From: Promethearchaeota archaeon Loki_b32
GTDB taxonomy: Archaea; Asgardarchaeota; Lokiarchaeia; Sigyniarchaeales; SOKP01
Assembly (NCBI GenBank): GCA_005223125.1
Contig: NJBH01000002.1
Coordinates: 1 to 64,000, forward strand
Direction: 5' to 3'
Length of the DNA stretch: 64,000 bases
Part shown: piece after piece, positions 1-64,000 of the stretch
Layout: every line of letters begins with the position of its first letter
Numbering within the stretch: position 1 is the first letter of the stretch
Made by a program: the position numbers and the translations under genes
The notes under the pieces: generated by a model
What the model was told of the DNA's origin: nothing
The model's input: only the letters and a program-made list of their open reading frames with translations
The model's database searches: none

Positions 1-1078
1 TATAATTAAAATTAAGAGTGGCATTTTGAACTATAACGGGATATTCACTTAGATCGCTGATTTTATCACAATTTTGTTTCCAGGAGATAGAAGTAAATCT
101 GTTTATCTTTTTCTCATAATCAAATGAAAGATTACAGGATTTGATGAGTAAATAATACCATGTGTCAATCTCAGCACTAGCATAATTATCTTCATTATAA
201 ATATCGATACCTAGAGTTACTCTAAAATTCTGATAATTGTGACTTAAAACACGATTTAAATAAAAAATTAAATCATTTTCATCGACCGGTTTCATATAAG
301 TATCATTTATTTTACTAGCACTAGCTCTTCCACCTCTTCCAAATCTTGGCCAATATCTTCTTCCCAAATCTTTTGTTTGATTATAAGTAGCTTCATACGT
401 TTCTACTTTATTTAAATCAGATAATAAAACATAAAAACGAGCATGGTCGTATTCAGCTGCGTAACCGTTATTAGGTTCTCCTTCAATTGATTCATAAGGT
501 GTTTCTAGATTTATATCTGCACTAGCATTAAATATTGCAGTTATTTCTGCTGAAGTAATAAAATAATCGCGCATATCAAAAGGCATACTAACGATTCTAT
601 TCCAATGAATAATTGGATTGTTTCGACTTTGGTTCCCCTGAACTCCATAAATATTTATTCCACTAGATTCCCAATATTCATGTGTAGCATTACACCCATA
701 TGAATTGATTTCATAGACATCTGGAAGTATAGATATTGCAGATTCTTTTCCTGGTGACCAATGTGTATCATTTGGAGTCCCTGAAATATTTGAATATGTC
801 CAACTTTCTCCAATAATTTTAAAATTAGCTTGATTTCCAATAATTAATCCTTCAACATCTGTATAGTCCCCTTCATATTCTTTGAACCAATATTCTTGGG
901 ACTCGAAACCAGAATTAATTATCCATTGTCGTTCACCAGGAATTTCAGCAGCTAACTCAAGGTGATGTACTTCATTACTATTGATAAAAATTGCTGTTAT
1001 ACTTATGGAAGAATTAATAAAAATTAGTAGAAAAAAGAAAATACATGCAAAAATAGCTTTCCTACTAGTTCTTGTCAT
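1..1078 (-). CDS. Secreted surface protein, C-terminal part outside window
   Basis: I translated this frame by hand. It is open from an ATG at 1076-1078 to the window edge, giving about 359 residues with no stop. The N-terminus is basic then hydrophobic (KAIFACIFFLLIFI), like a signal peptide. A motif follows, EIPGERQWIINSGFESQEYW, that closely matches EIPGTKQWLVNPNFSSQEHW in the protein at 6199-7680. Further matching blocks (HWNR..MPFDMRDY.ITSA, YQNFRVTLG) show the two are paralogs along their length. The encoded part should therefore be an extracellular beta-rich domain. The shared membrane anchor of this family would lie beyond base 1. N-x-S/T sequons are frequent. The biological role is unknown. 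Confidence 0.8.
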   Translation of the reverse strand, partial: MTRTSRKAIFACIFFFLLIFINSSISITAIFINSNEVHHLELAAEIPGERQWIINSGFESQEYWFKEYEGDYTDVEGLIIGNQANFKIIGESWTYSNISGTPNDTHWSPGKESAISILPDVYEINSYGCNATHEYWESSGINIYGVQGNQSRNNPIIHWNRIVSMPFDMRDYFITSAEITAIFNASADINLETPYESIEGEPNNGYAAEYDHARFYVLLSDLNKVETYEATYNQTKDLGRRYWPRFGRGGRASASKINDTYMKPVDENDLIFYLNRVLSHNYQNFRVTLGIDIYNEDNYASAEIDTWYYLLIKSCNLSFDYEKKINRFTSISWKQNCDKISDLSEYPVIVQNATLNFNY

Positions 1079-1309
1079 ATCTATTCTCTAATCGTTTGGT
1101 TATTCAGTATAATAATACCTTAAAAATCTCTATTTTCTTACTTCTATGAAATTATTATATTATATTCACAATAGTTATAAGTGTAAATATAGGATAATAA
1201 TAGAAATATGGGATATAAAAATGTTTATCTCAAGAAATAAAATTAAATTTTTTAGAATGAACGTTTTATTGTAACACTGACTAGAGATATAACTATTTTA
1301 ATTGTATAT

Positions 1310-4300
1310 CTATGTTCCCTCTTTATTTAATTGAATTTTATCAATTAGGCCCTTTTTATTAGGCTGGATTGGTTCAAATTCTAAAATCGATTTTTGATTT
1401 TGGATACTAGTTTCAATAAGTTCATCACGCTTGTTAACTAAGATAGGTTTTGTTTTTTTGGCTTTCTTAACGTTTTTCTTTAACTTTCTTATTTTTCTTA
1501 CCATGGGAGGATATTTAAAGTGTGTTTGGTATAGAGTAAAAACAATAGTAAGACCCGCAATCGCTCCAACTAATACATAAACTAACCAACTTAAATCAGG
1601 ACCAGGACTCACTGTAGGAGCTGTTACAACTAAAGTAATTACATAGCTCTGAAAATCGTAATTATCACCCGCAAAAGCATTTATTGTTATAGTATGAATT
1701 CCTTCTCTCACATTTTCTAATAAAATTTCAAAGATACCATCATTATCAGAATCTTCGAGTTCTCCTTGTCCATAAGCCCAATTATATGTAACCGTCGCAT
1801 TTATTATATCTTCGCCAAAGAAAGTATCATTCAAAAATAACTGTAATAATACATCATCACCTATCTCAGCTTCTATTTGAGCTTCTCTTGATACTGTGCT
1901 AATTTTTACGGCAATTCTGTTTATTGTGATTCTTAAATCCTTTGTTAATGACTCAAAGTCAGGCTTTTGTGCTATAATTGAAAACAATTTTAACCCAATG
2001 CCTAAATCAGCTGAATTTAGTATTGTAAAATATTGATCAAAAGTATTATCTTTTACTAAATCAAGTGAAAAACCTTCTCCAATTAATGAGACTGTAGCAT
2101 TAGAAATATACGCACCAGATTGGTCTGTATATTTTACAGTAAGATTTAAGCTTTGACCTATCGTAAGCATAAAAACAGGATCAAGAGTTTTATTATAACC
2201 ATTTAAATATATTTGCATCACTGTCTCTTTTTGTATAATCTGTATAATAAGTAAAGCAGTCTGAGGTTCATAACCACCTTTTCGGGCGAAAATGGTTAAG
2301 AAATTTGCCCCTTGATTTAAATCATTTGTATTTAAAAGCACTGAATAATTATTGAAAGCTTCGGGAAGAAGCTCCGATATTCCTGAACCATTTATATCAA
2401 CAGTAGCACCAGGGATATAGTCCTTTGCAATAGAACTATTATATGAAACAGTAATGTTAAGAATTTGGTCTGGATATCGGTTAATTGATGGATCTGATGT
2501 TATATCTACTCCATCTACAAATAATAATAAATCAGTTTCTATTTGGATAATCTCTACTATAATTAAAACTGAATGAACTTCATATCCATTTTTTCGAGCG
2601 AAAATCGTTAAAAAGTTTACTCCTTGATTTAAATCGTTTGTATTTATAAGTACCGAATAATTATTGAATGCTTCAGGAAGAAGTTCCGATATTCCTGAAC
2701 CGTTTATATCTACAATAGCACCAGGAATATGTTCCTTTAAAAGAGTATCATTATATGTAAAAGTAATATTTAAAAATTGATTTTTGTATAGTACTATGGA
2801 TGGATTTTGTCCTTGAACGACTCCATTTAAGTATACCCAATAATCAGTTTTTCTTTCATATACATTAATTCTTAATAACTCTGTTACTGCCGTATAATTA
2901 TCTTTCTGAGCGATTATATTTAAGAAGAAGATTCCAACACCTAATTTTGTCGAATTTAAAGTAAGATTATAAAAATTAGCATTATCTGTAAAGACTTCTC
3001 CTATATCTGTCCCATTTAATGTAACCATTGCATTATGGATAAGAGATCCCCCTGCATCATTATCCAAGTATTTAACTGTAATATTTGCCAAATCTCCTGA
3101 ATGTATATTAGCAGTTTGATTAGTTGTACAATCACGATTATCTATAATTATCTCAGCGAGAGATGTTTCTCGTTCGACCACTTCAATTGATATTATTTTT
3201 GTTTGAGACTCATATCCTATCTCATCAAAGTCAATCCTTAAATTAGGAGCAGTGTTTACTTGATATTTAGAAGTATTACACGTTATATTATAAAGTCCAT
3301 TTCCCGATTTTATAGACCAGTCATCATTCCAAGTAACTGTTGAATTAGCACCGTCAATACCAGTCCCATTGGTAAAAGTATAATTAAGATGTATGGTAAA
3401 ATTATTATTCCAAGGGACTTCTATACTAGGATATTCTTCCGCAGTAAGATCAGTATAAAATATTACTTCAATAGTAATATTAACTTGATTGTCATTATAT
3501 AAAGGATGAGTAGCATAAATGGTAAGATTATTTTCTCCTGGATCACCTCCAGATGTATTAAAGATAAGTAAATAATAACCATTATCTAAATCTTCAAAAG
3601 TTTGAATGCCTCCTGTAAAGTTTGTTAAAGTGATATTTGCACCTTCTATTGGTTTGTCATTCTTTAGGTCCTTAAATGTAACCTCTAAGTTAATTTCTTC
3701 GCCGTAAATTGCATCTTCATAATAATCATCAAGAGCTACTAATGTGGAATTGTGGATAACAGTAAAACTCTTGTATATAATCCCTGTTTCATTAAAGTTG
3801 AAGTTAGAATATGAATTATTCCATGTAACTATTGCATGATACTCACCGACTTTATAATTCGATCCATCAGAGGGAATTAAAATAGGATCAAAATAAACCA
3901 TACCAGGATTATTAACTTGTTTGAATTGACTTTCTTCTGCCCAAATCGTACCATTTGGAAACTTTATCTGCAGCTGGGCTTTAGTTTTATTAATATAACC
4001 AGAAATCAGTTGACTATTACTTATATTTGCCGTAATATTAATCCATTGTCCACTAAAAAATTCATTACTAGGCAACCAATTATATGTAGCATTATTATAT
4101 ATTCCCATTTCTGTACAATAATTTGGTGATTCTGCCTCTAGCTTCCAAAATAAATTAGTATTACTAGTTATAGAACTAACTGGAATATTTACGACCTTTT
4201 TGTTTCCATATTCTTTTATATTAATATCATCAAGAGAAACTGGATTTTGAGAGAAAAACACTCTTAATAAATTATAATCTGATGGAAACTCTAAAGTCAT

Positions 4301-5659
4301 ATTTGTTTCTTCGTATCCTGTTGGAATCTCCATATGTGCATAAGTTATCCAATTCACATCACTATTATTCGCTACAGTAAAAGCTGAACCTTGATAAATA
4401 TCATTAGGATCAGCAGTATAATAGCTTTCAGGAGTAGATTTATTCACATATAAAGTTAAATTTGTTTCAAGTTCTATTTCATAACTTCTCTCAATCCCGT
4501 CTTCTTCAAAAGTTAATGGCCAATAATAATCAGTACTGAAATTTGCTTCTACCGAAGATATTACACTCCCATTCCAATTTCCTAACATTCCACAATAGCC
4601 TTCACCATAATTAGCCGTATCAATAACATCCTGATTGTTTAATTGCAGACCTAGATGAGATGGTTTTGCTTTTGCTTTGACAATTAATGAGACATTATCG
4701 AATAATATTGAATGATCTCCATATGGTGAAGCGGTTCCACTCACCCTTTTAAATTCTAGAGTGATATTCATGTTTTTGAATCCGTCAGGAAATATATCAC
4801 CATCCTTACCATCTATATAAAGAGGATATGGTGTATACCAATCTCCCCAATTCCCTACAGAAGGATTACCACTTTGTTCTAAAATTGATGCAAGACCAGT
4901 CCCCCATATAATTTTATTGTTAACTATTACTTGTAATACCATATGATTATTATAAGCATCAGCGGAGTACGCTCGGATTGAAAAAATTAACCAAGCTTCA
5001 TCCACATCCCCTCTATCTGTTTCAATGGCCGTTTCCCACCAACATTTATCACCAACATCATAACTATCACCTGAATCAGCATCAATACCAAGTTCCAGAC
5101 AATCATGACCATCAGATACACTTGAGGAGGTATCATAATAATTTCCTCTCACAGGATTATCTCCTCCAATCTCTCCCGATTTAAAGGTCCAATTAGCAAT
5201 ATATTGACTATCATTCGATCCAGGTGGAGAGCCGCCCGTAAAAGAACCACGATGAAAAGTTCCATTAATCCAATTTCGTGTATCATATAAATTAGTTATG
5301 GTAGAATTAAATTGATATCCATTCCATCCATATAATTCCAGTTGTTGAGAGGCATCATAAGAATTGTTATTAAAACTTACTGCTAAATTAGTTTTTGTTC
5401 CATTGGCATAGTGAGTCACATTCCAAGGAGCTCCAATACCACTAAAAACATTATCTATGGATAGACCTTGAGTATTTAAATTCTCCTTAAGTAGCTCATC
5501 ATTTTTCTTATTTTCACCATCAAAATCATTCACATTCTGATTTATATTAATATTGTTTAAAAAAGGAATCATTAAGAAACTAATAATTAAAGCTGATACA
5601 ATTAAAATCTTTTTCCTATTTATATTCATATATATAATCTTTTTAACAGGCAGTTTCAC
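1310..5659 (-). CDS. Giant membrane-anchored surface protein with Ig-like repeats
   Basis: This 1449-residue protein has an N-terminal hydrophobic segment (KKILIVSALIISFLMIPFL), a very long extracellular part with dozens of N-x-S/T sequons, and one C-terminal membrane span (LSWLVYVLVGAIAGLTIVF). A Lys/Arg-rich cytoplasmic tail begins FKYPPMVRKIRKLKK. From about residue 820 there are at least four successive beta-rich repeats of about 104 residues, each opening with E-T and carrying an N-x-T strand and a 'G.N.L.I.A.K..Y' strand. These resemble Ig/cadherin-like or big-type bacterial repeats. The listed start is a GTG that abuts an AGGTGA; the ATG at 5629 (MNINRKKIL) gives a better-shaped signal peptide and may be the true start. 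It is a likely glycosylated cell-surface stalk or adhesin-like protein; the ligand is unknown. The anchor and tail match the 6199-7680 protein. Confidence 0.85.
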   Translation of the reverse strand: MKLPVKKIIYMNINRKKILIVSALIISFLMIPFLNNININQNVNDFDGENKKNDELLKENLNTQGLSIDNVFSGIGAPWNVTHYANGTKTNLAVSFNNNSYDASQQLELYGWNGYQFNSTITNLYDTRNWINGTFHRGSFTGGSPPGSNDSQYIANWTFKSGEIGGDNPVRGNYYDTSSSVSDGHDCLELGIDADSGDSYDVGDKCWWETAIETDRGDVDEAWLIFSIRAYSADAYNNHMVLQVIVNNKIIWGTGLASILEQSGNPSVGNWGDWYTPYPLYIDGKDGDIFPDGFKNMNITLEFKRVSGTASPYGDHSILFDNVSLIVKAKAKPSHLGLQLNNQDVIDTANYGEGYCGMLGNWNGSVISSVEANFSTDYYWPLTFEEDGIERSYEIELETNLTLYVNKSTPESYYTADPNDIYQGSAFTVANNSDVNWITYAHMEIPTGYEETNMTLEFPSDYNLLRVFFSQNPVSLDDINIKEYGNKKVVNIPVSSITSNTNLFWKLEAESPNYCTEMGIYNNATYNWLPSNEFFSGQWINITANISNSQLISGYINKTKAQLQIKFPNGTIWAEESQFKQVNNPGMVYFDPILIPSDGSNYKVGEYHAIVTWNNSYSNFNFNETGIIYKSFTVIHNSTLVALDDYYEDAIYGEEINLEVTFKDLKNDKPIEGANITLTNFTGGIQTFEDLDNGYYLLIFNTSGGDPGENNLTIYATHPLYNDNQVNITIEVIFYTDLTAEEYPSIEVPWNNNFTIHLNYTFTNGTGIDGANSTVTWNDDWSIKSGNGLYNITCNTSKYQVNTAPNLRIDFDEIGYESQTKIISIEVVERETSLAEIIIDNRDCTTNQTANIHSGDLANITVKYLDNDAGGSLIHNAMVTLNGTDIGEVFTDNANFYNLTLNSTKLGVGIFFLNIIAQKDNYTAVTELLRINVYERKTDYWVYLNGVVQGQNPSIVLYKNQFLNITFTYNDTLLKEHIPGAIVDINGSGISELLPEAFNNYSVLINTNDLNQGVNFLTIFARKNGYEVHSVLIIVEIIQIETDLLLFVDGVDITSDPSINRYPDQILNITVSYNSSIAKDYIPGATVDINGSGISELLPEAFNNYSVLLNTNDLNQGANFLTIFARKGGYEPQTALLIIQIIQKETVMQIYLNGYNKTLDPVFMLTIGQSLNLTVKYTDQSGAYISNATVSLIGEGFSLDLVKDNTFDQYFTILNSADLGIGLKLFSIIAQKPDFESLTKDLRITINRIAVKISTVSREAQIEAEIGDDVLLQLFLNDTFFGEDIINATVTYNWAYGQGELEDSDNDGIFEILLENVREGIHTITINAFAGDNYDFQSYVITLVVTAPTVSPGPDLSWLVYVLVGAIAGLTIVFTLYQTHFKYPPMVRKIRKLKKNVKKAKKTKPILVNKRDELIETSIQNQKSILEFEPIQPNKKGLIDKIQLNKEGT
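2269..2892 (-). repeat. Two tandem 312-nt repeats inside the surface gene
   Basis: Two neighbouring units with a period of 312 nt (104 codons), about 2269-2580 and 2581-2892, are highly similar at DNA level. The core encoding VDINGSGISELLPEAFNNYS is identical in protein and nearly identical in bases. The flanking repeats are much more diverged. This points to recent duplication or gene conversion of one domain inside an older repeat array. Confidence 0.8.
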
Positions 5660-5832
5660 TCACCTATGATATTCTTATATCTATTTATTTCTTAAAATCT
5701 AATTCCAAATAATCATTAATTAATTTTTATCTAATATCTTATAAGTAGCAATTATAGGATAATAATGTCAACCTGTATATTAAAATCTTCACCTAATTGT
5801 CAATAAAAATTAATATCAAAAAATTAAAATTT

Positions 5833-6042
5833 CTAATATGCAAGTAATATTGCTATGAATTTTTTATATAAGGAATTTTTTACAAAACCGGTATCAAGAT
5901 TAATTAGAGGGTCAGTAATATAACTAACTTTTTCTGATACCAAAAATTTGATTAAATTAGCTGATATATTAGGATTGGTAATCCAACTAACTAAAATGAA
6001 TCTCTCTTTTTCAACAAAAAAAATAATAAAATTTATAAACAA
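5833..6042 (-). pseudogene. Remnant of the 3' end of an SDR reductase gene
   Basis: The 69-codon frame contains SANLIKFLVSEKVSYITD followed by PLINLDTGFVKN. This aligns with the last 40-50 residues of the intact SDR at 7791-8594 (LANLVVFLASERASYITG, then TLIQVDGGFVKG). The nucleotide-binding half and catalytic core are absent, and the frame runs on past the normal C-terminus. It is best read as the decayed end of a duplicated SDR gene. Its position between two related surface-protein genes mirrors the intact SDR gene just upstream of the 6199-7680 gene, so the array probably arose by segmental duplication. Expression as a short peptide cannot be excluded. Confidence 0.7.
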
Positions 6043-6090
6043 AAAGTTGATTTTAACATCTTTTAATAGATAGTAGCTTTAATGTTAATG

Positions 6091-6198
6091 TTAATTATCA
6101 TCTTTATCTAATGACATCTTTTCAATCATAAAATCTTTTTTGGGGTGAATAGATTCAGTTGTAATATTAATAATTTGATCTTGGTTGATTCTATTGAT
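6091..6198 (-). other. Homologous C-terminal tail beyond the amber stop
   Basis: Directly after the TAG that ends the 6199-7680 frame, the same frame stays open for 35 codons up to a TAA at 6091-6093. Its translation (INRINQDQ...TESIHPKKDF, then MIEKMSLDKDDN) lines up without gaps with the last 35 residues of the 1449-aa paralog (IETSIQNQ...FEPIQPNKKG, then LIDKIQLNKEGT). The TAG sits exactly where the paralog has Leu. This is a former, or readthrough, coding tail. Confidence 0.75.
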
Positions 6199-7680
6199 CT
6201 ATTCATCTCGTTTTTTAACTAAAACAGATTTTGATGTTTTGTCGTTTCTAATTAATTTTTTTAATTTTCTTATTTTTCTTATCATTGGAGGATATTTAAA
6301 ATAAGTCTGATATAGAGTAAAAATGACAATTATACCTATAATCCCACCGAAAAGTGTATATATAAGCCAACTCCAATTAGGTCCTAACACATCTGGTTCT
6401 ATTATAATATATGATATATATAGGGAAACATCATCGATTGATATAACTATTTTCTGACCTAATCCAAAATTATCTGCAATAAAGATTTGAATTGATAAAT
6501 TTATATCATCTTTTATTGATGATGTTAAATCAAATCCACCAGGTTTTATTTCCTTAAAAGATGTTGAAGCTCTACTTAATTTGATAGTCTCCGAATGTGG
6601 ATTATTATTAATTAAAATTTTTATTTCTGAATTTGGAGATATATAAGTTGGCCAAAGTTGATCAATTTTATATTTAAAATTAATTTTAGCCTCTTTAACT
6701 ATAACTGTATAATTAGAAATGCCACTAATTTTATTTCCTATCTGATTCCAAGATACAGCTGTAAATTGGTCTATTTTCTTTTCATAAGTAAATGTTAGGT
6801 TAAAATATTTTATCCTAAGATCATCAAAAGTATCGGTATCAGAACCAAAATTATCTTCACACCAAATTCTCAATCCTAAAGTAAGTATAAAATTTTGGTA
6901 ATCTGTATTCAAAACTGAAGAAAGATAAAAAATTAAATTTTCTGTTAGAACAAATTTCATATCAGTGTCAAACATGTAGTCTGTTCCAGTAGTATTACCT
7001 AATCCTAAATTAACTGTTTGATTATATGCAATTTCATATATTTTATTTTTTTCCAAATCAGATATTAAAACATAAAATCTTACATAATCCGATGTGGCAT
7101 ATTCAGTACCACCGTAAATAGAATCAGTGGGTGCTTCTACATTTAAATCAGCTGTTGCATTAACTGTTGCTTTAAGTGATGCTGAAGTTATTATATAATC
7201 TGACATATTAACTGGCATTTTGATAGTTCTGTCCCAATGTACACTTGTAGATTGATTGGTATCTTCATTCCATTCATGATTCGCCCAAAATCCCCCTTGA
7301 TCAATTCCAAAATCATCAGGGAAAGCAGGGAATGCGGGATTTCTAACTGGAGTCCATTCTGTATATGTTGATTGATTTGCTATTATTTTTGTTGTACTTT
7401 TGTTTCCCAAAATCTCAAAATTTGCTTTTCCTCCACTTATCGTAGCATTCACGTCTGTAGAATCTCCTTGACTAGATGAAATCCAATGTTCTTGGGAGGA
7501 AAAATTAGGATTTACGAGCCACTGTTTTGTACCTGGAATCTCAGCTGAAATTTGAATACTTTCTTGATTCTCCAATTCATTCGAACTATCTAATATATTG
7601 AACTTATAAATATTACAAGGAAGTAAAATAATGAGAAAGAAAACAAATAAAAAAACACCTTTAATTATTGAATTTTTCAA
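6199..7680 (-). CDS. Membrane-anchored surface protein, tail cut by TAG
   Basis: This 493-residue protein starts with a signal-like segment (GVFLFVFFLIILLPC). A beta-rich extracellular region follows, with many N-x-S/T sequons. Near the C-terminus is a single span (WSWLIYTLFGGIIGIIVIF), then FKYPPMIRKIRKLKK and a short basic tail ending KKRDE. The extracellular part is paralogous to the partial gene at 1-1078. The anchor and tail are paralogous to the 1310-5659 protein. Compared with that protein the tail stops early at a TAG, and 35 further homologous codons follow. The topology implies the bulk outside the cell and a charged tail inside. Partner and function are unknown. The SDR gene lies about 110 nt upstream in the same direction. 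Confidence 0.8.
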   Translation of the reverse strand: MKNSIIKGVFLFVFFLIILLPCNIYKFNILDSSNELENQESIQISAEIPGTKQWLVNPNFSSQEHWISSSQGDSTDVNATISGGKANFEILGNKSTTKIIANQSTYTEWTPVRNPAFPAFPDDFGIDQGGFWANHEWNEDTNQSTSVHWDRTIKMPVNMSDYIITSASLKATVNATADLNVEAPTDSIYGGTEYATSDYVRFYVLISDLEKNKIYEIAYNQTVNLGLGNTTGTDYMFDTDMKFVLTENLIFYLSSVLNTDYQNFILTLGLRIWCEDNFGSDTDTFDDLRIKYFNLTFTYEKKIDQFTAVSWNQIGNKISGISNYTVIVKEAKINFKYKIDQLWPTYISPNSEIKILINNNPHSETIKLSRASTSFKEIKPGGFDLTSSIKDDINLSIQIFIADNFGLGQKIVISIDDVSLYISYIIIEPDVLGPNWSWLIYTLFGGIIGIIVIFTLYQTYFKYPPMIRKIRKLKKLIRNDKTSKSVLVKKRDE

Positions 7681-7790
7681 TTTAAAAACCTAATAAAATG
7701 ATAAATAACTAGATAAATAGTAAAATTAAAGAATATAAAAATTTTCCTAATTACTATATTTATCTATTAAATCACCACTTTGACAATAAT

Positions 7791-8594
7791 TTAAAATAAC
7801 CCTTTAACAAATCCACCATCCACTTGTATTAATGTGCCGGTAATATAACTTGCCCTTTCAGAAGCTAAAAATACAACTAAATTAGCTAATTCTTCTGGTT
7901 TTCCTAATCGTCCTAAAGGGATAGGGTTTATCCATGTTTTCTCCACCTCTTCATAAGTCTTTCCTGTATATTTTACTGTTGTATTAATTAATTCTTTCAT
8001 ACGATCGGTAAGCGTTGGACCTGGACATACAACATTGACTAAAATATTATACTGACCATATTCATTTGCAAGGGTTTTAGCAAAACCTACAACCCCTAAC
8101 CTAGTAGTATTTGATAAGACTAAATTATTTAGGGGTTGCTTAACAGACACTGATGTAATGGCAATAATTCTGCCACTTTTTTGCTTCTTCATAACTGGAA
8201 TAATTAATTCTGATATTCTAATGAAAGAACGGAGATTTAGATCGATCGAATTTGACCACTCTTCTTTAGTGATTTTTTCTATTGGTCCAGAAGGGGGACC
8301 CCCCGCATTGTGTACCAAAATGTCTATTTTACCAAATTCTTTTAATGTCTTTTCTACAAGATTTTCTATCTTATCTTCATCTATTAAATCTGCTACAACA
8401 GGAAAAACTTTATTATCAGAAGTTATTGAGTCGGCTGCTTCTATTTTTTCCTTCGCAATTTTCAAATTTTCTTCAGAACGGCTACAAATCACAACATTAG
8501 CCCCCTCCTCATAAAACCCTTTTGCACATGCAAGCCCTAAACCTTTACTTGATGCCAAAACTAGAGCAACCTTATTTTTTAAACCCAAGTTCAT
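7791..8594 (-). CDS. SDR-family oxidoreductase, FabG-like but atypical active site
   Basis: A 267-residue Rossmann-fold protein of normal SDR length. The coenzyme loop reads ASSKGLGLA instead of TGxxxGIG. NAGG after strand 4 is conserved, and so is the C-terminal PGPT...DRM, GRLGKPEELA and SYITGTLIQVDGG. The usual catalytic Tyr-x3-Lys is missing: the equivalent stretch is NLVLSNTTRLGVVGFAKTLA. This matches the described 'BKR-like, SDR-like' subgroup, which lacks a perfect cofactor motif and catalytic tetrad. It is annotated as 3-oxoacyl-ACP reductase-like by resemblance only; substrate and even redox activity are uncertain. A remnant of a second copy lies at 5833-6042. Confidence 0.85.
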   Translation of the reverse strand: MNLGLKNKVALVLASSKGLGLACAKGFYEEGANVVICSRSEENLKIAKEKIEAADSITSDNKVFPVVADLIDEDKIENLVEKTLKEFGKIDILVHNAGGPPSGPIEKITKEEWSNSIDLNLRSFIRISELIIPVMKKQKSGRIIAITSVSVKQPLNNLVLSNTTRLGVVGFAKTLANEYGQYNILVNVVCPGPTLTDRMKELINTTVKYTGKTYEEVEKTWINPIPLGRLGKPEELANLVVFLASERASYITGTLIQVDGGFVKGLF

Positions 8595-8855
8595 CCATAA
8601 AAACCTACATATTGATCATTTCTTAATATGAGTAAAATTAATTGTTTTATATTTCTATTTTACCCTACAATTTTTTTTAAAATTTTATCTTAATTCTCTC
8701 TTATATTATCTAAAATTTATATTTTATTTAAGTAGACAACCTCATATAGCGTTGTTTTCAAACACAGAATCTTAATTTATAAAGATCTCCATCCTATTTA
8801 AAAATTTGATATTTATCCCAAAAAAAATTAATCTAACCTAATAGAATGGGAAGAA

Positions 8856-8864
8856 ATATATAGT
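8856..8864 (+). promoter_or_regulatory. Possible TATA box of the MazF-type TA operon
   Basis: An ATATATAGT-like element lies about 30-38 nt before the antitoxin ATG, the distance expected for a short-leader archaeal transcript. The surrounding gap (8595-8893) is extremely AT-rich and shows no gene, so chance matches are likely. Confidence 0.25.
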
Positions 8865-8893
8865 ATATTTTACTTTTACCTTATAGAAATAAT

Positions 8894-9133
8894 ATGACTG
8901 ATCGATCATTTTCTATACCAGAAGATCTATTTGAAAAAATGAAAAAGTATCCTCTAGTTAATTGGGAATCTATAACTCATTCTGCATTGAAAAATTATAT
9001 AAAGATGTTAGAAAATGAAGAATATAGTCAAGAAATTGATGCAATAATAAAAATCTCTGAATATTCACTAAAAGAATTTCTTGAAAATGAACCGGATTTA
9101 TATACTGATGAAGATTTAAAATTGAGGTATTAA
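8894..9133 (+). CDS. Antitoxin of MazF/PemK-type module (RHH-like)
   Basis: A 79-residue, acidic-tailed protein. The N-terminal half (SIPEDLFEKMKKYP..NWESITHSALKNYI) has the strand-helix-helix pattern of a ribbon-helix-helix DNA-binding domain. The C-terminal half is helical and acidic and would wrap the toxin. Its stop codon shares one base with the start of the toxin gene, the usual translational coupling of type II toxin-antitoxin pairs. By analogy with the family, it would neutralise the toxin and repress its own promoter. Confidence 0.75.
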   Translation: MTDRSFSIPEDLFEKMKKYPLVNWESITHSALKNYIKMLENEEYSQEIDAIIKISEYSLKEFLENEPDLYTDEDLKLRY

Positions 9134-9462
9134 TGAAGGGAAAAATCGTTCTGATACCTTTTCCATTTACAGATCTAAAAACTGTAAAAAAACGACCAGC
9201 TTTAGTTATTCTTGAACGAGAGCATGATGTAACGGTGGCATTTATCTCCTCAAAAATCCCAGATCACTTAGATAAATATACAGTAGTCATAAATAAAGAA
9301 CACTTAGAATTTAAACTCACAGGTCTAAAAGTCGATTCCACTATTTATTTAGATAAACTTTCGACTGTCAAAAAAGATTTAATCTCAGGTGAAATAGGTG
9401 AAATTGGCTCTCTTCTAAGAATGCAAATTAATGAACGCTTAAAAAAAATCTTTCTCCTATAA
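9133..9462 (+). CDS. MazF/PemK-family mRNA interferase toxin
   Basis: A 109-residue protein with the MazF/PemK fold signature: the N-terminal KGKIVLIPFPFTDLKTVKKR, then PALVI, VAFISSK and a C-terminal LDKLSTVKKDLI. The family cleaves single-stranded RNA, mostly mRNA. The R/K-P-A-L-V-I turn after the first hairpin and the Ser/Thr-containing second strand are the usual active-site surroundings. It overlaps the antitoxin gene by one base, and the length is normal for the family. The target sequence cannot be read from the protein. Confidence 0.85.
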   Translation: MKGKIVLIPFPFTDLKTVKKRPALVILEREHDVTVAFISSKIPDHLDKYTVVINKEHLEFKLTGLKVDSTIYLDKLSTVKKDLISGEIGEIGSLLRMQINERLKKIFLL

Positions 9463-9491
9463 ATTGTAAAAGGCTCAATTAATCTATGATT

Positions 9492-9650
9492 TTATTTAAA
9501 ATTTTTAAATCTAGTACATTTACAATAAAATTTATTACACCTATTACAATTTTCCTCATCTAAACACTCTTTCGCATTTGGACAGTTTATAATACTTTTA
9601 TCTAATTTTATCATAACCCGATGTAATCTCTTTTCGATATTATTTCGCAT
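9492..9650 (-). CDS. Small cysteine-rich (zinc-binding-like) protein
   Basis: A 52-residue frame that I found by translating the gap by hand. It starts at the ATG complementary to 9648-9650 and ends at TAA (9492-9494). The C-terminal half contains six cysteines spaced C-x5-C-x5-C-x2-C-x4-C-x-C, within NCPNAKECLDEENC and NRCNKFYCKCT. This is dense enough to suggest a structural zinc site or an Fe-S site. The N-terminal part is a basic helix (RNNIEKRLHRVMIKLDK). An AAAAAAGG stretch lies about 10 nt before the ATG. The gene is convergent with the toxin operon, and the function is unknown. The cysteine pattern makes chance unlikely, but no homolog was checked. Confidence 0.6.
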   Translation of the reverse strand: MRNNIEKRLHRVMIKLDKSIINCPNAKECLDEENCNRCNKFYCKCTRFKNFK

Positions 9651-9837
9651 AAGAATAGACCTTTTTTCGAATTCACCGATTTTAAAAACCCATACTAAAA
9701 GTATTAATTTCCTTAATTTCCTATGAAAGATTTTAAAAAGATAATTTTATAAATTCAAATAATTATAATATTTTATAGATTGAAGAATATATTATTAAAT
9801 ATAAAATTAAAATACTAAAATTTTGTAGAAAAGGTGT

Positions 9838-10299
9838 ATGAGCATTAGTATTGATACAAAAAGTTTCGATAATATTCTCAGTAAAATTATAAAGAGCGAA
9901 AGCGGTATCAAAAAAGTAATTTTGGTTGATAGAACGGGATTAACCATTGCTAGTGTTTCGAAATTTTCTTATTTCCCCGCCGATGTGGATGGTATTGGGG
10001 CGATTGCCAGTGCAGTATTCTGCGCTAGCGAGGAACAGGGTAAGAATCTAGAACTTGGAAACTTAGAGATTGTAACTTCAGAATTTATGGGAGGCAAAAT
10101 ATTTGCATCAAGTTGTGGACCTAAAGGAGTTCTCACTCTCATCTCAGATCCAGACATCAACATTGGTTTAATTAGGCTTATTTTGAAACGTTCAGGAGAC
10201 GAATTAAAGGACATACTAGATGAATTTTTATCAGAAACCATGGATATTATGGATAGTGGCTTAGATCTGTCTGATCTTGACTCTCTCACACCTGATTAA
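9838..10299 (+). CDS. Roadblock/LC7 domain protein
   Basis: A 153-residue protein with one Roadblock/LC7 domain (about residues 5-125): an initial helix (FDNILSKIIKS), the G-I-K-K-V-I-L-V-D-R-T-G-L-T-I-A strand-turn-strand, a central helix (AIASAVFCASEEQGK), paired strands with a conserved GP (SSCGPKGVLTLIS), and a final helix. An Asp/Ser-rich tail follows. In Asgard archaea such proteins are numerous and are thought to act as small-GTPase regulators or scaffolds, like bacterial MglB and eukaryotic dynein light chain 7. It lies alone, between a small cysteine-rich gene and an MBL hydrolase. Confidence 0.85.
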   Translation: MSISIDTKSFDNILSKIIKSESGIKKVILVDRTGLTIASVSKFSYFPADVDGIGAIASAVFCASEEQGKNLELGNLEIVTSEFMGGKIFASSCGPKGVLTLISDPDINIGLIRLILKRSGDELKDILDEFLSETMDIMDSGLDLSDLDSLTPD

Positions 10300-10364
10300 A
10301 GAATTAAGCTATTTTTTAAACAATCTTTATATTTAGTTAGGATTTTAATCTATTCCTTTTTAAA

Positions 10365-11360
10365 ATGAGATTAATCAAAAAAGTTTATCAAGTCTACACC
10401 CTAAAGAAATTTATGGCATTTGATTTTGTGAAAAAGTTAGATTTTGAATCGGAATTCTTTGACCTTTTTAAACTTTCAGAAAGTGCATATGGAGCAATCT
10501 CTAAAGAAAATTCTGGTATGGGAGGAAATGCGGGATTTATTGATATTGGAGATTATTTGATAATTATTGATACTACTGGAAATGTAGAGGCTGCTAAAGA
10601 TCTTATAAAAGCGGCTACTCAATATACTCAAAAAGAGCCTAATTTTATTGTTATTACTCATTACCATATGGATCATCTTATGGGAACTTCTCTCTTCGAC
10701 GTCTCAACGCAGATAATGACATCTGATCGTACTCTTAAGAATATACAAACAGAAGGCAAAAAAAGAATTGAAGAGTTTAAAAAAATGGATCTAAAAGAGA
10801 TGGAAGAATCTCTTAAAACTGAAATAGATGAAGAAAAAAGAAAAGAAATTGAAAATGATCTTAAATTTCTAAAAGTTGTCCGTTCAGATGACTTTACTCT
10901 ACGAGAACCAAATCTTACTTTCAAAGAAGGATGTGTTATTCATGGAACAGATAAATCAGTCCAATTACGTACTTTCACTAAAGCTCATACAGATGGGGAT
11001 GTTATTGTATATATCCCCGAAGAAAAAATACTTTTCGCAGGAGATCTACTATTTGCACGAATAGATCCTTGGTTAGGTTCTGGAAATCCTGAAGGGTGGA
11101 TCTCGGTAAATGATGAATTAATGAGTTTTGATTTTAAAGTCACTGTTCCAGGGCACGGAAAATTGGCATCTAAAGAGGAATTTTCTTTAGAAAACAGATA
11201 TATTAAGGAAATACTTGAACTTGTAAATAAGAAGGTTGAAGCTGGAGAAGATCCAACCCAGATAAAAAGAGAAGACTTTTCTAAAGAGCTACAATCATGG
11301 AAAAGTACAGTATTAGAGTGGAATATTAATTTCCTTGCTGAATTTTTAAAGAAAACCTAA
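10365..11360 (+). CDS. Metallo-beta-lactamase-fold hydrolase
   Basis: A 331-residue MBL-fold protein. The metal motif HxHxDH is clear in ITHYHMDHLMG (about residues 98-108). Further ligands are likely in AHTDGDVIVYIPE and in the AGDLLF aspartate, with VPGHG near residue 265. A Lys/Glu-rich helical insert (about 122-165) separates the two halves. The ATG at 10413 (MAFDFVKK) may be the true start, because the first 16 residues are basic and off-pattern for the family. It is probably a hydrolase of a thioester, lactone or phosphoester; the substrate is not readable. It is convergent with the coiled-coil gene, and T-rich runs lie between them. Confidence 0.85.
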   Translation: MRLIKKVYQVYTLKKFMAFDFVKKLDFESEFFDLFKLSESAYGAISKENSGMGGNAGFIDIGDYLIIIDTTGNVEAAKDLIKAATQYTQKEPNFIVITHYHMDHLMGTSLFDVSTQIMTSDRTLKNIQTEGKKRIEEFKKMDLKEMEESLKTEIDEEKRKEIENDLKFLKVVRSDDFTLREPNLTFKEGCVIHGTDKSVQLRTFTKAHTDGDVIVYIPEEKILFAGDLLFARIDPWLGSGNPEGWISVNDELMSFDFKVTVPGHGKLASKEEFSLENRYIKEILELVNKKVEAGEDPTQIKREDFSKELQSWKSTVLEWNINFLAEFLKKT

Positions 11361-11395
11361 AGTATCTCTTTTTTCTTTTTAATACTTTAATTTTT

Positions 11396-12442
11396 CTAAA
11401 GAAGCTTCTTTCCTTTTATGATTTTATAATATCGATCGCGTTCTTGTTTTACTAGATTTAATTCTGTTTTCACCTCTCCTAATTCTTGCTTAATTCTCTC
11501 CTTTTCGTTGTTAACACCTAAAACTTTATCTTTCAATTTTTTAATCTCGAGTTCTAAATTCGGCATTGATTCACTCTCCCTCTTTGCCTTTAATAATTGG
11601 AACTTTAGTTTTTTATTGGTTTCATTCAATTTATTGATTTCTTGAGTAAATATTTCACTCTCTAATTTAACTTTTTTAATTTCTATTAGTAGTTGTTCAG
11701 CACCTTTTTCAATTTCAACTGTATCACCTAATTTGGCTTTTAAGTTATTGATTCGTTCGTCTTTCTGATCTAATGCTAATTTTTGTACATTTGTTAATCT
11801 AGTTAACTCTCTATTTTTTGATGTCAATTTTGCATTGTATTCATTTAATTCTGCCATTTGGCTAGTCCAGTTTTCTAATTTTGAGTATAACTCGACGACT
11901 TCATTTTTTAAAGCCTCTACATTTCTAAGATGTTCTGATCTATCAGAAACCAACAAGGAAACTTTTTGAGCGAGATCGTCAATTTTTACTTTTTTCTCGC
12001 CTATATCATGTTCAAACTCTTGCCTTTCCTGCCAATAAGCATCAAGTTCGCCTTTTTCTAACAAATCGTAAGATTTTGCAAATAATTCTTTAAACTTTTT
12101 ATCCTTTCTTTTGGGTAATAGTTCAAAAGCAATTCTTCTCACCTGTCCCTCAAAATTTCTTGGTAAAATATCCTCATCAGAAAGAAATACCGTAATGACA
12201 TGGTCTCCTTTCCCAATAAAATGTTTAGATGAATGTCCTGTAAAAAAACTAGCTACACTAAGATCACGCTTTATTTGCATTTCTAAATAATTGGGACCTG
12301 TCTTCACCCTCTTATGTTCCTCAAAAACAGTCGAAAGCATTGAATCTGTTACTCCTAATTCTTCACAGATATCTTGCGGGTATTCAACATCTTTAGCCAA
12401 TTCTGATTTTTTATCTAGATTTAAAATCACAATTCCTTTCAA
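11396..12442 (-). CDS. Coiled-coil protein with a globular N-terminal domain
   Basis: A 348-residue protein. Residues 1-130 form an alpha/beta domain (KGIVILNLDKKSELAKDV..., then DHVITVFLSDEDILPRNFEG). This is reminiscent of longin/profilin-like folds, but I cannot prove that. From about 135 to the end the sequence is a nearly continuous heptad-type coiled coil rich in Lys, Glu, Leu and Asn. There is no signal peptide or membrane span, so it is cytosolic. Small domain plus long coil is common among Asgard trafficking- or cytoskeleton-like proteins, but no specific family was recognised. Confidence 0.7.
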   Translation of the reverse strand: MKGIVILNLDKKSELAKDVEYPQDICEELGVTDSMLSTVFEEHKRVKTGPNYLEMQIKRDLSVASFFTGHSSKHFIGKGDHVITVFLSDEDILPRNFEGQVRRIAFELLPKRKDKKFKELFAKSYDLLEKGELDAYWQERQEFEHDIGEKKVKIDDLAQKVSLLVSDRSEHLRNVEALKNEVVELYSKLENWTSQMAELNEYNAKLTSKNRELTRLTNVQKLALDQKDERINNLKAKLGDTVEIEKGAEQLLIEIKKVKLESEIFTQEINKLNETNKKLKFQLLKAKRESESMPNLELEIKKLKDKVLGVNNEKERIKQELGEVKTELNLVKQERDRYYKIIKGKKLL

Positions 12443-12556
12443 GTTATATCCCTAAATAATAATTAATTATGTAGGTCCTAATGTACAATTATAATATTTA
12501 CTCTAATATTAATTAGTATAAAAAAATATATTAGATATACTTCGACCATTTATAAT

Positions 12557-14104
12557 TTAAGTATAGATATGGGAAAAAGTATCTACTGTTTTTGTAACAT
12601 CCGTAGCTAAATAATTCTGCTTAAACACCGAAGCAAAAAAAGCTCGATCTTCAGGATTGAAATAATTATAACCAAATTTTTTCCATTCCATATTAGATTG
12701 CAATGGGGCAAAAAGGGCTATTTGATCTTTCACTAGACTCATTAATAATATATTTCTTTCTTGTTTAGTATTAGTCGATATTGTAGTTAATAAAACATCC
12801 TCATTAAAAGTATCCCATGTATCTCTAAACTGTATACAAAATCTTTTGATATCAAATATGTTTTCTACAATTAACCTTGCTAGAGCCATTATAGAGGTTT
12901 CATAAGTACCTATGTTATTTTGATGAAATAAAGGGTTCGAAACGATAATACTAGGCACAGATTTTGATTCTTTCTGATTTTGAGTGGTATTATATTCTGG
13001 TAGAAGTTTTAACTGGTTTAATCCAAGTATATTTCTAACGTCAACAAGAGTTCCTCCCGTATCAAAGAATTGTTTATTAATAATGTATTTAATCAACTTT
13101 TGGGCATGGACATCCCCAAAATATGGGTAATCTGATGCAAAAAGGAGATATTCTGACCAAGTACGATTATCTATATTTTGTTTGTTACCAGATTTAAACC
13201 ATCTTCGAAAACTCTCAAAGAAATTTCCTGCACCTGCTCCATGGAGCATAGAAAGATCCCCGTATGTATTTGGTTGAACAATAGTATTATATACTTCATA
13301 ATCATCAATATTTCCTTGAGCAAAATGAGCTATTATAACTTTAAAATGAGGTAATAAATCAGGGTAATTGGACTGGATTACATTTCTTGCAGATCTAATT
13401 AATTTCCCAATTTCTAAGATAGAACCTCTCCCTCGAGTATCAAAAATAACGGGCAATGAATAGCTAGCAGCTTCTATAAGCACATTTATTACTTTTTCAG
13501 AAGTTATTTTGTCTATATACCCTTCGGATCGAGGATGTAATTTTAACCCCCGAAGTCCTAACTCTTCTCTAGCATATTTTACTTCATTTACTGCTTTTTG
13601 TCCTTCCATTGGATCCACTCGACCATATCCAATTAATTTCATAGAAAAGGGAAATCTCGTAGTAAAACGGGAAACATTTATATTGCTTGCTCTATATAAT
13701 GCTTCTGGATGTTTAGCTCTAAATACATCTTGAAATGGAAAGCAAACACCTTGATCTATAAATGAATAAAACTTAGATTTTTCTTTTAAATCAGAATGTC
13801 TTTTTCCTAGCTTTTCAAGCTCAACATAAAGCCTATCTGTAAAGGGAAATGGTGTAAATGACCATGAAATTTTTGTAAATTTGCCATCCATAGTAGTTGT
13901 AAACGATTGTTCTCCAGTTTTCTCCCAATCTGCTTTAATTCTTCCTTGTACATTACCCCAAAAATCAAAAGTTCCTGCTCCTGGAGCTAAAGGATTCATC
14001 ATTGCTGCTCCATCTACATCTTGACCCAGATGAGAATGTGCATCAATTACAAGTAAATGTTCTACTCGCTTTTTTCCATCTTGCTCTAAAGTACATGTTA
14101 ACAT
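12557..14104 (-). CDS. Amidohydrolase-superfamily (amidohydrolase-2-like) protein
   Basis: A 515-residue TIM-barrel metal hydrolase. It has a beta-1 metal motif of H-x-H type (VIDAHSHLGQD, about 20-30), GLRGLKLHPRS (beta-4 lysine/histidine region), PVIFDTRGRGS, FKVIIAHFAQG (beta-5/6 histidine) and LLFASDYPYFG (the beta-8 Asp). The last 170 residues are an extra helical domain not needed for the barrel, so the protein is longer than typical members (about 300). Reactions in this group include decarboxylation and C-O or C-N hydrolysis; nothing here fixes the substrate. The start at MLTCTLEQ is supported by the barrel beginning soon after. Confidence 0.8.
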   Translation of the reverse strand: MLTCTLEQDGKKRVEHLLVIDAHSHLGQDVDGAAMMNPLAPGAGTFDFWGNVQGRIKADWEKTGEQSFTTTMDGKFTKISWSFTPFPFTDRLYVELEKLGKRHSDLKEKSKFYSFIDQGVCFPFQDVFRAKHPEALYRASNINVSRFTTRFPFSMKLIGYGRVDPMEGQKAVNEVKYAREELGLRGLKLHPRSEGYIDKITSEKVINVLIEAASYSLPVIFDTRGRGSILEIGKLIRSARNVIQSNYPDLLPHFKVIIAHFAQGNIDDYEVYNTIVQPNTYGDLSMLHGAGAGNFFESFRRWFKSGNKQNIDNRTWSEYLLFASDYPYFGDVHAQKLIKYIINKQFFDTGGTLVDVRNILGLNQLKLLPEYNTTQNQKESKSVPSIIVSNPLFHQNNIGTYETSIMALARLIVENIFDIKRFCIQFRDTWDTFNEDVLLTTISTNTKQERNILLMSLVKDQIALFAPLQSNMEWKKFGYNYFNPEDRAFFASVFKQNYLATDVTKTVDTFSHIYT

Positions 14105-14225
14105 TTTCTTATTTCAATTCTTTTAAATTTTTTTATATATTTTATTTCCTCATTCATTTTAGCATTTGGCTAATTTATATATATTCAATTTTAAAAGATT
14201 ATTCAGATGATTTAGTTAAAATCCT

Positions 14226-14714
14226 TTACCATTCAATTTCTTCTCCAAAACTTTTTATTGGCCAGATCCAATAATGTTTTTCCTTTTTCACGCCTTTATT
14301 TTTTAATTCTCTGAACAAATTATCCTTCTGTTTTTTAATCAATCCTAATGGGTCATACAAGATTCTCCCCTCATCCAAAGCATATAAGATTATATCGGTT
14401 TTGATTTTGACTAAATTTATAAATTCTCCTTCTGTCATCCAGAGTGAATCTACTCTTGAAGGTGCTAATTCCATTAATTTAAGTTTCACTTCACTTCTTT
14501 TTTTATGATGTACAGGGAGTTCATTGTCTCTAAAAATTATAATTAAATCAATATCGCTTTTCTTTTCTTCCGAATAAGTTGCATCTCCTCTTGCTATTGA
14601 ACCAAATAATATTACTCCTACTACTTCTTTGTTTACTTTAAATAAGTGATGTAAGTATTTTTCTATTTTTTTGAAAAAATACTCGTTTTTTATAAAGTTC
14701 AAATCTATATCCAT
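14226..14714 (-). CDS. mntA: MNT-type nucleotidyltransferase (antitoxin-like)
   Basis: A 162-residue minimal nucleotidyltransferase. The core motif is VILFGSIARGDATYSEE followed by KKSDIDLIIIF, that is G-S-x-x-R-G then D-x-D, with a third acidic candidate near the DSLWMTE stretch. In HEPN/MNT modules this enzyme AMPylates or otherwise blocks the HEPN RNase toxin. The start overlaps the end of the HEPN gene by 10 nt, so the two are co-translated. Solitary MNT proteins also act as small-molecule nucleotidyltransferases, but the neighbour makes the antitoxin role most likely. Confidence 0.8.
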   Translation of the reverse strand: MDIDLNFIKNEYFFKKIEKYLHHLFKVNKEVVGVILFGSIARGDATYSEEKKSDIDLIIIFRDNELPVHHKKRSEVKLKLMELAPSRVDSLWMTEGEFINLVKIKTDIILYALDEGRILYDPLGLIKKQKDNLFRELKNKGVKKEKHYWIWPIKSFGEEIEW

Positions 14715-15226
14715 TGCTTTAACTCTCCTGATAATAATTCTAATTGTTTAAACCCTTTAAATTCTTTTTCTGTTATATTCAAGCTCTCCCTAAGAAGTTT
14801 TAAATAACAATTAACAATTTTTTGAAGATTTATGATGAAATTTGTAATATCTTTAAAAGATTGATATATTTCTTCAGCGAAAATTAATTTATCATCCTTA
14901 ATTGTCCCATATCTAGTTTGAACTCTTTCATTTTCAAAAAATTTTGAATATTTTGAAATTTTCTCAAGTAACTTTTTTGTTTCTAGATCAATAATCAAAG
15001 AAGACTTGCTAGTAAGTACTTCTTCTAATATATCCGTTGGAGTATGAGTTTTTTCTACTTTCAAACCCATAAAACTTAATATTGCTTTATTTAATTTTTC
15101 TACAGCAAATTGACTTCTAAAAGCTACGAGAGAATAATATTCATTTTGAAGGCTATTTATAACTATTTTTATATCACTAATTGCTGAGATGATCCAACTT
15201 TTTCCTTGAGTAAAATTAGTATTCAT
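14705..15226 (-). CDS. hepT: HEPN-domain protein, partner of the MNT gene
   Basis: A 173-residue, almost all-helical protein of the HEPN type. The N-terminal helices carry the family pattern (SWIISAISDIKIVINSLQ, then SLVAFRSQFAVEKLNKAILS) in which Q-x2-x-E-K-x-x-K-A is typical. The catalytic R-x4-6-H motif of active HEPN RNases is not obvious: the best matching place reads ERVQTRYGTIKDD, with no histidine. It may therefore be a weakly active or inactive member, or one of the substrate-binding kind. It is first in a two-gene unit with the nucleotidyltransferase. Confidence 0.75.
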   Translation of the reverse strand: MNTNFTQGKSWIISAISDIKIVINSLQNEYYSLVAFRSQFAVEKLNKAILSFMGLKVEKTHTPTDILEEVLTSKSSLIIDLETKKLLEKISKYSKFFENERVQTRYGTIKDDKLIFAEEIYQSFKDITNFIINLQKIVNCYLKLLRESLNITEKEFKGFKQLELLSGELKQWI

Positions 15227-15414
15227 ATTTCAAGATTTATAATTTCGATTACTCTAAGAGTTGAAAATAGTTCTTATCTTAAATTTTTATATGTTATAAA
15301 TAAATCAAAAACTTAAATAACAAGATTTTAAAATCATTATTAAAAAAAAATTGGATTTAGTACTCTATAAGGCGGGGAAATATTAATAGTTAAAAAAACT
15401 GACAAAAATGGTAA

Positions 15415-15864
15415 TTATGAAACGATATATATTTTAGTATTAAATTCTTCATTTACTTTTTTAACAATCTCTTCAGATAATTCTCTTTCTTTTAGGAAAA
15501 AAATCGGGCAATCTTGAAAATGTCCTAAAGAGATAGAAAAGCAATCAGAAAACGCTATGGGATATTTGCTTTTAATTTGTCCTGCTTTTTCGAACAACCA
15601 CGATTCGCTAATTATATTTGTTACATTCTCTATTTTTTTTATAATGTCTTTAGCTTCATTACTGCCTTTTTTCCGACAGACAATATAATAGACCTCCGTT
15701 TTTAATAGATTATGTCCATATAAAGTGATTGATGAGTTCTCATTAAATATATATTCATCTAAAAGAGTGATAATCGATAATTGTTCTTCCATGAAATATC
15801 CAATTAATACACTTGTATCTAATATCAAATTACTCGTTTCGCCTAATACTTTTTCAATTGACAC
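15415..15864 (-). CDS. vapC: PIN-domain VapC-like toxin
   Basis: A 149-residue PIN-domain protein. The acidic residues expected for the nuclease centre are visible: LDTSVLIGYF (first Asp), a Glu in the second motif (LLKTEVYYIV), and the Asp in FSDCFSISLG that replaces the common ADA/TDA motif. The family cleaves tRNA or rRNA. The start codon shares one base with the upstream antitoxin gene. The first ten residues (MSIEKVLGET) precede the core strand slightly more than usual. Confidence 0.8.
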   Translation of the reverse strand: MSIEKVLGETSNLILDTSVLIGYFMEEQLSIITLLDEYIFNENSSITLYGHNLLKTEVYYIVCRKKGSNEAKDIIKKIENVTNIISESWLFEKAGQIKSKYPIAFSDCFSISLGHFQDCPIFFLKERELSEEIVKKVNEEFNTKIYIVS

Positions 15865-16151
15865 TATGTATCATCTTTTTTTTTGATAAGAGGAGCTCTT
15901 TCTTCTTCCATGATTAATTCTTTCCGCTTTTCTTCTAAGTACATACTCATTGCTGATTTGGGTAGAATCCCCTTCAACTTTCTGAATTCAACTAAATTCT
16001 TTTTTCTAATAATATTGGTTGATTGATGATTAATTAAATATTCGATGATTTCATTGTATGTTACAGCACTTCCTTTTTCGTCTTCTAACTTTAGCTTAAT
16101 TTTAAAGAGCTTTTTTTTTGTCTCATCATCAATTTGGATTGTAGTAGTCAT
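15864..16151 (-). CDS. vapB: VapB-like antitoxin (RHH)
   Basis: A 95-residue protein whose N-terminal 50 residues have the ribbon-helix-helix pattern (TTTIQIDDETKKKLFKIKLK, then YNEIIEYLINH). The charged C-terminal part (KRKELIMEEERAPLIKKKDD) would bind the toxin. It ends overlapping the VapC start by one nucleotide. It is expected to neutralise VapC and to autorepress the operon. Confidence 0.8.
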   Translation of the reverse strand: MTTTIQIDDETKKKLFKIKLKLEDEKGSAVTYNEIIEYLINHQSTNIIRKKNLVEFRKLKGILPKSAMSMYLEEKRKELIMEEERAPLIKKKDDT

Positions 16152-16262
16152 TTTTATATTCGATTTATTCTATAAGTCTATATATAAAATAGTTTTATAG
16201 AATATTTATTTATTTGTTTTTATAAACAAAATCCTAGTAAGAAAAAAATAAATTACAACGAT

Positions 16263-17939
16263 TTATTCTCTCATTTCTTTTGGAAGAGTTAAAACTCCAG
16301 TTAGTGGATTATTCAATGGATCCTGACAATACTGGATTGTGAAATATATTAGGTCGTACAGAATGCTTGGATCTTCTCCGTTATCCAGTTTATATTTATA
16401 GAGACTTAATTGGTACTCTGCTTCAGTTATCGGAGGTTCTGCATAACTCACGGTACCAAATACAGACTGAAGTACAGGTTTTAAGAATGGACTGTAGAGA
16501 AATCCAAGTTCCTTAAGCTCATCTTTAATATAAAAGAACATCCGCTGGACGGCTTGCATCATATAACGTACTGGTTGACCTTCTGGGCCTAAATATTGCT
16601 CAGCGAAATCTGGGTCATATTGGGCAAGCCTTTCCCTTTCAATATTAACAGGTTTAAATAGTGAGATAAGTCCTCTCTCGATAGCCCCCTCACGGTTAAA
16701 TGTAATTGTCTCGGAGCCTGCATCAGGTACCCACACGCCCTTTTGGAGAAGTTTTCGCGCCTTGTAAAGTAGAGCTTGTAGGACTAGACCTAAGCCAATT
16801 CGTCTGCAGATCGAGATCTGAGCGTCACAGATTCGGCATTCGATGGTGTTCCAATCTGTCATAGGAAACAAGTCTTCAAACCTCCCATCTTCGAGGCTTG
16901 CCTTTTGCACGACTTGGAGGAAGTAATTCTGCGAATTTTCGTCTGTGTCCGTTAAGTATGGGATATAATGTCTCGGATCATTATTGCTTAACATAGTAGT
17001 GTTGCTTTTTAGGCGGAGAGAGCGGACGCAATTAGGAGCAGCTATCCGTCTGTTGATGACCTTGACTTCATCCGTAGGTTTATTGTTTATTATCGGAGAA
17101 TTGCAGGATAATGCAACTAAGTGCGGAATAAAGTTCCGTATCATGCTGTATCCTTGAGCTTTTTCCACTTCTGACTCAAATGTTCCAAAATGATGGTGGT
17201 CACTCTGGGATAGCCCGCGCATGTATTCCTTCGTCGCTGGATTGATAGCGGAAGCTATAATATGCAGATCCTTTGGTAACGTAGCTTTTGCTAGTTGGAA
17301 TAATGTTGCGCACCAATATGCTAGCTCCTCCACAAAAATGCATGGAGGACTAACAAGTTCCAATATATAAGTAATTGCCGTTACATTTCCATCTCTAGCA
17401 AACGTATCAATATCTACAGAAGAATCCCCTAAAGCGTAGCGAATATCCATTGCATACCCTTTTTCAATGTCATCTCGCCCCCAGGGTCTAGCTAAGACTT
17501 TTTGACTGATATATTCTGGAACTGGAAGAAAATCGGCTCTACCTTCGTATAACATCTCATCCATAATTTTAATGGCATCTTTAACGATTTCTTTCATTCG
17601 ATAAACCATTTCTTCTCCGGGAGGATAGTTCCCATTGTCATCAGCAATAATTAACTCCATTTCAATGCCATGAGTAAATGGTAAAGGTGTCCAATGTTCA
17701 GTATCAGATAACATTTCTGCCCATGATCTTTCAGGGATAAGAACTTCCCTATAATCAGAACCAAGGAATAATTTATCGGTAGATCTATCAATACTTTCTC
17801 CAAATGTAACAGCTGTAGGTACACCCGCTTTGCCTTTTTTAGCATATAACTGTGAAAAGGTATCACCTCGGTGATCACCCTTTTTCTTTTTCTTCTCTTT
17901 CTTTTTCTTGTCTTTCTTTTTCTTTTTGTCTTTTGCCAT
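16263..17939 (-). CDS. GCS2-family glutamate-cysteine ligase-like enzyme
   Basis: A 558-residue ATP-dependent carboxylate-amine ligase of the GCS2/YbdK group. Motifs are FTHGIEMELIIAD (ATP/metal Glu), QSDHHHFGTFESE (the H-x-H-x-G region), NRRIAAPNCVRS and NTIECRICDAQ (R-x-C-D active-site motif). The enzyme would join the gamma-carboxyl of glutamate to cysteine or another amine; the amine is not certain. The N-terminus is an unusual tract of about 20 residues made almost wholly of Lys and Asp, with a little Glu. Bases in this gene are visibly richer in G and C (for example 16560-17300) than the neighbours, suggesting different codon selection or transfer. It is monocistronic. Confidence 0.8.
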   Translation of the reverse strand: MAKDKKKKKDKKKKEKKKKKGDHRGDTFSQLYAKKGKAGVPTAVTFGESIDRSTDKLFLGSDYREVLIPERSWAEMLSDTEHWTPLPFTHGIEMELIIADDNGNYPPGEEMVYRMKEIVKDAIKIMDEMLYEGRADFLPVPEYISQKVLARPWGRDDIEKGYAMDIRYALGDSSVDIDTFARDGNVTAITYILELVSPPCIFVEELAYWCATLFQLAKATLPKDLHIIASAINPATKEYMRGLSQSDHHHFGTFESEVEKAQGYSMIRNFIPHLVALSCNSPIINNKPTDEVKVINRRIAAPNCVRSLRLKSNTTMLSNNDPRHYIPYLTDTDENSQNYFLQVVQKASLEDGRFEDLFPMTDWNTIECRICDAQISICRRIGLGLVLQALLYKARKLLQKGVWVPDAGSETITFNREGAIERGLISLFKPVNIERERLAQYDPDFAEQYLGPEGQPVRYMMQAVQRMFFYIKDELKELGFLYSPFLKPVLQSVFGTVSYAEPPITEAEYQLSLYKYKLDNGEDPSILYDLIYFTIQYCQDPLNNPLTGVLTLPKEMRE

Positions 17940-18053
17940 TGAAGCTTTCCCTTTTGATTGTTATACAGTATTTAATAATTCATAAATAGTTTTTTACGCT
18001 TGCAATATATATAATAAATTCTAATTTTATAATTTTAGGTTCTTAACTTCTTT

Positions 18054-19892
18054 TTATAGTAAAGATTGAATGAAAGTCTTAAAAATATTATAGTCATTAA
18101 TGAATTCGTAAGATAATACCAAATTAATAATCCTACATTTATTAGAAGGAAAAATTTCCTTTAGATAATCAGAGATTTTACCACCTTTGAAAAAGGAGTC
18201 ATCCACGATCAAGTTAATAGAATCTCCGACTTTTTTAACTTTAGAGAGAAAAGTGGACTCTAATCCCGCATCATCTGATACAATAACAGTAGGTTTACCT
18301 AAGTAAGGAATAAAGTCTAAATTAAATATTAATACTTGACCTGGAGCATTGTTAATATTTTTAAAAAATTGCTTTAATGAAGTATTGATAATTCTTAACT
18401 CTCTCTCATCATAGTTAGTTTTTGAAGGGAAAACATAATAGGCTATTGATTTTTTTTGCGAATATTTTATATCATTATATACCCGATCCAATATTGGAAA
18501 GATGCTAAAATCGAAACCGAATAAAGATAAAAACGCAACAGTAAAATTGAAATCGTTTATAAGGATATTATTACTAACATTACCCCCAGTTAAAGAAAAA
18601 TTTTTAATCTCAGTATTGATCATGGATTTATAGGTATTTAATAGAAAGTATTGAGAAAATACTGATTCTGATTCTATTTTTATTTTAATCTCATCAACCA
18701 TTATATAGATTGTACTAAATAAATCTTTAGAAATCTTCTCTTTAAGATTCTGAATAGTTAAATTTTGAATGATAGAATCTGCTTTAGTGGGGTTTTCAAT
18801 TTCAGCAATTAATGAAATTGCATTTTTAAACATTTTATAAATCCGTTTTTCATAACGGATTTCGAGCAATTTTAAGATTTTTTCGATTATTAGGTTAAGT
18901 ACAACAACTAATTCGGCTCTCACATCTTGTTCTTTTAACTTTTTAGCTATATTAAATAAAATTTTAATCTTTAAGTCATTATCTTCAATTAGACCTATCA
19001 GTTTTAAAGCTAATAAAGGATTTGAATCATTTATTTTGCTAAAAATATTGATTAAAAGCTTCTCTTTACTGGAAATGTCTTTAATTGAAACTCCAATCTT
19101 TATCGACTGTTCTGGATTAATGGTTATTTGATCTGTAGCCAAGGATTTTAATAATCTTTGTTGATTGGTTGAATCATTTATATTATTAACTATTTGCAAT
19201 GCTGAATCAAGATTTTTTGAACCATATGCCCTTATTAGATTTAAGTATAAACTAATTTGCTCATTCTTATTCGATAGCATCAATGCTAACTCAAGAGCAC
19301 GCAATGGATTATTAGTTGAAAGATATCCTTTAGCAAGATTTTTTATATACTTATCAATCCCTTCTTGGAGCTCTAAATTTGGTGAGCGTGTTGATAGTAT
19401 CGAATTATAATCTTTTCTCAAATTTTCCAAGTGTTGTTCCGCCTTTTTAATTACATCTTTAGACATATCTATAATATATTCACTTGGATTGAAAGGTTCA
19501 ACAGATTTTGGACCGCTCAAGGAATATTTTTCTAAAATTTTTTTGAATTTACTCTCTTGGACAACATCTCTAATTTTTTGTACTTTAACAGTATATTCTA
19601 TAATCTTAAGCCAATCGACATTAATTATTAATTTACCAAAACCATCAGCTGTAGGTACTAATTTTAAATTAGTAGTTTTGGTTTCCCCTGAACTAAATGC
19701 AATTTGATTTTTATACTCTTCAGACTCCAAAATAACCTCTAAATTCTCTCCCTCAAAACTAAATTTAAAATTCTCATTATTACTCGAATTGTTTATTGCT
19801 TGAATTGAAATAATATTATCAATTCCTGGAATCAACAGATTTTGCGGGAATCTTGTTATGTTTAAAGAGATGATTTTATCCGTGTTTGACAT
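18054..19892 (-). CDS. Beta-sandwich plus helical-repeat protein of unknown function
   Basis: A 612-residue soluble protein with no signal peptide. Residues 1-110 look like an Ig/CARDB-like beta domain (IDNIISIQAINNSSNNENFKF...). Residues 180-340 contain helical hairpin repeats with the pattern 'AL.L...I.....+..+L..IA' (RALELALMLSNKNEQISLYL; SALQIVNNINDSTNQQRLLK; LALKLIGLIEDNDLKIKILF), close to TPR/Sel1-like repeats. The C-terminal 200 residues are alpha/beta and carry a possible Rossmann-like strand (KPTVIVSDDAGLE). No catalytic motif was recognised. Confidence 0.65.
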   Translation of the reverse strand: MSNTDKIISLNITRFPQNLLIPGIDNIISIQAINNSSNNENFKFSFEGENLEVILESEEYKNQIAFSSGETKTTNLKLVPTADGFGKLIINVDWLKIIEYTVKVQKIRDVVQESKFKKILEKYSLSGPKSVEPFNPSEYIIDMSKDVIKKAEQHLENLRKDYNSILSTRSPNLELQEGIDKYIKNLAKGYLSTNNPLRALELALMLSNKNEQISLYLNLIRAYGSKNLDSALQIVNNINDSTNQQRLLKSLATDQITINPEQSIKIGVSIKDISSKEKLLINIFSKINDSNPLLALKLIGLIEDNDLKIKILFNIAKKLKEQDVRAELVVVLNLIIEKILKLLEIRYEKRIYKMFKNAISLIAEIENPTKADSIIQNLTIQNLKEKISKDLFSTIYIMVDEIKIKIESESVFSQYFLLNTYKSMINTEIKNFSLTGGNVSNNILINDFNFTVAFLSLFGFDFSIFPILDRVYNDIKYSQKKSIAYYVFPSKTNYDERELRIINTSLKQFFKNINNAPGQVLIFNLDFIPYLGKPTVIVSDDAGLESTFLSKVKKVGDSINLIVDDSFFKGGKISDYLKEIFPSNKCRIINLVLSYEFINDYNIFKTFIQSLL

Positions 19893-20015
19893 ATTTTAAA
19901 TGATTTTTTTGTTCACTTAATTAATACTAATTCAAAATATCTCTTTATTTTTTAGGTTTAACAATTATTAATGACTTATATATCAAGCAATTAAAGTATA
20001 AAATATTAAAAAGAT

Positions 20016-20783
20016 TTATCGTCCCATTCGTCTATTTCTTTTAATATAGTCTTCTAAATCCTCAATTACCATTTTTTTATTATAATCAGGCCATAAATCA
20101 CTTCGAAATTTAAATTCAGCGTAAGAAGAATCCCATAACAAAAACCCTGAGATTCTTGCTCCATCATCCATGCCGGTCCTAATAATATAATCTAATGGAG
20201 GAAAGTTTTTGGTATATAGGTGTGTTTTAATTAAATCCGCATTTACTTCTTCTGGATCTATTCCACTTTTAATTATTTCCTTCACAGCATCTACAATTTC
20301 CTCATGACCATCATACATTATGCAGAGATTAATGAAATTTTGATTGTGATCCTTAGTAAATTCAATTAATTCTTCAATTTTTTTCCTCGCTATATCTGGT
20401 AGCATTGAAATTCTACCAATTACGTTGAATCTAACGTTTTCCTCTTTTACAATCGATTCATTTATAACTGTATCGACAGCTTTAACCATTATCCCATAAA
20501 TATGCTCTAGCTCTTTAATATTACGCTTCCTCACATTTTCAAGGGATAATATGTAAAGACTCAGATATTGAATACCCGCATCAAAAAAATCAAAAAGTCT
20601 TTTTTTAAGGTTTTCATATCCTATTAAATGCCCAAAATTGGTATCAAGATTTCTATTTTTAGCCCATCTACGATTACCGTCGATAATTAACCCGACGTGT
20701 TTAGGTAACTTATCTTTTCCTTTTAGTTTTAATTCTTCTAAAGTCGTTTCCATCAATCCGGAAAAAAAGTTGTTTATTTTCAA
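20016..20783 (-). CDS. uppS: Cis-prenyltransferase (UPP synthase type)
   Basis: A 255-residue cis-prenyltransferase. Signature regions are PKHVGLIIDGNRRWAKNR (catalytic Asp in IIDGNRRWA), GHLIGYENLK, YLSLYILSLENVRKR (S-x-E-N-x-x-R) and the C-terminal DYIIRTGMDDGARISGFLLW followed by SSYAEFKF...LWPDY. The family adds IPP units in cis to an allylic diphosphate to make the polyprenyl carrier for N-glycosylation and other glycan assembly. It is divergent from the mevalonate operon, whose product it consumes. The second Met (METTLEELK) could be the start. Confidence 0.9.
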   Translation of the reverse strand: MKINNFFSGLMETTLEELKLKGKDKLPKHVGLIIDGNRRWAKNRNLDTNFGHLIGYENLKKRLFDFFDAGIQYLSLYILSLENVRKRNIKELEHIYGIMVKAVDTVINESIVKEENVRFNVIGRISMLPDIARKKIEELIEFTKDHNQNFINLCIMYDGHEEIVDAVKEIIKSGIDPEEVNADLIKTHLYTKNFPPLDYIIRTGMDDGARISGFLLWDSSYAEFKFRSDLWPDYNKKMVIEDLEDYIKRNRRMGR

Positions 20784-21071
20784 TATTAATATGAATATTA
20801 AAAATATTAAATTTATCTCAAAAATTCCAAAATATCATTAGTTTTCAATTTTATCCCAAATAAATATACTTAAGCTAAATTATTCAAAATTTACTCAACT
20901 TTCAACACTTATTAGTTTTTGGTTGTAAGACTATTACTTTTCATACTCTTATTATTCGAAATTATCATTCATATCATTAATTTTAAATACTGTTTCATAA
21001 TACTTTGTTTTAATTAGATAAGTTTTTGAATAAATAAACACTATTTTAAACTACGAAAAAAAGGCTTTACT

Positions 21072-22706
21072 ATGATTTCTGATGATCATCTATTTACAAA
21101 CATTGGCATTGATAGCGTTGGATTTCACGCTCCAAGGCATTTCGTCAAACTAGAAGAACTAGCACTACAAAGAAAAGTCGATCCTGAAAAATATAGGAAA
21201 GGACTTCTGTCTAAAGAGATGCGAGTCGTTGATGCTGACGAAGATATTATATCTCTTGGTTTGAAAGCGGGATATAACGCGCTACAAAGAGGAAACGTCT
21301 CTCCTAGGAGTATTGACGCACTATTTGTTGGTACTGAAACAGAGGTATATGCAGCTAAGAGTATTTCGAATATTTTTGCTGAAATGTTGAATATATCTCC
21401 CAATTCACTAACACAAGATATTTACAACGCATGCGCTGGTGGTACGCTAGCAATTCTTAATGCAATCGCATTGATTGAAAAAGAAATTATAAGCAAAGCT
21501 CTCATAATAAGTGCTGACATATCTCAATATCATTTAGGATCCCCTGGTGAACCTACACAAGGTTCAGGTGCTATTGGACTAGTAATTTCCAAAAATCCAC
21601 GAGTTGCTAAATTTTCTACAAAATTCGGAAAAATTTCTGGGAATGTAAATGACTTTTTTAGACCTGCAAATGATAAAAATGCGAGAGCTTTTGGGAGTTA
21701 TTCTCAAGATACGTATATCGATTTTCAATTGAAAGCATATGATGATTTAATTAGTAATATGGGAGATTTTCATGCTAATTTTTACACGTTTCACGCCCCA
21801 TTTTCAAAATTACCTTTAAAAATTATGCAACAAATCATATTAAAACGTTGGATAAAGCATATAAGTGACTTACCTAAATTTGAACGGAATGAAATTAGAT
21901 CCTCAATTCTAAAGAAAATAGATTCATTTTTGCACGATGTTACCGTCTTACCAGAATATTTATATTTAAAACTCAATGAAAGAGGATTTTCTTCATCAAC
22001 ATTAGAAAGATTTTCAAATTGGGTGAATACCAATATAAAGGCTAGGGTTTTTCCTCAATTACGAGTTCCTATGCATTTTGGTAACATGTACAATGCATCT
22101 GTGTGGGCGCAGGTAATTTTCCTTCTCGAAAATCATACCCATGTTAATGATACAATTTATTTCGGTTCTTACGGTTCTGGAGCAATATGCATTTCAGGTT
22201 TGTTAAAGGTCCAGAATAGATTTAAGGAAATTGTTCAAAAGGGACCATATATTAATGATTTCATTCATTTGAAAAAGAAGAAAAGTGTCTTAGAATACGA
22301 GTTAATAAAGAATGGTGATCTTCGGCCAATAGTTCTATTAGGAAAGATTAGTGAACATGAACAGAACAATAACAGGGGATTTACTCTACATTTTTGTGAT
22401 GAGGGATGTATTATACCTAATATAAAAGGATTGAATCGTTGTCCTAAAGGTCACTCTGGGTACTATGAAAGGTTCTTTCCTCTTTTTGCAAAATTAGAGA
22501 GTGAGCCAATGGCTCACAACAATGTTAATGATCTTAGATATTTAAGTAAAGGTTTAGTACGCGTTGCTAGTAATGTCAGCAAAGGTAATTCTTTAGAATA
22601 TGAGATAAGGCGAGTAGAAACTGAGTTTGAGGAAAATGTCAATGCAAAAGGACTTTTAAATTGGACTCCTTTTTATATTAATCTACCAAATCACCATGTG
22701 TATTAG
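21072..22706 (+). CDS. mvaS: HMG-CoA synthase with C-terminal extension
   Basis: A 544-residue thiolase-fold enzyme that condenses acetyl-CoA with acetoacetyl-CoA. The catalytic triad is readable: Glu89 in VGTETEVY, Cys121 in NACAGGT and His241 in FHAPFSK. The closing GSYGSG is at about 365-370. Bacterial-type enzymes end near residue 390. Here about 140 more residues follow, containing Cys442, Cys446, Cys457 and His461 (CDEGC...CPKGH), which may bind zinc. Many archaea use a shorter enzyme with a separate DUF35 partner; none is seen here. It is the first gene of a plus-strand run of eight mevalonate-pathway genes. Confidence 0.9.
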   Translation: MISDDHLFTNIGIDSVGFHAPRHFVKLEELALQRKVDPEKYRKGLLSKEMRVVDADEDIISLGLKAGYNALQRGNVSPRSIDALFVGTETEVYAAKSISNIFAEMLNISPNSLTQDIYNACAGGTLAILNAIALIEKEIISKALIISADISQYHLGSPGEPTQGSGAIGLVISKNPRVAKFSTKFGKISGNVNDFFRPANDKNARAFGSYSQDTYIDFQLKAYDDLISNMGDFHANFYTFHAPFSKLPLKIMQQIILKRWIKHISDLPKFERNEIRSSILKKIDSFLHDVTVLPEYLYLKLNERGFSSSTLERFSNWVNTNIKARVFPQLRVPMHFGNMYNASVWAQVIFLLENHTHVNDTIYFGSYGSGAICISGLLKVQNRFKEIVQKGPYINDFIHLKKKKSVLEYELIKNGDLRPIVLLGKISEHEQNNNRGFTLHFCDEGCIIPNIKGLNRCPKGHSGYYERFFPLFAKLESEPMAHNNVNDLRYLSKGLVRVASNVSKGNSLEYEIRRVETEFEENVNAKGLLNWTPFYINLPNHHVY

Positions 22707-22806
22707 AGTATTTCTTAATCTCGGACGTACACTGAATCCTAAAAGGATGCAATAATTTGGAAGGGATTAAGAAAAATTTATTAATTTTTAAATTTATGAA
22801 AAGATA

Positions 22807-24087
22807 ATGAAAGAATTTCGTTCAGATATATCAGGATTTTACAAGTTAGCTATTGAAGAGCGCCAAAAAATGATATTTGATCTTTTCGAATTAGCTCAAG
22901 ATGAGATAAAACTTTTGCAAAATTTTGGATATTTTAAGCCAAAACAAATCGACACGTTAATCGAAAATGTAGTAGGTAGTTATCAGTTACCCTTTGGTCT
23001 TGCTTTTAATTTTAAAGTAAATGGCAAAGATTATATAATCCCTATGGTTATTGAAGAGCCTTCTGTAGTTGCTGCTGCATCGAATGCTGCGAAGATGGCG
23101 AGAAAACATGGTGGATTTCATTCGGAACATGTAAAATCAGTAATGATTGCTCAGATTCAAGTAACACAATTAAAAGATATTGAATCAGCAAAAAAATCTA
23201 TAGAAGACAATAAAAAGAAGCTATTAAAGATTGCAAATGAGCAGGATCCGCTATTAAATAAGTTAGGCGGAGGAGCTCAAGATATAGAGATAAGAGAAAT
23301 CCAAACTAAAAAAGGAAGGATGATTATTCTTCATTTATTAGTCAATGTACTAGATGCTATGGGCGCAAATGTATGCAACACTTTTGCTGAAGCTATTAGT
23401 CCTCAGGTAGAGGAGATAAGTGGTGGTAAAGTAAACCTCCGGATAGTTTCTAATTTAGCTGTTCATCGTTTAGCTAGAAGTAAAGCCACATTTAATAAAG
23501 AAATGTTAGGAGGACGAGAAATAGTCGAAGGAATTTTAAATGCTTATGAGTTTGCTCAAGCTGATCCATATCGAGCAACAACACATAATAAGGGAATAAT
23601 GAATGGAATTGTTGCACTAACCTTAGCAACTGGAAATGATACTCGTGCAATAGAATCTGGTGCACATGCCTTTGCCTCTTTAAATGGGCAATATTCACCT
23701 TTAACTAAATTCGAGCTAGATTCTGAGGGAAATTTAGTAGGTGAGATCGAGGTGCCTCTTGCCTTAGGGATAATTGGTGGGATGACTAAAATACATCCTA
23801 TGGCGCGATTAGCTCTAAAAATTTTGAATGTAAAAAGTGCTAATGAGCTCTCGCAAGTTGCTGCAGCCCTTGGATTAGCTCAAAATGTTGCAGCCTTAAG
23901 GGCATTAGCTTCAGAAGGGATTCAAAAAGGTCATATGGCTCTTCATTCTCGTAACATTGCGAAAATCGCTGGTGTACCTGATGAATTAATAGAAAAAGTT
24001 TCAAAAAAAATGGTGGCAGAAAAGAAAATTAGGGTTGATTACGCAAAAGAAATTTTACAAAAAATGAATGAGGGTGAAAACCTTTAG
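22807..24087 (+). CDS. mvaA: HMG-CoA reductase, class II
   Basis: A 426-residue enzyme of the class II (bacterial, Pseudomonas mevalonii-like) group. Visible are the ENVVGSYQLPFGLAFNF start of the substrate domain, Glu83/84 in VIEEPSVVAAAS, the DAMGAN cofactor motif characteristic of class II, Lys262 in THNKGI, Asp278 in GNDTR, and a C-terminal GHMALH with the catalytic His. It converts HMG-CoA to mevalonate; cofactor preference cannot be fixed. It lies about 100 nt after the synthase, within the pathway run. Confidence 0.93.
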   Translation: MKEFRSDISGFYKLAIEERQKMIFDLFELAQDEIKLLQNFGYFKPKQIDTLIENVVGSYQLPFGLAFNFKVNGKDYIIPMVIEEPSVVAAASNAAKMARKHGGFHSEHVKSVMIAQIQVTQLKDIESAKKSIEDNKKKLLKIANEQDPLLNKLGGGAQDIEIREIQTKKGRMIILHLLVNVLDAMGANVCNTFAEAISPQVEEISGGKVNLRIVSNLAVHRLARSKATFNKEMLGGREIVEGILNAYEFAQADPYRATTHNKGIMNGIVALTLATGNDTRAIESGAHAFASLNGQYSPLTKFELDSEGNLVGEIEVPLALGIIGGMTKIHPMARLALKILNVKSANELSQVAAALGLAQNVAALRALASEGIQKGHMALHSRNIAKIAGVPDELIEKVSKKMVAEKKIRVDYAKEILQKMNEGENL

Positions 24088-24168
24088 TTTTATAAAAAGT
24101 GGTTCTGTAACTTCTCTAAGAAAAATCATTATTGTTGTTAGTTTTATCAAGATAATCAAGTATATGAG

Positions 24169-25479
24169 ATGAATTTTATGGGATTTAGAGAATATTTAAA
24201 TAAAATTGATAAGGAAGGACTACTCCAAAAAGTAGACGTTGAAATCTCTAAAAAATTAGAAATTTCCGGAATTTTAAAGGAGATTGAGCCAACCCCTGTA
24301 ATGTTTAATAATGTAAGAGAATCTGAATTTCACGTGGTTGGTAATGTGTTCTGTACAAAGAATGTGATTGCTTCATATTTTGGCGTGACCCCCGCAGATC
24401 TAATTCCTATGCTTTCAAAAGCAATTACTGATCGCTCAGAACCAGATATTGTGTCTAACGCTCCTTGTCAAGAAGTAATCGAATCTAGTGTGGATTTAGA
24501 TAAAATACCTATATTATTTCACTGTGATAAAGACGGGGGAAATTACATTAGTTCTGCTGTTGTTGTTACAAGGGATCCTGATTATGGTCAAAACTTAGAT
24601 TTTCATCGAGCAATGCAATTCTCAAAAGAAAAATTTGCCACCCGTATTGTTAAAGGACGTCATTTTTCTAAATTTTTAGAAAAAAATGGAGAACTTGAAG
24701 TAGCTTTTTGTATAGGAAATACTCCTAATATTTTAATTGCCGGAGCAACTTCTGTAGACATCGGAGTTGACGAACTACATATTGCCAATGCGCTAGAACC
24801 AATTAAAGTAGTAAAAGCAAATTCTGTTGATCTTTTAATACCAGCTGAAGCAGAGTTCATATTAGAAGGTCGTGTTTATCTGGAAGAAAAACATTCAGAA
24901 GGTCCTTTTGTTGATTTAACTGAAACATATGATACGATCAGAGAAGAACCTATTTTTGAAGTAAAAAGAATTACTCATAGAAAAGATGCGATTTGGCAAG
25001 CTCTTCTACCAGGTGCTCTTGAACACAAAATTTTGATGGGCATGCCTCGGGAACCAACCATTTTCAACAAGGTAAATGCATTGGGAGTGAAGTGTTTAGA
25101 TGTGAATATTAGCCCTGGTGGGTCTTCTTGGTTGCATGCAATAGTTCAAATTGATAAAAAAGCAGAAGAAGATGGTAAAAAAGCAATAGAGGGAACCTTT
25201 ACAGGACATAAAAGCTGTAAACATGCTTTTATTGTTGATAAAGACATTAATATTTATGATCCCTTATCTGTAGAGTGGGCTATGGCCACTCGTTTTCAAG
25301 GAGATATAAGAATGGTCGTTAAAGATAAAGAACCAGGAAGCAGTTTAGATCCAAGTGCTGAACCTGGAACAAAAATGACAACGAAAATTGGCTTTGATTT
25401 GACTAAACCACTTATTGTCAAAGGAAAGAGTTTTGATATTGCTGAATTTCCAAAGGTCGATATTAACAAATATCTTTAA
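24169..25479 (+). CDS. UbiD-family decarboxylase, likely anhydromevalonate-phosphate decarboxylase
   Basis: A 436-residue UbiD-family protein. Family features include GFREYLNKIDKEGLL at the start, NISPGGSSWLHAIVQIDK, FTGHKSCKHAFIVD and DPLSVEWAMATRFQGD. The UbiD family uses prenylated FMN to decarboxylate unsaturated acids. In the archaeal mevalonate pathway shown for Aeropyrum pernix, this enzyme turns trans-anhydromevalonate 5-phosphate into isopentenyl phosphate. The gene lies directly before the two phosphomevalonate dehydratase subunits, which supports that role over a ubiquinone or aromatic role. A UbiX gene for the cofactor is at 30954-31502. The true start may be the Met four codons in (MGFREYL). 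Confidence 0.88.
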   Translation: MNFMGFREYLNKIDKEGLLQKVDVEISKKLEISGILKEIEPTPVMFNNVRESEFHVVGNVFCTKNVIASYFGVTPADLIPMLSKAITDRSEPDIVSNAPCQEVIESSVDLDKIPILFHCDKDGGNYISSAVVVTRDPDYGQNLDFHRAMQFSKEKFATRIVKGRHFSKFLEKNGELEVAFCIGNTPNILIAGATSVDIGVDELHIANALEPIKVVKANSVDLLIPAEAEFILEGRVYLEEKHSEGPFVDLTETYDTIREEPIFEVKRITHRKDAIWQALLPGALEHKILMGMPREPTIFNKVNALGVKCLDVNISPGGSSWLHAIVQIDKKAEEDGKKAIEGTFTGHKSCKHAFIVDKDINIYDPLSVEWAMATRFQGDIRMVVKDKEPGSSLDPSAEPGTKMTTKIGFDLTKPLIVKGKSFDIAEFPKVDINKYL

Positions 25480-25496
25480 GATGAGGAAAGGAAAAA

Positions 25497-26690
25497 ATGA
25501 AATTGACATCAGAAGAACTAGACATGTTAGAAGGTAAGTATGGAAAAGCAGTCCAGAAGTCGATGGAGATATTAACTACACTAGGTGAAATATTTGATGC
25601 TGAAAATATGGTCGATGTTTATGGTGTACAAATAGCTGGAGTTTCATATGCTAATTTAGGGGAAGCTGGTTTGGAATTTCTAAGCGAAATAGCAGAAGAT
25701 GGCAAGGTTAGAGTCTTAACAACTTTAAATCCTGCCGGAATGGATCGTGAAAATTGGCAAGCTTTAGGAATAGATGAAGAATTTGCTAAAAATCAAAATC
25801 ATGTAATTGATGCTTTTGCTAAAATGGGCGTAATTACAACTTGCTCTTGTACACCCTATTTAATTGGAAATACACCTCATTATGGTCAACATATAGCATG
25901 GGCCGAAAGTAGTGCTGTTTGTTATGCCAATTCCGTTATTGGTGCTCGAACTAATCGTGAAGGAGGACCAAGTGCATTGGCATCAGCCCTCACGGGAATA
26001 ACCCCTAAATATGGTTATCATTTAGATGAAAATCGTCATGGAGAAGTTTTAATTAAAGTTAATGCTCCAGTTAACGGTACTGACGAGTTTGGTGTATTAG
26101 GAAAAATAATTGGAGAAAAATTGGGGGAGTTAGAAAAGAAAATACCTTATATAACAGGTATTACTAATGCCACTGTTGAAGAACTCAAGTCATTTTGTGC
26201 TTCTGTGGCGACTTATGGTGGAACTGCGCTATTCCATATGGAAGGAATAACACCAGAATATAATAGATATCCTAAACCAAGTAATATTACTGTTGAAATT
26301 AACCAAGAAGATCTGGATAAAACACGATCGGAACTTATAGATGAAGATCTTGAAATAGATTTTGTAAGTATAGGTTGCCCTCACGCTTCAATTCACGAAA
26401 TTGAAAAAATTGCCAGGCTATTAAAAGGAAAGAAAGTAAAAAAAGAATTTTGGATAACTACTGCACGACCTACAAAAAGGATTGCCGATGAAGCCGGTTA
26501 CTCCAAAATAATTGAAGATGCAGGAGCGAAATTTGCAGCAGATACATGTTGTGTTGTTGCTCCAATTAAAGGCCGTTTCAAAGGAATAATGGTAGATTCA
26601 GCAAAAGCGTGTTATTATGGAAGGGCAAAAAATAAATTTAAAGTAAAAATTGGTCCAGTTGAGGAATGTGTGGAGGAGGCAATAAAATGA
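25497..26690 (+). CDS. Phosphomevalonate dehydratase large subunit (aconitase X)
   Basis: A 397-residue aconitase-X catalytic domain. It starts with the group's MKLTSEELDMLEGKYGKAVQ and contains cysteines able to hold an Fe-S cluster: TCSCTPYL (about 118-125), IGCPHASI (about 295) and DTCCVVAPI (about 345). With the small subunit it removes water from mevalonate 5-phosphate to give trans-anhydromevalonate 5-phosphate. A GAGGAAAGG element precedes the ATG at good spacing. The last four bases overlap the small-subunit gene, and the decarboxylase ends only 17 nt upstream. Confidence 0.9.
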   Translation: MKLTSEELDMLEGKYGKAVQKSMEILTTLGEIFDAENMVDVYGVQIAGVSYANLGEAGLEFLSEIAEDGKVRVLTTLNPAGMDRENWQALGIDEEFAKNQNHVIDAFAKMGVITTCSCTPYLIGNTPHYGQHIAWAESSAVCYANSVIGARTNREGGPSALASALTGITPKYGYHLDENRHGEVLIKVNAPVNGTDEFGVLGKIIGEKLGELEKKIPYITGITNATVEELKSFCASVATYGGTALFHMEGITPEYNRYPKPSNITVEINQEDLDKTRSELIDEDLEIDFVSIGCPHASIHEIEKIARLLKGKKVKKEFWITTARPTKRIADEAGYSKIIEDAGAKFAADTCCVVAPIKGRFKGIMVDSAKACYYGRAKNKFKVKIGPVEECVEEAIK

Positions 26691-27076
26691 AGTTAAAAGG
26701 AAGAAAAATCTATAAAGGTACAGCTGAGGCAGAAGCGATTGTTACAAAAGATGGAATTTCATTTTATGGTGGTGTGGACCCTGATACGGGGAAAGTAGTT
26801 GAGGTTGGACATGAATTAGAGGGTAAATCTATAACTGGAAAGGTTTTAGTATTTCCAACTGGTAAAGGATCTACAGTAGGATCTTATACCATGTATAGAA
26901 TGAAGAAGAACAACACCGCTCCTGTTGCAATTGTCAATAAACAAATCGATACTATTGTTGCAGTTGGATGTATAATAAGTGAAATTCCATGTGTGGATAA
27001 GATTGATATAAGTTTTATCAAAACAGGGCAAAAAATTATTGTTAATGGTTCTGAAGGAACCGTGGAAGTGAAATAA
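26687..27076 (+). CDS. Phosphomevalonate dehydratase small subunit (swivel domain)
   Basis: A 129-residue aconitase-X swivel domain (DUF126 group) from ATG 26687. This start is preferred over the in-frame ATG at 26666 because a GGAGGAGG lies 7-8 nt before it and it forms an ATGA overlap with the large-subunit stop. Key regions are KGTAEAEAIVTKDGISFYGG, the substrate loop PTGKGSTVGSYTMYRM and NKQIDTIVAVGCIISEIPCV. It packs on the large subunit to complete the dehydratase site. The mevalonate kinase gene starts directly after its stop. Confidence 0.9.
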   Translation: MKLKGRKIYKGTAEAEAIVTKDGISFYGGVDPDTGKVVEVGHELEGKSITGKVLVFPTGKGSTVGSYTMYRMKKNNTAPVAIVNKQIDTIVAVGCIISEIPCVDKIDISFIKTGQKIIVNGSEGTVEVK

Positions 27077-28012
27077 ATGGGAACTGGAAAAGGATATGGA
27101 AAAACTATACTATTCGGAGAACACTTTGTTGTATACGGATTACCCGCAATCGCCTCAGCATTAAGATCCTATACAACAGCAGAAGTTAAGTTAGGTGATG
27201 GCAGTGGTTGGACGGTTGATGATCAAAGACCTGCAACTCCAGGTTATAAAAAAAAGAAATTCAATGAGGCAATGCAATCAATTAAAAATGTTATAGAATA
27301 TTTAAAAATAGATACAGAGAATCTAGAACTTGAGATAACATTTGCTGGTGACTTAATTGCTGCTAGTGGAGTAGGAGCTTCAGCAGCTCAATGTACATCA
27401 CTTTCCCGAGCTATAAATGACACATTTGATCTTAATTTAAATGATGAAGAGATAAATAAAGCAGCCTATGAAGGAGAGAAAGCATATCATGGAACTCCTT
27501 CGGGTATTGATAACACAGCCTCTACTTATGGTGGTTTGATATGGTTTGTTAAAAATTTGGAAGGGGGAAAAAATACAATGGATCTTCTGCAATCGCCGAA
27601 AAAGATGCCTTTAATTATAGCAAATTCAGGAATAACTGCATCAACAACAGAAGTAGTGGCAGATGTTCGACGTTTAAAGGAGGAATCTCCAAAAAAATTT
27701 GAAAAAATCTTTACTAAATATGAAAGATTAGCTGCAGAAGCAAAAAAAGCCTTACTTGAAGCAGATATTACCACCATTGGTAATTTAATGAATCAAAACC
27801 ACAAATTACTGCAAGATATAACGGTTTCCGGCGAGATTAATGATAAATTAGTTGAAATTGCGTTAAAAAATGGATCTATTGGTGCAAAAATGACAGGAAC
27901 TGGGCGAGGTGGCTTGGTTATTGCTTTAGCAGAAAATGAAGAAGTACAAGATAAAATTGCCAAAGCTATTGAAAAAGAAGGATTTAATGCTTGGAAAACC
28001 ATGATTGGATGA
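27077..28012 (+). CDS. mvk: Mevalonate kinase
   Basis: A 311-residue GHMP kinase. Motif 1 is YGKTILFGEHFVVYGLPAIA, motif 2 (ATP loop) is AASGVGASAAQCTSLSRA, the catalytic Asp is in HGTPSGIDNTAS, and motif 3 is KMTGTGRGGLVIAL. The pattern is that of mevalonate rather than phosphomevalonate or homoserine kinases, and the length is normal. It phosphorylates mevalonate to mevalonate 5-phosphate, the substrate of the dehydratase encoded immediately upstream. There is no spacer from the upstream gene, and the end overlaps the IPK frame by eight bases. Confidence 0.93.
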   Translation: MGTGKGYGKTILFGEHFVVYGLPAIASALRSYTTAEVKLGDGSGWTVDDQRPATPGYKKKKFNEAMQSIKNVIEYLKIDTENLELEITFAGDLIAASGVGASAAQCTSLSRAINDTFDLNLNDEEINKAAYEGEKAYHGTPSGIDNTASTYGGLIWFVKNLEGGKNTMDLLQSPKKMPLIIANSGITASTTEVVADVRRLKEESPKKFEKIFTKYERLAAEAKKALLEADITTIGNLMNQNHKLLQDITVSGEINDKLVEIALKNGSIGAKMTGTGRGGLVIALAENEEVQDKIAKAIEKEGFNAWKTMIG

Positions 28013-28835
28013 GTGCGAGTTAAAATTGAACAATAATAATGATATAATCTTGTTAAAGTTAGGTGGAAGTTTATTAACTGATAAAGATGAACCATTTTCA
28101 ATTAGAGAAGATGTTGTTAAAAATGTAGTTAAACAAATAATTGATGCTAATGAAAAATTAATTTTGATTCATGGAGGAGGCTCATTTGGGCATCCTTTAG
28201 CAAGAGAATATAGTATTTCAGAAGGGATAAATAGTTCTATCCCTAATCAAATTCTTGGTCTTACTAAGACTCATCAATCAATGATTAAATTCAATACTTA
28301 TTTGATCAATTTATTTTTAGAATATAATTATCCCGTCTTATCATTTCAACCTTCTGGTATTTTCATTAAAGACTCTCAGGATATTTCTATTCAATCCATT
28401 GATACTATTGAAACTGCGTTAACTCTAAATATCTTACCTATTTTATATGGAGATATCATTCTCGATAAACAGGGTTCGTTTTCAATAATTTCGGGAGATC
28501 AGATAATTTTTGAGCTATGTGTAAAGTTAAAAAAATTTAGTATCTTAAAAGTTATTTTTGCAATTGAAACTGATGGAATATTTATAAATGATCAAGAAAC
28601 AAAAGATATTAAATTGGCTACTGAGTTATATTCAAATGAATTAGACAGTTTAGATTTAGCAGATTTAGGTAAAAAAATCGATGTTACTGGCGGAATTGAA
28701 GGTAAAATTAATTCTATTAAAAATATTTGTAAATCTAATATTCCTGTACAATTGATCAACGGATTAAAAGAGGAGTATGTTTACAAATCATTAAAGAATA
28801 AAAAATTAAATGGTACAAATATTATGATTAAATAA
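28005..28835 (+). CDS. Isopentenyl phosphate kinase
   Basis: An amino-acid-kinase-fold enzyme of up to 276 residues. It shows LLKLGGSLLTDK, IHGGGSFGHPLAREY (with the histidine typical of isopentenyl phosphate kinases), PILYGDIILDK, SIISGDQI and KIDVTGGIEGKI. It phosphorylates isopentenyl phosphate to IPP, the last step of the archaeal mevalonate route. The only in-frame starts before the core are TTG at 28005 and TTG at 28026, so the start is uncertain; the second gives an N-terminus closer to the family. The gene overlaps the mevalonate kinase end. Confidence 0.92.
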   Translation: MDECELKLNNNNDIILLKLGGSLLTDKDEPFSIREDVVKNVVKQIIDANEKLILIHGGGSFGHPLAREYSISEGINSSIPNQILGLTKTHQSMIKFNTYLINLFLEYNYPVLSFQPSGIFIKDSQDISIQSIDTIETALTLNILPILYGDIILDKQGSFSIISGDQIIFELCVKLKKFSILKVIFAIETDGIFINDQETKDIKLATELYSNELDSLDLADLGKKIDVTGGIEGKINSIKNICKSNIPVQLINGLKEEYVYKSLKNKKLNGTNIMIK

Positions 28836-28854
28836 TAACACGCTCTTATAAAAA

Positions 28855-29973
28855 ATGACAAAAATAGAGATGAATTATATGCCAAAATCAAATCAATCTA
28901 AAGAGATAATGGATAGAAAAATAGAACATCTTAAAATACCATTAGAGTATGATGTACAGCACTCTAAAAACTATTTTAATGATATTAAACTAATACATCA
29001 TCCTCTTCCAGATGTAGATTTTGAGGATGTCGATCTTTCTACAAATTTCTTTGGTAAAAAAGTATCTGCTCCTATTTGTATTTCAGCAATTACTGGGGGT
29101 CATCCTGTCTCTAAAGAAATTAATAAGGTCTTAGCAAAAGCAGCAGAAGAAGAAGATATTATAATGAGTGTAGGAAGCCAACGTGCTGGAATAGAAGACC
29201 CTAATCTATTAGATTCATTTGAAATTACACGTAAAGTTGCACCCGATATCCCTATTATAGGTAATATTGGGATAGGGCAGATTAGCGCTCTTAATTTTGA
29301 AGTGGAGGATTTTAATAAATGTATTGAGATGATAAATGCAGATGTTATGGCAATTCATTTAAATATATTACATGAATTAGTTCAAGATAAGGGAGATATA
29401 TCCTATAAACTTTTTCGCAAGAATTTTCAAAATTTACGAGAATTATATAAAATTCCTATAATTGCGAAAGAGGTCGGAACAGGATTTAACCAAGATTTAG
29501 CTTTAATCCTTGACAAACTTGGTTTTGATGGATATGATATTGGCGGTACTGGAGGAACTAGTTTTGCGGCAATCGAATCTAAGCGTGATAATTTCGATAA
29601 TCAGAAATATACCCGGAATCCTGCGGAGGTCTTTAGAGAATGGGGAATACCGACACCTTTGAGTATAATTTATGTTAGAAATGTCTCTCAAAAATTAATA
29701 ATTGCTACTGGAGGTCTAAAAACGGGAATAGATATAGCAAAATCTATTGTTTTAGGTGCTGATTATGGTGGCTTTGCTTATAAATTTCTTCAATCTGCAT
29801 GGAAAGATAGGAAAACAGGATCTATTTCTTATACTGTTAAAGAAATAAGAACTTTGAAAAATGAATTACGTTCAAGCTTATGGTTAATGAATATTTACAA
29901 CGTAAATGAATTAAAGGGTAAGCGAGACAAATTTGTTATTCTTGGGGAATTATATCAATGGTTACACCAATAA
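28855..29973 (+). CDS. fni: Type 2 isopentenyl-diphosphate isomerase
   Basis: A 372-residue FMN-dependent TIM-barrel enzyme. Motifs are RKIEHLKIPLEYDVQ, CISAITGGHP, SVGSQRAGIEDP, AKEVGTGF, DGYDIGGTGGTSF (FMN phosphate) and IATGGLKTGIDIAK. It interconverts IPP and DMAPP, supplying the allylic primer for chain elongation. It starts 19 nt after the IPK gene and closes the operon. The Met at 28879 (MPKSNQ) is an alternative start. The two downstream small genes face the other way. Confidence 0.93.
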   Translation: MTKIEMNYMPKSNQSKEIMDRKIEHLKIPLEYDVQHSKNYFNDIKLIHHPLPDVDFEDVDLSTNFFGKKVSAPICISAITGGHPVSKEINKVLAKAAEEEDIIMSVGSQRAGIEDPNLLDSFEITRKVAPDIPIIGNIGIGQISALNFEVEDFNKCIEMINADVMAIHLNILHELVQDKGDISYKLFRKNFQNLRELYKIPIIAKEVGTGFNQDLALILDKLGFDGYDIGGTGGTSFAAIESKRDNFDNQKYTRNPAEVFREWGIPTPLSIIYVRNVSQKLIIATGGLKTGIDIAKSIVLGADYGGFAYKFLQSAWKDRKTGSISYTVKEIRTLKNELRSSLWLMNIYNVNELKGKRDKFVILGELYQWLHQ

Positions 29974-30040
29974 TTGAAGTTTTTTTTTAAAACCTATATG
30001 TAAGGCGATAAGAAAAAAATATTAACGAGTCATCTTGCTT

Positions 30041-30262
30041 TTAGTATTTGGAATCAAAAATCTTATTTACTAGATAACAACCCCTATTATTCTCCTCACC
30101 AAAAATGCATCTGTGTCTAATATCATTCTTTTTTTGTGAATATTTCATACATCCCCAACATTGACCTTTTGCTAAGCTGAACTTTTTTTTCTTATTAAGT
30201 TCTCTTACCTCTTCACATATTTGAAGGGCTACTTCTTCTGGAATTGGCTTTTTATCATCCAT
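30041..30262 (-). CDS. Small cysteine-containing protein, unknown
   Basis: A 73-residue protein. An N-terminal helix (EEVALQICEEVRELNKKKKF) is followed by cysteines spaced as C-x2-C (GQCWGCMKYS), then C (RHRCIFG) and C (NRGCYLV), a plausible four-cysteine zinc or Fe-S site. It lies convergent to the isomerase gene. No family was recognised with certainty. Confidence 0.6.
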   Translation of the reverse strand: MDDKKPIPEEVALQICEEVRELNKKKKFSLAKGQCWGCMKYSQKKNDIRHRCIFGEENNRGCYLVNKIFDSKY

Positions 30263-30392
30263 AATATAATATTTTATATGGTTAGATTTAAAAGATGCTC
30301 TCTTAGATATAACTTAGGTTTTATATTATTAAAGGCTTCAGTAGACCAGAAATAAATTTTAAAAATTTAAATTGTGAATTTTACTCTTTAGA

Positions 30393-30779
30393 TTATAGTG
30401 GCTTTTGTTCTAAAGCATCCTTTATTTCATTTTTAAAATTAGAAAAAGCGCCAATTTGACCTTTGAAATTAACCAATTTATCACTATAAAGCTTAATGAA
30501 CTTCTCAGAGATTTTTTTCAATTCTTTATTTACTTTTTTCTGATTGTATTTTTTAGAAGAGTTTGCCACAAAAATTAACCCACTTGTCTTTATTATAGTG
30601 AATCTTGAATTTTCTAATTCAAAATTTGACATACCTCCTTCAGCTAACTGTTCAGCAAACATATTTAAGGCACTCATCATCGCTCCAAAAAGTTGAGGAG
30701 AAACTACGTTATCAAACTCTCTATGAAAAATTACAATTCCTGATCTCTCAACAATCCAAATATCTTGAAGTATTTTCAC
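30393..30779 (-). CDS. Longin-like domain protein
   Basis: A 128-residue single-domain protein. It begins with a strand pair and turn (DIWIVERSGIVIFHREF), then a long helix (SPQLFGAMMSALNMFAEQLA), three strands (MSNFELENSRFTIIKTSGLI, FVANSS) and two C-terminal helices (NKELKKISEKFIKLYSDKLV). This beta2-alpha-beta3-alpha2 order is the longin fold, related to Roadblock. The opening 'I.I..RSGI.IF...F' and the final helices match the C-terminal domains of the membrane proteins at 43584-44684 and 44877-45995. Asgard longins are proposed partners of Ras-like GTPases; the partner here is unknown. Confidence 0.7.
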   Translation of the reverse strand: MKILQDIWIVERSGIVIFHREFDNVVSPQLFGAMMSALNMFAEQLAEGGMSNFELENSRFTIIKTSGLIFVANSSKKYNQKKVNKELKKISEKFIKLYSDKLVNFKGQIGAFSNFKNEIKDALEQKPL

Positions 30780-30953
30780 ATGAATTCCTCTTTAAAAAAC
30801 TTTTTAACTAATTATTGTAAAGAAATTTTTTAAATGGATCTAATATAAGAATTTTAAAATACAATCATTTTTAATTTTTTTATGACTTAAATATATTCTC
30901 GTTTAGATTTTAAGTTTTTGAAGCTTTGATCTAAATTATTAAATTAAAAAATG

Positions 30954-31502
30954 TCATGTGTTCCCCCATCTCTTAATATTACTCTCAATCCCGATTTGGT
31001 CTAAAATCCTCCCTATTGTAAAATCAATAAGTTCATCTATATTTTCGGGTTTAATATAATAAGATGGAATAGGAGGGAAAATTATAACACCTAATTTTGC
31101 CAACTTGAGCATGTTTTCCAAATGAATAGCACTAAAAGGGGTTTCTCTTACTACAAGAATAAGTTTTCTTTTTTCCTTTATTGCTACATCTGCAGCTCTA
31201 GTAATCAAATTGTTAGCATAACCATTTGCAATCGCAGAAAGAGACTTCATCGAACAGGGAATTATAATCATAGAATCTAATTTATAAGATCCACTCGCTG
31301 GAGGTGCTAATAGATCATTAACTTCATAATTTTTATCCGCTAATTTACGAACTTCAGAGATTTTATAATCTGTTTCAACAGATATTATCTTTTCAGCATT
31401 TTTTGAAATAATTAATTCAGTTTCAACATCTTTCTCCTTAAGTATTTCTAGAAGCCTAATCGCCAAATGAACTCCAGAGGCACCGGTAACCGCAATTAAC
31501 AT
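30954..31502 (-). CDS. ubiX: UbiX-family flavin prenyltransferase
   Basis: A 182-residue flavoprotein of normal UbiX length. Visible are AVTGASGVHLAIRLLEILK (FMN phosphate loop), PPASGSYKLDSMIIIPCSMK, then SLSAIANGYANNLITRAADV and LILVVRETPFSAIHLENMLK. UbiX attaches a dimethylallyl group to FMN to make the cofactor of UbiD enzymes. The only UbiD-type gene in view is the decarboxylase at 24169-25479, so this enzyme probably activates it. The gene is separate from the operon and runs in the opposite direction. Confidence 0.9.
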   Translation of the reverse strand: MLIAVTGASGVHLAIRLLEILKEKDVETELIISKNAEKIISVETDYKISEVRKLADKNYEVNDLLAPPASGSYKLDSMIIIPCSMKSLSAIANGYANNLITRAADVAIKEKRKLILVVRETPFSAIHLENMLKLAKLGVIIFPPIPSYYIKPENIDELIDFTIGRILDQIGIESNIKRWGNT

Positions 31503-31693
31503 TAACTTTACTCTTAGTGTTTTTAATTACAAAAACTATTTTGATTTTAATAATTCAATTATGATTTCTAGTTCTTATTTTTTTTTATATTGGATAATAA
31601 GATAAATACGCTTTAATTTGCTGGGAAATTAAATAATTAGTTTACTGTTAAATATTAAAAAGATTTTAATTATTAAATTATAAGAATTAATGA

Positions 31694-32064
31694 TTATACT
31701 GCATTGCTTTGTTCTATATGCTCAAGAATATCAGTAAAATCAGATAAATCAAAGGGTTTTTTTAAATAACCATCTGCTCTTGTTTCAAGTGCTTTTATAG
31801 CAACTTCAGCTTCGGAAACGCCTGTAAAATAATAGATCAATACTTTTTTGAATTTATCTTTTGATTTAAGCATTTTACAAAATTCATAACCGTTTGAATC
31901 AGGTAAATTTACATTTAAAAATAATAATTTAGGTATATGATTATTTAATTCTTTTATTGCTTCTGAAGTATTTTCAACTGCTTTGCATGTAAACCCTTTT
32001 GATTTTATAATTTCTTTTAATAATGCTATTATAAATCTACTATCATCTACAATTAAAATGTCAT
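31694..32064 (-). pseudogene. Response-regulator receiver domain, frameshifted start
   Basis: A long open frame without a usable start encodes a receiver domain: ILIVDDSRFIIALLKEII, then KLLFLNVNLPDSNGYEFCKM, a Thr switch region (IYYFTGVSEAEVA) and GYLKKPFDLSDF with the conserved Lys. The upstream ATG at 32062-32064 (ATG ACA TTT) is out of frame by one base. One more T in the four-T run would give MTFLIVDD, a perfect receiver start. So there is a real frameshift, an assembly error or a non-AUG start. The usual phospho-acceptor Asp is Asn (LNVNLPD), so phosphorylation of the classic kind is unlikely. It is a stand-alone receiver with no output domain, and it ends with TAA at 31694-31696. Confidence 0.7.
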
Positions 32065-32095
32065 ATTCAGAATTATCAAGAAATTATAAAATTTT

Positions 32096-33163
32096 TCAAA
32101 ATTCTCTCTCGATTACAAAATTTAACAAACTCTCAAAAAATTCAAATTCAGAATGATTAATCACAGGTTTCAAATTATTTAAAGATGATTTTGCTTCTTG
32201 AAAATACGAATTTGCTAGATCTTTACATGAATTAATTACATCTGCTTTGAAAAATAAATCTTTGACTTTTTGGACATCATTACTTGTCATATCTGGCTTT
32301 TCTATTAAGTTTTCGAGTTCAATTCTTTCTCTTTCTTCTAATTTATTCCACGCATCAAGTAGTAAGCATGTCTTCTTACCTTCTCTAATATCTCCATCTG
32401 TTGGTTTTCCAGTGACTTTTTCATTACCATATGTACCCAAAATATCATCAATTATCTGAAAAATAATACCAAGGTTTAATCCATAAATTGAAAGATCCTT
32501 CAAATACCTCTCATCAACTTTCGCATAATTGGCACCAATTAAAATAGATTTTTCAATTAGAGTGCTAGTTTTAAGTGATATCATATTTATATAATCAGCA
32601 ACAGACAGATTCTTCTGGTTAACCATATCAGTTTCTATTAAAACTCCATTTACTATCCCTATAAAAGCTTGTTCATAATAATCAATTGCTTTTAATTTAA
32701 GAGCATTTTCAAATTCATTAAACAAATGTGCCTCTAATCCTAAGATAAATGCAGAATCTCCTCCAATTATCCCTATTGAATTACCAAAGTCAATATCAAG
32801 CATTTTTTTTAAATCGTACTGTTGATGATAATTGCGAAATCTAAAATGGAAGGAGGGTTTTCCTCTTCTAAAATTATCTTTATCGATAATGTCGTCATGA
32901 ATTAATGATGCATTATGGAGAAATTCTACTCCAACGCTTGGTAAAATGATCTTATCATCATTATCTTTACTAAATCCGTTATAAGCAGCAACACATAATA
33001 AAGGTCTGATTCTTTTGCCCCCCGAAAGAAAGTAATCGCTTAATTCTGAATAATAATCCTTCAAGAAAGAATTTTCAACACTATTTAGTTTCTTGTCAAA
33101 TATCGATTTTATCACACTATTAATCTTGGGAATATATTTTTTTGTGTATTCTGTAAATTTCAT
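32096..33163 (-). CDS. Trans-polyprenyl diphosphate synthase (GGPP type)
   Basis: A 355-residue polyprenyl synthetase. It shows GGKRIRPLLCVAAYN, the first Asp-rich motif LIHDDIIDKDNFRRGKPS (DDxxD), GGDSAFILG, KTSTLIEKSILIGA and the second Asp-rich motif QIIDDILGTYG. It condenses IPP with allylic diphosphates. Length and context suggest geranylgeranyl or farnesylgeranyl diphosphate for ether lipids; chain length is not provable because the residues before DDIID need a model. It completes the isoprenoid block begun by the operon at 21072-29973. Confidence 0.9.
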   Translation of the reverse strand: MKFTEYTKKYIPKINSVIKSIFDKKLNSVENSFLKDYYSELSDYFLSGGKRIRPLLCVAAYNGFSKDNDDKIILPSVGVEFLHNASLIHDDIIDKDNFRRGKPSFHFRFRNYHQQYDLKKMLDIDFGNSIGIIGGDSAFILGLEAHLFNEFENALKLKAIDYYEQAFIGIVNGVLIETDMVNQKNLSVADYINMISLKTSTLIEKSILIGANYAKVDERYLKDLSIYGLNLGIIFQIIDDILGTYGNEKVTGKPTDGDIREGKKTCLLLDAWNKLEERERIELENLIEKPDMTSNDVQKVKDLFFKADVINSCKDLANSYFQEAKSSLNNLKPVINHSEFEFFESLLNFVIEREF

Positions 33164-33379
33164 GGAATCACTTTTTTTTGCTTACGAATAAAATGATTAT
33201 ATCATTAATATACTACAAATATTATGTTAAAATAAAAGGAATATCAGATTTTCAATACTCTTAACCATTAGAGAAAAATGTGAAATTTAAATTTTCATTG
33301 ATTCGAAGTTTTAAATAATAGTTAAAAACATTATTATTAGCAAACCAATTTGAGATGTAAGAGAGATGTATAGATATAA

Positions 33380-36178
33380 TTAACTGAATCTCCAATTTAA
33401 ATCAATAACAATTTTAAATGTTGCAATTACATGAGGGTCCAATGTAATATTCAGTTCATTTTTATCATAACTGTTTATATCCGCTTTAATTTCATTTTTA
33501 GGTTTTTCTTCAAGGAAATTTACTATCTCTACAGTTCTAATCAAAATTTTATCGTAAAAAGTCAATTTTGCGCTTTGAACTTCAGATGATATATTATATA
33601 CTCTGATTATCAGATTATCTCCCATCTCTGACTTTTTTAATGCACTTAAAACGACATTCTTATTACCAATTTCAAGAAAACTAAGACTTGCTGGAAGATA
33701 TGGTTCAAGGGTTCTCTTTTTACGTTTTATAAAATAAGATAAGATACCCGTTGGCTTTAATATCACTTTATCGGCAACTCTTTGGGGTGTTTGAGCCATT
33801 GCTGGAAAGATTAGTCTAAGAGGGTTGTTAAATTCCTTTCCTCTTAAATGAATTTCTGAATCTAGCCAATTTGGTTTTGATGAGGTAGCTATTGAAAATT
33901 CAAAATTATGTCTACCAAGGCATTGAGCACCTGGAGTTTTAACACCTGGACCTGCATGAGACATTCTTGTAATAAAATCATCGCGCGATAACCATTCAAT
34001 ACATCGCAAAAGAGTTATGGCAAAAGTTATAGTTTTGTTTTCATTTATTTTAGCCTCATATTCAGGTAACCCTTTATTTAATACAGCAAAAGTTCTCGAA
34101 TTATCACTAACAGAAACAAAATCCTTTTGATGATTCATAGGAAGAGGTTTTTGAGCCCAATTATCTGCTTTTGGCAATTTGACGTTTCTAGGAACTACAA
34201 AAAAATGACCATCAGCGTATACATTATCAGCTTTTATTTTTGTAGGGAATAAAACACGTATCCGATGATCTCTGCTATTATTTTCAACTTCAATCTCAAA
34301 ATCAATGCGTTTAATTCCTTTATACAATGAAATATACATCTTGATTTTATTATCAACAAGCCAATCTTCCCTATTATAACGATCTTCAGAAAATGAATAG
34401 GGAAGCTTCAAATTTAGTCTAAGTTTAAAGGTTTTCTGACTTGGGCCATCTATGAAAACTGATCTTTCAAAAATAGCAACATCTTCAGTGGTAAAAACCA
34501 GATCTGTTTGGTTTTCTTTTGGACCGGAAAAATCATATTCATCACCCCAGTCTCCCATATCCTCGAATTCACAAAATTTTTCATAAGTTATTCCTGATTC
34601 TTTATCAACTACTTCAATAAAACCGTCTTGTTTTATATTAATTCGATAAAATTCATTTTCTAAGAAATTTCTTGTAATTTTAAAATCATCTTTGTCAATA
34701 GTAAATTCACTCACTGATTCTACAGGAATAATATAATATGTTTTATAACCGCATGCAGGAACTTCTGCTAAGAATGTGAAATTATGACTAATACTTAATT
34801 CTCGTGTAAGTCTAGGGTCTTCATCGATATAATGATGTTGATATTCAATTTCGTTCCCCTCAGGGTCAATTATTTTAATATCAAATGGAAACTTTTCTCC
34901 ACTTGTTTGTTGGGCGATATTATTAAATCTTACAATATCTTTTCGTTTCCAGGGAAGTGGATTATATACAATTAAAACATTTAAATCGTTATATTTAGAA
35001 TCAATATTTATGAATTCACTTATATAAATAAAAGAGTTTTTGTAAACTTCATTTGCTATTTGTTCTGCCCAATCAAATCTTGTTTTCATTTCATCATGGA
35101 CTTCGTCTATACTACACCCACATATACTATCATGGGGCGCATTTTTTTGAAGCCACTTTAATCCAGTCAAAATATAATCCCTTGGATAGGTAAATCTGTT
35201 ATACTTATCAAGAGACCACGTAATTGTGGAGAATGGTTCTGTATATTTTTCATATAGATATTCTATTTTAGTATTTCTTTGCTTTATCCACATACGTGCT
35301 GAAAAGACGCCTGATAATAAATGAGCAAATCTACCTCCTCTTAATTCTCCTTGAAATTCATTTAATTTTGGTTTAAATTCTAATACCTTATTAATATAAT
35401 ATTCAAAATCTGCTTGTTCCAGATGCCTATCAGGATTTAGGTTATTCCATTGCTTTACTATTTCGGGAATTTCCGGGAGTGCCTCATGATGGTCTGAGCC
35501 ATTATTAAGTAGAACAACTGGAGTTGCTATATAGTTTTCAAAATTTTTAATCTTATTATTAATAGTTCTGAGTGCTGGTTTATATTCTCCCTTGATTTTT
35601 TGAGTGTTATATAGTTCTAATGACATATATCCATATCTTAAAAAGATCGCTAAAAGAGATGCTACCTTTCCTGGTGCATTCCATATAAATTCCATATTTA
35701 AATTATTTTCTTCAAATTCATTTCCAAAACCTCTCCAAAATAATATAGAAGGAATTTCAAAACCTTGTATAATTTGAGGTAATTGTGCGATATGACCAAA
35801 GGGATCAGGAATGTACCCTGCTTTCATGACTCTTCCGAATCTTCGACTAATTTGATGTCCAATCATTAGGTTTCTAATTATAGATTCACCACTAACTAAA
35901 AATTCATCTGGTAGTACATACATTGGGCCAATAGAGAGTCTTCCTTGCTTTACATATTCTTTGATTTCATCTTCCTTATCTGGTCTAACTTCCAAATAAT
36001 CCTCAATGGGAATGATCTGACCATCGAAGGTAAAGTTTCTATAGTTTGAGTCTGTTTTAAGAATATTTAGTAATTTATCCATCATAATTACGAGTCTAGC
36101 ACGAAACTCTTGAAAAGGGAGATACCATTCTCTATCCCAATGAGTTTCTGGAACGATAATTATATTATTTGCTTTCAT
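33380..36178 (-). CDS. GH38-family alpha-mannosidase
   Basis: A 932-residue glycoside hydrolase. The N-terminal catalytic domain begins IIVPETHWDREWYLPFQEFR (zinc His and Asp of GH38). It contains YIPDPFGHIAQLPQI, the nucleophile Asp region, and APHDSICGCSIDEVHDEM with another zinc histidine. The middle and C-terminal regions are beta-rich as in the family (DFVSVSDNSRTFAVL...). There is no signal peptide, so it is probably cytosolic and used for glycan turnover. The family hydrolyses alpha-mannosides; linkage is not inferable. The phosphodiesterase gene lies about 150 nt upstream in the same direction. Confidence 0.88.
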   Translation of the reverse strand: MKANNIIIVPETHWDREWYLPFQEFRARLVIMMDKLLNILKTDSNYRNFTFDGQIIPIEDYLEVRPDKEDEIKEYVKQGRLSIGPMYVLPDEFLVSGESIIRNLMIGHQISRRFGRVMKAGYIPDPFGHIAQLPQIIQGFEIPSILFWRGFGNEFEENNLNMEFIWNAPGKVASLLAIFLRYGYMSLELYNTQKIKGEYKPALRTINNKIKNFENYIATPVVLLNNGSDHHEALPEIPEIVKQWNNLNPDRHLEQADFEYYINKVLEFKPKLNEFQGELRGGRFAHLLSGVFSARMWIKQRNTKIEYLYEKYTEPFSTITWSLDKYNRFTYPRDYILTGLKWLQKNAPHDSICGCSIDEVHDEMKTRFDWAEQIANEVYKNSFIYISEFINIDSKYNDLNVLIVYNPLPWKRKDIVRFNNIAQQTSGEKFPFDIKIIDPEGNEIEYQHHYIDEDPRLTRELSISHNFTFLAEVPACGYKTYYIIPVESVSEFTIDKDDFKITRNFLENEFYRINIKQDGFIEVVDKESGITYEKFCEFEDMGDWGDEYDFSGPKENQTDLVFTTEDVAIFERSVFIDGPSQKTFKLRLNLKLPYSFSEDRYNREDWLVDNKIKMYISLYKGIKRIDFEIEVENNSRDHRIRVLFPTKIKADNVYADGHFFVVPRNVKLPKADNWAQKPLPMNHQKDFVSVSDNSRTFAVLNKGLPEYEAKINENKTITFAITLLRCIEWLSRDDFITRMSHAGPGVKTPGAQCLGRHNFEFSIATSSKPNWLDSEIHLRGKEFNNPLRLIFPAMAQTPQRVADKVILKPTGILSYFIKRKKRTLEPYLPASLSFLEIGNKNVVLSALKKSEMGDNLIIRVYNISSEVQSAKLTFYDKILIRTVEIVNFLEEKPKNEIKADINSYDKNELNITLDPHVIATFKIVIDLNWRFS

Positions 36179-36325
36179 TTTGAATATAACCTAAAATAAC
36201 TTAGTCTTTCCTTCTTAATATTTATTAAAGGTTTCAGTATAAATTATATTTTATAATAAAACTTGATTTATTTGTCAAAAAATTATATTTTAATTACTAA
36301 GGAAAGTAAAGTGAATATTTCAAAA

Positions 36326-37846
36326 TTAATTTAATATTGATTTGCCTATTACGCTTGAGTGTGGCTTGATCCCTAGTAAATTCAATAGAGTTGGAACCAT
36401 ATCTGTTGTTTTACAATATTTTAATTCCATTTGTGGAATTTCAGGTGATCCACCGATAATGAATGGAACGATCATTGACTCTCTAAGCCCATTATCATGA
36501 GAATATGGAGAAAAACCAACAGTTTTTCCATGTTCATAATTAAAAGAATAATCTCCCAAGGTTGAGATAATAATATCGCAAGATCTTGGATTTTTAAAAT
36601 AACGAGGAATTTGATCTATAATCATTGGAAAATTAATGTGATTTGTAGCTTCTAACCATTCTTCAATCGTATGAAATTTATTATCAAGAATTCTTGCAGA
36701 TTTCTCGTTTTCATTATATCCATAAAAATCATTTCCATCAGAAGTGTATCTTGTTTTTTGTTCTTTACCAAAACCTTGATATTCAATCGTTCCATTCCTT
36801 CTTTTTCCGGAATTTTGATCTTGAAACTCAATATGAATTATTCCTTTTTCTGGCTTATTATCATCTTCTCTATAATACATAAATTTAACTCCTGGAATTT
36901 CCCATAATACTTCAAAGATATTCAGATTTTGCTTTCCGATACCACTAGGTTTAAATTTTTGCATCTGTTGAATTGTGGGATGATGATGCCAAGTATCCCC
37001 TCGAATATTAAAAAAACCAACTGAACCAAAATTACAGTCAAAATCACCTATTCCTTTGTCGGGAATGTAAGGTATCAACCCTTTTTGCTGAAAGAATGGC
37101 TCGAGATCAACATTTTTTTCAGCTTTATAATTACCATGGTCAGTTACTATAGCAACTGCGGTATCATCATAATAACCCGTTGTTTTCAATGTATTCATCA
37201 ATGATCCTAGATATTTATCACACTCTACTATTAAATTGATATAGTTAGGGTGGTCAAATCCTAATTTATGCATAATCCCATCAGTATGGGGGACATAACC
37301 AACAGTTATCAATGATACTTCTTTATTTGAAAAGTAGAAGCCAGGATTTTTAAAAGCGACTTCAATATTCTTAAAGATGGGTTCTATATTAAAAAAATGG
37401 CTAGCAAGACGAAAATAAGCTCCACGAAATAAGAAACTCGTAGAACTTAGCATATTACCATCAGGTGCTTGTTCAAAAATAGTTTTTACATTATTTCCTA
37501 TATCTTTATTAATTTTTAATAAATCATTTCTCTTTCCATAATTACGAATGAAGGGAAACTTTTTACTCGTTGATGGTGGATCCATTCTATTAAGCCAATG
37601 GTACAATGGAACAGCATTTCCTTCCTTAGGAAAATATCCTGAATAAGACCCAGTTACAATATTACCATAACAAGGAAAAGTAATAGCAGGATAAGATGTA
37701 ATGCAATTTGAACATTTTATCCCGTTTTCTGCAATTTGTGTTATATTAGGAAGCTTTCCCTCATTTATCAAACCAAATAAATGTTCAGCACGAACGGCAT
37801 CAAGAATTATTAAGATAACTTGGTTAACTTTAGCGCTACGACTCAT
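36326..37846 (-). CDS. Alkaline-phosphatase-superfamily phosphodiesterase
   Basis: A 506-residue protein of the type I phosphodiesterase/nucleotide pyrophosphatase group. Visible are a first metal Asp in ILIILDAVRAEHL, the nucleophile Thr in YPAITFPCYGNIVTGSY, HTDGIMHKLG (second Asp and His), AIVTDHGNYKAE (Asp-His) and a final His in YSHDNGLRES. Such enzymes hydrolyse phosphodiesters, nucleotides or sugar and lipid phosphates. No signal peptide is seen. It may form a two-gene unit with the alpha-mannosidase downstream. Confidence 0.82.
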   Translation of the reverse strand: MSRSAKVNQVILIILDAVRAEHLFGLINEGKLPNITQIAENGIKCSNCITSYPAITFPCYGNIVTGSYSGYFPKEGNAVPLYHWLNRMDPPSTSKKFPFIRNYGKRNDLLKINKDIGNNVKTIFEQAPDGNMLSSTSFLFRGAYFRLASHFFNIEPIFKNIEVAFKNPGFYFSNKEVSLITVGYVPHTDGIMHKLGFDHPNYINLIVECDKYLGSLMNTLKTTGYYDDTAVAIVTDHGNYKAEKNVDLEPFFQQKGLIPYIPDKGIGDFDCNFGSVGFFNIRGDTWHHHPTIQQMQKFKPSGIGKQNLNIFEVLWEIPGVKFMYYREDDNKPEKGIIHIEFQDQNSGKRRNGTIEYQGFGKEQKTRYTSDGNDFYGYNENEKSARILDNKFHTIEEWLEATNHINFPMIIDQIPRYFKNPRSCDIIISTLGDYSFNYEHGKTVGFSPYSHDNGLRESMIVPFIIGGSPEIPQMELKYCKTTDMVPTLLNLLGIKPHSSVIGKSILN

Positions 37847-37963
37847 TTTTATCTAATTATTGATAATAATTTATTTAAATTCTAAATAAAATATTGTTGT
37901 ATAGAATTTGAATTTTAATTTTTAAAGATTAGTACAAATTAAAATATACACCGTTAAGGAAAA

Positions 37964-39028
37964 ATGGAAACAGAGCATAAAGTTCATTTCAAAAATTCAT
38001 CTGATATGAGTGAGATAAAGTCAAATTCTATAGATCTGATGATAACATCTCCACCATATCCCATGATTGAGATGTGGGATGGTTTATTTTCTTCTTTAAA
38101 TGAGGAGGTTAAACAAGCCTTCGAAGAAGAGGATAGGAAAAAAGCATTTAATTTGATGCATCATGAGCTAAATAAAGTCTGGAAAGAAGTAGTTCGAGTT
38201 TTAAAATCAGGGGGAATTGCTTGCATAAATATTGGAGATGCCACAAGAAAAATAGGTAAGATATTTCAATTATTTCCTAATCATGTTAAAGTAATTAACT
38301 TTTTCCAAAATAATGACTTCATTGAATTACCTTGTATTTTATGGAGAAAGCCGACAAATAGTCCGAACAAATTCTTAGGATCTGGAATGCTCCCCCCTAA
38401 TGCCTATATTACCCTTGAACATGAATATATTTTGATTTTTAGGAAAGGTAAAAATAAACGAACTATACCCCCAAAATCAGAAAATAGATATAAAAGTGCT
38501 TTTTTTTGGGAAGAGAGGAATAAATGGTTTTCAGACGTGTGGGAGGACATAAGAGGGATTTCTCAGAATCTAAATAAAAGTAACAATAATCAAAAGAATA
38601 TAAGAAAACGATCAGCAGCCTTCCCTTTAGAAATACCTTATCGCTTAATTAATATGTTTTCCTTATATGAAGATTTGGTTTTAGACCCGTTCTGGGGAAC
38701 AGGAACAACCTCATTAGCTGCCATGATATCTGCAAGAAATTCAATTGGGTATGAAATCAATTCTAAATTCATGGGATTGTTTAAAGAAAATATGGGTAAG
38801 CTTAGAAAATTAAATAGTGAAATAAATAATAATAGATTACATCAACATCTTGAATTTATTAAGCATTATAGGAATAAGGCTAAAGATATTAAATATACCT
38901 CAGCTCACTATAAATTTCCAGTTATTACGAAACAGGAAATAGATGTCTTATTATATTCTATAAAAAATTATAGTGAAAATGAGAATAAATTTATTCTTAA
39001 CCATCAAAAATTTGAATTTGCACAATAA
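37964..39028 (+). CDS. Solitary DNA methyltransferase, probable m4C (beta class)
   Basis: A 354-residue amino-methyltransferase. Catalytic motif IV comes first (DLMITSPPYPMIEMWDG; S-P-P-Y favours N4-cytosine), then a long middle part with the target-recognition region. The AdoMet motif lies near the C-terminus (LDPFWGTGTTSLAAMISARN followed by SIGYEIN). This motif order is the beta class. No restriction endonuclease gene is adjacent, so it looks like an orphan methylase for regulation or marking, or the survivor of an R-M system. Confidence 0.87.
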   Translation: METEHKVHFKNSSDMSEIKSNSIDLMITSPPYPMIEMWDGLFSSLNEEVKQAFEEEDRKKAFNLMHHELNKVWKEVVRVLKSGGIACINIGDATRKIGKIFQLFPNHVKVINFFQNNDFIELPCILWRKPTNSPNKFLGSGMLPPNAYITLEHEYILIFRKGKNKRTIPPKSENRYKSAFFWEERNKWFSDVWEDIRGISQNLNKSNNNQKNIRKRSAAFPLEIPYRLINMFSLYEDLVLDPFWGTGTTSLAAMISARNSIGYEINSKFMGLFKENMGKLRKLNSEINNNRLHQHLEFIKHYRNKAKDIKYTSAHYKFPVITKQEIDVLLYSIKNYSENENKFILNHQKFEFAQ

Positions 39029-39080
39029 ATAGATAAATTGTTTAAATCCTTCCTCGAGCAGAGCATTCATCAAATAACTT

Positions 39081-39099
39081 TCCTTAAAAGGATTTTTTT
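39081..39099 (+). terminator. Short hairpin with T-run after the methyltransferase
   Basis: A 5-bp inverted repeat (TCCTT-AA-AAGGA) is followed at once by seven T residues, about 55 nt after the methyltransferase stop and before the convergent gene. It would serve the plus-strand gene; archaea also terminate on T-runs alone. Confidence 0.4.
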
Positions 39100-39125
39100 A
39101 TTTGAGTCATTATTTTGGATTTTTT

Positions 39126-39989
39126 TTATTCACAATCTTCTTCGGCTTGTTGGAGATTAATCTTTATAAAACCTACTTCCTGAAGATTCCTTTGTTCAGA
39201 TTTCACTGATCTATTTACTTGATGTAAATGTTTCATGGCATTATTTTTTCCTTCTTTGATATTTTCAATTAGTTCTTCTTTATTAAAACCACCAGAAATA
39301 ACAAGAGCCGTTTGAAAAGAATGATCGGGTTCTAAAGTCATAAATTCAATTTGCATAGCAGATAATATTTCTCCTTGTCCTTTATATATAGTATTTGAAA
39401 GGTTCATAGTCTTTTTATCGATTTTGAAATCTTTTGTTAGACATGTCTCGTAGTTTGTTGATTTTGATAGGGGAGAAAATCCACCATATAAACCCGTATT
39501 ATCATATTGGTAAATAACGTCATTTTCTTCATCATAGCCGGATAGATCATTATCAAAACCCGCAAGTCCATTTATATCAAAATCAAAAACAAAATACATT
39601 GAAAAATCTTTTAAGGCAAAATCTGATATGTTTTTAATTGTGAAAAAAGTATTAATATAAGGAATATGAGGTGCATTAAAGATGTCTTTGTACACACGAA
39701 CAAATTGCTTCTTTTCTAATGGAATCAATTTTGAATTTTGTTCTTGAGATAGTTTCTTAAGATACTCTGTAATATTAAAATCTAAAGTAATTCTACTAAT
39801 AGCAGTCCCCGTACGAGTATTTACCATATTGTATATCGGTGTTGGCTCGATATTTTTTAAAATAACTGGAATTGTTCCAATTTTTTTTCCTTCTAGTGTA
39901 AAGCTAAACCAAGGACCTGTTAATTCTTGTTCACTAAGATATATAAGATACTTTCCCATGTATGTCAGTTCTTTAATTGAAAATCCCAT
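39126..39989 (-). CDS. Beta-rich protein of unknown function
   Basis: A 287-residue soluble protein composed mainly of predicted strands, with acidic loops (VFDFDINGLAGFDNDLSGYD...). The run 'FFTIKNISDFALKDFSMYFV' followed by alternating strands resembles a carbohydrate-active beta-supersandwich such as the N-terminal domain of GH15-like enzymes. No catalytic domain follows, so this is only a shape resemblance. The last 50 residues are a charged helix. No signal peptide is present. Confidence 0.5.
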   Translation of the reverse strand: MGFSIKELTYMGKYLIYLSEQELTGPWFSFTLEGKKIGTIPVILKNIEPTPIYNMVNTRTGTAISRITLDFNITEYLKKLSQEQNSKLIPLEKKQFVRVYKDIFNAPHIPYINTFFTIKNISDFALKDFSMYFVFDFDINGLAGFDNDLSGYDEENDVIYQYDNTGLYGGFSPLSKSTNYETCLTKDFKIDKKTMNLSNTIYKGQGEILSAMQIEFMTLEPDHSFQTALVISGGFNKEELIENIKEGKNNAMKHLHQVNRSVKSEQRNLQEVGFIKINLQQAEEDCE

Positions 39990-40149
39990 TACATAGCCTT
40001 GAGCGTTTCAAGTTCCAACTATATCATGCCAAATAATCTTAAGTACTATTTTTTTAAACCTCCTTTAAATTATTTTAAATTCATTTATATCTTACAATAT
40101 CAATTATTTAGAAAAATGAGAATTTATAAAAATCTTTGCTTAAAAAAGA

Positions 40150-41133
40150 TTAAAGATGTTCTATTACTCTATAAGCGATATAGAGAAAAGCGTCGTTTAC
40201 ATTTTCACCAGTCAGCGCTGAAGTAATAATATAATGCATCCCTCGTTGTTTAGCAACTTCTTTCAATTCATCTTCACTTATCACTATTTCATCCACTAAA
40301 TCAGATTTATTTCCTACTATCACCATTGGAATATTTCTTGATATTGATTTTTTAATATCATTAAACCATTTCTCAACGCTACTTAGACTACCTGATCGAG
40401 TTCTGTCTACAACAATAAATGCAGCATTAGCACCATTGTAGAATTTTGCTCTATAAGGAGCCATTTGTTGCACTTGACCTCCAATATCCCAAATTATAAA
40501 ATTCATTTTAGTAGTTTCACTTAATTCCACTACTTTTTTTGAAATTTGGACGCCAATAGTAGATATATAATCTCTTGCAAATTTATTTTTTATATATCGT
40601 CTAATTAATGAGGTTTTACCAACTTTATAATCTCCAGTTAAAATTAATTTATTTGAATATTCTCCTGCTATATTAGGGAGTTGTCCTCCCCGAGTTTTTG
40701 ACAAAGCTTTTATTATTTCAGGGATTTTTGGAGACACATCCTCATTCGTCGAAAGTACTAATTCTACTTTCGATGCTATGTGTTCTGAATATACTTTTAA
40801 TTCTATATCTGTAGTTGAATGTTTTGCTACTGTTGTTAAAATTGAATTTGGACCCATTGAACTAAAAACAAATTTCTTATCCCCTGTTGATGTAATATTG
40901 AAAAAACTATCAGAAGTCCCAAATTCCGCCTTAATTCTGTCTATATAAGAATCAAGCATAGCAGAAAGCGCTCCAATTATCTCATCAGATTCTTCCTCAT
41001 TTTCTTGTTTCGATTCTGAAGCTATAATAAAACCATTTCTATCACAGATAGCTACCCCTAAAATTCCTTCTATTTCATTGAAATAATTTATTAAAATCTC
41101 TTTTAACAAACTAGCACTCGGAAGCCCTTCCAT
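40150..41133 (-). CDS. Roadblock/LC7-small GTPase fusion
   Basis: A 327-residue two-domain protein. Residues 1-125 are a Roadblock/LC7 domain (GILGVAICDRNGFIIASES, central helix IIGALSAMLDSYIDRI, then SSMGPNSILTTV). Residues 155-327 are a Ras-superfamily GTPase with G1 TGDYKVGKTSL, a G2 Thr in YISTIGVQI, G3 WDIGGQ (the Arf/Rag-like GGQ form), G4 NKSD and G5 TSA. There is no C-terminal lipidation cysteine or N-terminal glycine motif. Roadblock proteins normally regulate such GTPases in trans; here both are in one chain, suggesting built-in control or dimerisation. This is typical of Asgard archaea. Confidence 0.88.
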   Translation of the reverse strand: MEGLPSASLLKEILINYFNEIEGILGVAICDRNGFIIASESKQENEEESDEIIGALSAMLDSYIDRIKAEFGTSDSFFNITSTGDKKFVFSSMGPNSILTTVAKHSTTDIELKVYSEHIASKVELVLSTNEDVSPKIPEIIKALSKTRGGQLPNIAGEYSNKLILTGDYKVGKTSLIRRYIKNKFARDYISTIGVQISKKVVELSETTKMNFIIWDIGGQVQQMAPYRAKFYNGANAAFIVVDRTRSGSLSSVEKWFNDIKKSISRNIPMVIVGNKSDLVDEIVISEDELKEVAKQRGMHYIITSALTGENVNDAFLYIAYRVIEHL

Positions 41134-41274
41134 TAATAATCAATCTACAAATTTAAAATATTAAGAATATAATATCCCCAGATAATATAAAATTTAGGTA
41201 ATACTAAAATCATATTTGCGAACACATCACCATACCATATTATTTTTTATTTCAATTTTCTCCCTTTTTTATTT

Positions 41275-41442
41275 ATGATAGAAAATGCATCTACTGATCC
41301 AGATATTTTAAATTTTGAGGAAAATATAGCTAACATCTTAGATCGAGCAGTTAAACTCTTCAGAAGAACCAATTTAAACGAACTAGCTGAAAAATGGGAT
41401 AGAATTTTAAAAACCTATGATTCAAAAAAGAGAAATCAATAA
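41275..41442 (+). CDS. Small helical protein, 55 residues
   Basis: Hand translation of the gap gives a clean ATG-to-TAA frame (41275-41277 to 41440-41442). It has an acidic N-terminus (MIENASTDPDILNFEEN) and an amphipathic helix (LDRAVKLFRRTNLNELAEKW), then a basic tail. Composition looks coding rather than random AT-rich sequence. It is divergent from the GTPase fusion and convergent with the methyltransferase. No function was recognised. Confidence 0.45.
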   Translation: MIENASTDPDILNFEENIANILDRAVKLFRRTNLNELAEKWDRILKTYDSKKRNQ

Positions 41443-41457
41443 AATAAGAAATTAAAA

Positions 41458-43368
41458 CTATCTATTTAAAGTGTTCATATAATTCAAAATATACTTCCGA
41501 TTACTTTCTGAAATCTTATAAAGATTAAAGACTAATGTATCTATTTGTTTCTGGAGGTTCTCCAATTCACCAATGTTTTCTAAAATTGTCACCACCATTT
41601 CTATTATTTTTTTAGCTTTTTGCTTTTCCTTATCATTAATTGGTATTTTAATGGGAAAATCTTTAATTTTTTCAATCAAAATTCTTGGAAATAACTTTTT
41701 ATATGTACCAAATGATTTTATGAAAAAATAAGATAACAACATTGAATTTATTATTCCCAATAGGTAAAAATGATTGAATTCAGAGATATGTGACTGCTTG
41801 ATTTTTAAATTATAAAAAGATTGAGAAGTTAAAGATAAATTTTTTTCATATGTCGCACAAATTTTACTATTTTGGCTTAATTGTCTAATTACTATTCGAT
41901 CTTCATAGAGACTAAACTTTTTATAATTTATTCCAACTTTGGATATATCGATATACTTATATTGAGTTTTCTGATATCGTCTAATTGAGTATAAATATAA
42001 TTTGAAATTTTCTTTTAGGGCATCTTCAGGAAGGGTGTCGTAAATTATTTTTTCAATCTTTTGCTTATTTAACTGAGCATCACATACACGGCATTTTAAA
42101 AGTTTTTTAGGAACTGGTGTAAATTTTTTACAATTCTCACAATAAATTATCTCTCCTGTTTTAGTTAACTCAACTCCTCTACTTAAAATAAATTTGAATT
42201 CAGGATTATTATCTATATCCTTTAATCTAATGAAATTTTCGGTTAAGTGCTTTATTATAGAGATGTCAGTCTTATTTAAGTGGATTAGAAATTGATAGTT
42301 CCATTTTTCAATTATATCTTGTGGGATGGCCATTTCTTGATTTAATGTTTTTAAATTAATTTGATTCTCAATCCTCTCTAATTTATTAAATTCCTTTTCC
42401 AAAATTATGATTATATTCGAAACAATAGGATCATTAAATTTTGGACCCGTATGGTAAATCTCTTTAATTTTTGTTGAATTATATATATATTTCCTGATGA
42501 CTGATCGATTTGATAAAGCTAAAAGGGAGTCAGGGACAATATAACCCAAAATACCATGGTTTTTTAGAATTCTTATTCCGAGTTCTATAAAAATCTGATA
42601 ATAATCATATTGGCCATCGTTTGTCTTAAAATCGAGACTTTCAATTAATTTTCTTTGATCTTGAGGAATATCTCTAATAAATAGATAAGGAGGATTTCCT
42701 ACAACATAATTATACTTTACCGAATAGTCTATCGTTAAAGCATTAAAATTCTTGATATTAAATTGAGGTAATTGATAATTGGATTCTGATTTTCTTATTA
42801 ACTTTAAAATCTCAAAAATAACAAAATAAATATTAATTTGGCATAAAATACAGGCATTTTGATTAACATCTACTCCAACGATATTTTCATTAACTTTTGA
42901 AATTATAGCTTTAGCTTCATTTGTCGTCAATTGAGAAATTTCCTTTTTTCCATAAATTTCGAGACATCTTATTATAAGGATTCTAATTGCTTGTATAATA
43001 AAGCTCCCAGAACCGCAACTAATATCAATAATTGTTTTATCCTCTATATTGTTAGAACTATTATAGCCAATTACGCTTAAAATATAATTTACTATCGAAA
43101 TTGGAGTATAAAATTCACCCATTTTCTTTTTTTCTTTATGACTTAAAGTGTTTTCATATAATTTACTAAAAATATCATACTCTAGCCTATTTAAATTGTC
43201 ATTTACTCTGGTTGTTTCTTTAACTTTGATATTCTCTAATGAAATGAGATTTTCAAGCAATTTATTTAAAATAAGTTGGTTAGCCTGAGTAGTAGAACTA
43301 TCTTTATAGAAAAAATTTAAACTTTCAATGATTTTTTCTTTTTTTAGATATTTAATGAAATCTTGCAT
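41458..43368 (-). CDS. Eco57I/TaqI-like adenine DNA methyltransferase
   Basis: A 636-residue gamma-class N6-adenine methyltransferase. It contains GEFYTPISIVNYIL, the AdoMet motif IIDISCGSGSFIIQAIRI, GVDVNQNACIL, and motif IV YVVGNPPYLFIRDI (N-P-P-Y). A zinc ribbon (about residues 400-430, CENCKKFTPVP...CRVCDAQL) sits inside the TaqI-like specificity half. No PD-(D/E)xK nuclease motif is seen in the 90 residues before the methylase core, unlike type IIG enzymes. It therefore seems to methylate only, or to work with a nuclease encoded elsewhere. Confidence 0.8.
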   Translation of the reverse strand: MQDFIKYLKKEKIIESLNFFYKDSSTTQANQLILNKLLENLISLENIKVKETTRVNDNLNRLEYDIFSKLYENTLSHKEKKKMGEFYTPISIVNYILSVIGYNSSNNIEDKTIIDISCGSGSFIIQAIRILIIRCLEIYGKKEISQLTTNEAKAIISKVNENIVGVDVNQNACILCQINIYFVIFEILKLIRKSESNYQLPQFNIKNFNALTIDYSVKYNYVVGNPPYLFIRDIPQDQRKLIESLDFKTNDGQYDYYQIFIELGIRILKNHGILGYIVPDSLLALSNRSVIRKYIYNSTKIKEIYHTGPKFNDPIVSNIIIILEKEFNKLERIENQINLKTLNQEMAIPQDIIEKWNYQFLIHLNKTDISIIKHLTENFIRLKDIDNNPEFKFILSRGVELTKTGEIIYCENCKKFTPVPKKLLKCRVCDAQLNKQKIEKIIYDTLPEDALKENFKLYLYSIRRYQKTQYKYIDISKVGINYKKFSLYEDRIVIRQLSQNSKICATYEKNLSLTSQSFYNLKIKQSHISEFNHFYLLGIINSMLLSYFFIKSFGTYKKLFPRILIEKIKDFPIKIPINDKEKQKAKKIIEMVVTILENIGELENLQKQIDTLVFNLYKISESNRKYILNYMNTLNR

Positions 43369-43583
43369 TTGATACTAAAATTTAATCCCGTTTCTTTAAG
43401 ATTAAATTATAAGTGTATATCTTTTTTTTTATTTGTATTTTAATATAAGCAAATAAATATCGATTTTGCCTAATATAATTGAAGATACGAGAAATTGATA
43501 AACATACACCTAAAAAATGACAAATATAAATAATTATATTCTATATTTTTTTTGTTAGATTATAAGGAATTCATGAATAAATT

Positions 43584-44684
43584 ATGATTATAAATATCCT
43601 TCTGATTATAGCTTCAGTAATGATATCTATTATTGGAATTTTTTACGTTTATCTCAATCGGGAGAATTTGGGTGATACTCTATCCATAATTTTAAATATA
43701 ATCTTATTATTAATTCTGGGTATTTTTTTCCTCTCGTCATTTCTCTTATCCACAGATGTAAATTTAAATGAAGATGTTGTGTTAATTTTATGGTATATCT
43801 CAATTATTTTTTGGGTGTTTTCTATAAGTATATTGAGTGTTATTCAAAAATTTATCATTAAATTTGAAGAAAAAACTATACTTATAACAATCTTTTATTC
43901 ACTTATAATTGGAATAATTCTGGGTTTGAGTTTTCTTTCCAATTCATTTACAATAAATTTGAAGAGTGATAGTTATGAATTTATATTCCAGAATTTATTA
44001 TTACTGTACCTTCTATTAAGTTATAATATTATTATAATAATTGTAATGTGTTATAATCTCATAAGATATTTCATGAGGCTTCGTGATAGTACCTCTCAAA
44101 AAATAATAAGCATACTCACCTTTCAATTTTGTTTTCTTATTATTTTATATTCCATTTATATTATTACTCAAAATATCACTTTCAGATATCTTTATGCAGT
44201 TTTTTATCTTATAGGCGCAATTTTAGCAAGTTATTTTATAATTACTAAACCATTTCTATTTATTGAACTTACCAATAAAATTCATGACTTCATTATCTTC
44301 CATAGAAGTGGAATTCTTTTGTATTCATATAATTTCGAAACTGGACAAGAAACTGATGAATCTCTCTTAAAAGGATCAATTCTTATTGGGATTAATCACA
44401 TTCTTTCTAATTTTATTGATAAAAAAGATCAGTTAAATCTTATTAAAATGAAGAATAGGGATATTATTCTTGAATATGACAATACTCATGGTTATGCACT
44501 TTTATTAACTGCTAATCATAAAAACAAATTTATAGATAAAGCAGTCAATAGCTTTATGACAAAATTTACTTCATTAAATGGAGAAAAATTGAAAAATTTA
44601 AATGGGTTAATTGATGTTTCAGAATTTAGGAATGCAAAGGAAATTATTATAGAAAATTTTGAACCTTTTATTAAAAAAAAATAA
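43584..44684 (+). CDS. Seven-span membrane protein with C-terminal longin-like domain (copy 1)
   Basis: A 366-residue protein. About seven hydrophobic spans fill residues 1-225 (IINILLIIASVMISIIGIFY; IILNIILLLILGIFFL; VLILWYISIIFWVFSISIL; ILITIFYSLIIGIILG; and three more). Residues 230-366 form a soluble domain: strands IHDFIIFHRSGILLYSYNF, a long helix (SILIGINHILSNFID), strands (RDIILEYDNTHGYALLLTAN) and C-terminal helices. This order fits the longin fold and resembles the lone longin at 30393-30779. An odd number of spans puts the longin in the cytosol with the N-terminus outside, like sensor 7TM domains of histidine kinases. The neighbour at 44877 is a paralog. Function unknown. Confidence 0.75.
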   Translation: MIINILLIIASVMISIIGIFYVYLNRENLGDTLSIILNIILLLILGIFFLSSFLLSTDVNLNEDVVLILWYISIIFWVFSISILSVIQKFIIKFEEKTILITIFYSLIIGIILGLSFLSNSFTINLKSDSYEFIFQNLLLLYLLLSYNIIIIIVMCYNLIRYFMRLRDSTSQKIISILTFQFCFLIILYSIYIITQNITFRYLYAVFYLIGAILASYFIITKPFLFIELTNKIHDFIIFHRSGILLYSYNFETGQETDESLLKGSILIGINHILSNFIDKKDQLNLIKMKNRDIILEYDNTHGYALLLTANHKNKFIDKAVNSFMTKFTSLNGEKLKNLNGLIDVSEFRNAKEIIIENFEPFIKKK

Positions 44685-44876
44685 AGTATTTAAAAAGAAA
44701 ACATCAATGATAATTAGATTTTAGTTTCGTTGATTAAATCTGCTTTTTTGACACTTAATTAAAATAAAAAAAATTATATTTATGACCATATGTTCATATT
44801 CAATAAGGCTAATATATTTTTAATGAAATCACATAAATTATAGAATAAAATAAAGTACTTTTATTAAATTCAAATT

Positions 44877-45995
44877 ATGGCGGAGACTCTATTAATAGCA
44901 CCAATAATAATTGGATATATTTTCATTTTATGTGTAAGTGTTTATACCTTAACTTCTATATTAATTCACCATCAAAAGTATGGAGTAAAATTAACTGTAA
45001 TTCTAAATTTCTTAGCGATTTTTAATGCTGTTATGATTTATTCAACAATTTACTTCATTTCTGTCATCTTCTTCTATACTGAAGGTACTAACATTCTATT
45101 ATGGAAATTTTCTCTTATTTCTGGTTTTATTGGCTTAATTCTGATCTCTTTAATTTATGCTTTCTTAAAGGAATTTAAGAAAGTTCCATATTTCCCCTTT
45201 TTGTACTTCATGATCCTTTTTGGATTATTAATTGGTTCTTTTTTTATGCCTAATTCGGTCCAAGTTTCCATAATTTCAGATATTTCAATAATAAATTATA
45301 CATTTAATTTTATGACAGGGTTGATTATTAGCATTTTTCAATCTTCTTTTGTTATCTATTTTTTCTTCCTTTGTTACAATATATATAAAAAGGCAAGGGA
45401 TAAAGCAGCTCTGAAAGGTTTAATTATTAATTCCTTTATATTAGCATTTCCTATTTTAATGTACGTTTTTTATATTGCGACCCAAGTGTGGGTTTTTAGA
45501 GAATTACATATTTTTTCTTTATGGATTAATATCACATCAATGTGCTTCATAATAGTAAAGAAACCTGAGATTTTTTCTGAATTGACAAATAAAATATATT
45601 ATATCAACATTTACCATAAATCAGGAATATTACTGTTTTCTTACAAATTTAAAACTTCTAATAATGAGGTTGATTCAACTATATGGGGAAATATACTTAT
45701 TGGAATTAACCATATTCTCTCTGAATTTGTAGATACAAAAGACCAAATTGAAGTTCTTCAAACTGAAAATTCAGATATCATAGTGAATTACGATAACTTT
45801 GGATTTGCTGTAGTTTTAATAACCAATCATAAAAATGCGATTTTGAAAAAATTAATGGATAATTTTGCCAAAGAATTTCGTGGTAAGTATAAAAACGAAT
45901 TAACTGAAATCCAAGATCTTAATAAATTAATTAATGTCTCAGAATTCAAAGAAACAAAAGATATTATAGAAAAAAATTTCCAAATATATCTATGA
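44877..45995 (+). CDS. Seven-span membrane protein with C-terminal longin-like domain (copy 2)
   Basis: A 372-residue paralog of the preceding gene with the same architecture: about seven spans over residues 1-230 (LIAPIIIGYIFILCVSVYTL; LTVILNFLAIFNAVMIY; and others), then a cytosolic domain. Shared blocks are ELTNKIxxxxIxHxSGILLxSYxF, ILIGINHILS, VSEF..xK+II+.NF, all at equal spacing. The membrane halves have diverged more than the soluble halves, as expected if the membrane part senses different things while the longin part engages a common partner. The two genes are 190 nt apart, so they are not clearly one transcript. Confidence 0.75.
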   Translation: MAETLLIAPIIIGYIFILCVSVYTLTSILIHHQKYGVKLTVILNFLAIFNAVMIYSTIYFISVIFFYTEGTNILLWKFSLISGFIGLILISLIYAFLKEFKKVPYFPFLYFMILFGLLIGSFFMPNSVQVSIISDISIINYTFNFMTGLIISIFQSSFVIYFFFLCYNIYKKARDKAALKGLIINSFILAFPILMYVFYIATQVWVFRELHIFSLWINITSMCFIIVKKPEIFSELTNKIYYINIYHKSGILLFSYKFKTSNNEVDSTIWGNILIGINHILSEFVDTKDQIEVLQTENSDIIVNYDNFGFAVVLITNHKNAILKKLMDNFAKEFRGKYKNELTEIQDLNKLINVSEFKETKDIIEKNFQIYL

Positions 45996-46108
45996 TTTAT
46001 TCTTCTACTTAAAATTGGACTCCAGAAATCATAAATATATCACAAATTTATCTTATTATAAAATAAAATCACAATATAATAAAAGTAAAAAAAAGGAGCC
46101 AATAAAAA

Positions 46109-46669
46109 GTGTCATTAAAATTCTGCCCTAAATGTGGAAATAAATTAGAACCAGACACAACATTTTGTCCTGGTTGTGGTGTGGATTTAAAATCGAGAAC
46201 AGAGGTTTCAAAAACTGCAGTCGATAAAGAAGAGGGAGAATACGCTGAATTATTACCAAGAATAATTGCTCTCTTCATAGACGGGATAATAATTGGTATA
46301 ATTAGTTCAAGCCTTTCAGTGGCAATATTAGTGTCTTGGATACCCTTTAATATTTTTGATCCTTTTGGAGGGTTATGGTTTGTATCTTTTCCTTTTAACT
46401 GGGTCATTGGATTTCTGTACTCATGGTTATTTGAAACATATAATAATGGTCAAACTGTTGGCAAAATAGTTTTAAATTTAAGAACTGTAGATGAAAAAAC
46501 TCTTGGTCCAGCAAGTCCAAGCAATTATGCAATTAATAATCTGTTAAAACCTTCTGGTTTAATAATACTGGATTTCATTATTGGAGTTATGAAAAATTCT
46601 GGAGACCCTAAAAACCGATACAGAATAATGCAAAATGTATCTGAAACAGTTGTAATAACAACTAAATAA
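46109..46669 (+). CDS. Zinc-ribbon RDD-family membrane protein
   Basis: A 186-residue protein starting at GTG with an AAAAGGAG element upstream. The N-terminal zinc ribbon is FCPKCGNKL...FCPGCGVDL. An RDD domain follows: LLPRIIALFIDGIIIGIISS (Arg and Asp in the first span), a second span region (FPFNWVIGFLYSWLFE) and the family's NNGQTVGKIVLNLRTVDE. RDD proteins are small membrane proteins, some linked to ion transport. The ribbon faces the cytosol. Confidence 0.8.
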   Translation: MSLKFCPKCGNKLEPDTTFCPGCGVDLKSRTEVSKTAVDKEEGEYAELLPRIIALFIDGIIIGIISSSLSVAILVSWIPFNIFDPFGGLWFVSFPFNWVIGFLYSWLFETYNNGQTVGKIVLNLRTVDEKTLGPASPSNYAINNLLKPSGLIILDFIIGVMKNSGDPKNRYRIMQNVSETVVITTK

Positions 46670-46696
46670 TTTTATTATTGGGAGATGTAATAATTT

Positions 46697-47317
46697 ATGA
46701 AACCCGATTTGGATAGCATTATAAGTTTAACAAAAGAGCATATTAAACCCTCATGCGAAGTATCAGGAAGAACTTTTCAAGATTATCCTACTTCAATACT
46801 TATGTTTCCTGATGAGATTGAAAGAAAGGAAAAAATCAAATTTGGATTCGAAATGATTCTTAAATATGGTATTCTTCGTGGCGAAGTTTATGCTACTTCT
46901 CCAAATTTAGAAGGAATAGCTGTCTGGTTGCCTCCAAAAAAAGTTCATCAGAGTATTTGGAGTCTTATTAGATGTGGGGGATTTCACGTTATGCGTAAAA
47001 CTGGTCTAAAAGCAATGAAGAAAGGGAAGCCTCTGCATGATTATATGGGTCCCGCACATAAACGCCTTGTGCCCTTTGATCACTGGTATTTACAATCAAT
47101 TGCTGTTGAGCCGGAAGAACAAAGAAAAGGCTATGGAGGCCTCCTCTTAAAGGCGATGATAACAAAAATCGATAGAGAAGGATTACCTATTTATTTAGAA
47201 ACTAATACAGAAAAAAATGTGTCATTCTATCAGAATTATGGTTTTAAAGTTGTTGAACATGTTATAGTACCTAAAACTGAGGTCCCTTTTTGGTGCATGT
47301 TAAGAAATAATAGTTAA
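46697..47317 (+). CDS. GNAT-family N-acetyltransferase
   Basis: A 206-residue GNAT enzyme. The acetyl-CoA site is SIAVEPEEQRKGYGGLLLKA (Q/R-x-x-G-x-G/A), followed by LPIYLETNTEKNVSFYQNYG, then FKVVEHVIVP, the usual C-terminal strand pair. The N-terminal half (YPTSILMFPDEIERKEKIKF) is like the group acting on small molecules. The substrate is unknown. It lies 27 nt after the RDD gene and may be co-transcribed. Confidence 0.85.
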   Translation: MKPDLDSIISLTKEHIKPSCEVSGRTFQDYPTSILMFPDEIERKEKIKFGFEMILKYGILRGEVYATSPNLEGIAVWLPPKKVHQSIWSLIRCGGFHVMRKTGLKAMKKGKPLHDYMGPAHKRLVPFDHWYLQSIAVEPEEQRKGYGGLLLKAMITKIDREGLPIYLETNTEKNVSFYQNYGFKVVEHVIVPKTEVPFWCMLRNNS

Positions 47318-47492
47318 AATTAGATTGAATTTAATTGAATGATAATATTTTTTCAATTTTTAAACGTATTATCTTATTTTCTCTTTTCTTTCTTTTATTT
47401 CATCAGAAAATTATTACTATCTAAACATTTAAAAAGCTACATTTTTATGGATAACCACAGAGAATATATTATCATAATAATAATTAATATAA

Positions 47493-47708
47493 ATGGTTAA
47501 TATAATGGAATTAGTAGCCCAAGATGTTGAATGGAAAACTGATTGGAATGTTATTGTTGGAATTTTTGAGACGATTGATCATCTAAAATCATTATTTAAG
47601 AAGATTGATGTTACCTATTTGAGGGAAATACAACAAAAAATGTTAATTCTTAACCTTGAGAAATATGCTTGGTCATTACAAAATTACATCATTGAGAAAT
47701 ATTCATAA
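47493..47708 (+). CDS. Small hypothetical protein
   Basis: A 71-residue helical protein (SLFKKIDVTYLREIQQKMLI) without recognisable motifs. It follows a 175-nt AT-rich gap. Composition is plausible for a gene, but nothing else supports it. The Met at residue 5 could be the start. Confidence 0.4.
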   Translation: MVNIMELVAQDVEWKTDWNVIVGIFETIDHLKSLFKKIDVTYLREIQQKMLILNLEKYAWSLQNYIIEKYS

Positions 47709-47880
47709 ATTTATAAATATATATTTCCGCCCCACTCTATAGAGAAATCTATATCCATTTCTCTACCTAACCTTTAAGTAACTTAACTTTTATTAAACAA
47801 AAAATAGAATTATAATTAATATTTATAAATCTATTTCACAGCTTTAGGATTAGATCTCCGTTAAGGATGAATAAAATTTC

Positions 47881-48594
47881 TTATTTTTTCTTTAATTTTT
47901 TCAAAATTTCAATAAAATCAACTCTTAACATGAGAAATACTGTAATTACAGTAAAATAAAGAGTGACTATACTAAGTATCCAATTTTCTCCTCCTAAAAA
48001 CATACAAATATAGAATATATTATAGGCAAAAATTAGCATTAATCCAAGTTTTCCAAACCATACCCAAAAAATTGTTTTCTTAACATCGTATTTTATCAAT
48101 CCTAAAGGTATAGTTATCATATCATCATTTAATGGCGTAAGTCCAAAAAGATATATGAGGAATGGGGCTATTTTTGGGTGATCCACCAAATATTGTTGAT
48201 ATTTTTTCAAATTTTCACTTCTTTCTGTTGAAATTAATTCAGAAGCCCCCCTACCAACTAAATATCCACCCATCTCTCCAACTAAACATCCTAATGAAGC
48301 TATAAAACCTACTAATAGAGGAATAAAAACATTCAATTCTCGAAAAGGTAGAGCACTAAAACACACTACAAAAGTATATGGTGTAGGAACTGGAAGTAGA
48401 TTTCCAATCATACAAACCAAAAAAGTAATAAAAAGACCAGAGCCCAAATCTTGAAATTGAGGAAATCTTGAGATATTTTCTATAGCATCCCTATGAGAAG
48501 CATTTATTAAAAGATCTATCGAAATAATTGTCAAAATTGTTAATATTATGAATAAAATAAAGTCAATCTTTTTAAGTTTCAATTTAGGTAGCAC
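47881..48594 (-). CDS. VTT/DedA-like (SNARE-associated) membrane protein
   Basis: A 237-residue protein with about five or six spans. The middle carries features of the VTT/DedA group: IGNLLPVPTPYTFVVCFSAL, then VGFIASLGCLVGEMGGYLVG with re-entrant-loop glycines, and the C-terminal PFLIYLFGLTPLNDDMITIP. DedA and VTT proteins move or flip lipids, including polyprenyl-phosphate carriers in bacteria. Similarity is moderate, and a related small-export family is possible. It is monocistronic. Confidence 0.7.
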   Translation of the reverse strand: MLPKLKLKKIDFILFIILTILTIISIDLLINASHRDAIENISRFPQFQDLGSGLFITFLVCMIGNLLPVPTPYTFVVCFSALPFRELNVFIPLLVGFIASLGCLVGEMGGYLVGRGASELISTERSENLKKYQQYLVDHPKIAPFLIYLFGLTPLNDDMITIPLGLIKYDVKKTIFWVWFGKLGLMLIFAYNIFYICMFLGGENWILSIVTLYFTVITVFLMLRVDFIEILKKLKKK

Positions 48595-48655
48595 ATTTTA
48601 TCTGGTAATTTAGGTAAAAGATTTTAAATTAAATAATTAATGTATCTGGAGAATT

Positions 48656-48808
48656 TTAGGGCAAAGAACTTATAATAAAAACTATACTTAAAATAATACT
48701 TAAGAACATCACAAACATAATTATTAAACCATAACTTCTTCTCTTTGTCTGTTTCCTTCTTAAAACAGCTCTTCGTTGTTGAGATGGACTTCGTCTAACG
48801 TGAGACAT
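48656..48808 (-). CDS. Small tail-anchored membrane protein
   Basis: A 50-residue frame found by hand, from ATG (complement of 48806-48808) to TAA (48656-48658). The first 25 residues are strongly basic (RRSPSQQRRAVLRRKQTKRR). The last 24 form one hydrophobic span (GLIIMFVMFLSIILSIVFII). This is a typical basic-inside, C-terminally anchored layout. The gene lies 29 nt after the gelsolin-like gene in the same direction and ends before the DedA-like gene. It could be a Sec61-beta-sized component, but no such motif is seen. Confidence 0.6.
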   Translation of the reverse strand: MSHVRRSPSQQRRAVLRRKQTKRRSYGLIIMFVMFLSIILSIVFIISSLP

Positions 48809-48837
48809 TTTTTTCTTTAGAATAAGATATTATAATT

Positions 48838-49533
48838 TTAATTGTTTTTCTTATCAGTTTTCTGTAAAAGTTCAATTAATACAACCTTATTGAATGAAAA
48901 GAGCATTCTAGGGATATATTTTTCTGCTAAATAGGGTCCATCATCAATATCTTCTTTTAATGGAAAAAGTTGTTTTTCTTTTATAGCTGATCCTAAATAA
49001 TTTCTGTCATACTCCTTGTACCCAAATACTTTATTTTTAACTATAACCATCTTTATTTCATATCCTTCAGGCACACCAGCTTTTTCAAGAAGTAAAAGTA
49101 TCTTCTCCCTTGATAGAGATTTAAATAATTCCAAATCTTCTTCAGTTCCTTCATAAGTAGGTCCAGTTTGTGCTTCTGTATAATCAACTTCCTCTTCTAA
49201 ACCTATAGCTATTTTGAATCCTAAAGTCTCATTACCCTCATCTACCGCTGCTATTTTAAAACCAATTCCATATCTATCTCTAATACTAGGTGCTAATTTA
49301 GCAGCAATGAATTTCATTCTGGTAGTAGTATTACTTCCATGCCAAATCCACACTCTATATCGAGTAAAATCAACAAAAAGTAATACGAAATCGGGATCTA
49401 ATAATTCTTGTATTTCTATATCTTCTTCTAACTCTAGTTCTTGAAACTCATTTAATTCATCATTATACTGAAATACAATAATTTTCTCTTTATCTAACTC
49501 TGGTAAGTTTTCGTTTGACATAATGTTGGTCAA
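48838..49533 (-). CDS. Gelsolin-domain-like protein
   Basis: A 231-residue acidic protein. Residues about 42-110 resemble a gelsolin homology domain: LLDPDFVLLFVDFTRYRVWI, then WHGSN (strand, turn, then the V-W-x-W-x-G-like signature), a long helix (TRMKFIAAKLAPSIRDRYG) and FKIAAVDEGNETLGFKIAIG with the conserved E near the final strand. The rest is helical with a hydrophobic C-terminal part. Asgard gelsolins with one or two domains have been shown to bind and cut actin with calcium. The calcium ligands are not certain here. The Met at residue 5 may be the start. Confidence 0.6.
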   Translation of the reverse strand: MTNIMSNENLPELDKEKIIVFQYNDELNEFQELELEEDIEIQELLDPDFVLLFVDFTRYRVWIWHGSNTTTRMKFIAAKLAPSIRDRYGIGFKIAAVDEGNETLGFKIAIGLEEEVDYTEAQTGPTYEGTEEDLELFKSLSREKILLLLEKAGVPEGYEIKMVIVKNKVFGYKEYDRNYLGSAIKEKQLFPLKEDIDDGPYLAEKYIPRMLFSFNKVVLIELLQKTDKKNN

Positions 49534-49666
49534 ATAGTTTTCAATATATAATACTATATAATTTTACTAATATATTATTATTTTTACATTTAAAATGATT
49601 GGCTCTGATTTAAGAGATTAATAATAGAAGTTCAATTATGAATTAAAATGAATTAATTAAGAAACA

Positions 49667-49751
49667 TGCGGGAAGGGAGATTTGAACTCCCGAACTCCTA
49701 CGAGAATGGGACCTGAACCCATCGCTTTTGACCAAGCTTGGCTATTCCCGC
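49667..49751 (-). tRNA. tRNA-Leu, anticodon CAG
   Basis: The minus strand folds into a class II tRNA of 85 nt. The acceptor GCGGGAA pairs with TTCCCGC, and the discriminator is A. The anticodon stem ATGGG/CCCAT encloses the seven-base loop TTCAGGT with anticodon CAG. A long variable arm has a CTC/GAG stem, and the T arm is GGGAG-TTCAAAT-CTCCC. The 3' CCA is not encoded, and no intron is present. CAG reads the leucine codon CUG, rare in an AT-rich genome. Confidence 0.95.
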
Positions 49752-49858
49752 AAAGTTTTTGTATTTTATACTAATTACTTATCTACTTATCTATTAATTA
49801 TTTTAAATTACTAAAAATTTTAACGATTTTTAAAAAATACATTTAGCTAGAGAGATAA

Positions 49859-50485
49859 ATGCAAGAACTATTGGATACATTAGAAACTCTTAAAACTAGC
49901 GAGATTAAAGAATGTATTGATGCTCGTTTAGCTGAATTTAGTATGATTAAAACCCAACCTATACATCAGATCTTTAAAGAGCTTTGTTTTTGTATCATGA
50001 CTGCTAACTGCAGTGCTGCGAAATGTATTGAAGTACATGAAACTATTGGAGAAGATTTTCTTACAGTCTCTGAAATCGGATTAGCTAACAAATTCAAAGA
50101 GTTAGGATACCGCTTTCCAAATGTGAGGTCCAGTTTTATTATTGAAGCAAGAAAAAAGATGTATCATCTAGAAAATGTTATTAAGTCTACCAATAATGGA
50201 AACCAATTAAGAGATTGGATTGTTAAAAATATAAAGGGTATTGGATATAAAGAAGCTAGCCATTTCTTAAGAAATATAGGTTTTAATGAGTATGCAATTA
50301 TAGATTTTCATATTATTAACCTTTTAGCTAAATATAATATTGTGGAAAAACCAAAAACGATGACAAAAACAAAGTATCTCGAAATTGAAGAAATATTGAA
50401 AAACATAGGAAACAAATTGAAATTAAACATGGCAGAATTGGATCTTTATTTATGGTACTTGGAAACAGGAAAGATTCTCAAATAA
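49859..50485 (+). CDS. ogg2: 8-oxoguanine DNA glycosylase/lyase, Ogg2 type
   Basis: A 208-residue all-helical protein of Ogg2 length. The helix-hairpin-helix is in VKNIKGIGYKEASHFLRNIG, which includes the catalytic Lys (in GYKEASH). The catalytic Asp follows in AIIDFHIINLL. The N-terminal CIMTANCSAAKC region fits the family's helical cluster. It removes oxidised guanine and cleaves the backbone by beta-elimination. The gene is next to, and divergent from, the tRNA gene. Confidence 0.88.
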   Translation: MQELLDTLETLKTSEIKECIDARLAEFSMIKTQPIHQIFKELCFCIMTANCSAAKCIEVHETIGEDFLTVSEIGLANKFKELGYRFPNVRSSFIIEARKKMYHLENVIKSTNNGNQLRDWIVKNIKGIGYKEASHFLRNIGFNEYAIIDFHIINLLAKYNIVEKPKTMTKTKYLEIEEILKNIGNKLKLNMAELDLYLWYLETGKILK

Positions 50486-50587
50486 TCGTAGTTATTCATT
50501 AACTGAATTGGTCTTAAAATCTTTTTATTTAATAATTTGAACAGTAGGTATATAAAAAAAAATTAGAAAAAAAAGTTGTTAATCTTT

Positions 50588-51283
50588 TTACAAATTTTGT
50601 CCACACCCTGGACAAAATTTAGCTTCTGCACTCGGTATTTTTTCACCACAAGCAGGACAAAATTTAATGCTTTGAGATTCCTCAATGGGAATAGGTTGGG
50701 AAATAGCTTCACTTACTAGTGCTTCCTCTTTACTCACTGGTGTAATATCTTTACTTATTGGAGTAATTTCCATTTGTTCCTTTCCAACACTTTTACTAAT
50801 AATATATCCTAAGATTGACAGGCCCCCCGAAATGAAGGGAGCAATTGCTCCGAAACTGGGATCAAAAATGTCCCAAAAACTTAATTGCATGTCATAATTT
50901 ATCATCCCATATATCATATAACCTACCTCCGTTCCTGCAATATAGTAGATAGCCCCTCCAATAAATAAAATACCTAATACGATCCAAGAAGCAGGTGCAT
51001 CACTTTTTCTATGGGTGAGAGAGGAAATGAACATAATAATTGTGCTAGTTAGCATTAAAATTAGGCAGACAATCCCCACAATCATTAGAATAGGGATATC
51101 GACAAATCCGAATTCGGGAGTTCCTCTTCCTAAAATTACATAAAAACCATCCATATATTGAAGTAATTGACCTGATCCAGAAGAAATAACTGCTGCAGGT
51201 GTGAAAATGCTAATTGCTGCGAGTATACTTCCGATAAAAGGTAAAATCCAAATATAATCTCTAATTCCAGACATATTTTTCAA
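50588..51283 (-). CDS. Four-span membrane protein with C-terminal zinc ribbon
   Basis: A 231-residue protein with four spans between residues 8 and 165 (YIWILPFIGSILAAISIF; IPILMIVGIVCLILMLTS; WIVLGILFIGGAIYYIAG; APFISGGLSILGYIIS). A linker follows, then a zinc ribbon at the end (FCPACGEKIPSAEAKFCPGC, then GQNL). The layout mirrors the RDD protein at 46109 with the ribbon at the other end. Such proteins are common in archaea, and the function is unknown. Confidence 0.7.
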   Translation of the reverse strand: MKNMSGIRDYIWILPFIGSILAAISIFTPAAVISSGSGQLLQYMDGFYVILGRGTPEFGFVDIPILMIVGIVCLILMLTSTIIMFISSLTHRKSDAPASWIVLGILFIGGAIYYIAGTEVGYMIYGMINYDMQLSFWDIFDPSFGAIAPFISGGLSILGYIISKSVGKEQMEITPISKDITPVSKEEALVSEAISQPIPIEESQSIKFCPACGEKIPSAEAKFCPGCGQNL

Positions 51284-51469
51284 CTTTGTTGTTAAATTTA
51301 AAAAAATTGGATTGTGTTACAATAATATAATTACTTACTGATTTATCATTATCTTCTTTCTTATTTAACACTTTAGTTTCTAGTCTAAGTTAGCAAAAGA
51401 GTTAAAGCTTAAAGTTTTGAGAAGCGTAAATTTAAATAATAAAATAAGAAATTCAACATTAACAATTAA

Positions 51470-51697
51470 ATGATTAAGAAGTGATTTAAGGTAAGATACC
51501 CAAATAAAGTAATAGAATTAATTAAGCAAATCCCTAAGGAACATTCTGGATTAAAAAAGTTAATTAAAAAAAATTACCAAAGAATAAATTTTGATAATTT
51601 AAAGGTTCCTGATAATATAAGTGATGCAATTTTATTAGAGGATTTTTATAAACAAGTAATTAATGAAATTCTTTTATCAAATCAAGACTCTTTAGAA
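51470..51697 (+). other. Upstream coding continuation of the TPR gene, interrupted by TGA
   Basis: The reading frame of the TPR gene stays open upstream of the TTG at 51698 back to 51485. Its translation looks like protein (KVIELIKQIPKEHSGLKKLI; DAILLEDFYKQVINEILLS). The only upstream ATG (51470-51472) is in the same frame but is followed after three codons by TGA (51482-51484). The real N-terminus is therefore about 70 residues longer than the first standard start. Either the TGA is a mutation or assembly error, or a non-AUG start is used. Confidence 0.6.
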
Positions 51698-53347
51698 TTG
51701 ATTATATATCTATCTGTGATAAATACAGAAATAGAAACTAATATGGATAGAAAATCTATCGAAACTTCATGTAAATTGCCAAATATTGAGAATGCCTTCA
51801 ATGAACTATTGGAAACAAAAATATTAAAAAATAAAGAAGGAAAAGTCGATATATATGAGTTTTCATTCCCTCAAATTCAAGTAGTGTTAGAAACACAGAC
51901 TGATGAATCATCCCATAAATATGCGCTTCAATATTATGAAGCAAAAGCTAAAAAATCAAAAGGTACTCTTCAAGATGATATTGAGGTTCTTTTTCATAAA
52001 GCAAAATTAAATCCAACTGAAGAATTGGTTAATGAATTTCTTACTATAGCTAATACCATAGATCAATTTGATTTTAGCCATAGAAGATTAATTGACATTG
52101 GGGAACAATTAATTGTACTTGAAGATAAATATAAAGCACCCATTCTGTTTGTTCTTGGAAATATTTTGTCTATTATAGGAACTCCCGAGGTTGCAGAGAA
52201 AATTTACATTAATGCCGTAGAAATATTCAAAAAGTTAGCTAAAAAATATTATAGAATATATCTTCCCTATGTTGCTGCGATTCAAAAAAACCTTGGAACA
52301 TTATATATTGATTTAAAACGGTTTGAAGAGGCAGAAAAAATATATAATGATGCACTGGGGTCATATAGAGAATTACAAAGTCAGTATTATGATGTACATT
52401 CACCTGATTTTGATTTAAAAGAGTATAATGTTATAGAAAAGTCCTATATTGATGATATAAAGGAATATAAAAAGTTGCTAAAAAAACATTACGACGTATA
52501 TTTACCCGAAGAACCTTCAGTAGTAAGTGATTTTGGAAATATATGTGTTGATTTAGACTTATTAGAGGATATTCAGGATGGGTCAATAGATTCTTTAGAC
52601 AATTATAAAAAGTTAGCGAAAATGTGTTATGATATGTATTTAGTTGACATTGCTAAAACTCAGAGTAATCTTGGAATTATATATAGTGAGTTAATGAAAT
52701 TTGAAGAAGCGGAGAAGATGCATCTTGAGGCATTAAAAATTAAAAAAAAAATTGCGGAAAATTTCCCTGATCAGGTTTTACCAGAATTAGTTCTAACATT
52801 ATTAGATCTTGGTGACTTATATGCTAGCTTAAACAGATTTGAGGAGGCAGAACCAATGTTTAATGAAGCATTAAGAATCTCAAAAAGATTAGTTGAAAAG
52901 AATCCAGAAGTATACATGTATAATATGGCAATTTTACAAAATTCACTTGGTTTAATTTACACTCAATTACAGAATTATGAGTTGGCGGAACAAATATATC
53001 TTGACGCACTTAAAATCTTTAAAAATTACGCAAAAGAAGATCCTAAAACCTATTCATTTAACGTTGGGAATGTTCAGAACAACCTTGGTAATTTATATCT
53101 CATTATAAGAAATCTTGAAAAAGCTCAACGCTATCTTAATAAGGCATTTAAGAATGATCCAACAAATATTGAAATAATATATAATATTGCTTGCCTTGAA
53201 TCGTTAAAAAATAATCAAGTAAAGGCTTTAGAGTTATTAACGAAAGTAATAGAGCTTGATAAAAGATATCTTGAAAGAGCAATGATGGATGATAGATTTG
53301 ATGATATTCGAGACTTAAACGAATTTAAGGAATTAATCAGTGATTAA
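51698..53347 (+). CDS. TPR-repeat protein
   Basis: At least 549 residues from a TTG that is probably not the real start. The region from about residue 140 to the end holds tandem TPR units of the 42-residue, kinesin-light-chain-like kind: LGTLYIDLKRFEEAEKIYND; LGIIYSELMKFEEAEKMHLE; LGDLYASLNRFEEAEPMFNE; LGLIYTQLQNYELAEQIYLD; LGNLYLIIRNLEKAQRYLNK. The N-terminal part is helical and may be a winged-helix-like domain (KSIETSCKLPNIENAFNELL). It is a cytosolic protein-protein scaffold with unknown partner. Confidence 0.85.
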   Translation: MIIYLSVINTEIETNMDRKSIETSCKLPNIENAFNELLETKILKNKEGKVDIYEFSFPQIQVVLETQTDESSHKYALQYYEAKAKKSKGTLQDDIEVLFHKAKLNPTEELVNEFLTIANTIDQFDFSHRRLIDIGEQLIVLEDKYKAPILFVLGNILSIIGTPEVAEKIYINAVEIFKKLAKKYYRIYLPYVAAIQKNLGTLYIDLKRFEEAEKIYNDALGSYRELQSQYYDVHSPDFDLKEYNVIEKSYIDDIKEYKKLLKKHYDVYLPEEPSVVSDFGNICVDLDLLEDIQDGSIDSLDNYKKLAKMCYDMYLVDIAKTQSNLGIIYSELMKFEEAEKMHLEALKIKKKIAENFPDQVLPELVLTLLDLGDLYASLNRFEEAEPMFNEALRISKRLVEKNPEVYMYNMAILQNSLGLIYTQLQNYELAEQIYLDALKIFKNYAKEDPKTYSFNVGNVQNNLGNLYLIIRNLEKAQRYLNKAFKNDPTNIEIIYNIACLESLKNNQVKALELLTKVIELDKRYLERAMMDDRFDDIRDLNEFKELISD

Positions 53348-53463
53348 CATTTCTAATAAATTAAAATCATATCCAATCGATTTAAAATTTAAATAAAAAG
53401 TTAAATTACAGTTACCATCCAAAAAAGATAAAATCTCATAATTAAAATAATAGGTATTGAAAA

Positions 53464-53691
53464 TTGAAAAAGAAAAATATAGGATTTATATTGTTTGGAG
53501 CCGCAGGAGGAGAACTTTTATCAATATTTGCATCTCTTTTTATGTTTCCAAGGTATTATGAACAGATTGGAATGCCAACATCGGTGTCGAGAATTGCGAT
53601 CATTTCTATACTAACAGTTAGCATAGTAGTTAGTATTGTTCTTGTTTGTGCAGGGGTAATTGTATTAATAAAATTCCGTAAAGAAGATTAA
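53464..53691 (+). CDS. Small two-span membrane protein
   Basis: A 75-residue protein from a TTG start, with spans at residues 6-27 (GFILFGAAGGELLSIFASLF) and 42-68 (RIAIISILTVSIVVSIVLVC...). A basic tail (KFRKED) follows, so both ends lie in the cytosol. No known family was recognised. Confidence 0.55.
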   Translation: MKKKNIGFILFGAAGGELLSIFASLFMFPRYYEQIGMPTSVSRIAIISILTVSIVVSIVLVCAGVIVLIKFRKED

Positions 53692-53784
53692 GAAAAAGAA
53701 AGTAATTATGAGACATCATTCAGACACAAATGTATAAAAATTAACTTATCATTAATATACATGCAATAAAATTGAGGTGATAAT

Positions 53785-54219
53785 ATGCCAAGAGTTGAAA
53801 TTGAAGATGATATGAACGCATCAGCAAAGACTATTTATGATATTTTAATCAATGGTGATGAATATGAAGTCAAATGGAACTTAACTGCAAATGAATTAAA
53901 ATCAATTGGACCAAAAAAATGGGAAGTTAAAAGTACAATAGGAGATCTCATATCTACACGTGTAGAAGAGGTTGAAAATGAAAGAGTTTCATTAGATATA
54001 GAAGGATCTATCTTTACTAAAATGGGATATATATTAAAACAAAAGGGCGATATTTGTCACGTTGTAGGATGGGGAGAATTTGAACATGAAAAGAACAGGA
54101 AAATTTTAATATCCGCAGGAGGTATGCTCCTAGATAGTCTAAAGAGATTTGCTGAATTTATGGAAGAAGGTGGAGATCCAGAAAATTTCGATAAAAAAGC
54201 ATTAACTGTAACTCCTTAA
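53785..54219 (+). CDS. SRPBCC (START-like) fold protein
   Basis: A 144-residue single-domain protein. It shows the pattern of the SRPBCC/polyketide-cyclase-like fold: an N-terminal strand and helix (VEIEDDMNASAKTIYDILIN), alternating strands (KWEVKSTIGDLISTRVEEVE; CHVVGWGEFEHE) and a long C-terminal helix (GGMLLDSLKRFAEFMEE). The family binds hydrophobic ligands in the cavity under that helix. A GAGGTGA lies 7 nt before the ATG. The ligand is unknown. Confidence 0.7.
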   Translation: MPRVEIEDDMNASAKTIYDILINGDEYEVKWNLTANELKSIGPKKWEVKSTIGDLISTRVEEVENERVSLDIEGSIFTKMGYILKQKGDICHVVGWGEFEHEKNRKILISAGGMLLDSLKRFAEFMEEGGDPENFDKKALTVTP

Positions 54220-54312
54220 ATCTTTTTTTTATATTTTTATTCCTCTTAATAATAAAGAATAATAGTACAATTTAGAAATTTCATAAAAGTTAAGAATTGA
54301 AATTAAAAGAAG

Positions 54313-56340
54313 TCATTTTAACTCTAATTTGTTTTCACAATAGGGACAATGAAGTGGTAATTCCTCATCGCATGTTTCCAATTCTTCATTACTTAGAATA
54401 TTCTTCCAACAGATTAGTTTATCTCCTTTTTGAACCATATCTCTACCATGGTGTTGTGGAATAATGTCTTTAGTTTGACAATTATCACATATAATAATTA
54501 TAGCTTCGCTTTCTATCTTTTCTGTAGAAATCTCTTTATATAGGAATCTGTATCGGAAAATTGTAAGACTATTTATCAGAATTGCGAGAGATAAACCCAT
54601 GTCACCTATTCCTACCGCGAGCCAGAGAGTCATAAAACCAATAACCGTCAATATAGCAAATGATACTTTCACTAAAATTGAAGTCCAGATATTCTGTTTG
54701 ATTTTTGTATTTGTTTTTTTAGCGATATCAACATAAGTAAGTATCTTCTTCAGGTCGTCACCAATAACGATAATGTCAGCAGTTTCTAATGTAATATCTG
54801 TAGCTGAGGCTCCAATTGCAATTCCCAAATCAGCTAAGGCTAAGGCAGGAGCATCATTTATACCATCACCAACCATAGCCACTCCCTTATATTTTTGCTT
54901 TAAATTCTTTATTTCTTGTAGTTTTTGATCTGGTAAATGTTCACCATATGCTTTGTCTATATCTAAACAGGCTCCAATTGAATTACATACCATTTGATTG
55001 TCACCAGAAATTAGTAATGTTTCATATCCTCTCCTTTTTAAACCATTTATGAGAATGGGGGCAGTCACTCTTAAAACGTCCCTAATTGAGATGATCCCTA
55101 ATAAACGGTGTTGATTTCCAAGTAAGATAGGTATTGTTCCAGAAGATTCAATATTTTGAATATCATCAATAGGAAGTTCATAGTTCAATTCTTTCATAAA
55201 ATTATAGCTTCCAACATAGAATATTTCTCCATTTATCTTGCCTTTTATACCTTTTCCTTTTATAACTTCAAAATCGTCTACTGGTTGAAAAACTAATTTC
55301 ATTTCTTTCGCTTGGTTTACTATTGCTTTACCAATGGGATGTTCCGAAAGAGATTCTAAACTCGCAGCAATATTTATAATACCCTGTTTATTAGCATCAT
55401 TATAAGAGAAAATATCAAATATTTTTAATTTTCCTTCAGTAAGAGTACCTGTCTTATCAAATGCAAAAGCCTCAATATCTTGTATCTTTTCAATAAACTT
55501 ATTCCCCTTAACTAATATACCTTCTCTTGCTAGTTTTGTTAGAGAGGCGATATTTGCTAACGGTGTAGATAGGGTTAAAGCACATGGGCAGGAAACGACT
55601 AATAGAATTAAACCACGATAAAACCAATCAACAAATTTTAAACCAAATAAAGGAGGGATTGTCATTATTAAAATTGAAGATAACAAGATAATTGGTGTGT
55701 AGTATTTAGCAAATTTTTCAATAAATTTTTCATGTTCACTTTTATTTTGTTGGGCAATTTTCACACTTTCAGCAATTTGAGCGACAATGGTATTAGTGCT
55801 TACTCTTGTGACTTCAATATCTATGAAACTATCCGAATTTAAGCTAGCAGCAAATACCTCATCACCTTCATTTTTGAAAACTGGAACAGATTCACCTGTG
55901 ATTGCACTTTCATCTAAATAGGAACTTCCCTTTATGATGATACCATCTAGTGGCACTTTCATCCCAGGCTTTATTCCAACAGTTTCACCTATTCTTACAT
56001 CTTTTGATGGAATACTCTTGTATCCATTTTTAGTTTTTAATAATGCATCATCTGGAGCAAGTTCAAGTAATTCTTTAATAGCATTTCTTGATTTGTCAGT
56101 GGTTATCTCTTCTAATCTTTCTGCTATTGCATATAATAATAAAGCTGTTGCTCCCTCTTGTCCATGAAATATGAAAAATGAAGCAATACCAGCTATTAAC
56201 ATCAATAAATTAGCGGTAATCTTTTTTTCGCTTATATCTTCTATAGCCTCTTTAACGACTCCAGAACTAGAAAGAAATATTGACGCTATTGCAAGGATCT
56301 GAGCAATTAACACATTTTCAAAAACAAATTCTAAAAGCAT
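54313..56340 (-). CDS. P1B-type heavy-metal ATPase (Zn/Cd exporter) with C-terminal zinc domain
   Basis: 675 residues from ATG 56340, but this start cuts through the first span. Motifs are DESAITGESVPV, the membrane metal site VSCPCALTLSTP, the phosphorylation site AFDKTGTLTEG, SEHPIGKAI, and GDGINDAPALALADLGIAIG. The last spans contain Lys and Asp (LVKVSF; VGIGDMGLSLA), as in Zn/Cd/Pb pumps (P1B-2). No HMA domain is seen. The C-terminus has an added cysteine domain (CDNCQTKDIIPQHH, later CPYCENKLE). It exports divalent soft metals across the membrane. Confidence 0.88.
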   Translation of the reverse strand: MLLEFVFENVLIAQILAIASIFLSSSGVVKEAIEDISEKKITANLLMLIAGIASFFIFHGQEGATALLLYAIAERLEEITTDKSRNAIKELLELAPDDALLKTKNGYKSIPSKDVRIGETVGIKPGMKVPLDGIIIKGSSYLDESAITGESVPVFKNEGDEVFAASLNSDSFIDIEVTRVSTNTIVAQIAESVKIAQQNKSEHEKFIEKFAKYYTPIILLSSILIMTIPPLFGLKFVDWFYRGLILLVVSCPCALTLSTPLANIASLTKLAREGILVKGNKFIEKIQDIEAFAFDKTGTLTEGKLKIFDIFSYNDANKQGIINIAASLESLSEHPIGKAIVNQAKEMKLVFQPVDDFEVIKGKGIKGKINGEIFYVGSYNFMKELNYELPIDDIQNIESSGTIPILLGNQHRLLGIISIRDVLRVTAPILINGLKRRGYETLLISGDNQMVCNSIGACLDIDKAYGEHLPDQKLQEIKNLKQKYKGVAMVGDGINDAPALALADLGIAIGASATDITLETADIIVIGDDLKKILTYVDIAKKTNTKIKQNIWTSILVKVSFAILTVIGFMTLWLAVGIGDMGLSLAILINSLTIFRYRFLYKEISTEKIESEAIIIICDNCQTKDIIPQHHGRDMVQKGDKLICWKNILSNEELETCDEELPLHCPYCENKLELK

Positions 56341-56466
56341 TGATATCCCGAGTAAAATCGCTGCTGGAATAATAAAATACCAAAAATTCTCTTCAAAAAA
56401 TGATTCTTGTTCAAATTCTTCTTCTTCACAAATAGATGATGAACATGCGATTGTAGTAATAATTTC
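56341..56466 (-). other. Probable N-terminal extension of the P-type ATPase without ATG
   Basis: The ATPase frame continues upstream of ATG 56340 for 42 codons to a TGA (56467-56469). Its translation has a cysteine/acidic metal-site-like stretch (ACSSSICEEEEFEQES) and the missing half of the first span (FWYFIIPAAILLGIS). No ATG, GTG or TTG is in frame. An AGGTGAG element lies 3-6 nt before two ATT codons (56463 and 56460), so initiation at AUU or a lost start are the options. Confidence 0.6.
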
Positions 56467-56641
56467 TCACCTATGTAATAATTGGATATAATTCAATTAG
56501 AATTTACCATTTATAGAGTATAAAAGAATAAATCTCTTTATGAACTCTATTAATGATTTTTCTATAATATTTTTATTTTATATAAAAAGTTATTAAATTA
56601 AAAAAATTACGCGCTAATTCCTCAATGTTATAGTAAAAATT

Positions 56642-57535
56642 TTATTTTATAACATAAACAAGCTTTTGACCTTCTTGTTCTTCAAGGTTTAATTCTCGTC
56701 TGATAGCATTTCGGATTAAATACCCTCCAATATGAAGTATTGAATCCTTTAGAATGGAATCTTGGTCCATTGAAGCGTTGCAGGGATAAGCATGATGTGC
56801 CTTACTTATCCTTTCATTCAAAGAAAGGTCTCCACTTTTTCCATTTTTAAAATATTTAGCTTTTAATTGTTGACAAACATAATAGGAGCTTCCACAGGGG
56901 GCTGTTTGCAACACACAGGTGTCTTCAATTGATTCTCCATCTTTGCTTAATAAGAAAAAGACAATAGGTACTCCTACTTTAAAATAATCAATGAATTCAT
57001 AAACAAAATTATGTTCTTTAGTTAAATGAAAACCGATTTTATTGTATTCGTCTTGTTCTTTACTTAGTGAACAAAAAGGTTTAGGAAAAGCTGCTTGTAT
57101 ACCAAATTTCTCGAATTCTTCTAATACTTGAACTTGAAGCCCAGCAGGCACCCATTTAGGATCCTCTATTGGAACGATTACAGCCTTAACTTCTTTATCA
57201 TTCAAATAAGATGGAAGCCCAGAGAGTAAATCTTGGTGAATTCCTACAACCAATACAAAGTCAACTGGAGGGAGATTTTTAGGCAAGTAATCTTCTGGTT
57301 CTTCAATAAACTCAGGAACATTTTCTCCTACTTTTTCATAATAATAGATTGAATTTGCATGACTTTTCATATACTCACGACATTTATCACATTTTACATT
57401 TTGTTCTAAATCTTCGCAAGCTTTACAGAATTCCTCATTATTAATGAGATTGCCAACAAATTTTTGAGTTAACATCTCTGTCTCTGGGCCAATACCATAG
57501 AACACTCCTAATTTATAAGTTTTCTCAATCATCAT
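56642..57535 (-). CDS. DUF166-family protein
   Basis: A 297-residue archaeal protein. It has LGVFYGIGPETEMLTQKFVG at the start, an inserted cysteine cluster (CKACEDLEQNVKCDKCREYM), VDFVLVVGIHQDLLSGLPSY, AVIVPIEDPKWVPAGLQVQV, and CVLQTAPCGSSYYVCQQL near the end. This layout is typical of the DUF166 group, found mainly in archaea. Old annotations as a thymidylate-synthase-like protein are not supported by anything I can see. The conserved cysteines suggest a metal or Fe-S site. It is monocistronic. Confidence 0.7.
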   Translation of the reverse strand: MMIEKTYKLGVFYGIGPETEMLTQKFVGNLINNEEFCKACEDLEQNVKCDKCREYMKSHANSIYYYEKVGENVPEFIEEPEDYLPKNLPPVDFVLVVGIHQDLLSGLPSYLNDKEVKAVIVPIEDPKWVPAGLQVQVLEEFEKFGIQAAFPKPFCSLSKEQDEYNKIGFHLTKEHNFVYEFIDYFKVGVPIVFFLLSKDGESIEDTCVLQTAPCGSSYYVCQQLKAKYFKNGKSGDLSLNERISKAHHAYPCNASMDQDSILKDSILHIGGYLIRNAIRRELNLEEQEGQKLVYVIK

Positions 57536-57631
57536 TAAAATGAAATAAATATTTGATTTTATTTGTATTTTTAATACTTTATAAAAAATATATTACTTTG
57601 GCTGAACATGTTCAATTTCGATTAACTCTAG

Positions 57632-57952
57632 GTTAAAATCAAGTTTACGAAATTAGCAGTCGATCCAATCAAAATTCCTGATCCTGCTCCAGATTTCTTC
57701 ACATCATTAGAAAAACTGAACCAAAAAGGAAAACATAAGAGAGATAAAAGTTATATAAAAATTTTATTACCTCTTGCAAAAATGACTAAAGATGATGTAG
57801 TAAAATTAGGGAAAAATTTGAATGTCCCTTTTAAATGGACTTGGAGCTGCTCCAGTGATGGAAAACAGCCTTGTGGCAAATATTCTTCCTGTCGAAAAAG
57901 AGATGAAGCTTTTATTAATCTCAGCTATACCCAACCAAACTTTTCTTTGTAA
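57632..57952 (+). pseudogene. queC: C-terminal remnant of QueC (7-cyano-7-deazaguanine synthase)
   Basis: A frame opened by TAG at 57629-57631 and closed by TAA at 57950-57952 encodes the last third of QueC: PDPAPDFFTSLEKLN, PLAKMTKDDVVKLGKNLNVP, then TWSCSSDGKQPCGKYSSCRK followed by RDEAF. The ATP-binding N-terminal two-thirds are missing. One of the zinc cysteines in the C-G-x-C-x-x-C motif is Tyr (CGKYSSC). The earliest ATG inside is at about 57781. It is therefore a decayed fragment. The window shows no intact queC. Confidence 0.8.
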
Positions 57953-58062
57953 TGAATCTATCTTTGATATTACATTTTTTTATTTTAATGAGGAAAGTTA
58001 TTAAAATCAAAAATAATATCTTATACATAAAATTCTCAAAAATCAAAAAACAATAAAATCAA

Positions 58063-58719
58063 ATGATTGAGACTGATGATTTAGCAGTAAAGGGAGATTA
58101 TCATGACATCCTCGTGGTATGTCCCACCTGTAAAGCTAAAAAGGAATTAAAGATCCCTATTAAAATTATTAATCAAGCGAAACAATTAACAACTGTTTCT
58201 ATTCCTGCGGGAGCAGTATGTGAACATAGTTTTCAAACTTTTGTAGACAAAAATTTTATTGTTCGTGGCTACCAAATAGTTGATTTTGAATTCTCTCATA
58301 TGGAATTTTATGAAAGTAGTGATACTGAATTAGGAGAAACTGATGATCCTACTTCTAAACTTAGCTCACAGCAGTTATTTCAAGATATTATAAGTTTATT
58401 ACGTGGTTATGTAGATGATAAAGAAATCCTCGGTAGTGGGATGTTTACTGTGGATGGACACGTATTATATTCATCTCTTCCAAGCAATACATTATTTTCA
58501 ATAATAAAAGAGTTTGAAGTTCGTAGTGAGAAGAAATTAAGTAGTTTAAAGAAAATGTACTTAGAATTAGAAAATGATCAAAAAATATGCTCTAATTATA
58601 TTGAAATACAAGAAATGAGGTTCGCTCTTGTTTTATTTTTCTCTCAAACTGTTAAATTGGGAATGGGAAATCTCTATTTAAACGATTTAGTGAAGAAAAT
58701 TAGGAAGTTGGAAAACTAG
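58063..58719 (+). CDS. Zinc-ribbon-like plus Roadblock/longin-like protein
   Basis: A 218-residue protein. Residues 15-80 form a small domain with CPTCKAKKELKIP and a later C-x-H (AVCEHSFQTFVDKNF), a possible zinc site. Residues 105-218 alternate helix and strands (LFQDIISLLRGYVDDKEILG; GMFTVDGHVLYSSLPS; MRFALVLFFSQTVKLGMGNL) with a closing helix, in the order of Roadblock/longin folds. This two-domain arrangement recurs in Asgard archaea. It is probably a GTPase-linked adaptor, by inference only. Confidence 0.6.
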   Translation: MIETDDLAVKGDYHDILVVCPTCKAKKELKIPIKIINQAKQLTTVSIPAGAVCEHSFQTFVDKNFIVRGYQIVDFEFSHMEFYESSDTELGETDDPTSKLSSQQLFQDIISLLRGYVDDKEILGSGMFTVDGHVLYSSLPSNTLFSIIKEFEVRSEKKLSSLKKMYLELENDQKICSNYIEIQEMRFALVLFFSQTVKLGMGNLYLNDLVKKIRKLEN

Positions 58720-58878
58720 ACTATTTTTTATATGAGGTACTTCCTTTGTAGTTGTCATCTATTCTATTTAGAAATTCTATTTTGATAGATTCCTCAGATA
58801 AGTATTGATAAATAGTTATAAATAGGGCTATAATTATGTGATTTATAAGAGTACAAATTTGAACATTGAATTCTAGAA

Positions 58879-59715
58879 ATGGATCTGCAGAAAATAAGAA
58901 GTAGAATGATCAGAGACTTAAAAGAACAAATTCCAGAAATTCATGATGATAATATTAAAATTACGGAATTACCTGGTAAGAAAAACTCTGTAATTAATGT
59001 AGTGTTTGATAAAAAACCTTCTAAATTACCAAAAGAAGTAGTAATTAAAATTTTTCGAACGAATAATGTTGTTCCTGAAATAAATATCTTAAACAGATTA
59101 AAAAACCAAAATTTTCATGTTCCAAGTATTTTATTTTTTCAAAATCCTTATTTGATCCTTGAAAAAGTGAAAGGTACAAACTTATGCGATTTTATAAATG
59201 AGAAATTAAAAGGTACTCAACAATTAGATGATTTAGATCCAGAGTTAAAAAGACAGATTATCCAGAGTATAGAAAGACTTGCTGAATATCTTGCTCAAGT
59301 ACATGAAAAGAATTTTGTTCGTAAAAGATATAAGGTAAAAAAGAAATATGTGCTGTGTAAAGGTGACACTAGACTTAAAGATTTCATTTATGATTCTGTA
59401 AATGATATATTATACGGCGTTGATTTTGAAGATGCATATGAAGGTAATCATATGGACGATCTCGCATGGATTTGTACTTCTCTTCTCGATACTGACCCAG
59501 GACTCTTTGAACTGGAGGAACCCAAACATAAAATAGACCTAATAAATATTTTTCTAAAAAAATATTATCGTTGTAATCCAAAATTTCCTTTTGATTTTAA
59601 CTACTTGGCAGAGAGAATAATAGAAAATGTAAATATAGTTATAGAAAGAAGAAATCTTCCATATGGCGTAGTTAGTAAAGATAAACTTATTAAGGATATA
59701 TCTAAAGAAATTTAG
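58879..59715 (+). CDS. Protein-kinase-fold (RIO/APH-like) protein
   Basis: A 278-residue kinase-like protein. The N-lobe has VVIKIFRTNN (the ATP Lys) and VPEINILNRLKNQNFHVPSI (helix-C Glu). The hinge is YLILEKVKGTNL. The catalytic loop reads VLCKGDTRLKDFIYD, where most relatives have H-G-D-x-x-x-x-N. The metal Asp follows in YGVDFEDAYEGNHMDDLAWI, which also fits the aminoglycoside-phosphotransferase pattern. The His-to-Lys change and missing Asn may alter activity. The substrate may be protein or small molecule. Confidence 0.75.
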   Translation: MDLQKIRSRMIRDLKEQIPEIHDDNIKITELPGKKNSVINVVFDKKPSKLPKEVVIKIFRTNNVVPEINILNRLKNQNFHVPSILFFQNPYLILEKVKGTNLCDFINEKLKGTQQLDDLDPELKRQIIQSIERLAEYLAQVHEKNFVRKRYKVKKKYVLCKGDTRLKDFIYDSVNDILYGVDFEDAYEGNHMDDLAWICTSLLDTDPGLFELEEPKHKIDLINIFLKKYYRCNPKFPFDFNYLAERIIENVNIVIERRNLPYGVVSKDKLIKDISKEI

Positions 59716-59809
59716 TCTTTATTTTTATTTTCAAAAAATCAAAATTTAATAATACTAACACTATTATTTTATAAAATTTTAATAAAACAATTTTAAATGT
59801 GAAATTAGT

Positions 59810-60556
59810 ATGAGCATTACTGATACGAAAAGTTCGCTCAAAAAAATACTCTCAATTATTGAAGAGCTAAATGGATTAAATTCAGATTCAATTCCAAAAT
59901 TACAAACTCAACCAACTAATTTGCTCGAACAAATTGGAAAATTTGAGGAAGTTAAGGCTAATGATCTAAGTAGTATTGAAGCTAACGATGATGAAATTAA
60001 TTCATTAAAAAACAAGATTTCTCAGAATCAACGAGATATTGCCTCATTAGAAGAAAGTAATTCAGAGCTAACAAGACAACGTCAAACACTTCTTGATAAG
60101 ATTCAGGATGCACAAAATGAACTAAGTGAAACTCAAGGAAAAATAATAGCGCGAAGAGAGGAATTAGCAACTCGTAGCAGTCGTCTAGACGAATTAGAAA
60201 ATCGACTTGTAGAACTAAAAGATATTCAAGAGAAATTTGATAATAAAATGAAAGAACTTGAAACTCAACTTCGAGGTGAATATAATAAAAAAGAGAAATT
60301 TAGTAATTCATACGCTATGCGAGCAGCAGCTATGAAATCTTTGATAAAAGCTGGCTATATACAATCTGCCCAATTAAAACTTATACAAGCATTGCAACCT
60401 AATACTACTCTTGAGCTAAGGGGCATTGTTCAAGGTTTGGGTTTAAGGGAAGATGTGGCAAAAAGTATACTAACAAAAATGGTTCAAAAAAATGGGCCAA
60501 TTGAATATGATGAAGCAACGGGAACAGTAACATTAAATGGGGAGGTTGATTTCTAA
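59810..60556 (+). CDS. Coiled-coil protein with C-terminal helical/winged-helix-like domain
   Basis: A 248-residue protein. Residues 1-45 are a helical start. Residues 50-170 are a continuous coiled coil (INSLKNKISQNQRDIASLEE, later LENRLVELKDIQEKFDNKMK). Residues 175-248 form a small helix-rich domain ending in a beta hairpin (GPIEYDEATGTVTLNGEVDF), like a winged helix. The stop codon shares one base with the next start, so both products are made together, probably as a complex. There is no membrane segment. Confidence 0.65.
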   Translation: MSITDTKSSLKKILSIIEELNGLNSDSIPKLQTQPTNLLEQIGKFEEVKANDLSSIEANDDEINSLKNKISQNQRDIASLEESNSELTRQRQTLLDKIQDAQNELSETQGKIIARREELATRSSRLDELENRLVELKDIQEKFDNKMKELETQLRGEYNKKEKFSNSYAMRAAAMKSLIKAGYIQSAQLKLIQALQPNTTLELRGIVQGLGLREDVAKSILTKMVQKNGPIEYDEATGTVTLNGEVDF

Positions 60557-61284
60557 TGGGGTCACAAGAAATTTTGGCATTAATTGAACAATTTGAGACT
60601 GCTTATGATACTTATTGGCAAGTTCTGCAAAAACATAACGAAGATGTTCTTTCTCAATTAAGAGAAGCATGGCGTTATATGCAAGCTGAACAAAAAGAAG
60701 AGGAAGGTATTAAAGAGAAATTATCTACTCAAAATTCAGAATTAACAGAATTAAGGACAAAGTCAGAAGAATTAGATAGAACCATGGAAGGATTAAAGGG
60801 AAAAAAAGATGAGTTAAATTCTAAAATTGCTGAATTAACAAATACATTAGAAACTAGTGTTAATGATTTAAAAAAGCCTGCATTTGAACTTACTCAACTT
60901 GAAGAAAAGCTTAGTGCTGTAAATGAAAAAATTACAGGCAAAGAAGGAGAAAAAACTGCACTGGATCAAAAAACAGTTGAGAACGAAAACCGAGAAGTAG
61001 AATTAAACAATACTTATCAGAAAAAAATAGATGAACTAGAAGGCAAAATTGATCAATTAAGACAAGCGAATTTCTTTACGTCCTTTTTAATTGAGAATTC
61101 AGACGAGGAAATTATAGAAGTAGATATCATTGCTACTATCATGGATAAGGGAGAGGCAAAATTAGATGACTTAAAGAAACTTCTTGATGTTCCACCAATA
61201 ATGGCAGTTAGAACTATTAAACAACTAGCAGTTAAGGGAATACTTAATCTCGACGAGAATAGCGGTAAGGTAACTTTACCCTAA
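60556..61284 (+). CDS. Coiled-coil protein with C-terminal winged-helix domain, partner of the preceding gene
   Basis: A 242-residue protein built like its neighbour: a short helical start (EILALIEQFETAYDTYWQVL), a coiled coil over about residues 30-175, then a C-terminal winged-helix-like domain (IATIMDKGEAKLDDLKKLLD; VPPIMAVRTIKQLAVKGILN, LDENSGKVTLP). That last domain looks like a MarR/ESCRT-II type winged helix. Shared architecture and a one-base overlap suggest an obligate heterodimer. The role could be in chromosome organisation, transcription or membrane remodelling; none is proven. Confidence 0.65.
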   Translation: MGSQEILALIEQFETAYDTYWQVLQKHNEDVLSQLREAWRYMQAEQKEEEGIKEKLSTQNSELTELRTKSEELDRTMEGLKGKKDELNSKIAELTNTLETSVNDLKKPAFELTQLEEKLSAVNEKITGKEGEKTALDQKTVENENREVELNNTYQKKIDELEGKIDQLRQANFFTSFLIENSDEEIIEVDIIATIMDKGEAKLDDLKKLLDVPPIMAVRTIKQLAVKGILNLDENSGKVTLP

Positions 61285-61340
61285 TTTGTTATTTTTTTAT
61301 TCTTTTTATTTTAATTTCCTTTTTTTCAACAGTAATCTTT
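61285..61340 (+). terminator. T-rich terminator region after the coiled-coil pair
   Basis: Several runs of five to eight T residues follow the stop codon within about 60 nt. Archaeal RNA polymerase stops on such tracts without a hairpin. Confidence 0.4.
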
Positions 61341-61414
61341 TTTTTAAAATCATAATTAGTGAAAAAAAGAAGATTTTTTTTATTAGAATTTTGAAATAAA
61401 GAGGTAAATAAATA

Positions 61415-61909
61415 ATGGAAAAAGTTTTAGTCGTTTTCTATTCTCTCACGGGAAATACTAAATTGATTGCTGAAGCAATAGCAAACTCAATAAATTCAGA
61501 TGTTCTTGAGTTAAAACCTGTGAAAGAACTTAATGCTGAAGGAGGGTCAAAATATTTTTGGGGAGGTTATCAAGCAAAAATGAAAAAGAAACCCAAATTA
61601 AGAGAATTTGATATCAATCCCCTTGATTACGATTTAATTATTTTAGGAACTCCAGTTTGGGCGTGGACATATTCACCACCTATTCGTTCGTTTTTATCAA
61701 AATATGATCTTTCAGGAAAAAAGGTAGCCCTTTGGACATGTTCTGCGGGAGATGGAGTAAAAGCTATGAATCGATTCAAGGAAGCTCTAAAAAATACTAA
61801 TATCCTTGGTGAGATTCGTCTTCAAGAACCAAAGCAACATGGACTAGAAGCAAGTAAGGAAAAAGCAGCAGTATGGGCAAAAGAGATTATTCAAAATATA
61901 AAAAATTAA
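61415..61909 (+). CDS. Flavodoxin-family protein
   Basis: A 164-residue flavodoxin. It shows the FMN phosphate loop FYSLTGNTKLIAEAIA, the middle LDYDLIILGTPVWAWTYSPP (aromatics that stack on the flavin) and a third loop WTCSAGDGVKAMNRF. It serves as an electron carrier or small FMN reductase. A GAGGTAA lies about 8 nt before the ATG. Confidence 0.88.
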   Translation: MEKVLVVFYSLTGNTKLIAEAIANSINSDVLELKPVKELNAEGGSKYFWGGYQAKMKKKPKLREFDINPLDYDLIILGTPVWAWTYSPPIRSFLSKYDLSGKKVALWTCSAGDGVKAMNRFKEALKNTNILGEIRLQEPKQHGLEASKEKAAVWAKEIIQNIKN

Positions 61910-62411
61910 GGAATGTGATATAAAATGGGACAACACAATAAATTATTCAAATTTAGAAAACTGTTGATGTTTTTATGGATTATTTCCCGTCCATGATGTT
62001 AACCAGTTTTGGCAAAAAGTAGTGATGTCTTTCATTTCCATATAAATTACCATCGATTCACATAATAATAGATAACTAATTTAAAATATCATTATTAAAA
62101 TATATAGTATATTAATGCTAAGATTCTATCTTTAATTGAAATTTTTCCAAAACTCATTGAAACTTGAATTGGAGTTCTCCAAACAGGTATTTTGGAGGTT
62201 TTGGAAATAATATTGTATCTATATTAGTAGAGAGAATTTGGGACTTGCCAGCACTGTAATTTAAGACTTCCCTTTTATTTTTAGTTGACCTGTAAAACAA
62301 ATCTAAATGGTAGGAAAACAGTAATTCTCGTTATGTATCATGAGTAATAACGCTTATATTGAATGTTTAATTTGAAAGTTCATCTTAAATAAAAAAATTT
62401 GAATTTTTGTT
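61910..62411 (+). other. Gene-poor stretch upstream of tupA
   Basis: About 500 bases without a supported gene. The only ATG frame worth naming (61925-61996) encodes 23 residues and shows no family. The stretch holds the nested inverted repeat at 62144-62207 and is otherwise AT-rich. It probably carries the promoter and leader of the tungstate transporter operon. Confidence 0.6.
62144..62207 (+). promoter_or_regulatory. Nested inverted repeats in the tupA leader region
   Basis: An outer perfect 10-bp inverted repeat (TTTCCAAAAC at 62144-62153 with GTTTTGGAAA at 62198-62207) encloses an inner 7-bp stem (CTCCAAA at 62177-62183 with TTTGGAG at 62191-62197, loop of 7). An alternative palindrome, TTGGAG-TT-CTCCAA (62169-62182), uses the same left arm as the inner stem. 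It could be overlapping operator half-sites or two exclusive RNA folds. It lies about 205 nt before the tungstate-binding protein gene. Confidence 0.45.
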
Positions 62412-63446
62412 ATGTCATCAAGAAAACCACTAAAACAGTTAATAAGTGAACATAAGAAAACTATAATATTAGCTCTTATAATTATAGCTGGAGGATCTAT
62501 TGGAACATTTTTCGCTATTGATTATTTAAATGCGCAAAATCCCGAAAAAATTACACTAGCAACTACAACATCGACGTATGATTCAGGATTATTGGATTTT
62601 TTACTTCCAAAATTTACTGAGCAAACGGGAATTCAAATTAAAGTGTTATCAGTAGGAACTGGTACTGCGATACAATATGGTAAAGACGGTAATGCAGATG
62701 TAATTCTAGTTCATTCAAGATCTAGAGAAGATGATTTTATTAATGCCAGTCTTGGCGTTGCCGGAGTACCATACGGAATACATCGGGCATGTATTATGTT
62801 CAATGATTTTATAATAGTTGGCCATTCTTCTAATCCAGCGAATTTACAAACAGGTGATAACATAACTAAGGTTATGATAAAATTAAGAGATGCAATGGAT
62901 ACTGGTAATATGACGTTTTACTCAAGAGGAGATGATTCCGGGACTCATTCGAAAGAAAAAACATTATGGGCGGAAATTGGGATTATTGTAGAAACAAGAT
63001 GGGTTGGACAACCAGATAGATATACAGAAACAGGACAAGGAATGGCAGCAACTTTATTAATGACTTGGGAAGATGTTGATGCGGCTCATGAAGGATATAC
63101 TATCGTAGATAGAGGTACATGGTTCTCCTTCAATGAGACTTACACATCATTGAAAATTTTGGCAGAATCTATTATCGGTGAGGATTTATTACTTAATCCT
63201 TACGGAGTTATCCCTGTGAATCCCGTATTACATCCACATGTAAAATATCTCTCAGTTTCCCGATTTATTGGCTTTTTAACATCTCCTTACGGTCAAGCCT
63301 TAATTAATGCATATAGGAAAAATAATGCTGTTTTATTTCATGCTAATTTTGGAATATGCGATGTTAATAGCAGTTGTCCAACTACAGATGATGAAATTGC
63401 AATATGGACACCCTTTCAAGCAGAATTTGCAGGTTTAACAGTTTAA
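62412..63446 (+). CDS. tupA: Tungstate ABC transporter substrate-binding protein
   Basis: A 344-residue protein with an N-terminal signal or anchor segment (IILALIIIAGGSIGTFFAID). A periplasmic-binding fold follows, with the TupA signature at the start of the mature domain (LATTTSTYDSGLLDFLLPKF), GTGTAIQYGKDGNADVILVH (Thr/Gly oxyanion site), FYSRGDDSGTHSKEKTLW and VGQPDRYTETGQGMAATLLM. The TTTS and SRGDDSGTH loops hold tungstate in the family. No lipobox cysteine is seen, so the N-terminal helix probably anchors it. The permease gene follows after 58 nt. Confidence 0.92.
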   Translation: MSSRKPLKQLISEHKKTIILALIIIAGGSIGTFFAIDYLNAQNPEKITLATTTSTYDSGLLDFLLPKFTEQTGIQIKVLSVGTGTAIQYGKDGNADVILVHSRSREDDFINASLGVAGVPYGIHRACIMFNDFIIVGHSSNPANLQTGDNITKVMIKLRDAMDTGNMTFYSRGDDSGTHSKEKTLWAEIGIIVETRWVGQPDRYTETGQGMAATLLMTWEDVDAAHEGYTIVDRGTWFSFNETYTSLKILAESIIGEDLLLNPYGVIPVNPVLHPHVKYLSVSRFIGFLTSPYGQALINAYRKNNAVLFHANFGICDVNSSCPTTDDEIAIWTPFQAEFAGLTV

Positions 63447-63504
63447 AGAATATAATAACAAAATATTTTATTTTTGATTTGAAAAAGAAATTAAAGACGA
63501 AAAA

Positions 63505-64000
63505 ATGGCAAATGAAATAATAGAAGGAATATTAGAAGCAATACGTTTAATATTTACATTTGATCCAGAAGTGTGGGGTATTATTGAAGTTTCTTTCCGA
63601 GTTTCATTAACTTCTACGTTTCTAGCAGCTTTAGTAGCATTACCAATTGGTTCATTTATTGGTTTGAGGAAATTCAAAGGAAAAAGGGGGGTAACAAATC
63701 TAATTAATACATTTATGGGATTCCCTCCAGTAGTTATGGGATTAATCGTTTATTTATTACTCTCTCGAAATGGACCATTCGGGACTCTAGGTTTATTATA
63801 CTCTACAACAGCTATGATAGTTGCTCAGTTTCTTCTAGCAGTACCTATTATAACGGGTACAGCAAAGGCAGCTATTGAAAGTGTCGATCCTGCTTTAAAA
63901 GAAACGGTACTTTCTTTAGGGGCAAATGAGCGCCAGTTATGGTGGGAATTAATAAAACATTCAAAAAAATCTATAATAGCGGGATTTCTCGTAGCGTTTG
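63505..64000 (+). CDS. tupB: Tungstate ABC transporter permease, 5' part
   Basis: Hand translation from ATG 63505 gives 165 residues, open to the window end. An upstream in-frame stop (63475-63477) supports this start. Features are EVSFRVSLTSTFLAALVALP (first span), FMGFPPVVMGLIVYLLLSRN, then LLYSTTAMIVAQFLLAVPII and the ABC-permease coupling loop AIESVDPALKETVLSLGANE. With TupA and an ATPase expected further on, it imports tungstate, needed for tungsten enzymes such as aldehyde:ferredoxin oxidoreductases. Confidence 0.9.
   Translation, partial: MANEIIEGILEAIRLIFTFDPEVWGIIEVSFRVSLTSTFLAALVALPIGSFIGLRKFKGKRGVTNLINTFMGFPPVVMGLIVYLLLSRNGPFGTLGLLYSTTAMIVAQFLLAVPIITGTAKAAIESVDPALKETVLSLGANERQLWWELIKHSKKSIIAGFLVAF

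Follow-up and report, generated by a model that had tools for sequence, protein, structure and literature searches.

Tandem seven-helix membrane proteins with cytosolic longin-type domains in a Lokiarchaeal genome: a candidate receptor pair

Two adjacent Lokiarchaeal genes, here called A and B, each encode a bundle of seven membrane helices followed by a cytosolic domain of the longin fold. They lie in a 64,000-nucleotide stretch of DNA, which we call the window in what follows, from a 4.1 Mb genome whose nearest relatives are without exception Lokiarchaeota MAGs; all relatives named below are likewise MAGs. Lokiarchaea are archaeal relatives of eukaryotes. Asgard archaea encode dozens of eukaryote-like small GTPases, for which we know of no upstream signals. 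We see an even chance that the two proteins work together as a receptor, relaying a signal from outside the cell to a small GTPase by way of a longin dimer. The parts are of known kinds; the combination of a seven-helix sensor with a longin output appears to be new.

Both open reading frames were confirmed where the sequence-only reading had placed them (Table 1). B lies downstream of A in tandem, 192 bp away on the same strand. The two proteins, which are paralogues, share 34% identity across 344 alignment columns (E=3e-55); the figure is 47% for the longin part and 20% for the membrane part. Searches of both against Pfam and NCBIfam gave no usable match. The pair occurs together in 32 of the 37 genomes of its genome family; among the other five, two are without the pair, two have a single copy and one has weak fragments only. 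For 29 loci both genes were read; in all of them A precedes B, at a spacing of 31-218 bp. In the tree all A proteins form one clade (98/99), all B proteins form another (100/98), and single copies from genus g7 fall outside both; A and B are therefore, as judged from this phylogeny, the products of a single ancient duplication that have been retained jointly. Independent tandem sets of two or three 7TM-longin genes are present in other genomes (L093, L100, L243, L245, L249).

Table 1. Coordinates of the pair, its parts, its neighbours and longin-bearing proteins at other loci (window positions unless a locus is named)
Feature	Location	Strand	Evidence or note
Gene A, 7TM-longin protein, 366 aa	43584..44684	+	ORF, homologues, conservation, tree
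A, seven membrane helices, residues 2-221, N-out/C-in	43587..44246	+	AlphaFold2, charge bias, HisKA_7TM-type profile match
A, beta hairpin, extracellular loop between helices 4 and 5, residues 122-135	43947..43988	+	AlphaFold2
A, cytosolic longin-type domain, residues 228-366	44265..44681	+	AlphaFold2, Foldseek, profile searches
Gene B, paralogous 7TM-longin protein, 372 aa	44877..45995	+	ORF, homologues, conservation, tree
B, seven membrane helices, residues 2-228, N-out/C-in	44880..45560	+	AlphaFold2 (pLDDT 93.9), charge bias, fold search
B, beta hairpin, extracellular loop between helices 4 and 5, residues 128-143	45258..45305	+	AlphaFold2
B, cytosolic longin-type domain, residues 233-372	45573..45992	+	Identity to A longin, profile matches
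Adenine-type DNA methyltransferase, divergent from gene A	41458..43368	-	Adjoins A in relatives
Roadblock-Ras-like GTPase fusion, 327 aa	40150..41133	-	Domain models; linkage in relatives
Transporter-like 10-12-span proteins ending in longin, MFS type and ~740-aa type	L154 438-3936; L155 591-2792; L187; L188; L189; L190		
Giant protein, 4940 aa, one TM near the C-terminus, then longin	L101 815-15634		
Protein of 1432 aa with ~seven PAS domains, HisKA-like segment and C-terminal longin	L106 1375-5670		
Apparent operon of small wHTH/PCI-like protein, small GTPase and single-pass receptor-longin	L262 3766-7295		Contig C36

AlphaFold2, given 41 homologues, models A as seven helices with a hairpin between TM4 and TM5, followed by the C-terminal domain (pLDDT 82, pTM 0.76). 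The membrane part of B modelled alone has seven helices and the same hairpin (pLDDT 93.9, pTM 0.90), so that the count of about seven spans made for both genes by the sequence-only reading is borne out. Loops assigned to the inside carry on average 9.1 Lys/Arg residues in A, versus 1.1 outside (same sign in 29/29 homologues), and 10.1 in B, versus 0.8 outside (30/30). Since this positive-inside bias holds in every homologue, the C-terminal domain is placed in the cytosol and not outside the cell, where it would have been hard to reconcile with the original proposal. That proposal also held the soluble part to be better conserved than the membrane part, as is found in both proteins (A, 3.27 versus 2.39 bits per column; B, 3.29 versus 2.55). 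Within the bundle the outer half is more conserved than the inner half (A, 2.54 versus 2.24 bits; B, 2.67 versus 2.38), and the conserved polar and aromatic positions fall mostly in the outer half (S56, W70, S73 and Y189 in A; S62, N72, W76, K77 and R208 in B). Conservation of such S, W, N, K, Y and R residues fits a putative ligand site that would face outward.

Profile comparison ties the bundle to HisKA_7TM in three steps: the window 7TM matches the Asgard-wide 7TM-longin bundles (prob 92, 222 columns), these match HisKA_7TM (prob 92, 206 columns), and the window 7TM matches HisKA_7TM directly (prob 64, 205 columns). All three matches are colinear and near full length; reversed-profile and transporter controls gave prob 3.4 or less, the hhalign P-values applying to single comparisons. 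These profiles identify the membrane part as distantly related to HisKA_7TM, a sensor domain of prokaryotes. One member group matches 7TMR-DISM_7TM at E=3.6e-5, below the cut-off; A and B have no Pfam match to 7TMR-DISM or to PF16927, and PF16927 gave none elsewhere in the window's genome either. Cytosolic histidine-kinase domains, sought in A and B with domain models and AlphaFold2, were not found.

In a fold search of the B bundle, the top 50 PDB matches were all GPCRs, of several classes, with TM-scores up to 0.64 by query length and none at E<=0.001. A sequence search for a GPCR relation found nothing significant (best SSTR1, E=8.2), and the DRY and NPxxY motifs are absent from A and B. 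The PDB is rich in GPCRs; for this reason, and because sequence similarity is lacking, we read the fold likeness as resemblance and reject GPCR ancestry. A layout like that of a GPCR but built from other parts, as first described, is thus a fair characterization, and homology to a sensory 7TM domain together with the N-out/C-in topology upholds the receptor-like architecture.

The C-terminal domain of the A model has the strand and helix order β-β-α-β-β-β-α-α, which is the longin order, with no helix ahead of β1. Foldseek matched it to AP-2 sigma (E=1.1e-3, prob 1.00, TM by target 0.58), and further to AP-3 mu, COPI zeta, SRP-receptor alpha, TRAPP and CPLANE subunits. When a profile of 29 homologous domains was searched against 177,635 PDB sequences, the top three matches were TRAPPC1 and Trs23 sequences (E=0.025-0.061), aligned in register at the β1-β2 hairpin. 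Together these results support the longin-like domain of the sequence-only reading, and an unrelated fold did not emerge. Pfam matches among the 29 members were weak (Intu_longin_1 in 9/29, Sybindin in 4/29, Fuz_longin_1 in 2/29); the best had E=0.003, and those listed with bit scores were below the curated cut-offs, so we assign the domain to the longin fold but to no named longin family. It looks like a distant longin branch without a Pfam model of its own. Conservation within the domain is strongest in the β1-β2 hairpin and helix α1 (SILIGINHILS). Eukaryotes use longin modules for small-GTPase control; longins are also present, with other roles, in SNAREs, coats and the SRP receptor. The Roadblock fold differs from the longin fold in having a helix before β1 (PMC10933270). 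Roadblock/LC7 identity was considered for the domain and rejected, as that helix is missing and Robl_LC7 scores are poor (1/29 members, E=0.007).

We surveyed the longin module in a phylum sample of 119 Asgard genomes, with a profile seeded from matches found with a window protein. It matched in 119/119 genomes at E<=1e-5 and in 36 places in the window's own genome at E<=0.01, counts in which distant soluble longins may be under-represented owing to the seeding. Span counts in the survey are from hydropathy, the two folded models excepted. The fusion first noted in the window thus recurs: 7TM-longins reach up to 11 matches per genome. The module is also attached to MFS-type 12-span proteins in the window genome and its relatives, to a second family of 10-12 spans and ~740 aa that occurs in distant Asgard families, and to single-pass proteins with ectodomains of ~500 to 4,600 residues. 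Soluble longins belong to the family as well. The window itself holds a stand-alone 128-aa longin of this family at 30393-30779 (-), with the match at 30417-30773 (E=1.1e-10).

The presence of one longin on both 12-span and other 10-12-span proteins would suit a reading of the seven-helix part as a transporter, channel or lipid-handling protein, whose state the longin regulates or reports. We think this improbable: in profile comparison the bundle resembles the sensory domain HisKA_7TM, with no match to the MFS or 10-12-span proteins, and an N-out bundle of seven helices with a hairpin between TM4 and TM5 is receptor-like. Another member of the family, the seven-PAS, HisKA-like protein of Table 1, raises the idea that the longin-like domain is a PAS/GAF-like small-molecule pocket that integrates inside and outside signals, with a partner other than a GTPase, for example a kinase; the longin fold does fall within the wider PAS/GAF superfamily (PMC4917890). 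This seems to us a very slim prospect, given that conservation is best in the β1-β2 hairpin and helix α1 and that the Roadblock relatives dimerise by their central helix (PMC10933270).

Several members of the module family are joined to small GTPases or adjoin them. One protein (contig C63) combines longin with an Arf/Ras-like GTPase whose motifs GFGGVGKT, DFAG and NKQD are intact; full-length versions, 56-92% identical to it, are present in relatives belonging to most genera. Two further longin-P-loop proteins are encoded on contig C36. In the window genome, one single-pass receptor-longin is preceded, 190 bp upstream and in the same orientation, by a small GTPase gene (Ras, E=1.5e-11). Among 30 single-pass receptor-longin loci, which are not independent and represent about six lineages, 11 have a small GTPase gene within 1.5 kb, as a rule in the same orientation. 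Single-pass receptor-longins in tandem arrays, unlike the solitary copies, have no GTPase neighbours. Such arrays, of two or three genes, were seen at L293-L303 (genomes G017, G005, G019, G033 and others). In several relatives of the apparent operon in Table 1, one or two GTPases occupy the GTPase position.

The 7TM-longin genes themselves show no enrichment of adjoining GTPases (0/29 and 1/30 loci, against 2/25 for HisKA_7TM controls), so the GTPase step proposed for the pair is one inherited from the module family. Indirect indications, namely the fusions in that family and the neighbours of single-pass members, make it plausible that the 7TM-longins signal to a Ras-like GTPase.

The lack of adjoining GTPases at 7TM-longin genes bears also on a different role for the longin, as a docking or localisation module that holds complexes together or recruits scaffolds without GTPase control, as do the longins of SRP-receptor alpha, AP sigma/mu and SNAREs. 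AP-2 sigma, AP-3 mu, COPI zeta and SRP-receptor alpha being among the top fold matches is in keeping with docking, and so is the great diversity of the membrane proteins that carry the module. However, the sequence profile favours TRAPPC1/Trs23, and the family is fused to GTPases and found beside them in several lineages. Several docking longins, moreover, themselves bind or adjoin Arf or SR-beta GTPases. On balance we regard a pure docking role as rather unlikely, and GTPase control remains the reading we prefer.

A Roadblock-GTPase fusion 2.5 kb from the pair had been put forward as a candidate partner. It is linked to the pair in 31/33 relatives, 2.4-9.2 kb off, on the opposite strand and beyond the methyltransferase. 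Other genes of the region are syntenic as well, and GTPases neighbour 7TM-longin genes no more often than they do controls; the suggestion thus drew little support, and we rejected this GTPase as a dedicated partner. The methyltransferase, which has weak matches to PglX/Alw26I-like models, stands directly beside gene A in all 33 relatives with enough flanking sequence, at a distance of 13-742 bp, a partnership unusually stable for a methyltransferase. Beside the Roadblock-GTPase and on its strand, the protein encoded at 39126-39989 (-) is found in 28/33 relatives with a median identity of 73%; Pfam and NCBIfam gave no match to it. Elsewhere in the window, a Roadblock/LC7 protein at 9838-10299 (+) scores above the Pfam cut-off (match 9883-10143, 41.3 bits).

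We propose that A and B would act as the two subunits of one membrane sensor. Their HisKA_7TM-type sensory bundles, with the conserved pocket region outward, would sense a ligand, and the cytosolic longin would take the position held by a kinase or cyclase in bacterial relatives. The A longin probably dimerises with the B longin, in the manner of TRAPPC1-TRAPPC4 or Mon1-Ccz1, and the arrangement of the two may change when the bundles sense their ligand. The longin platform would then either bring a Ras/Arf-like small GTPase to the membrane or control its nucleotide state; as to direction, it could serve as GEF, GAP or recruiter.

The module, which occurs in all sampled Asgard genomes and is found on sensors, transporters and receptor-like proteins, would be a candidate for the upstream layer leading from the membrane to the GTPases. 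More tentatively, and at slightly less than an even chance by our reckoning, this may amount to a general receptor system across Asgard archaea, in which interchangeable inputs (seven-helix, transporter, giant single-pass) feed one longin module and through it Ras/Arf-like GTPases; it would be a G-protein-coupled signalling layer that arose independently of GPCRs, and a possible source of eukaryotic nutrient-to-GTPase circuits, among them Ragulator-Rag and TRAPP-Rab. An upstream longin layer of this kind would suggest that the longin GTPase regulators of eukaryotes arose from components that were coupled to membrane sensing beforehand. A, B and the module family supply concrete pairs for testing.

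The initial impression that no family of this architecture had been described agrees with the literature searched. The search, which stopped short of preprints and most subscription journals, turned up no account of longin fused to a seven-helix sensor or to a transporter; literature on 7TM receptors in Lokiarchaeota, or on HisKA_7TM with GPCRs, likewise yielded nothing relevant. Asgard longins themselves are on record: 41 were counted in Loki, five of them fused to Arf-like GTPases (PMC4917890), and fusions of longin or Roadblock to GTPases are described in Asgard archaea (PMC10933270). Vps28-C/adaptin-appendage proteins with longin, some also with IG-like domains, have been reported too (PMC10936438). 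The longin-GTPase and Roadblock-GTPase fusions have their domain class in common with the window longins; neither PMC10933270 nor PMC4917890 describes a membrane receptor with longin, and the words 'transmembrane' and 'receptor' are absent from the former.

With HisKA_7TM (PF16927) and 7TMR-DISM proteins A and B share an N-terminal bundle of ~220 residues, seven N-out helices and a cytosolic output domain, but the output is a longin in place of a histidine kinase or cyclase. GPCRs resemble them in the N-out heptahelical bundle and the hairpin between TM4 and TM5, and differ in that the window proteins have their output domain fused and are without GPCR sequence motifs. Longin pairs are established as Rab GEFs, for the TRAPP longin heterodimer (PMC10933270) and for Mon1-Ccz1 (PMC8833172). 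TRAPPC1/TRAPPC4, Mon1-Ccz1 and FUZ-INTU are like A and B in longin order and in being two paralogous longins retained together; these are soluble peripheral complexes, whereas the window longins are each tethered to a seven-helix bundle.
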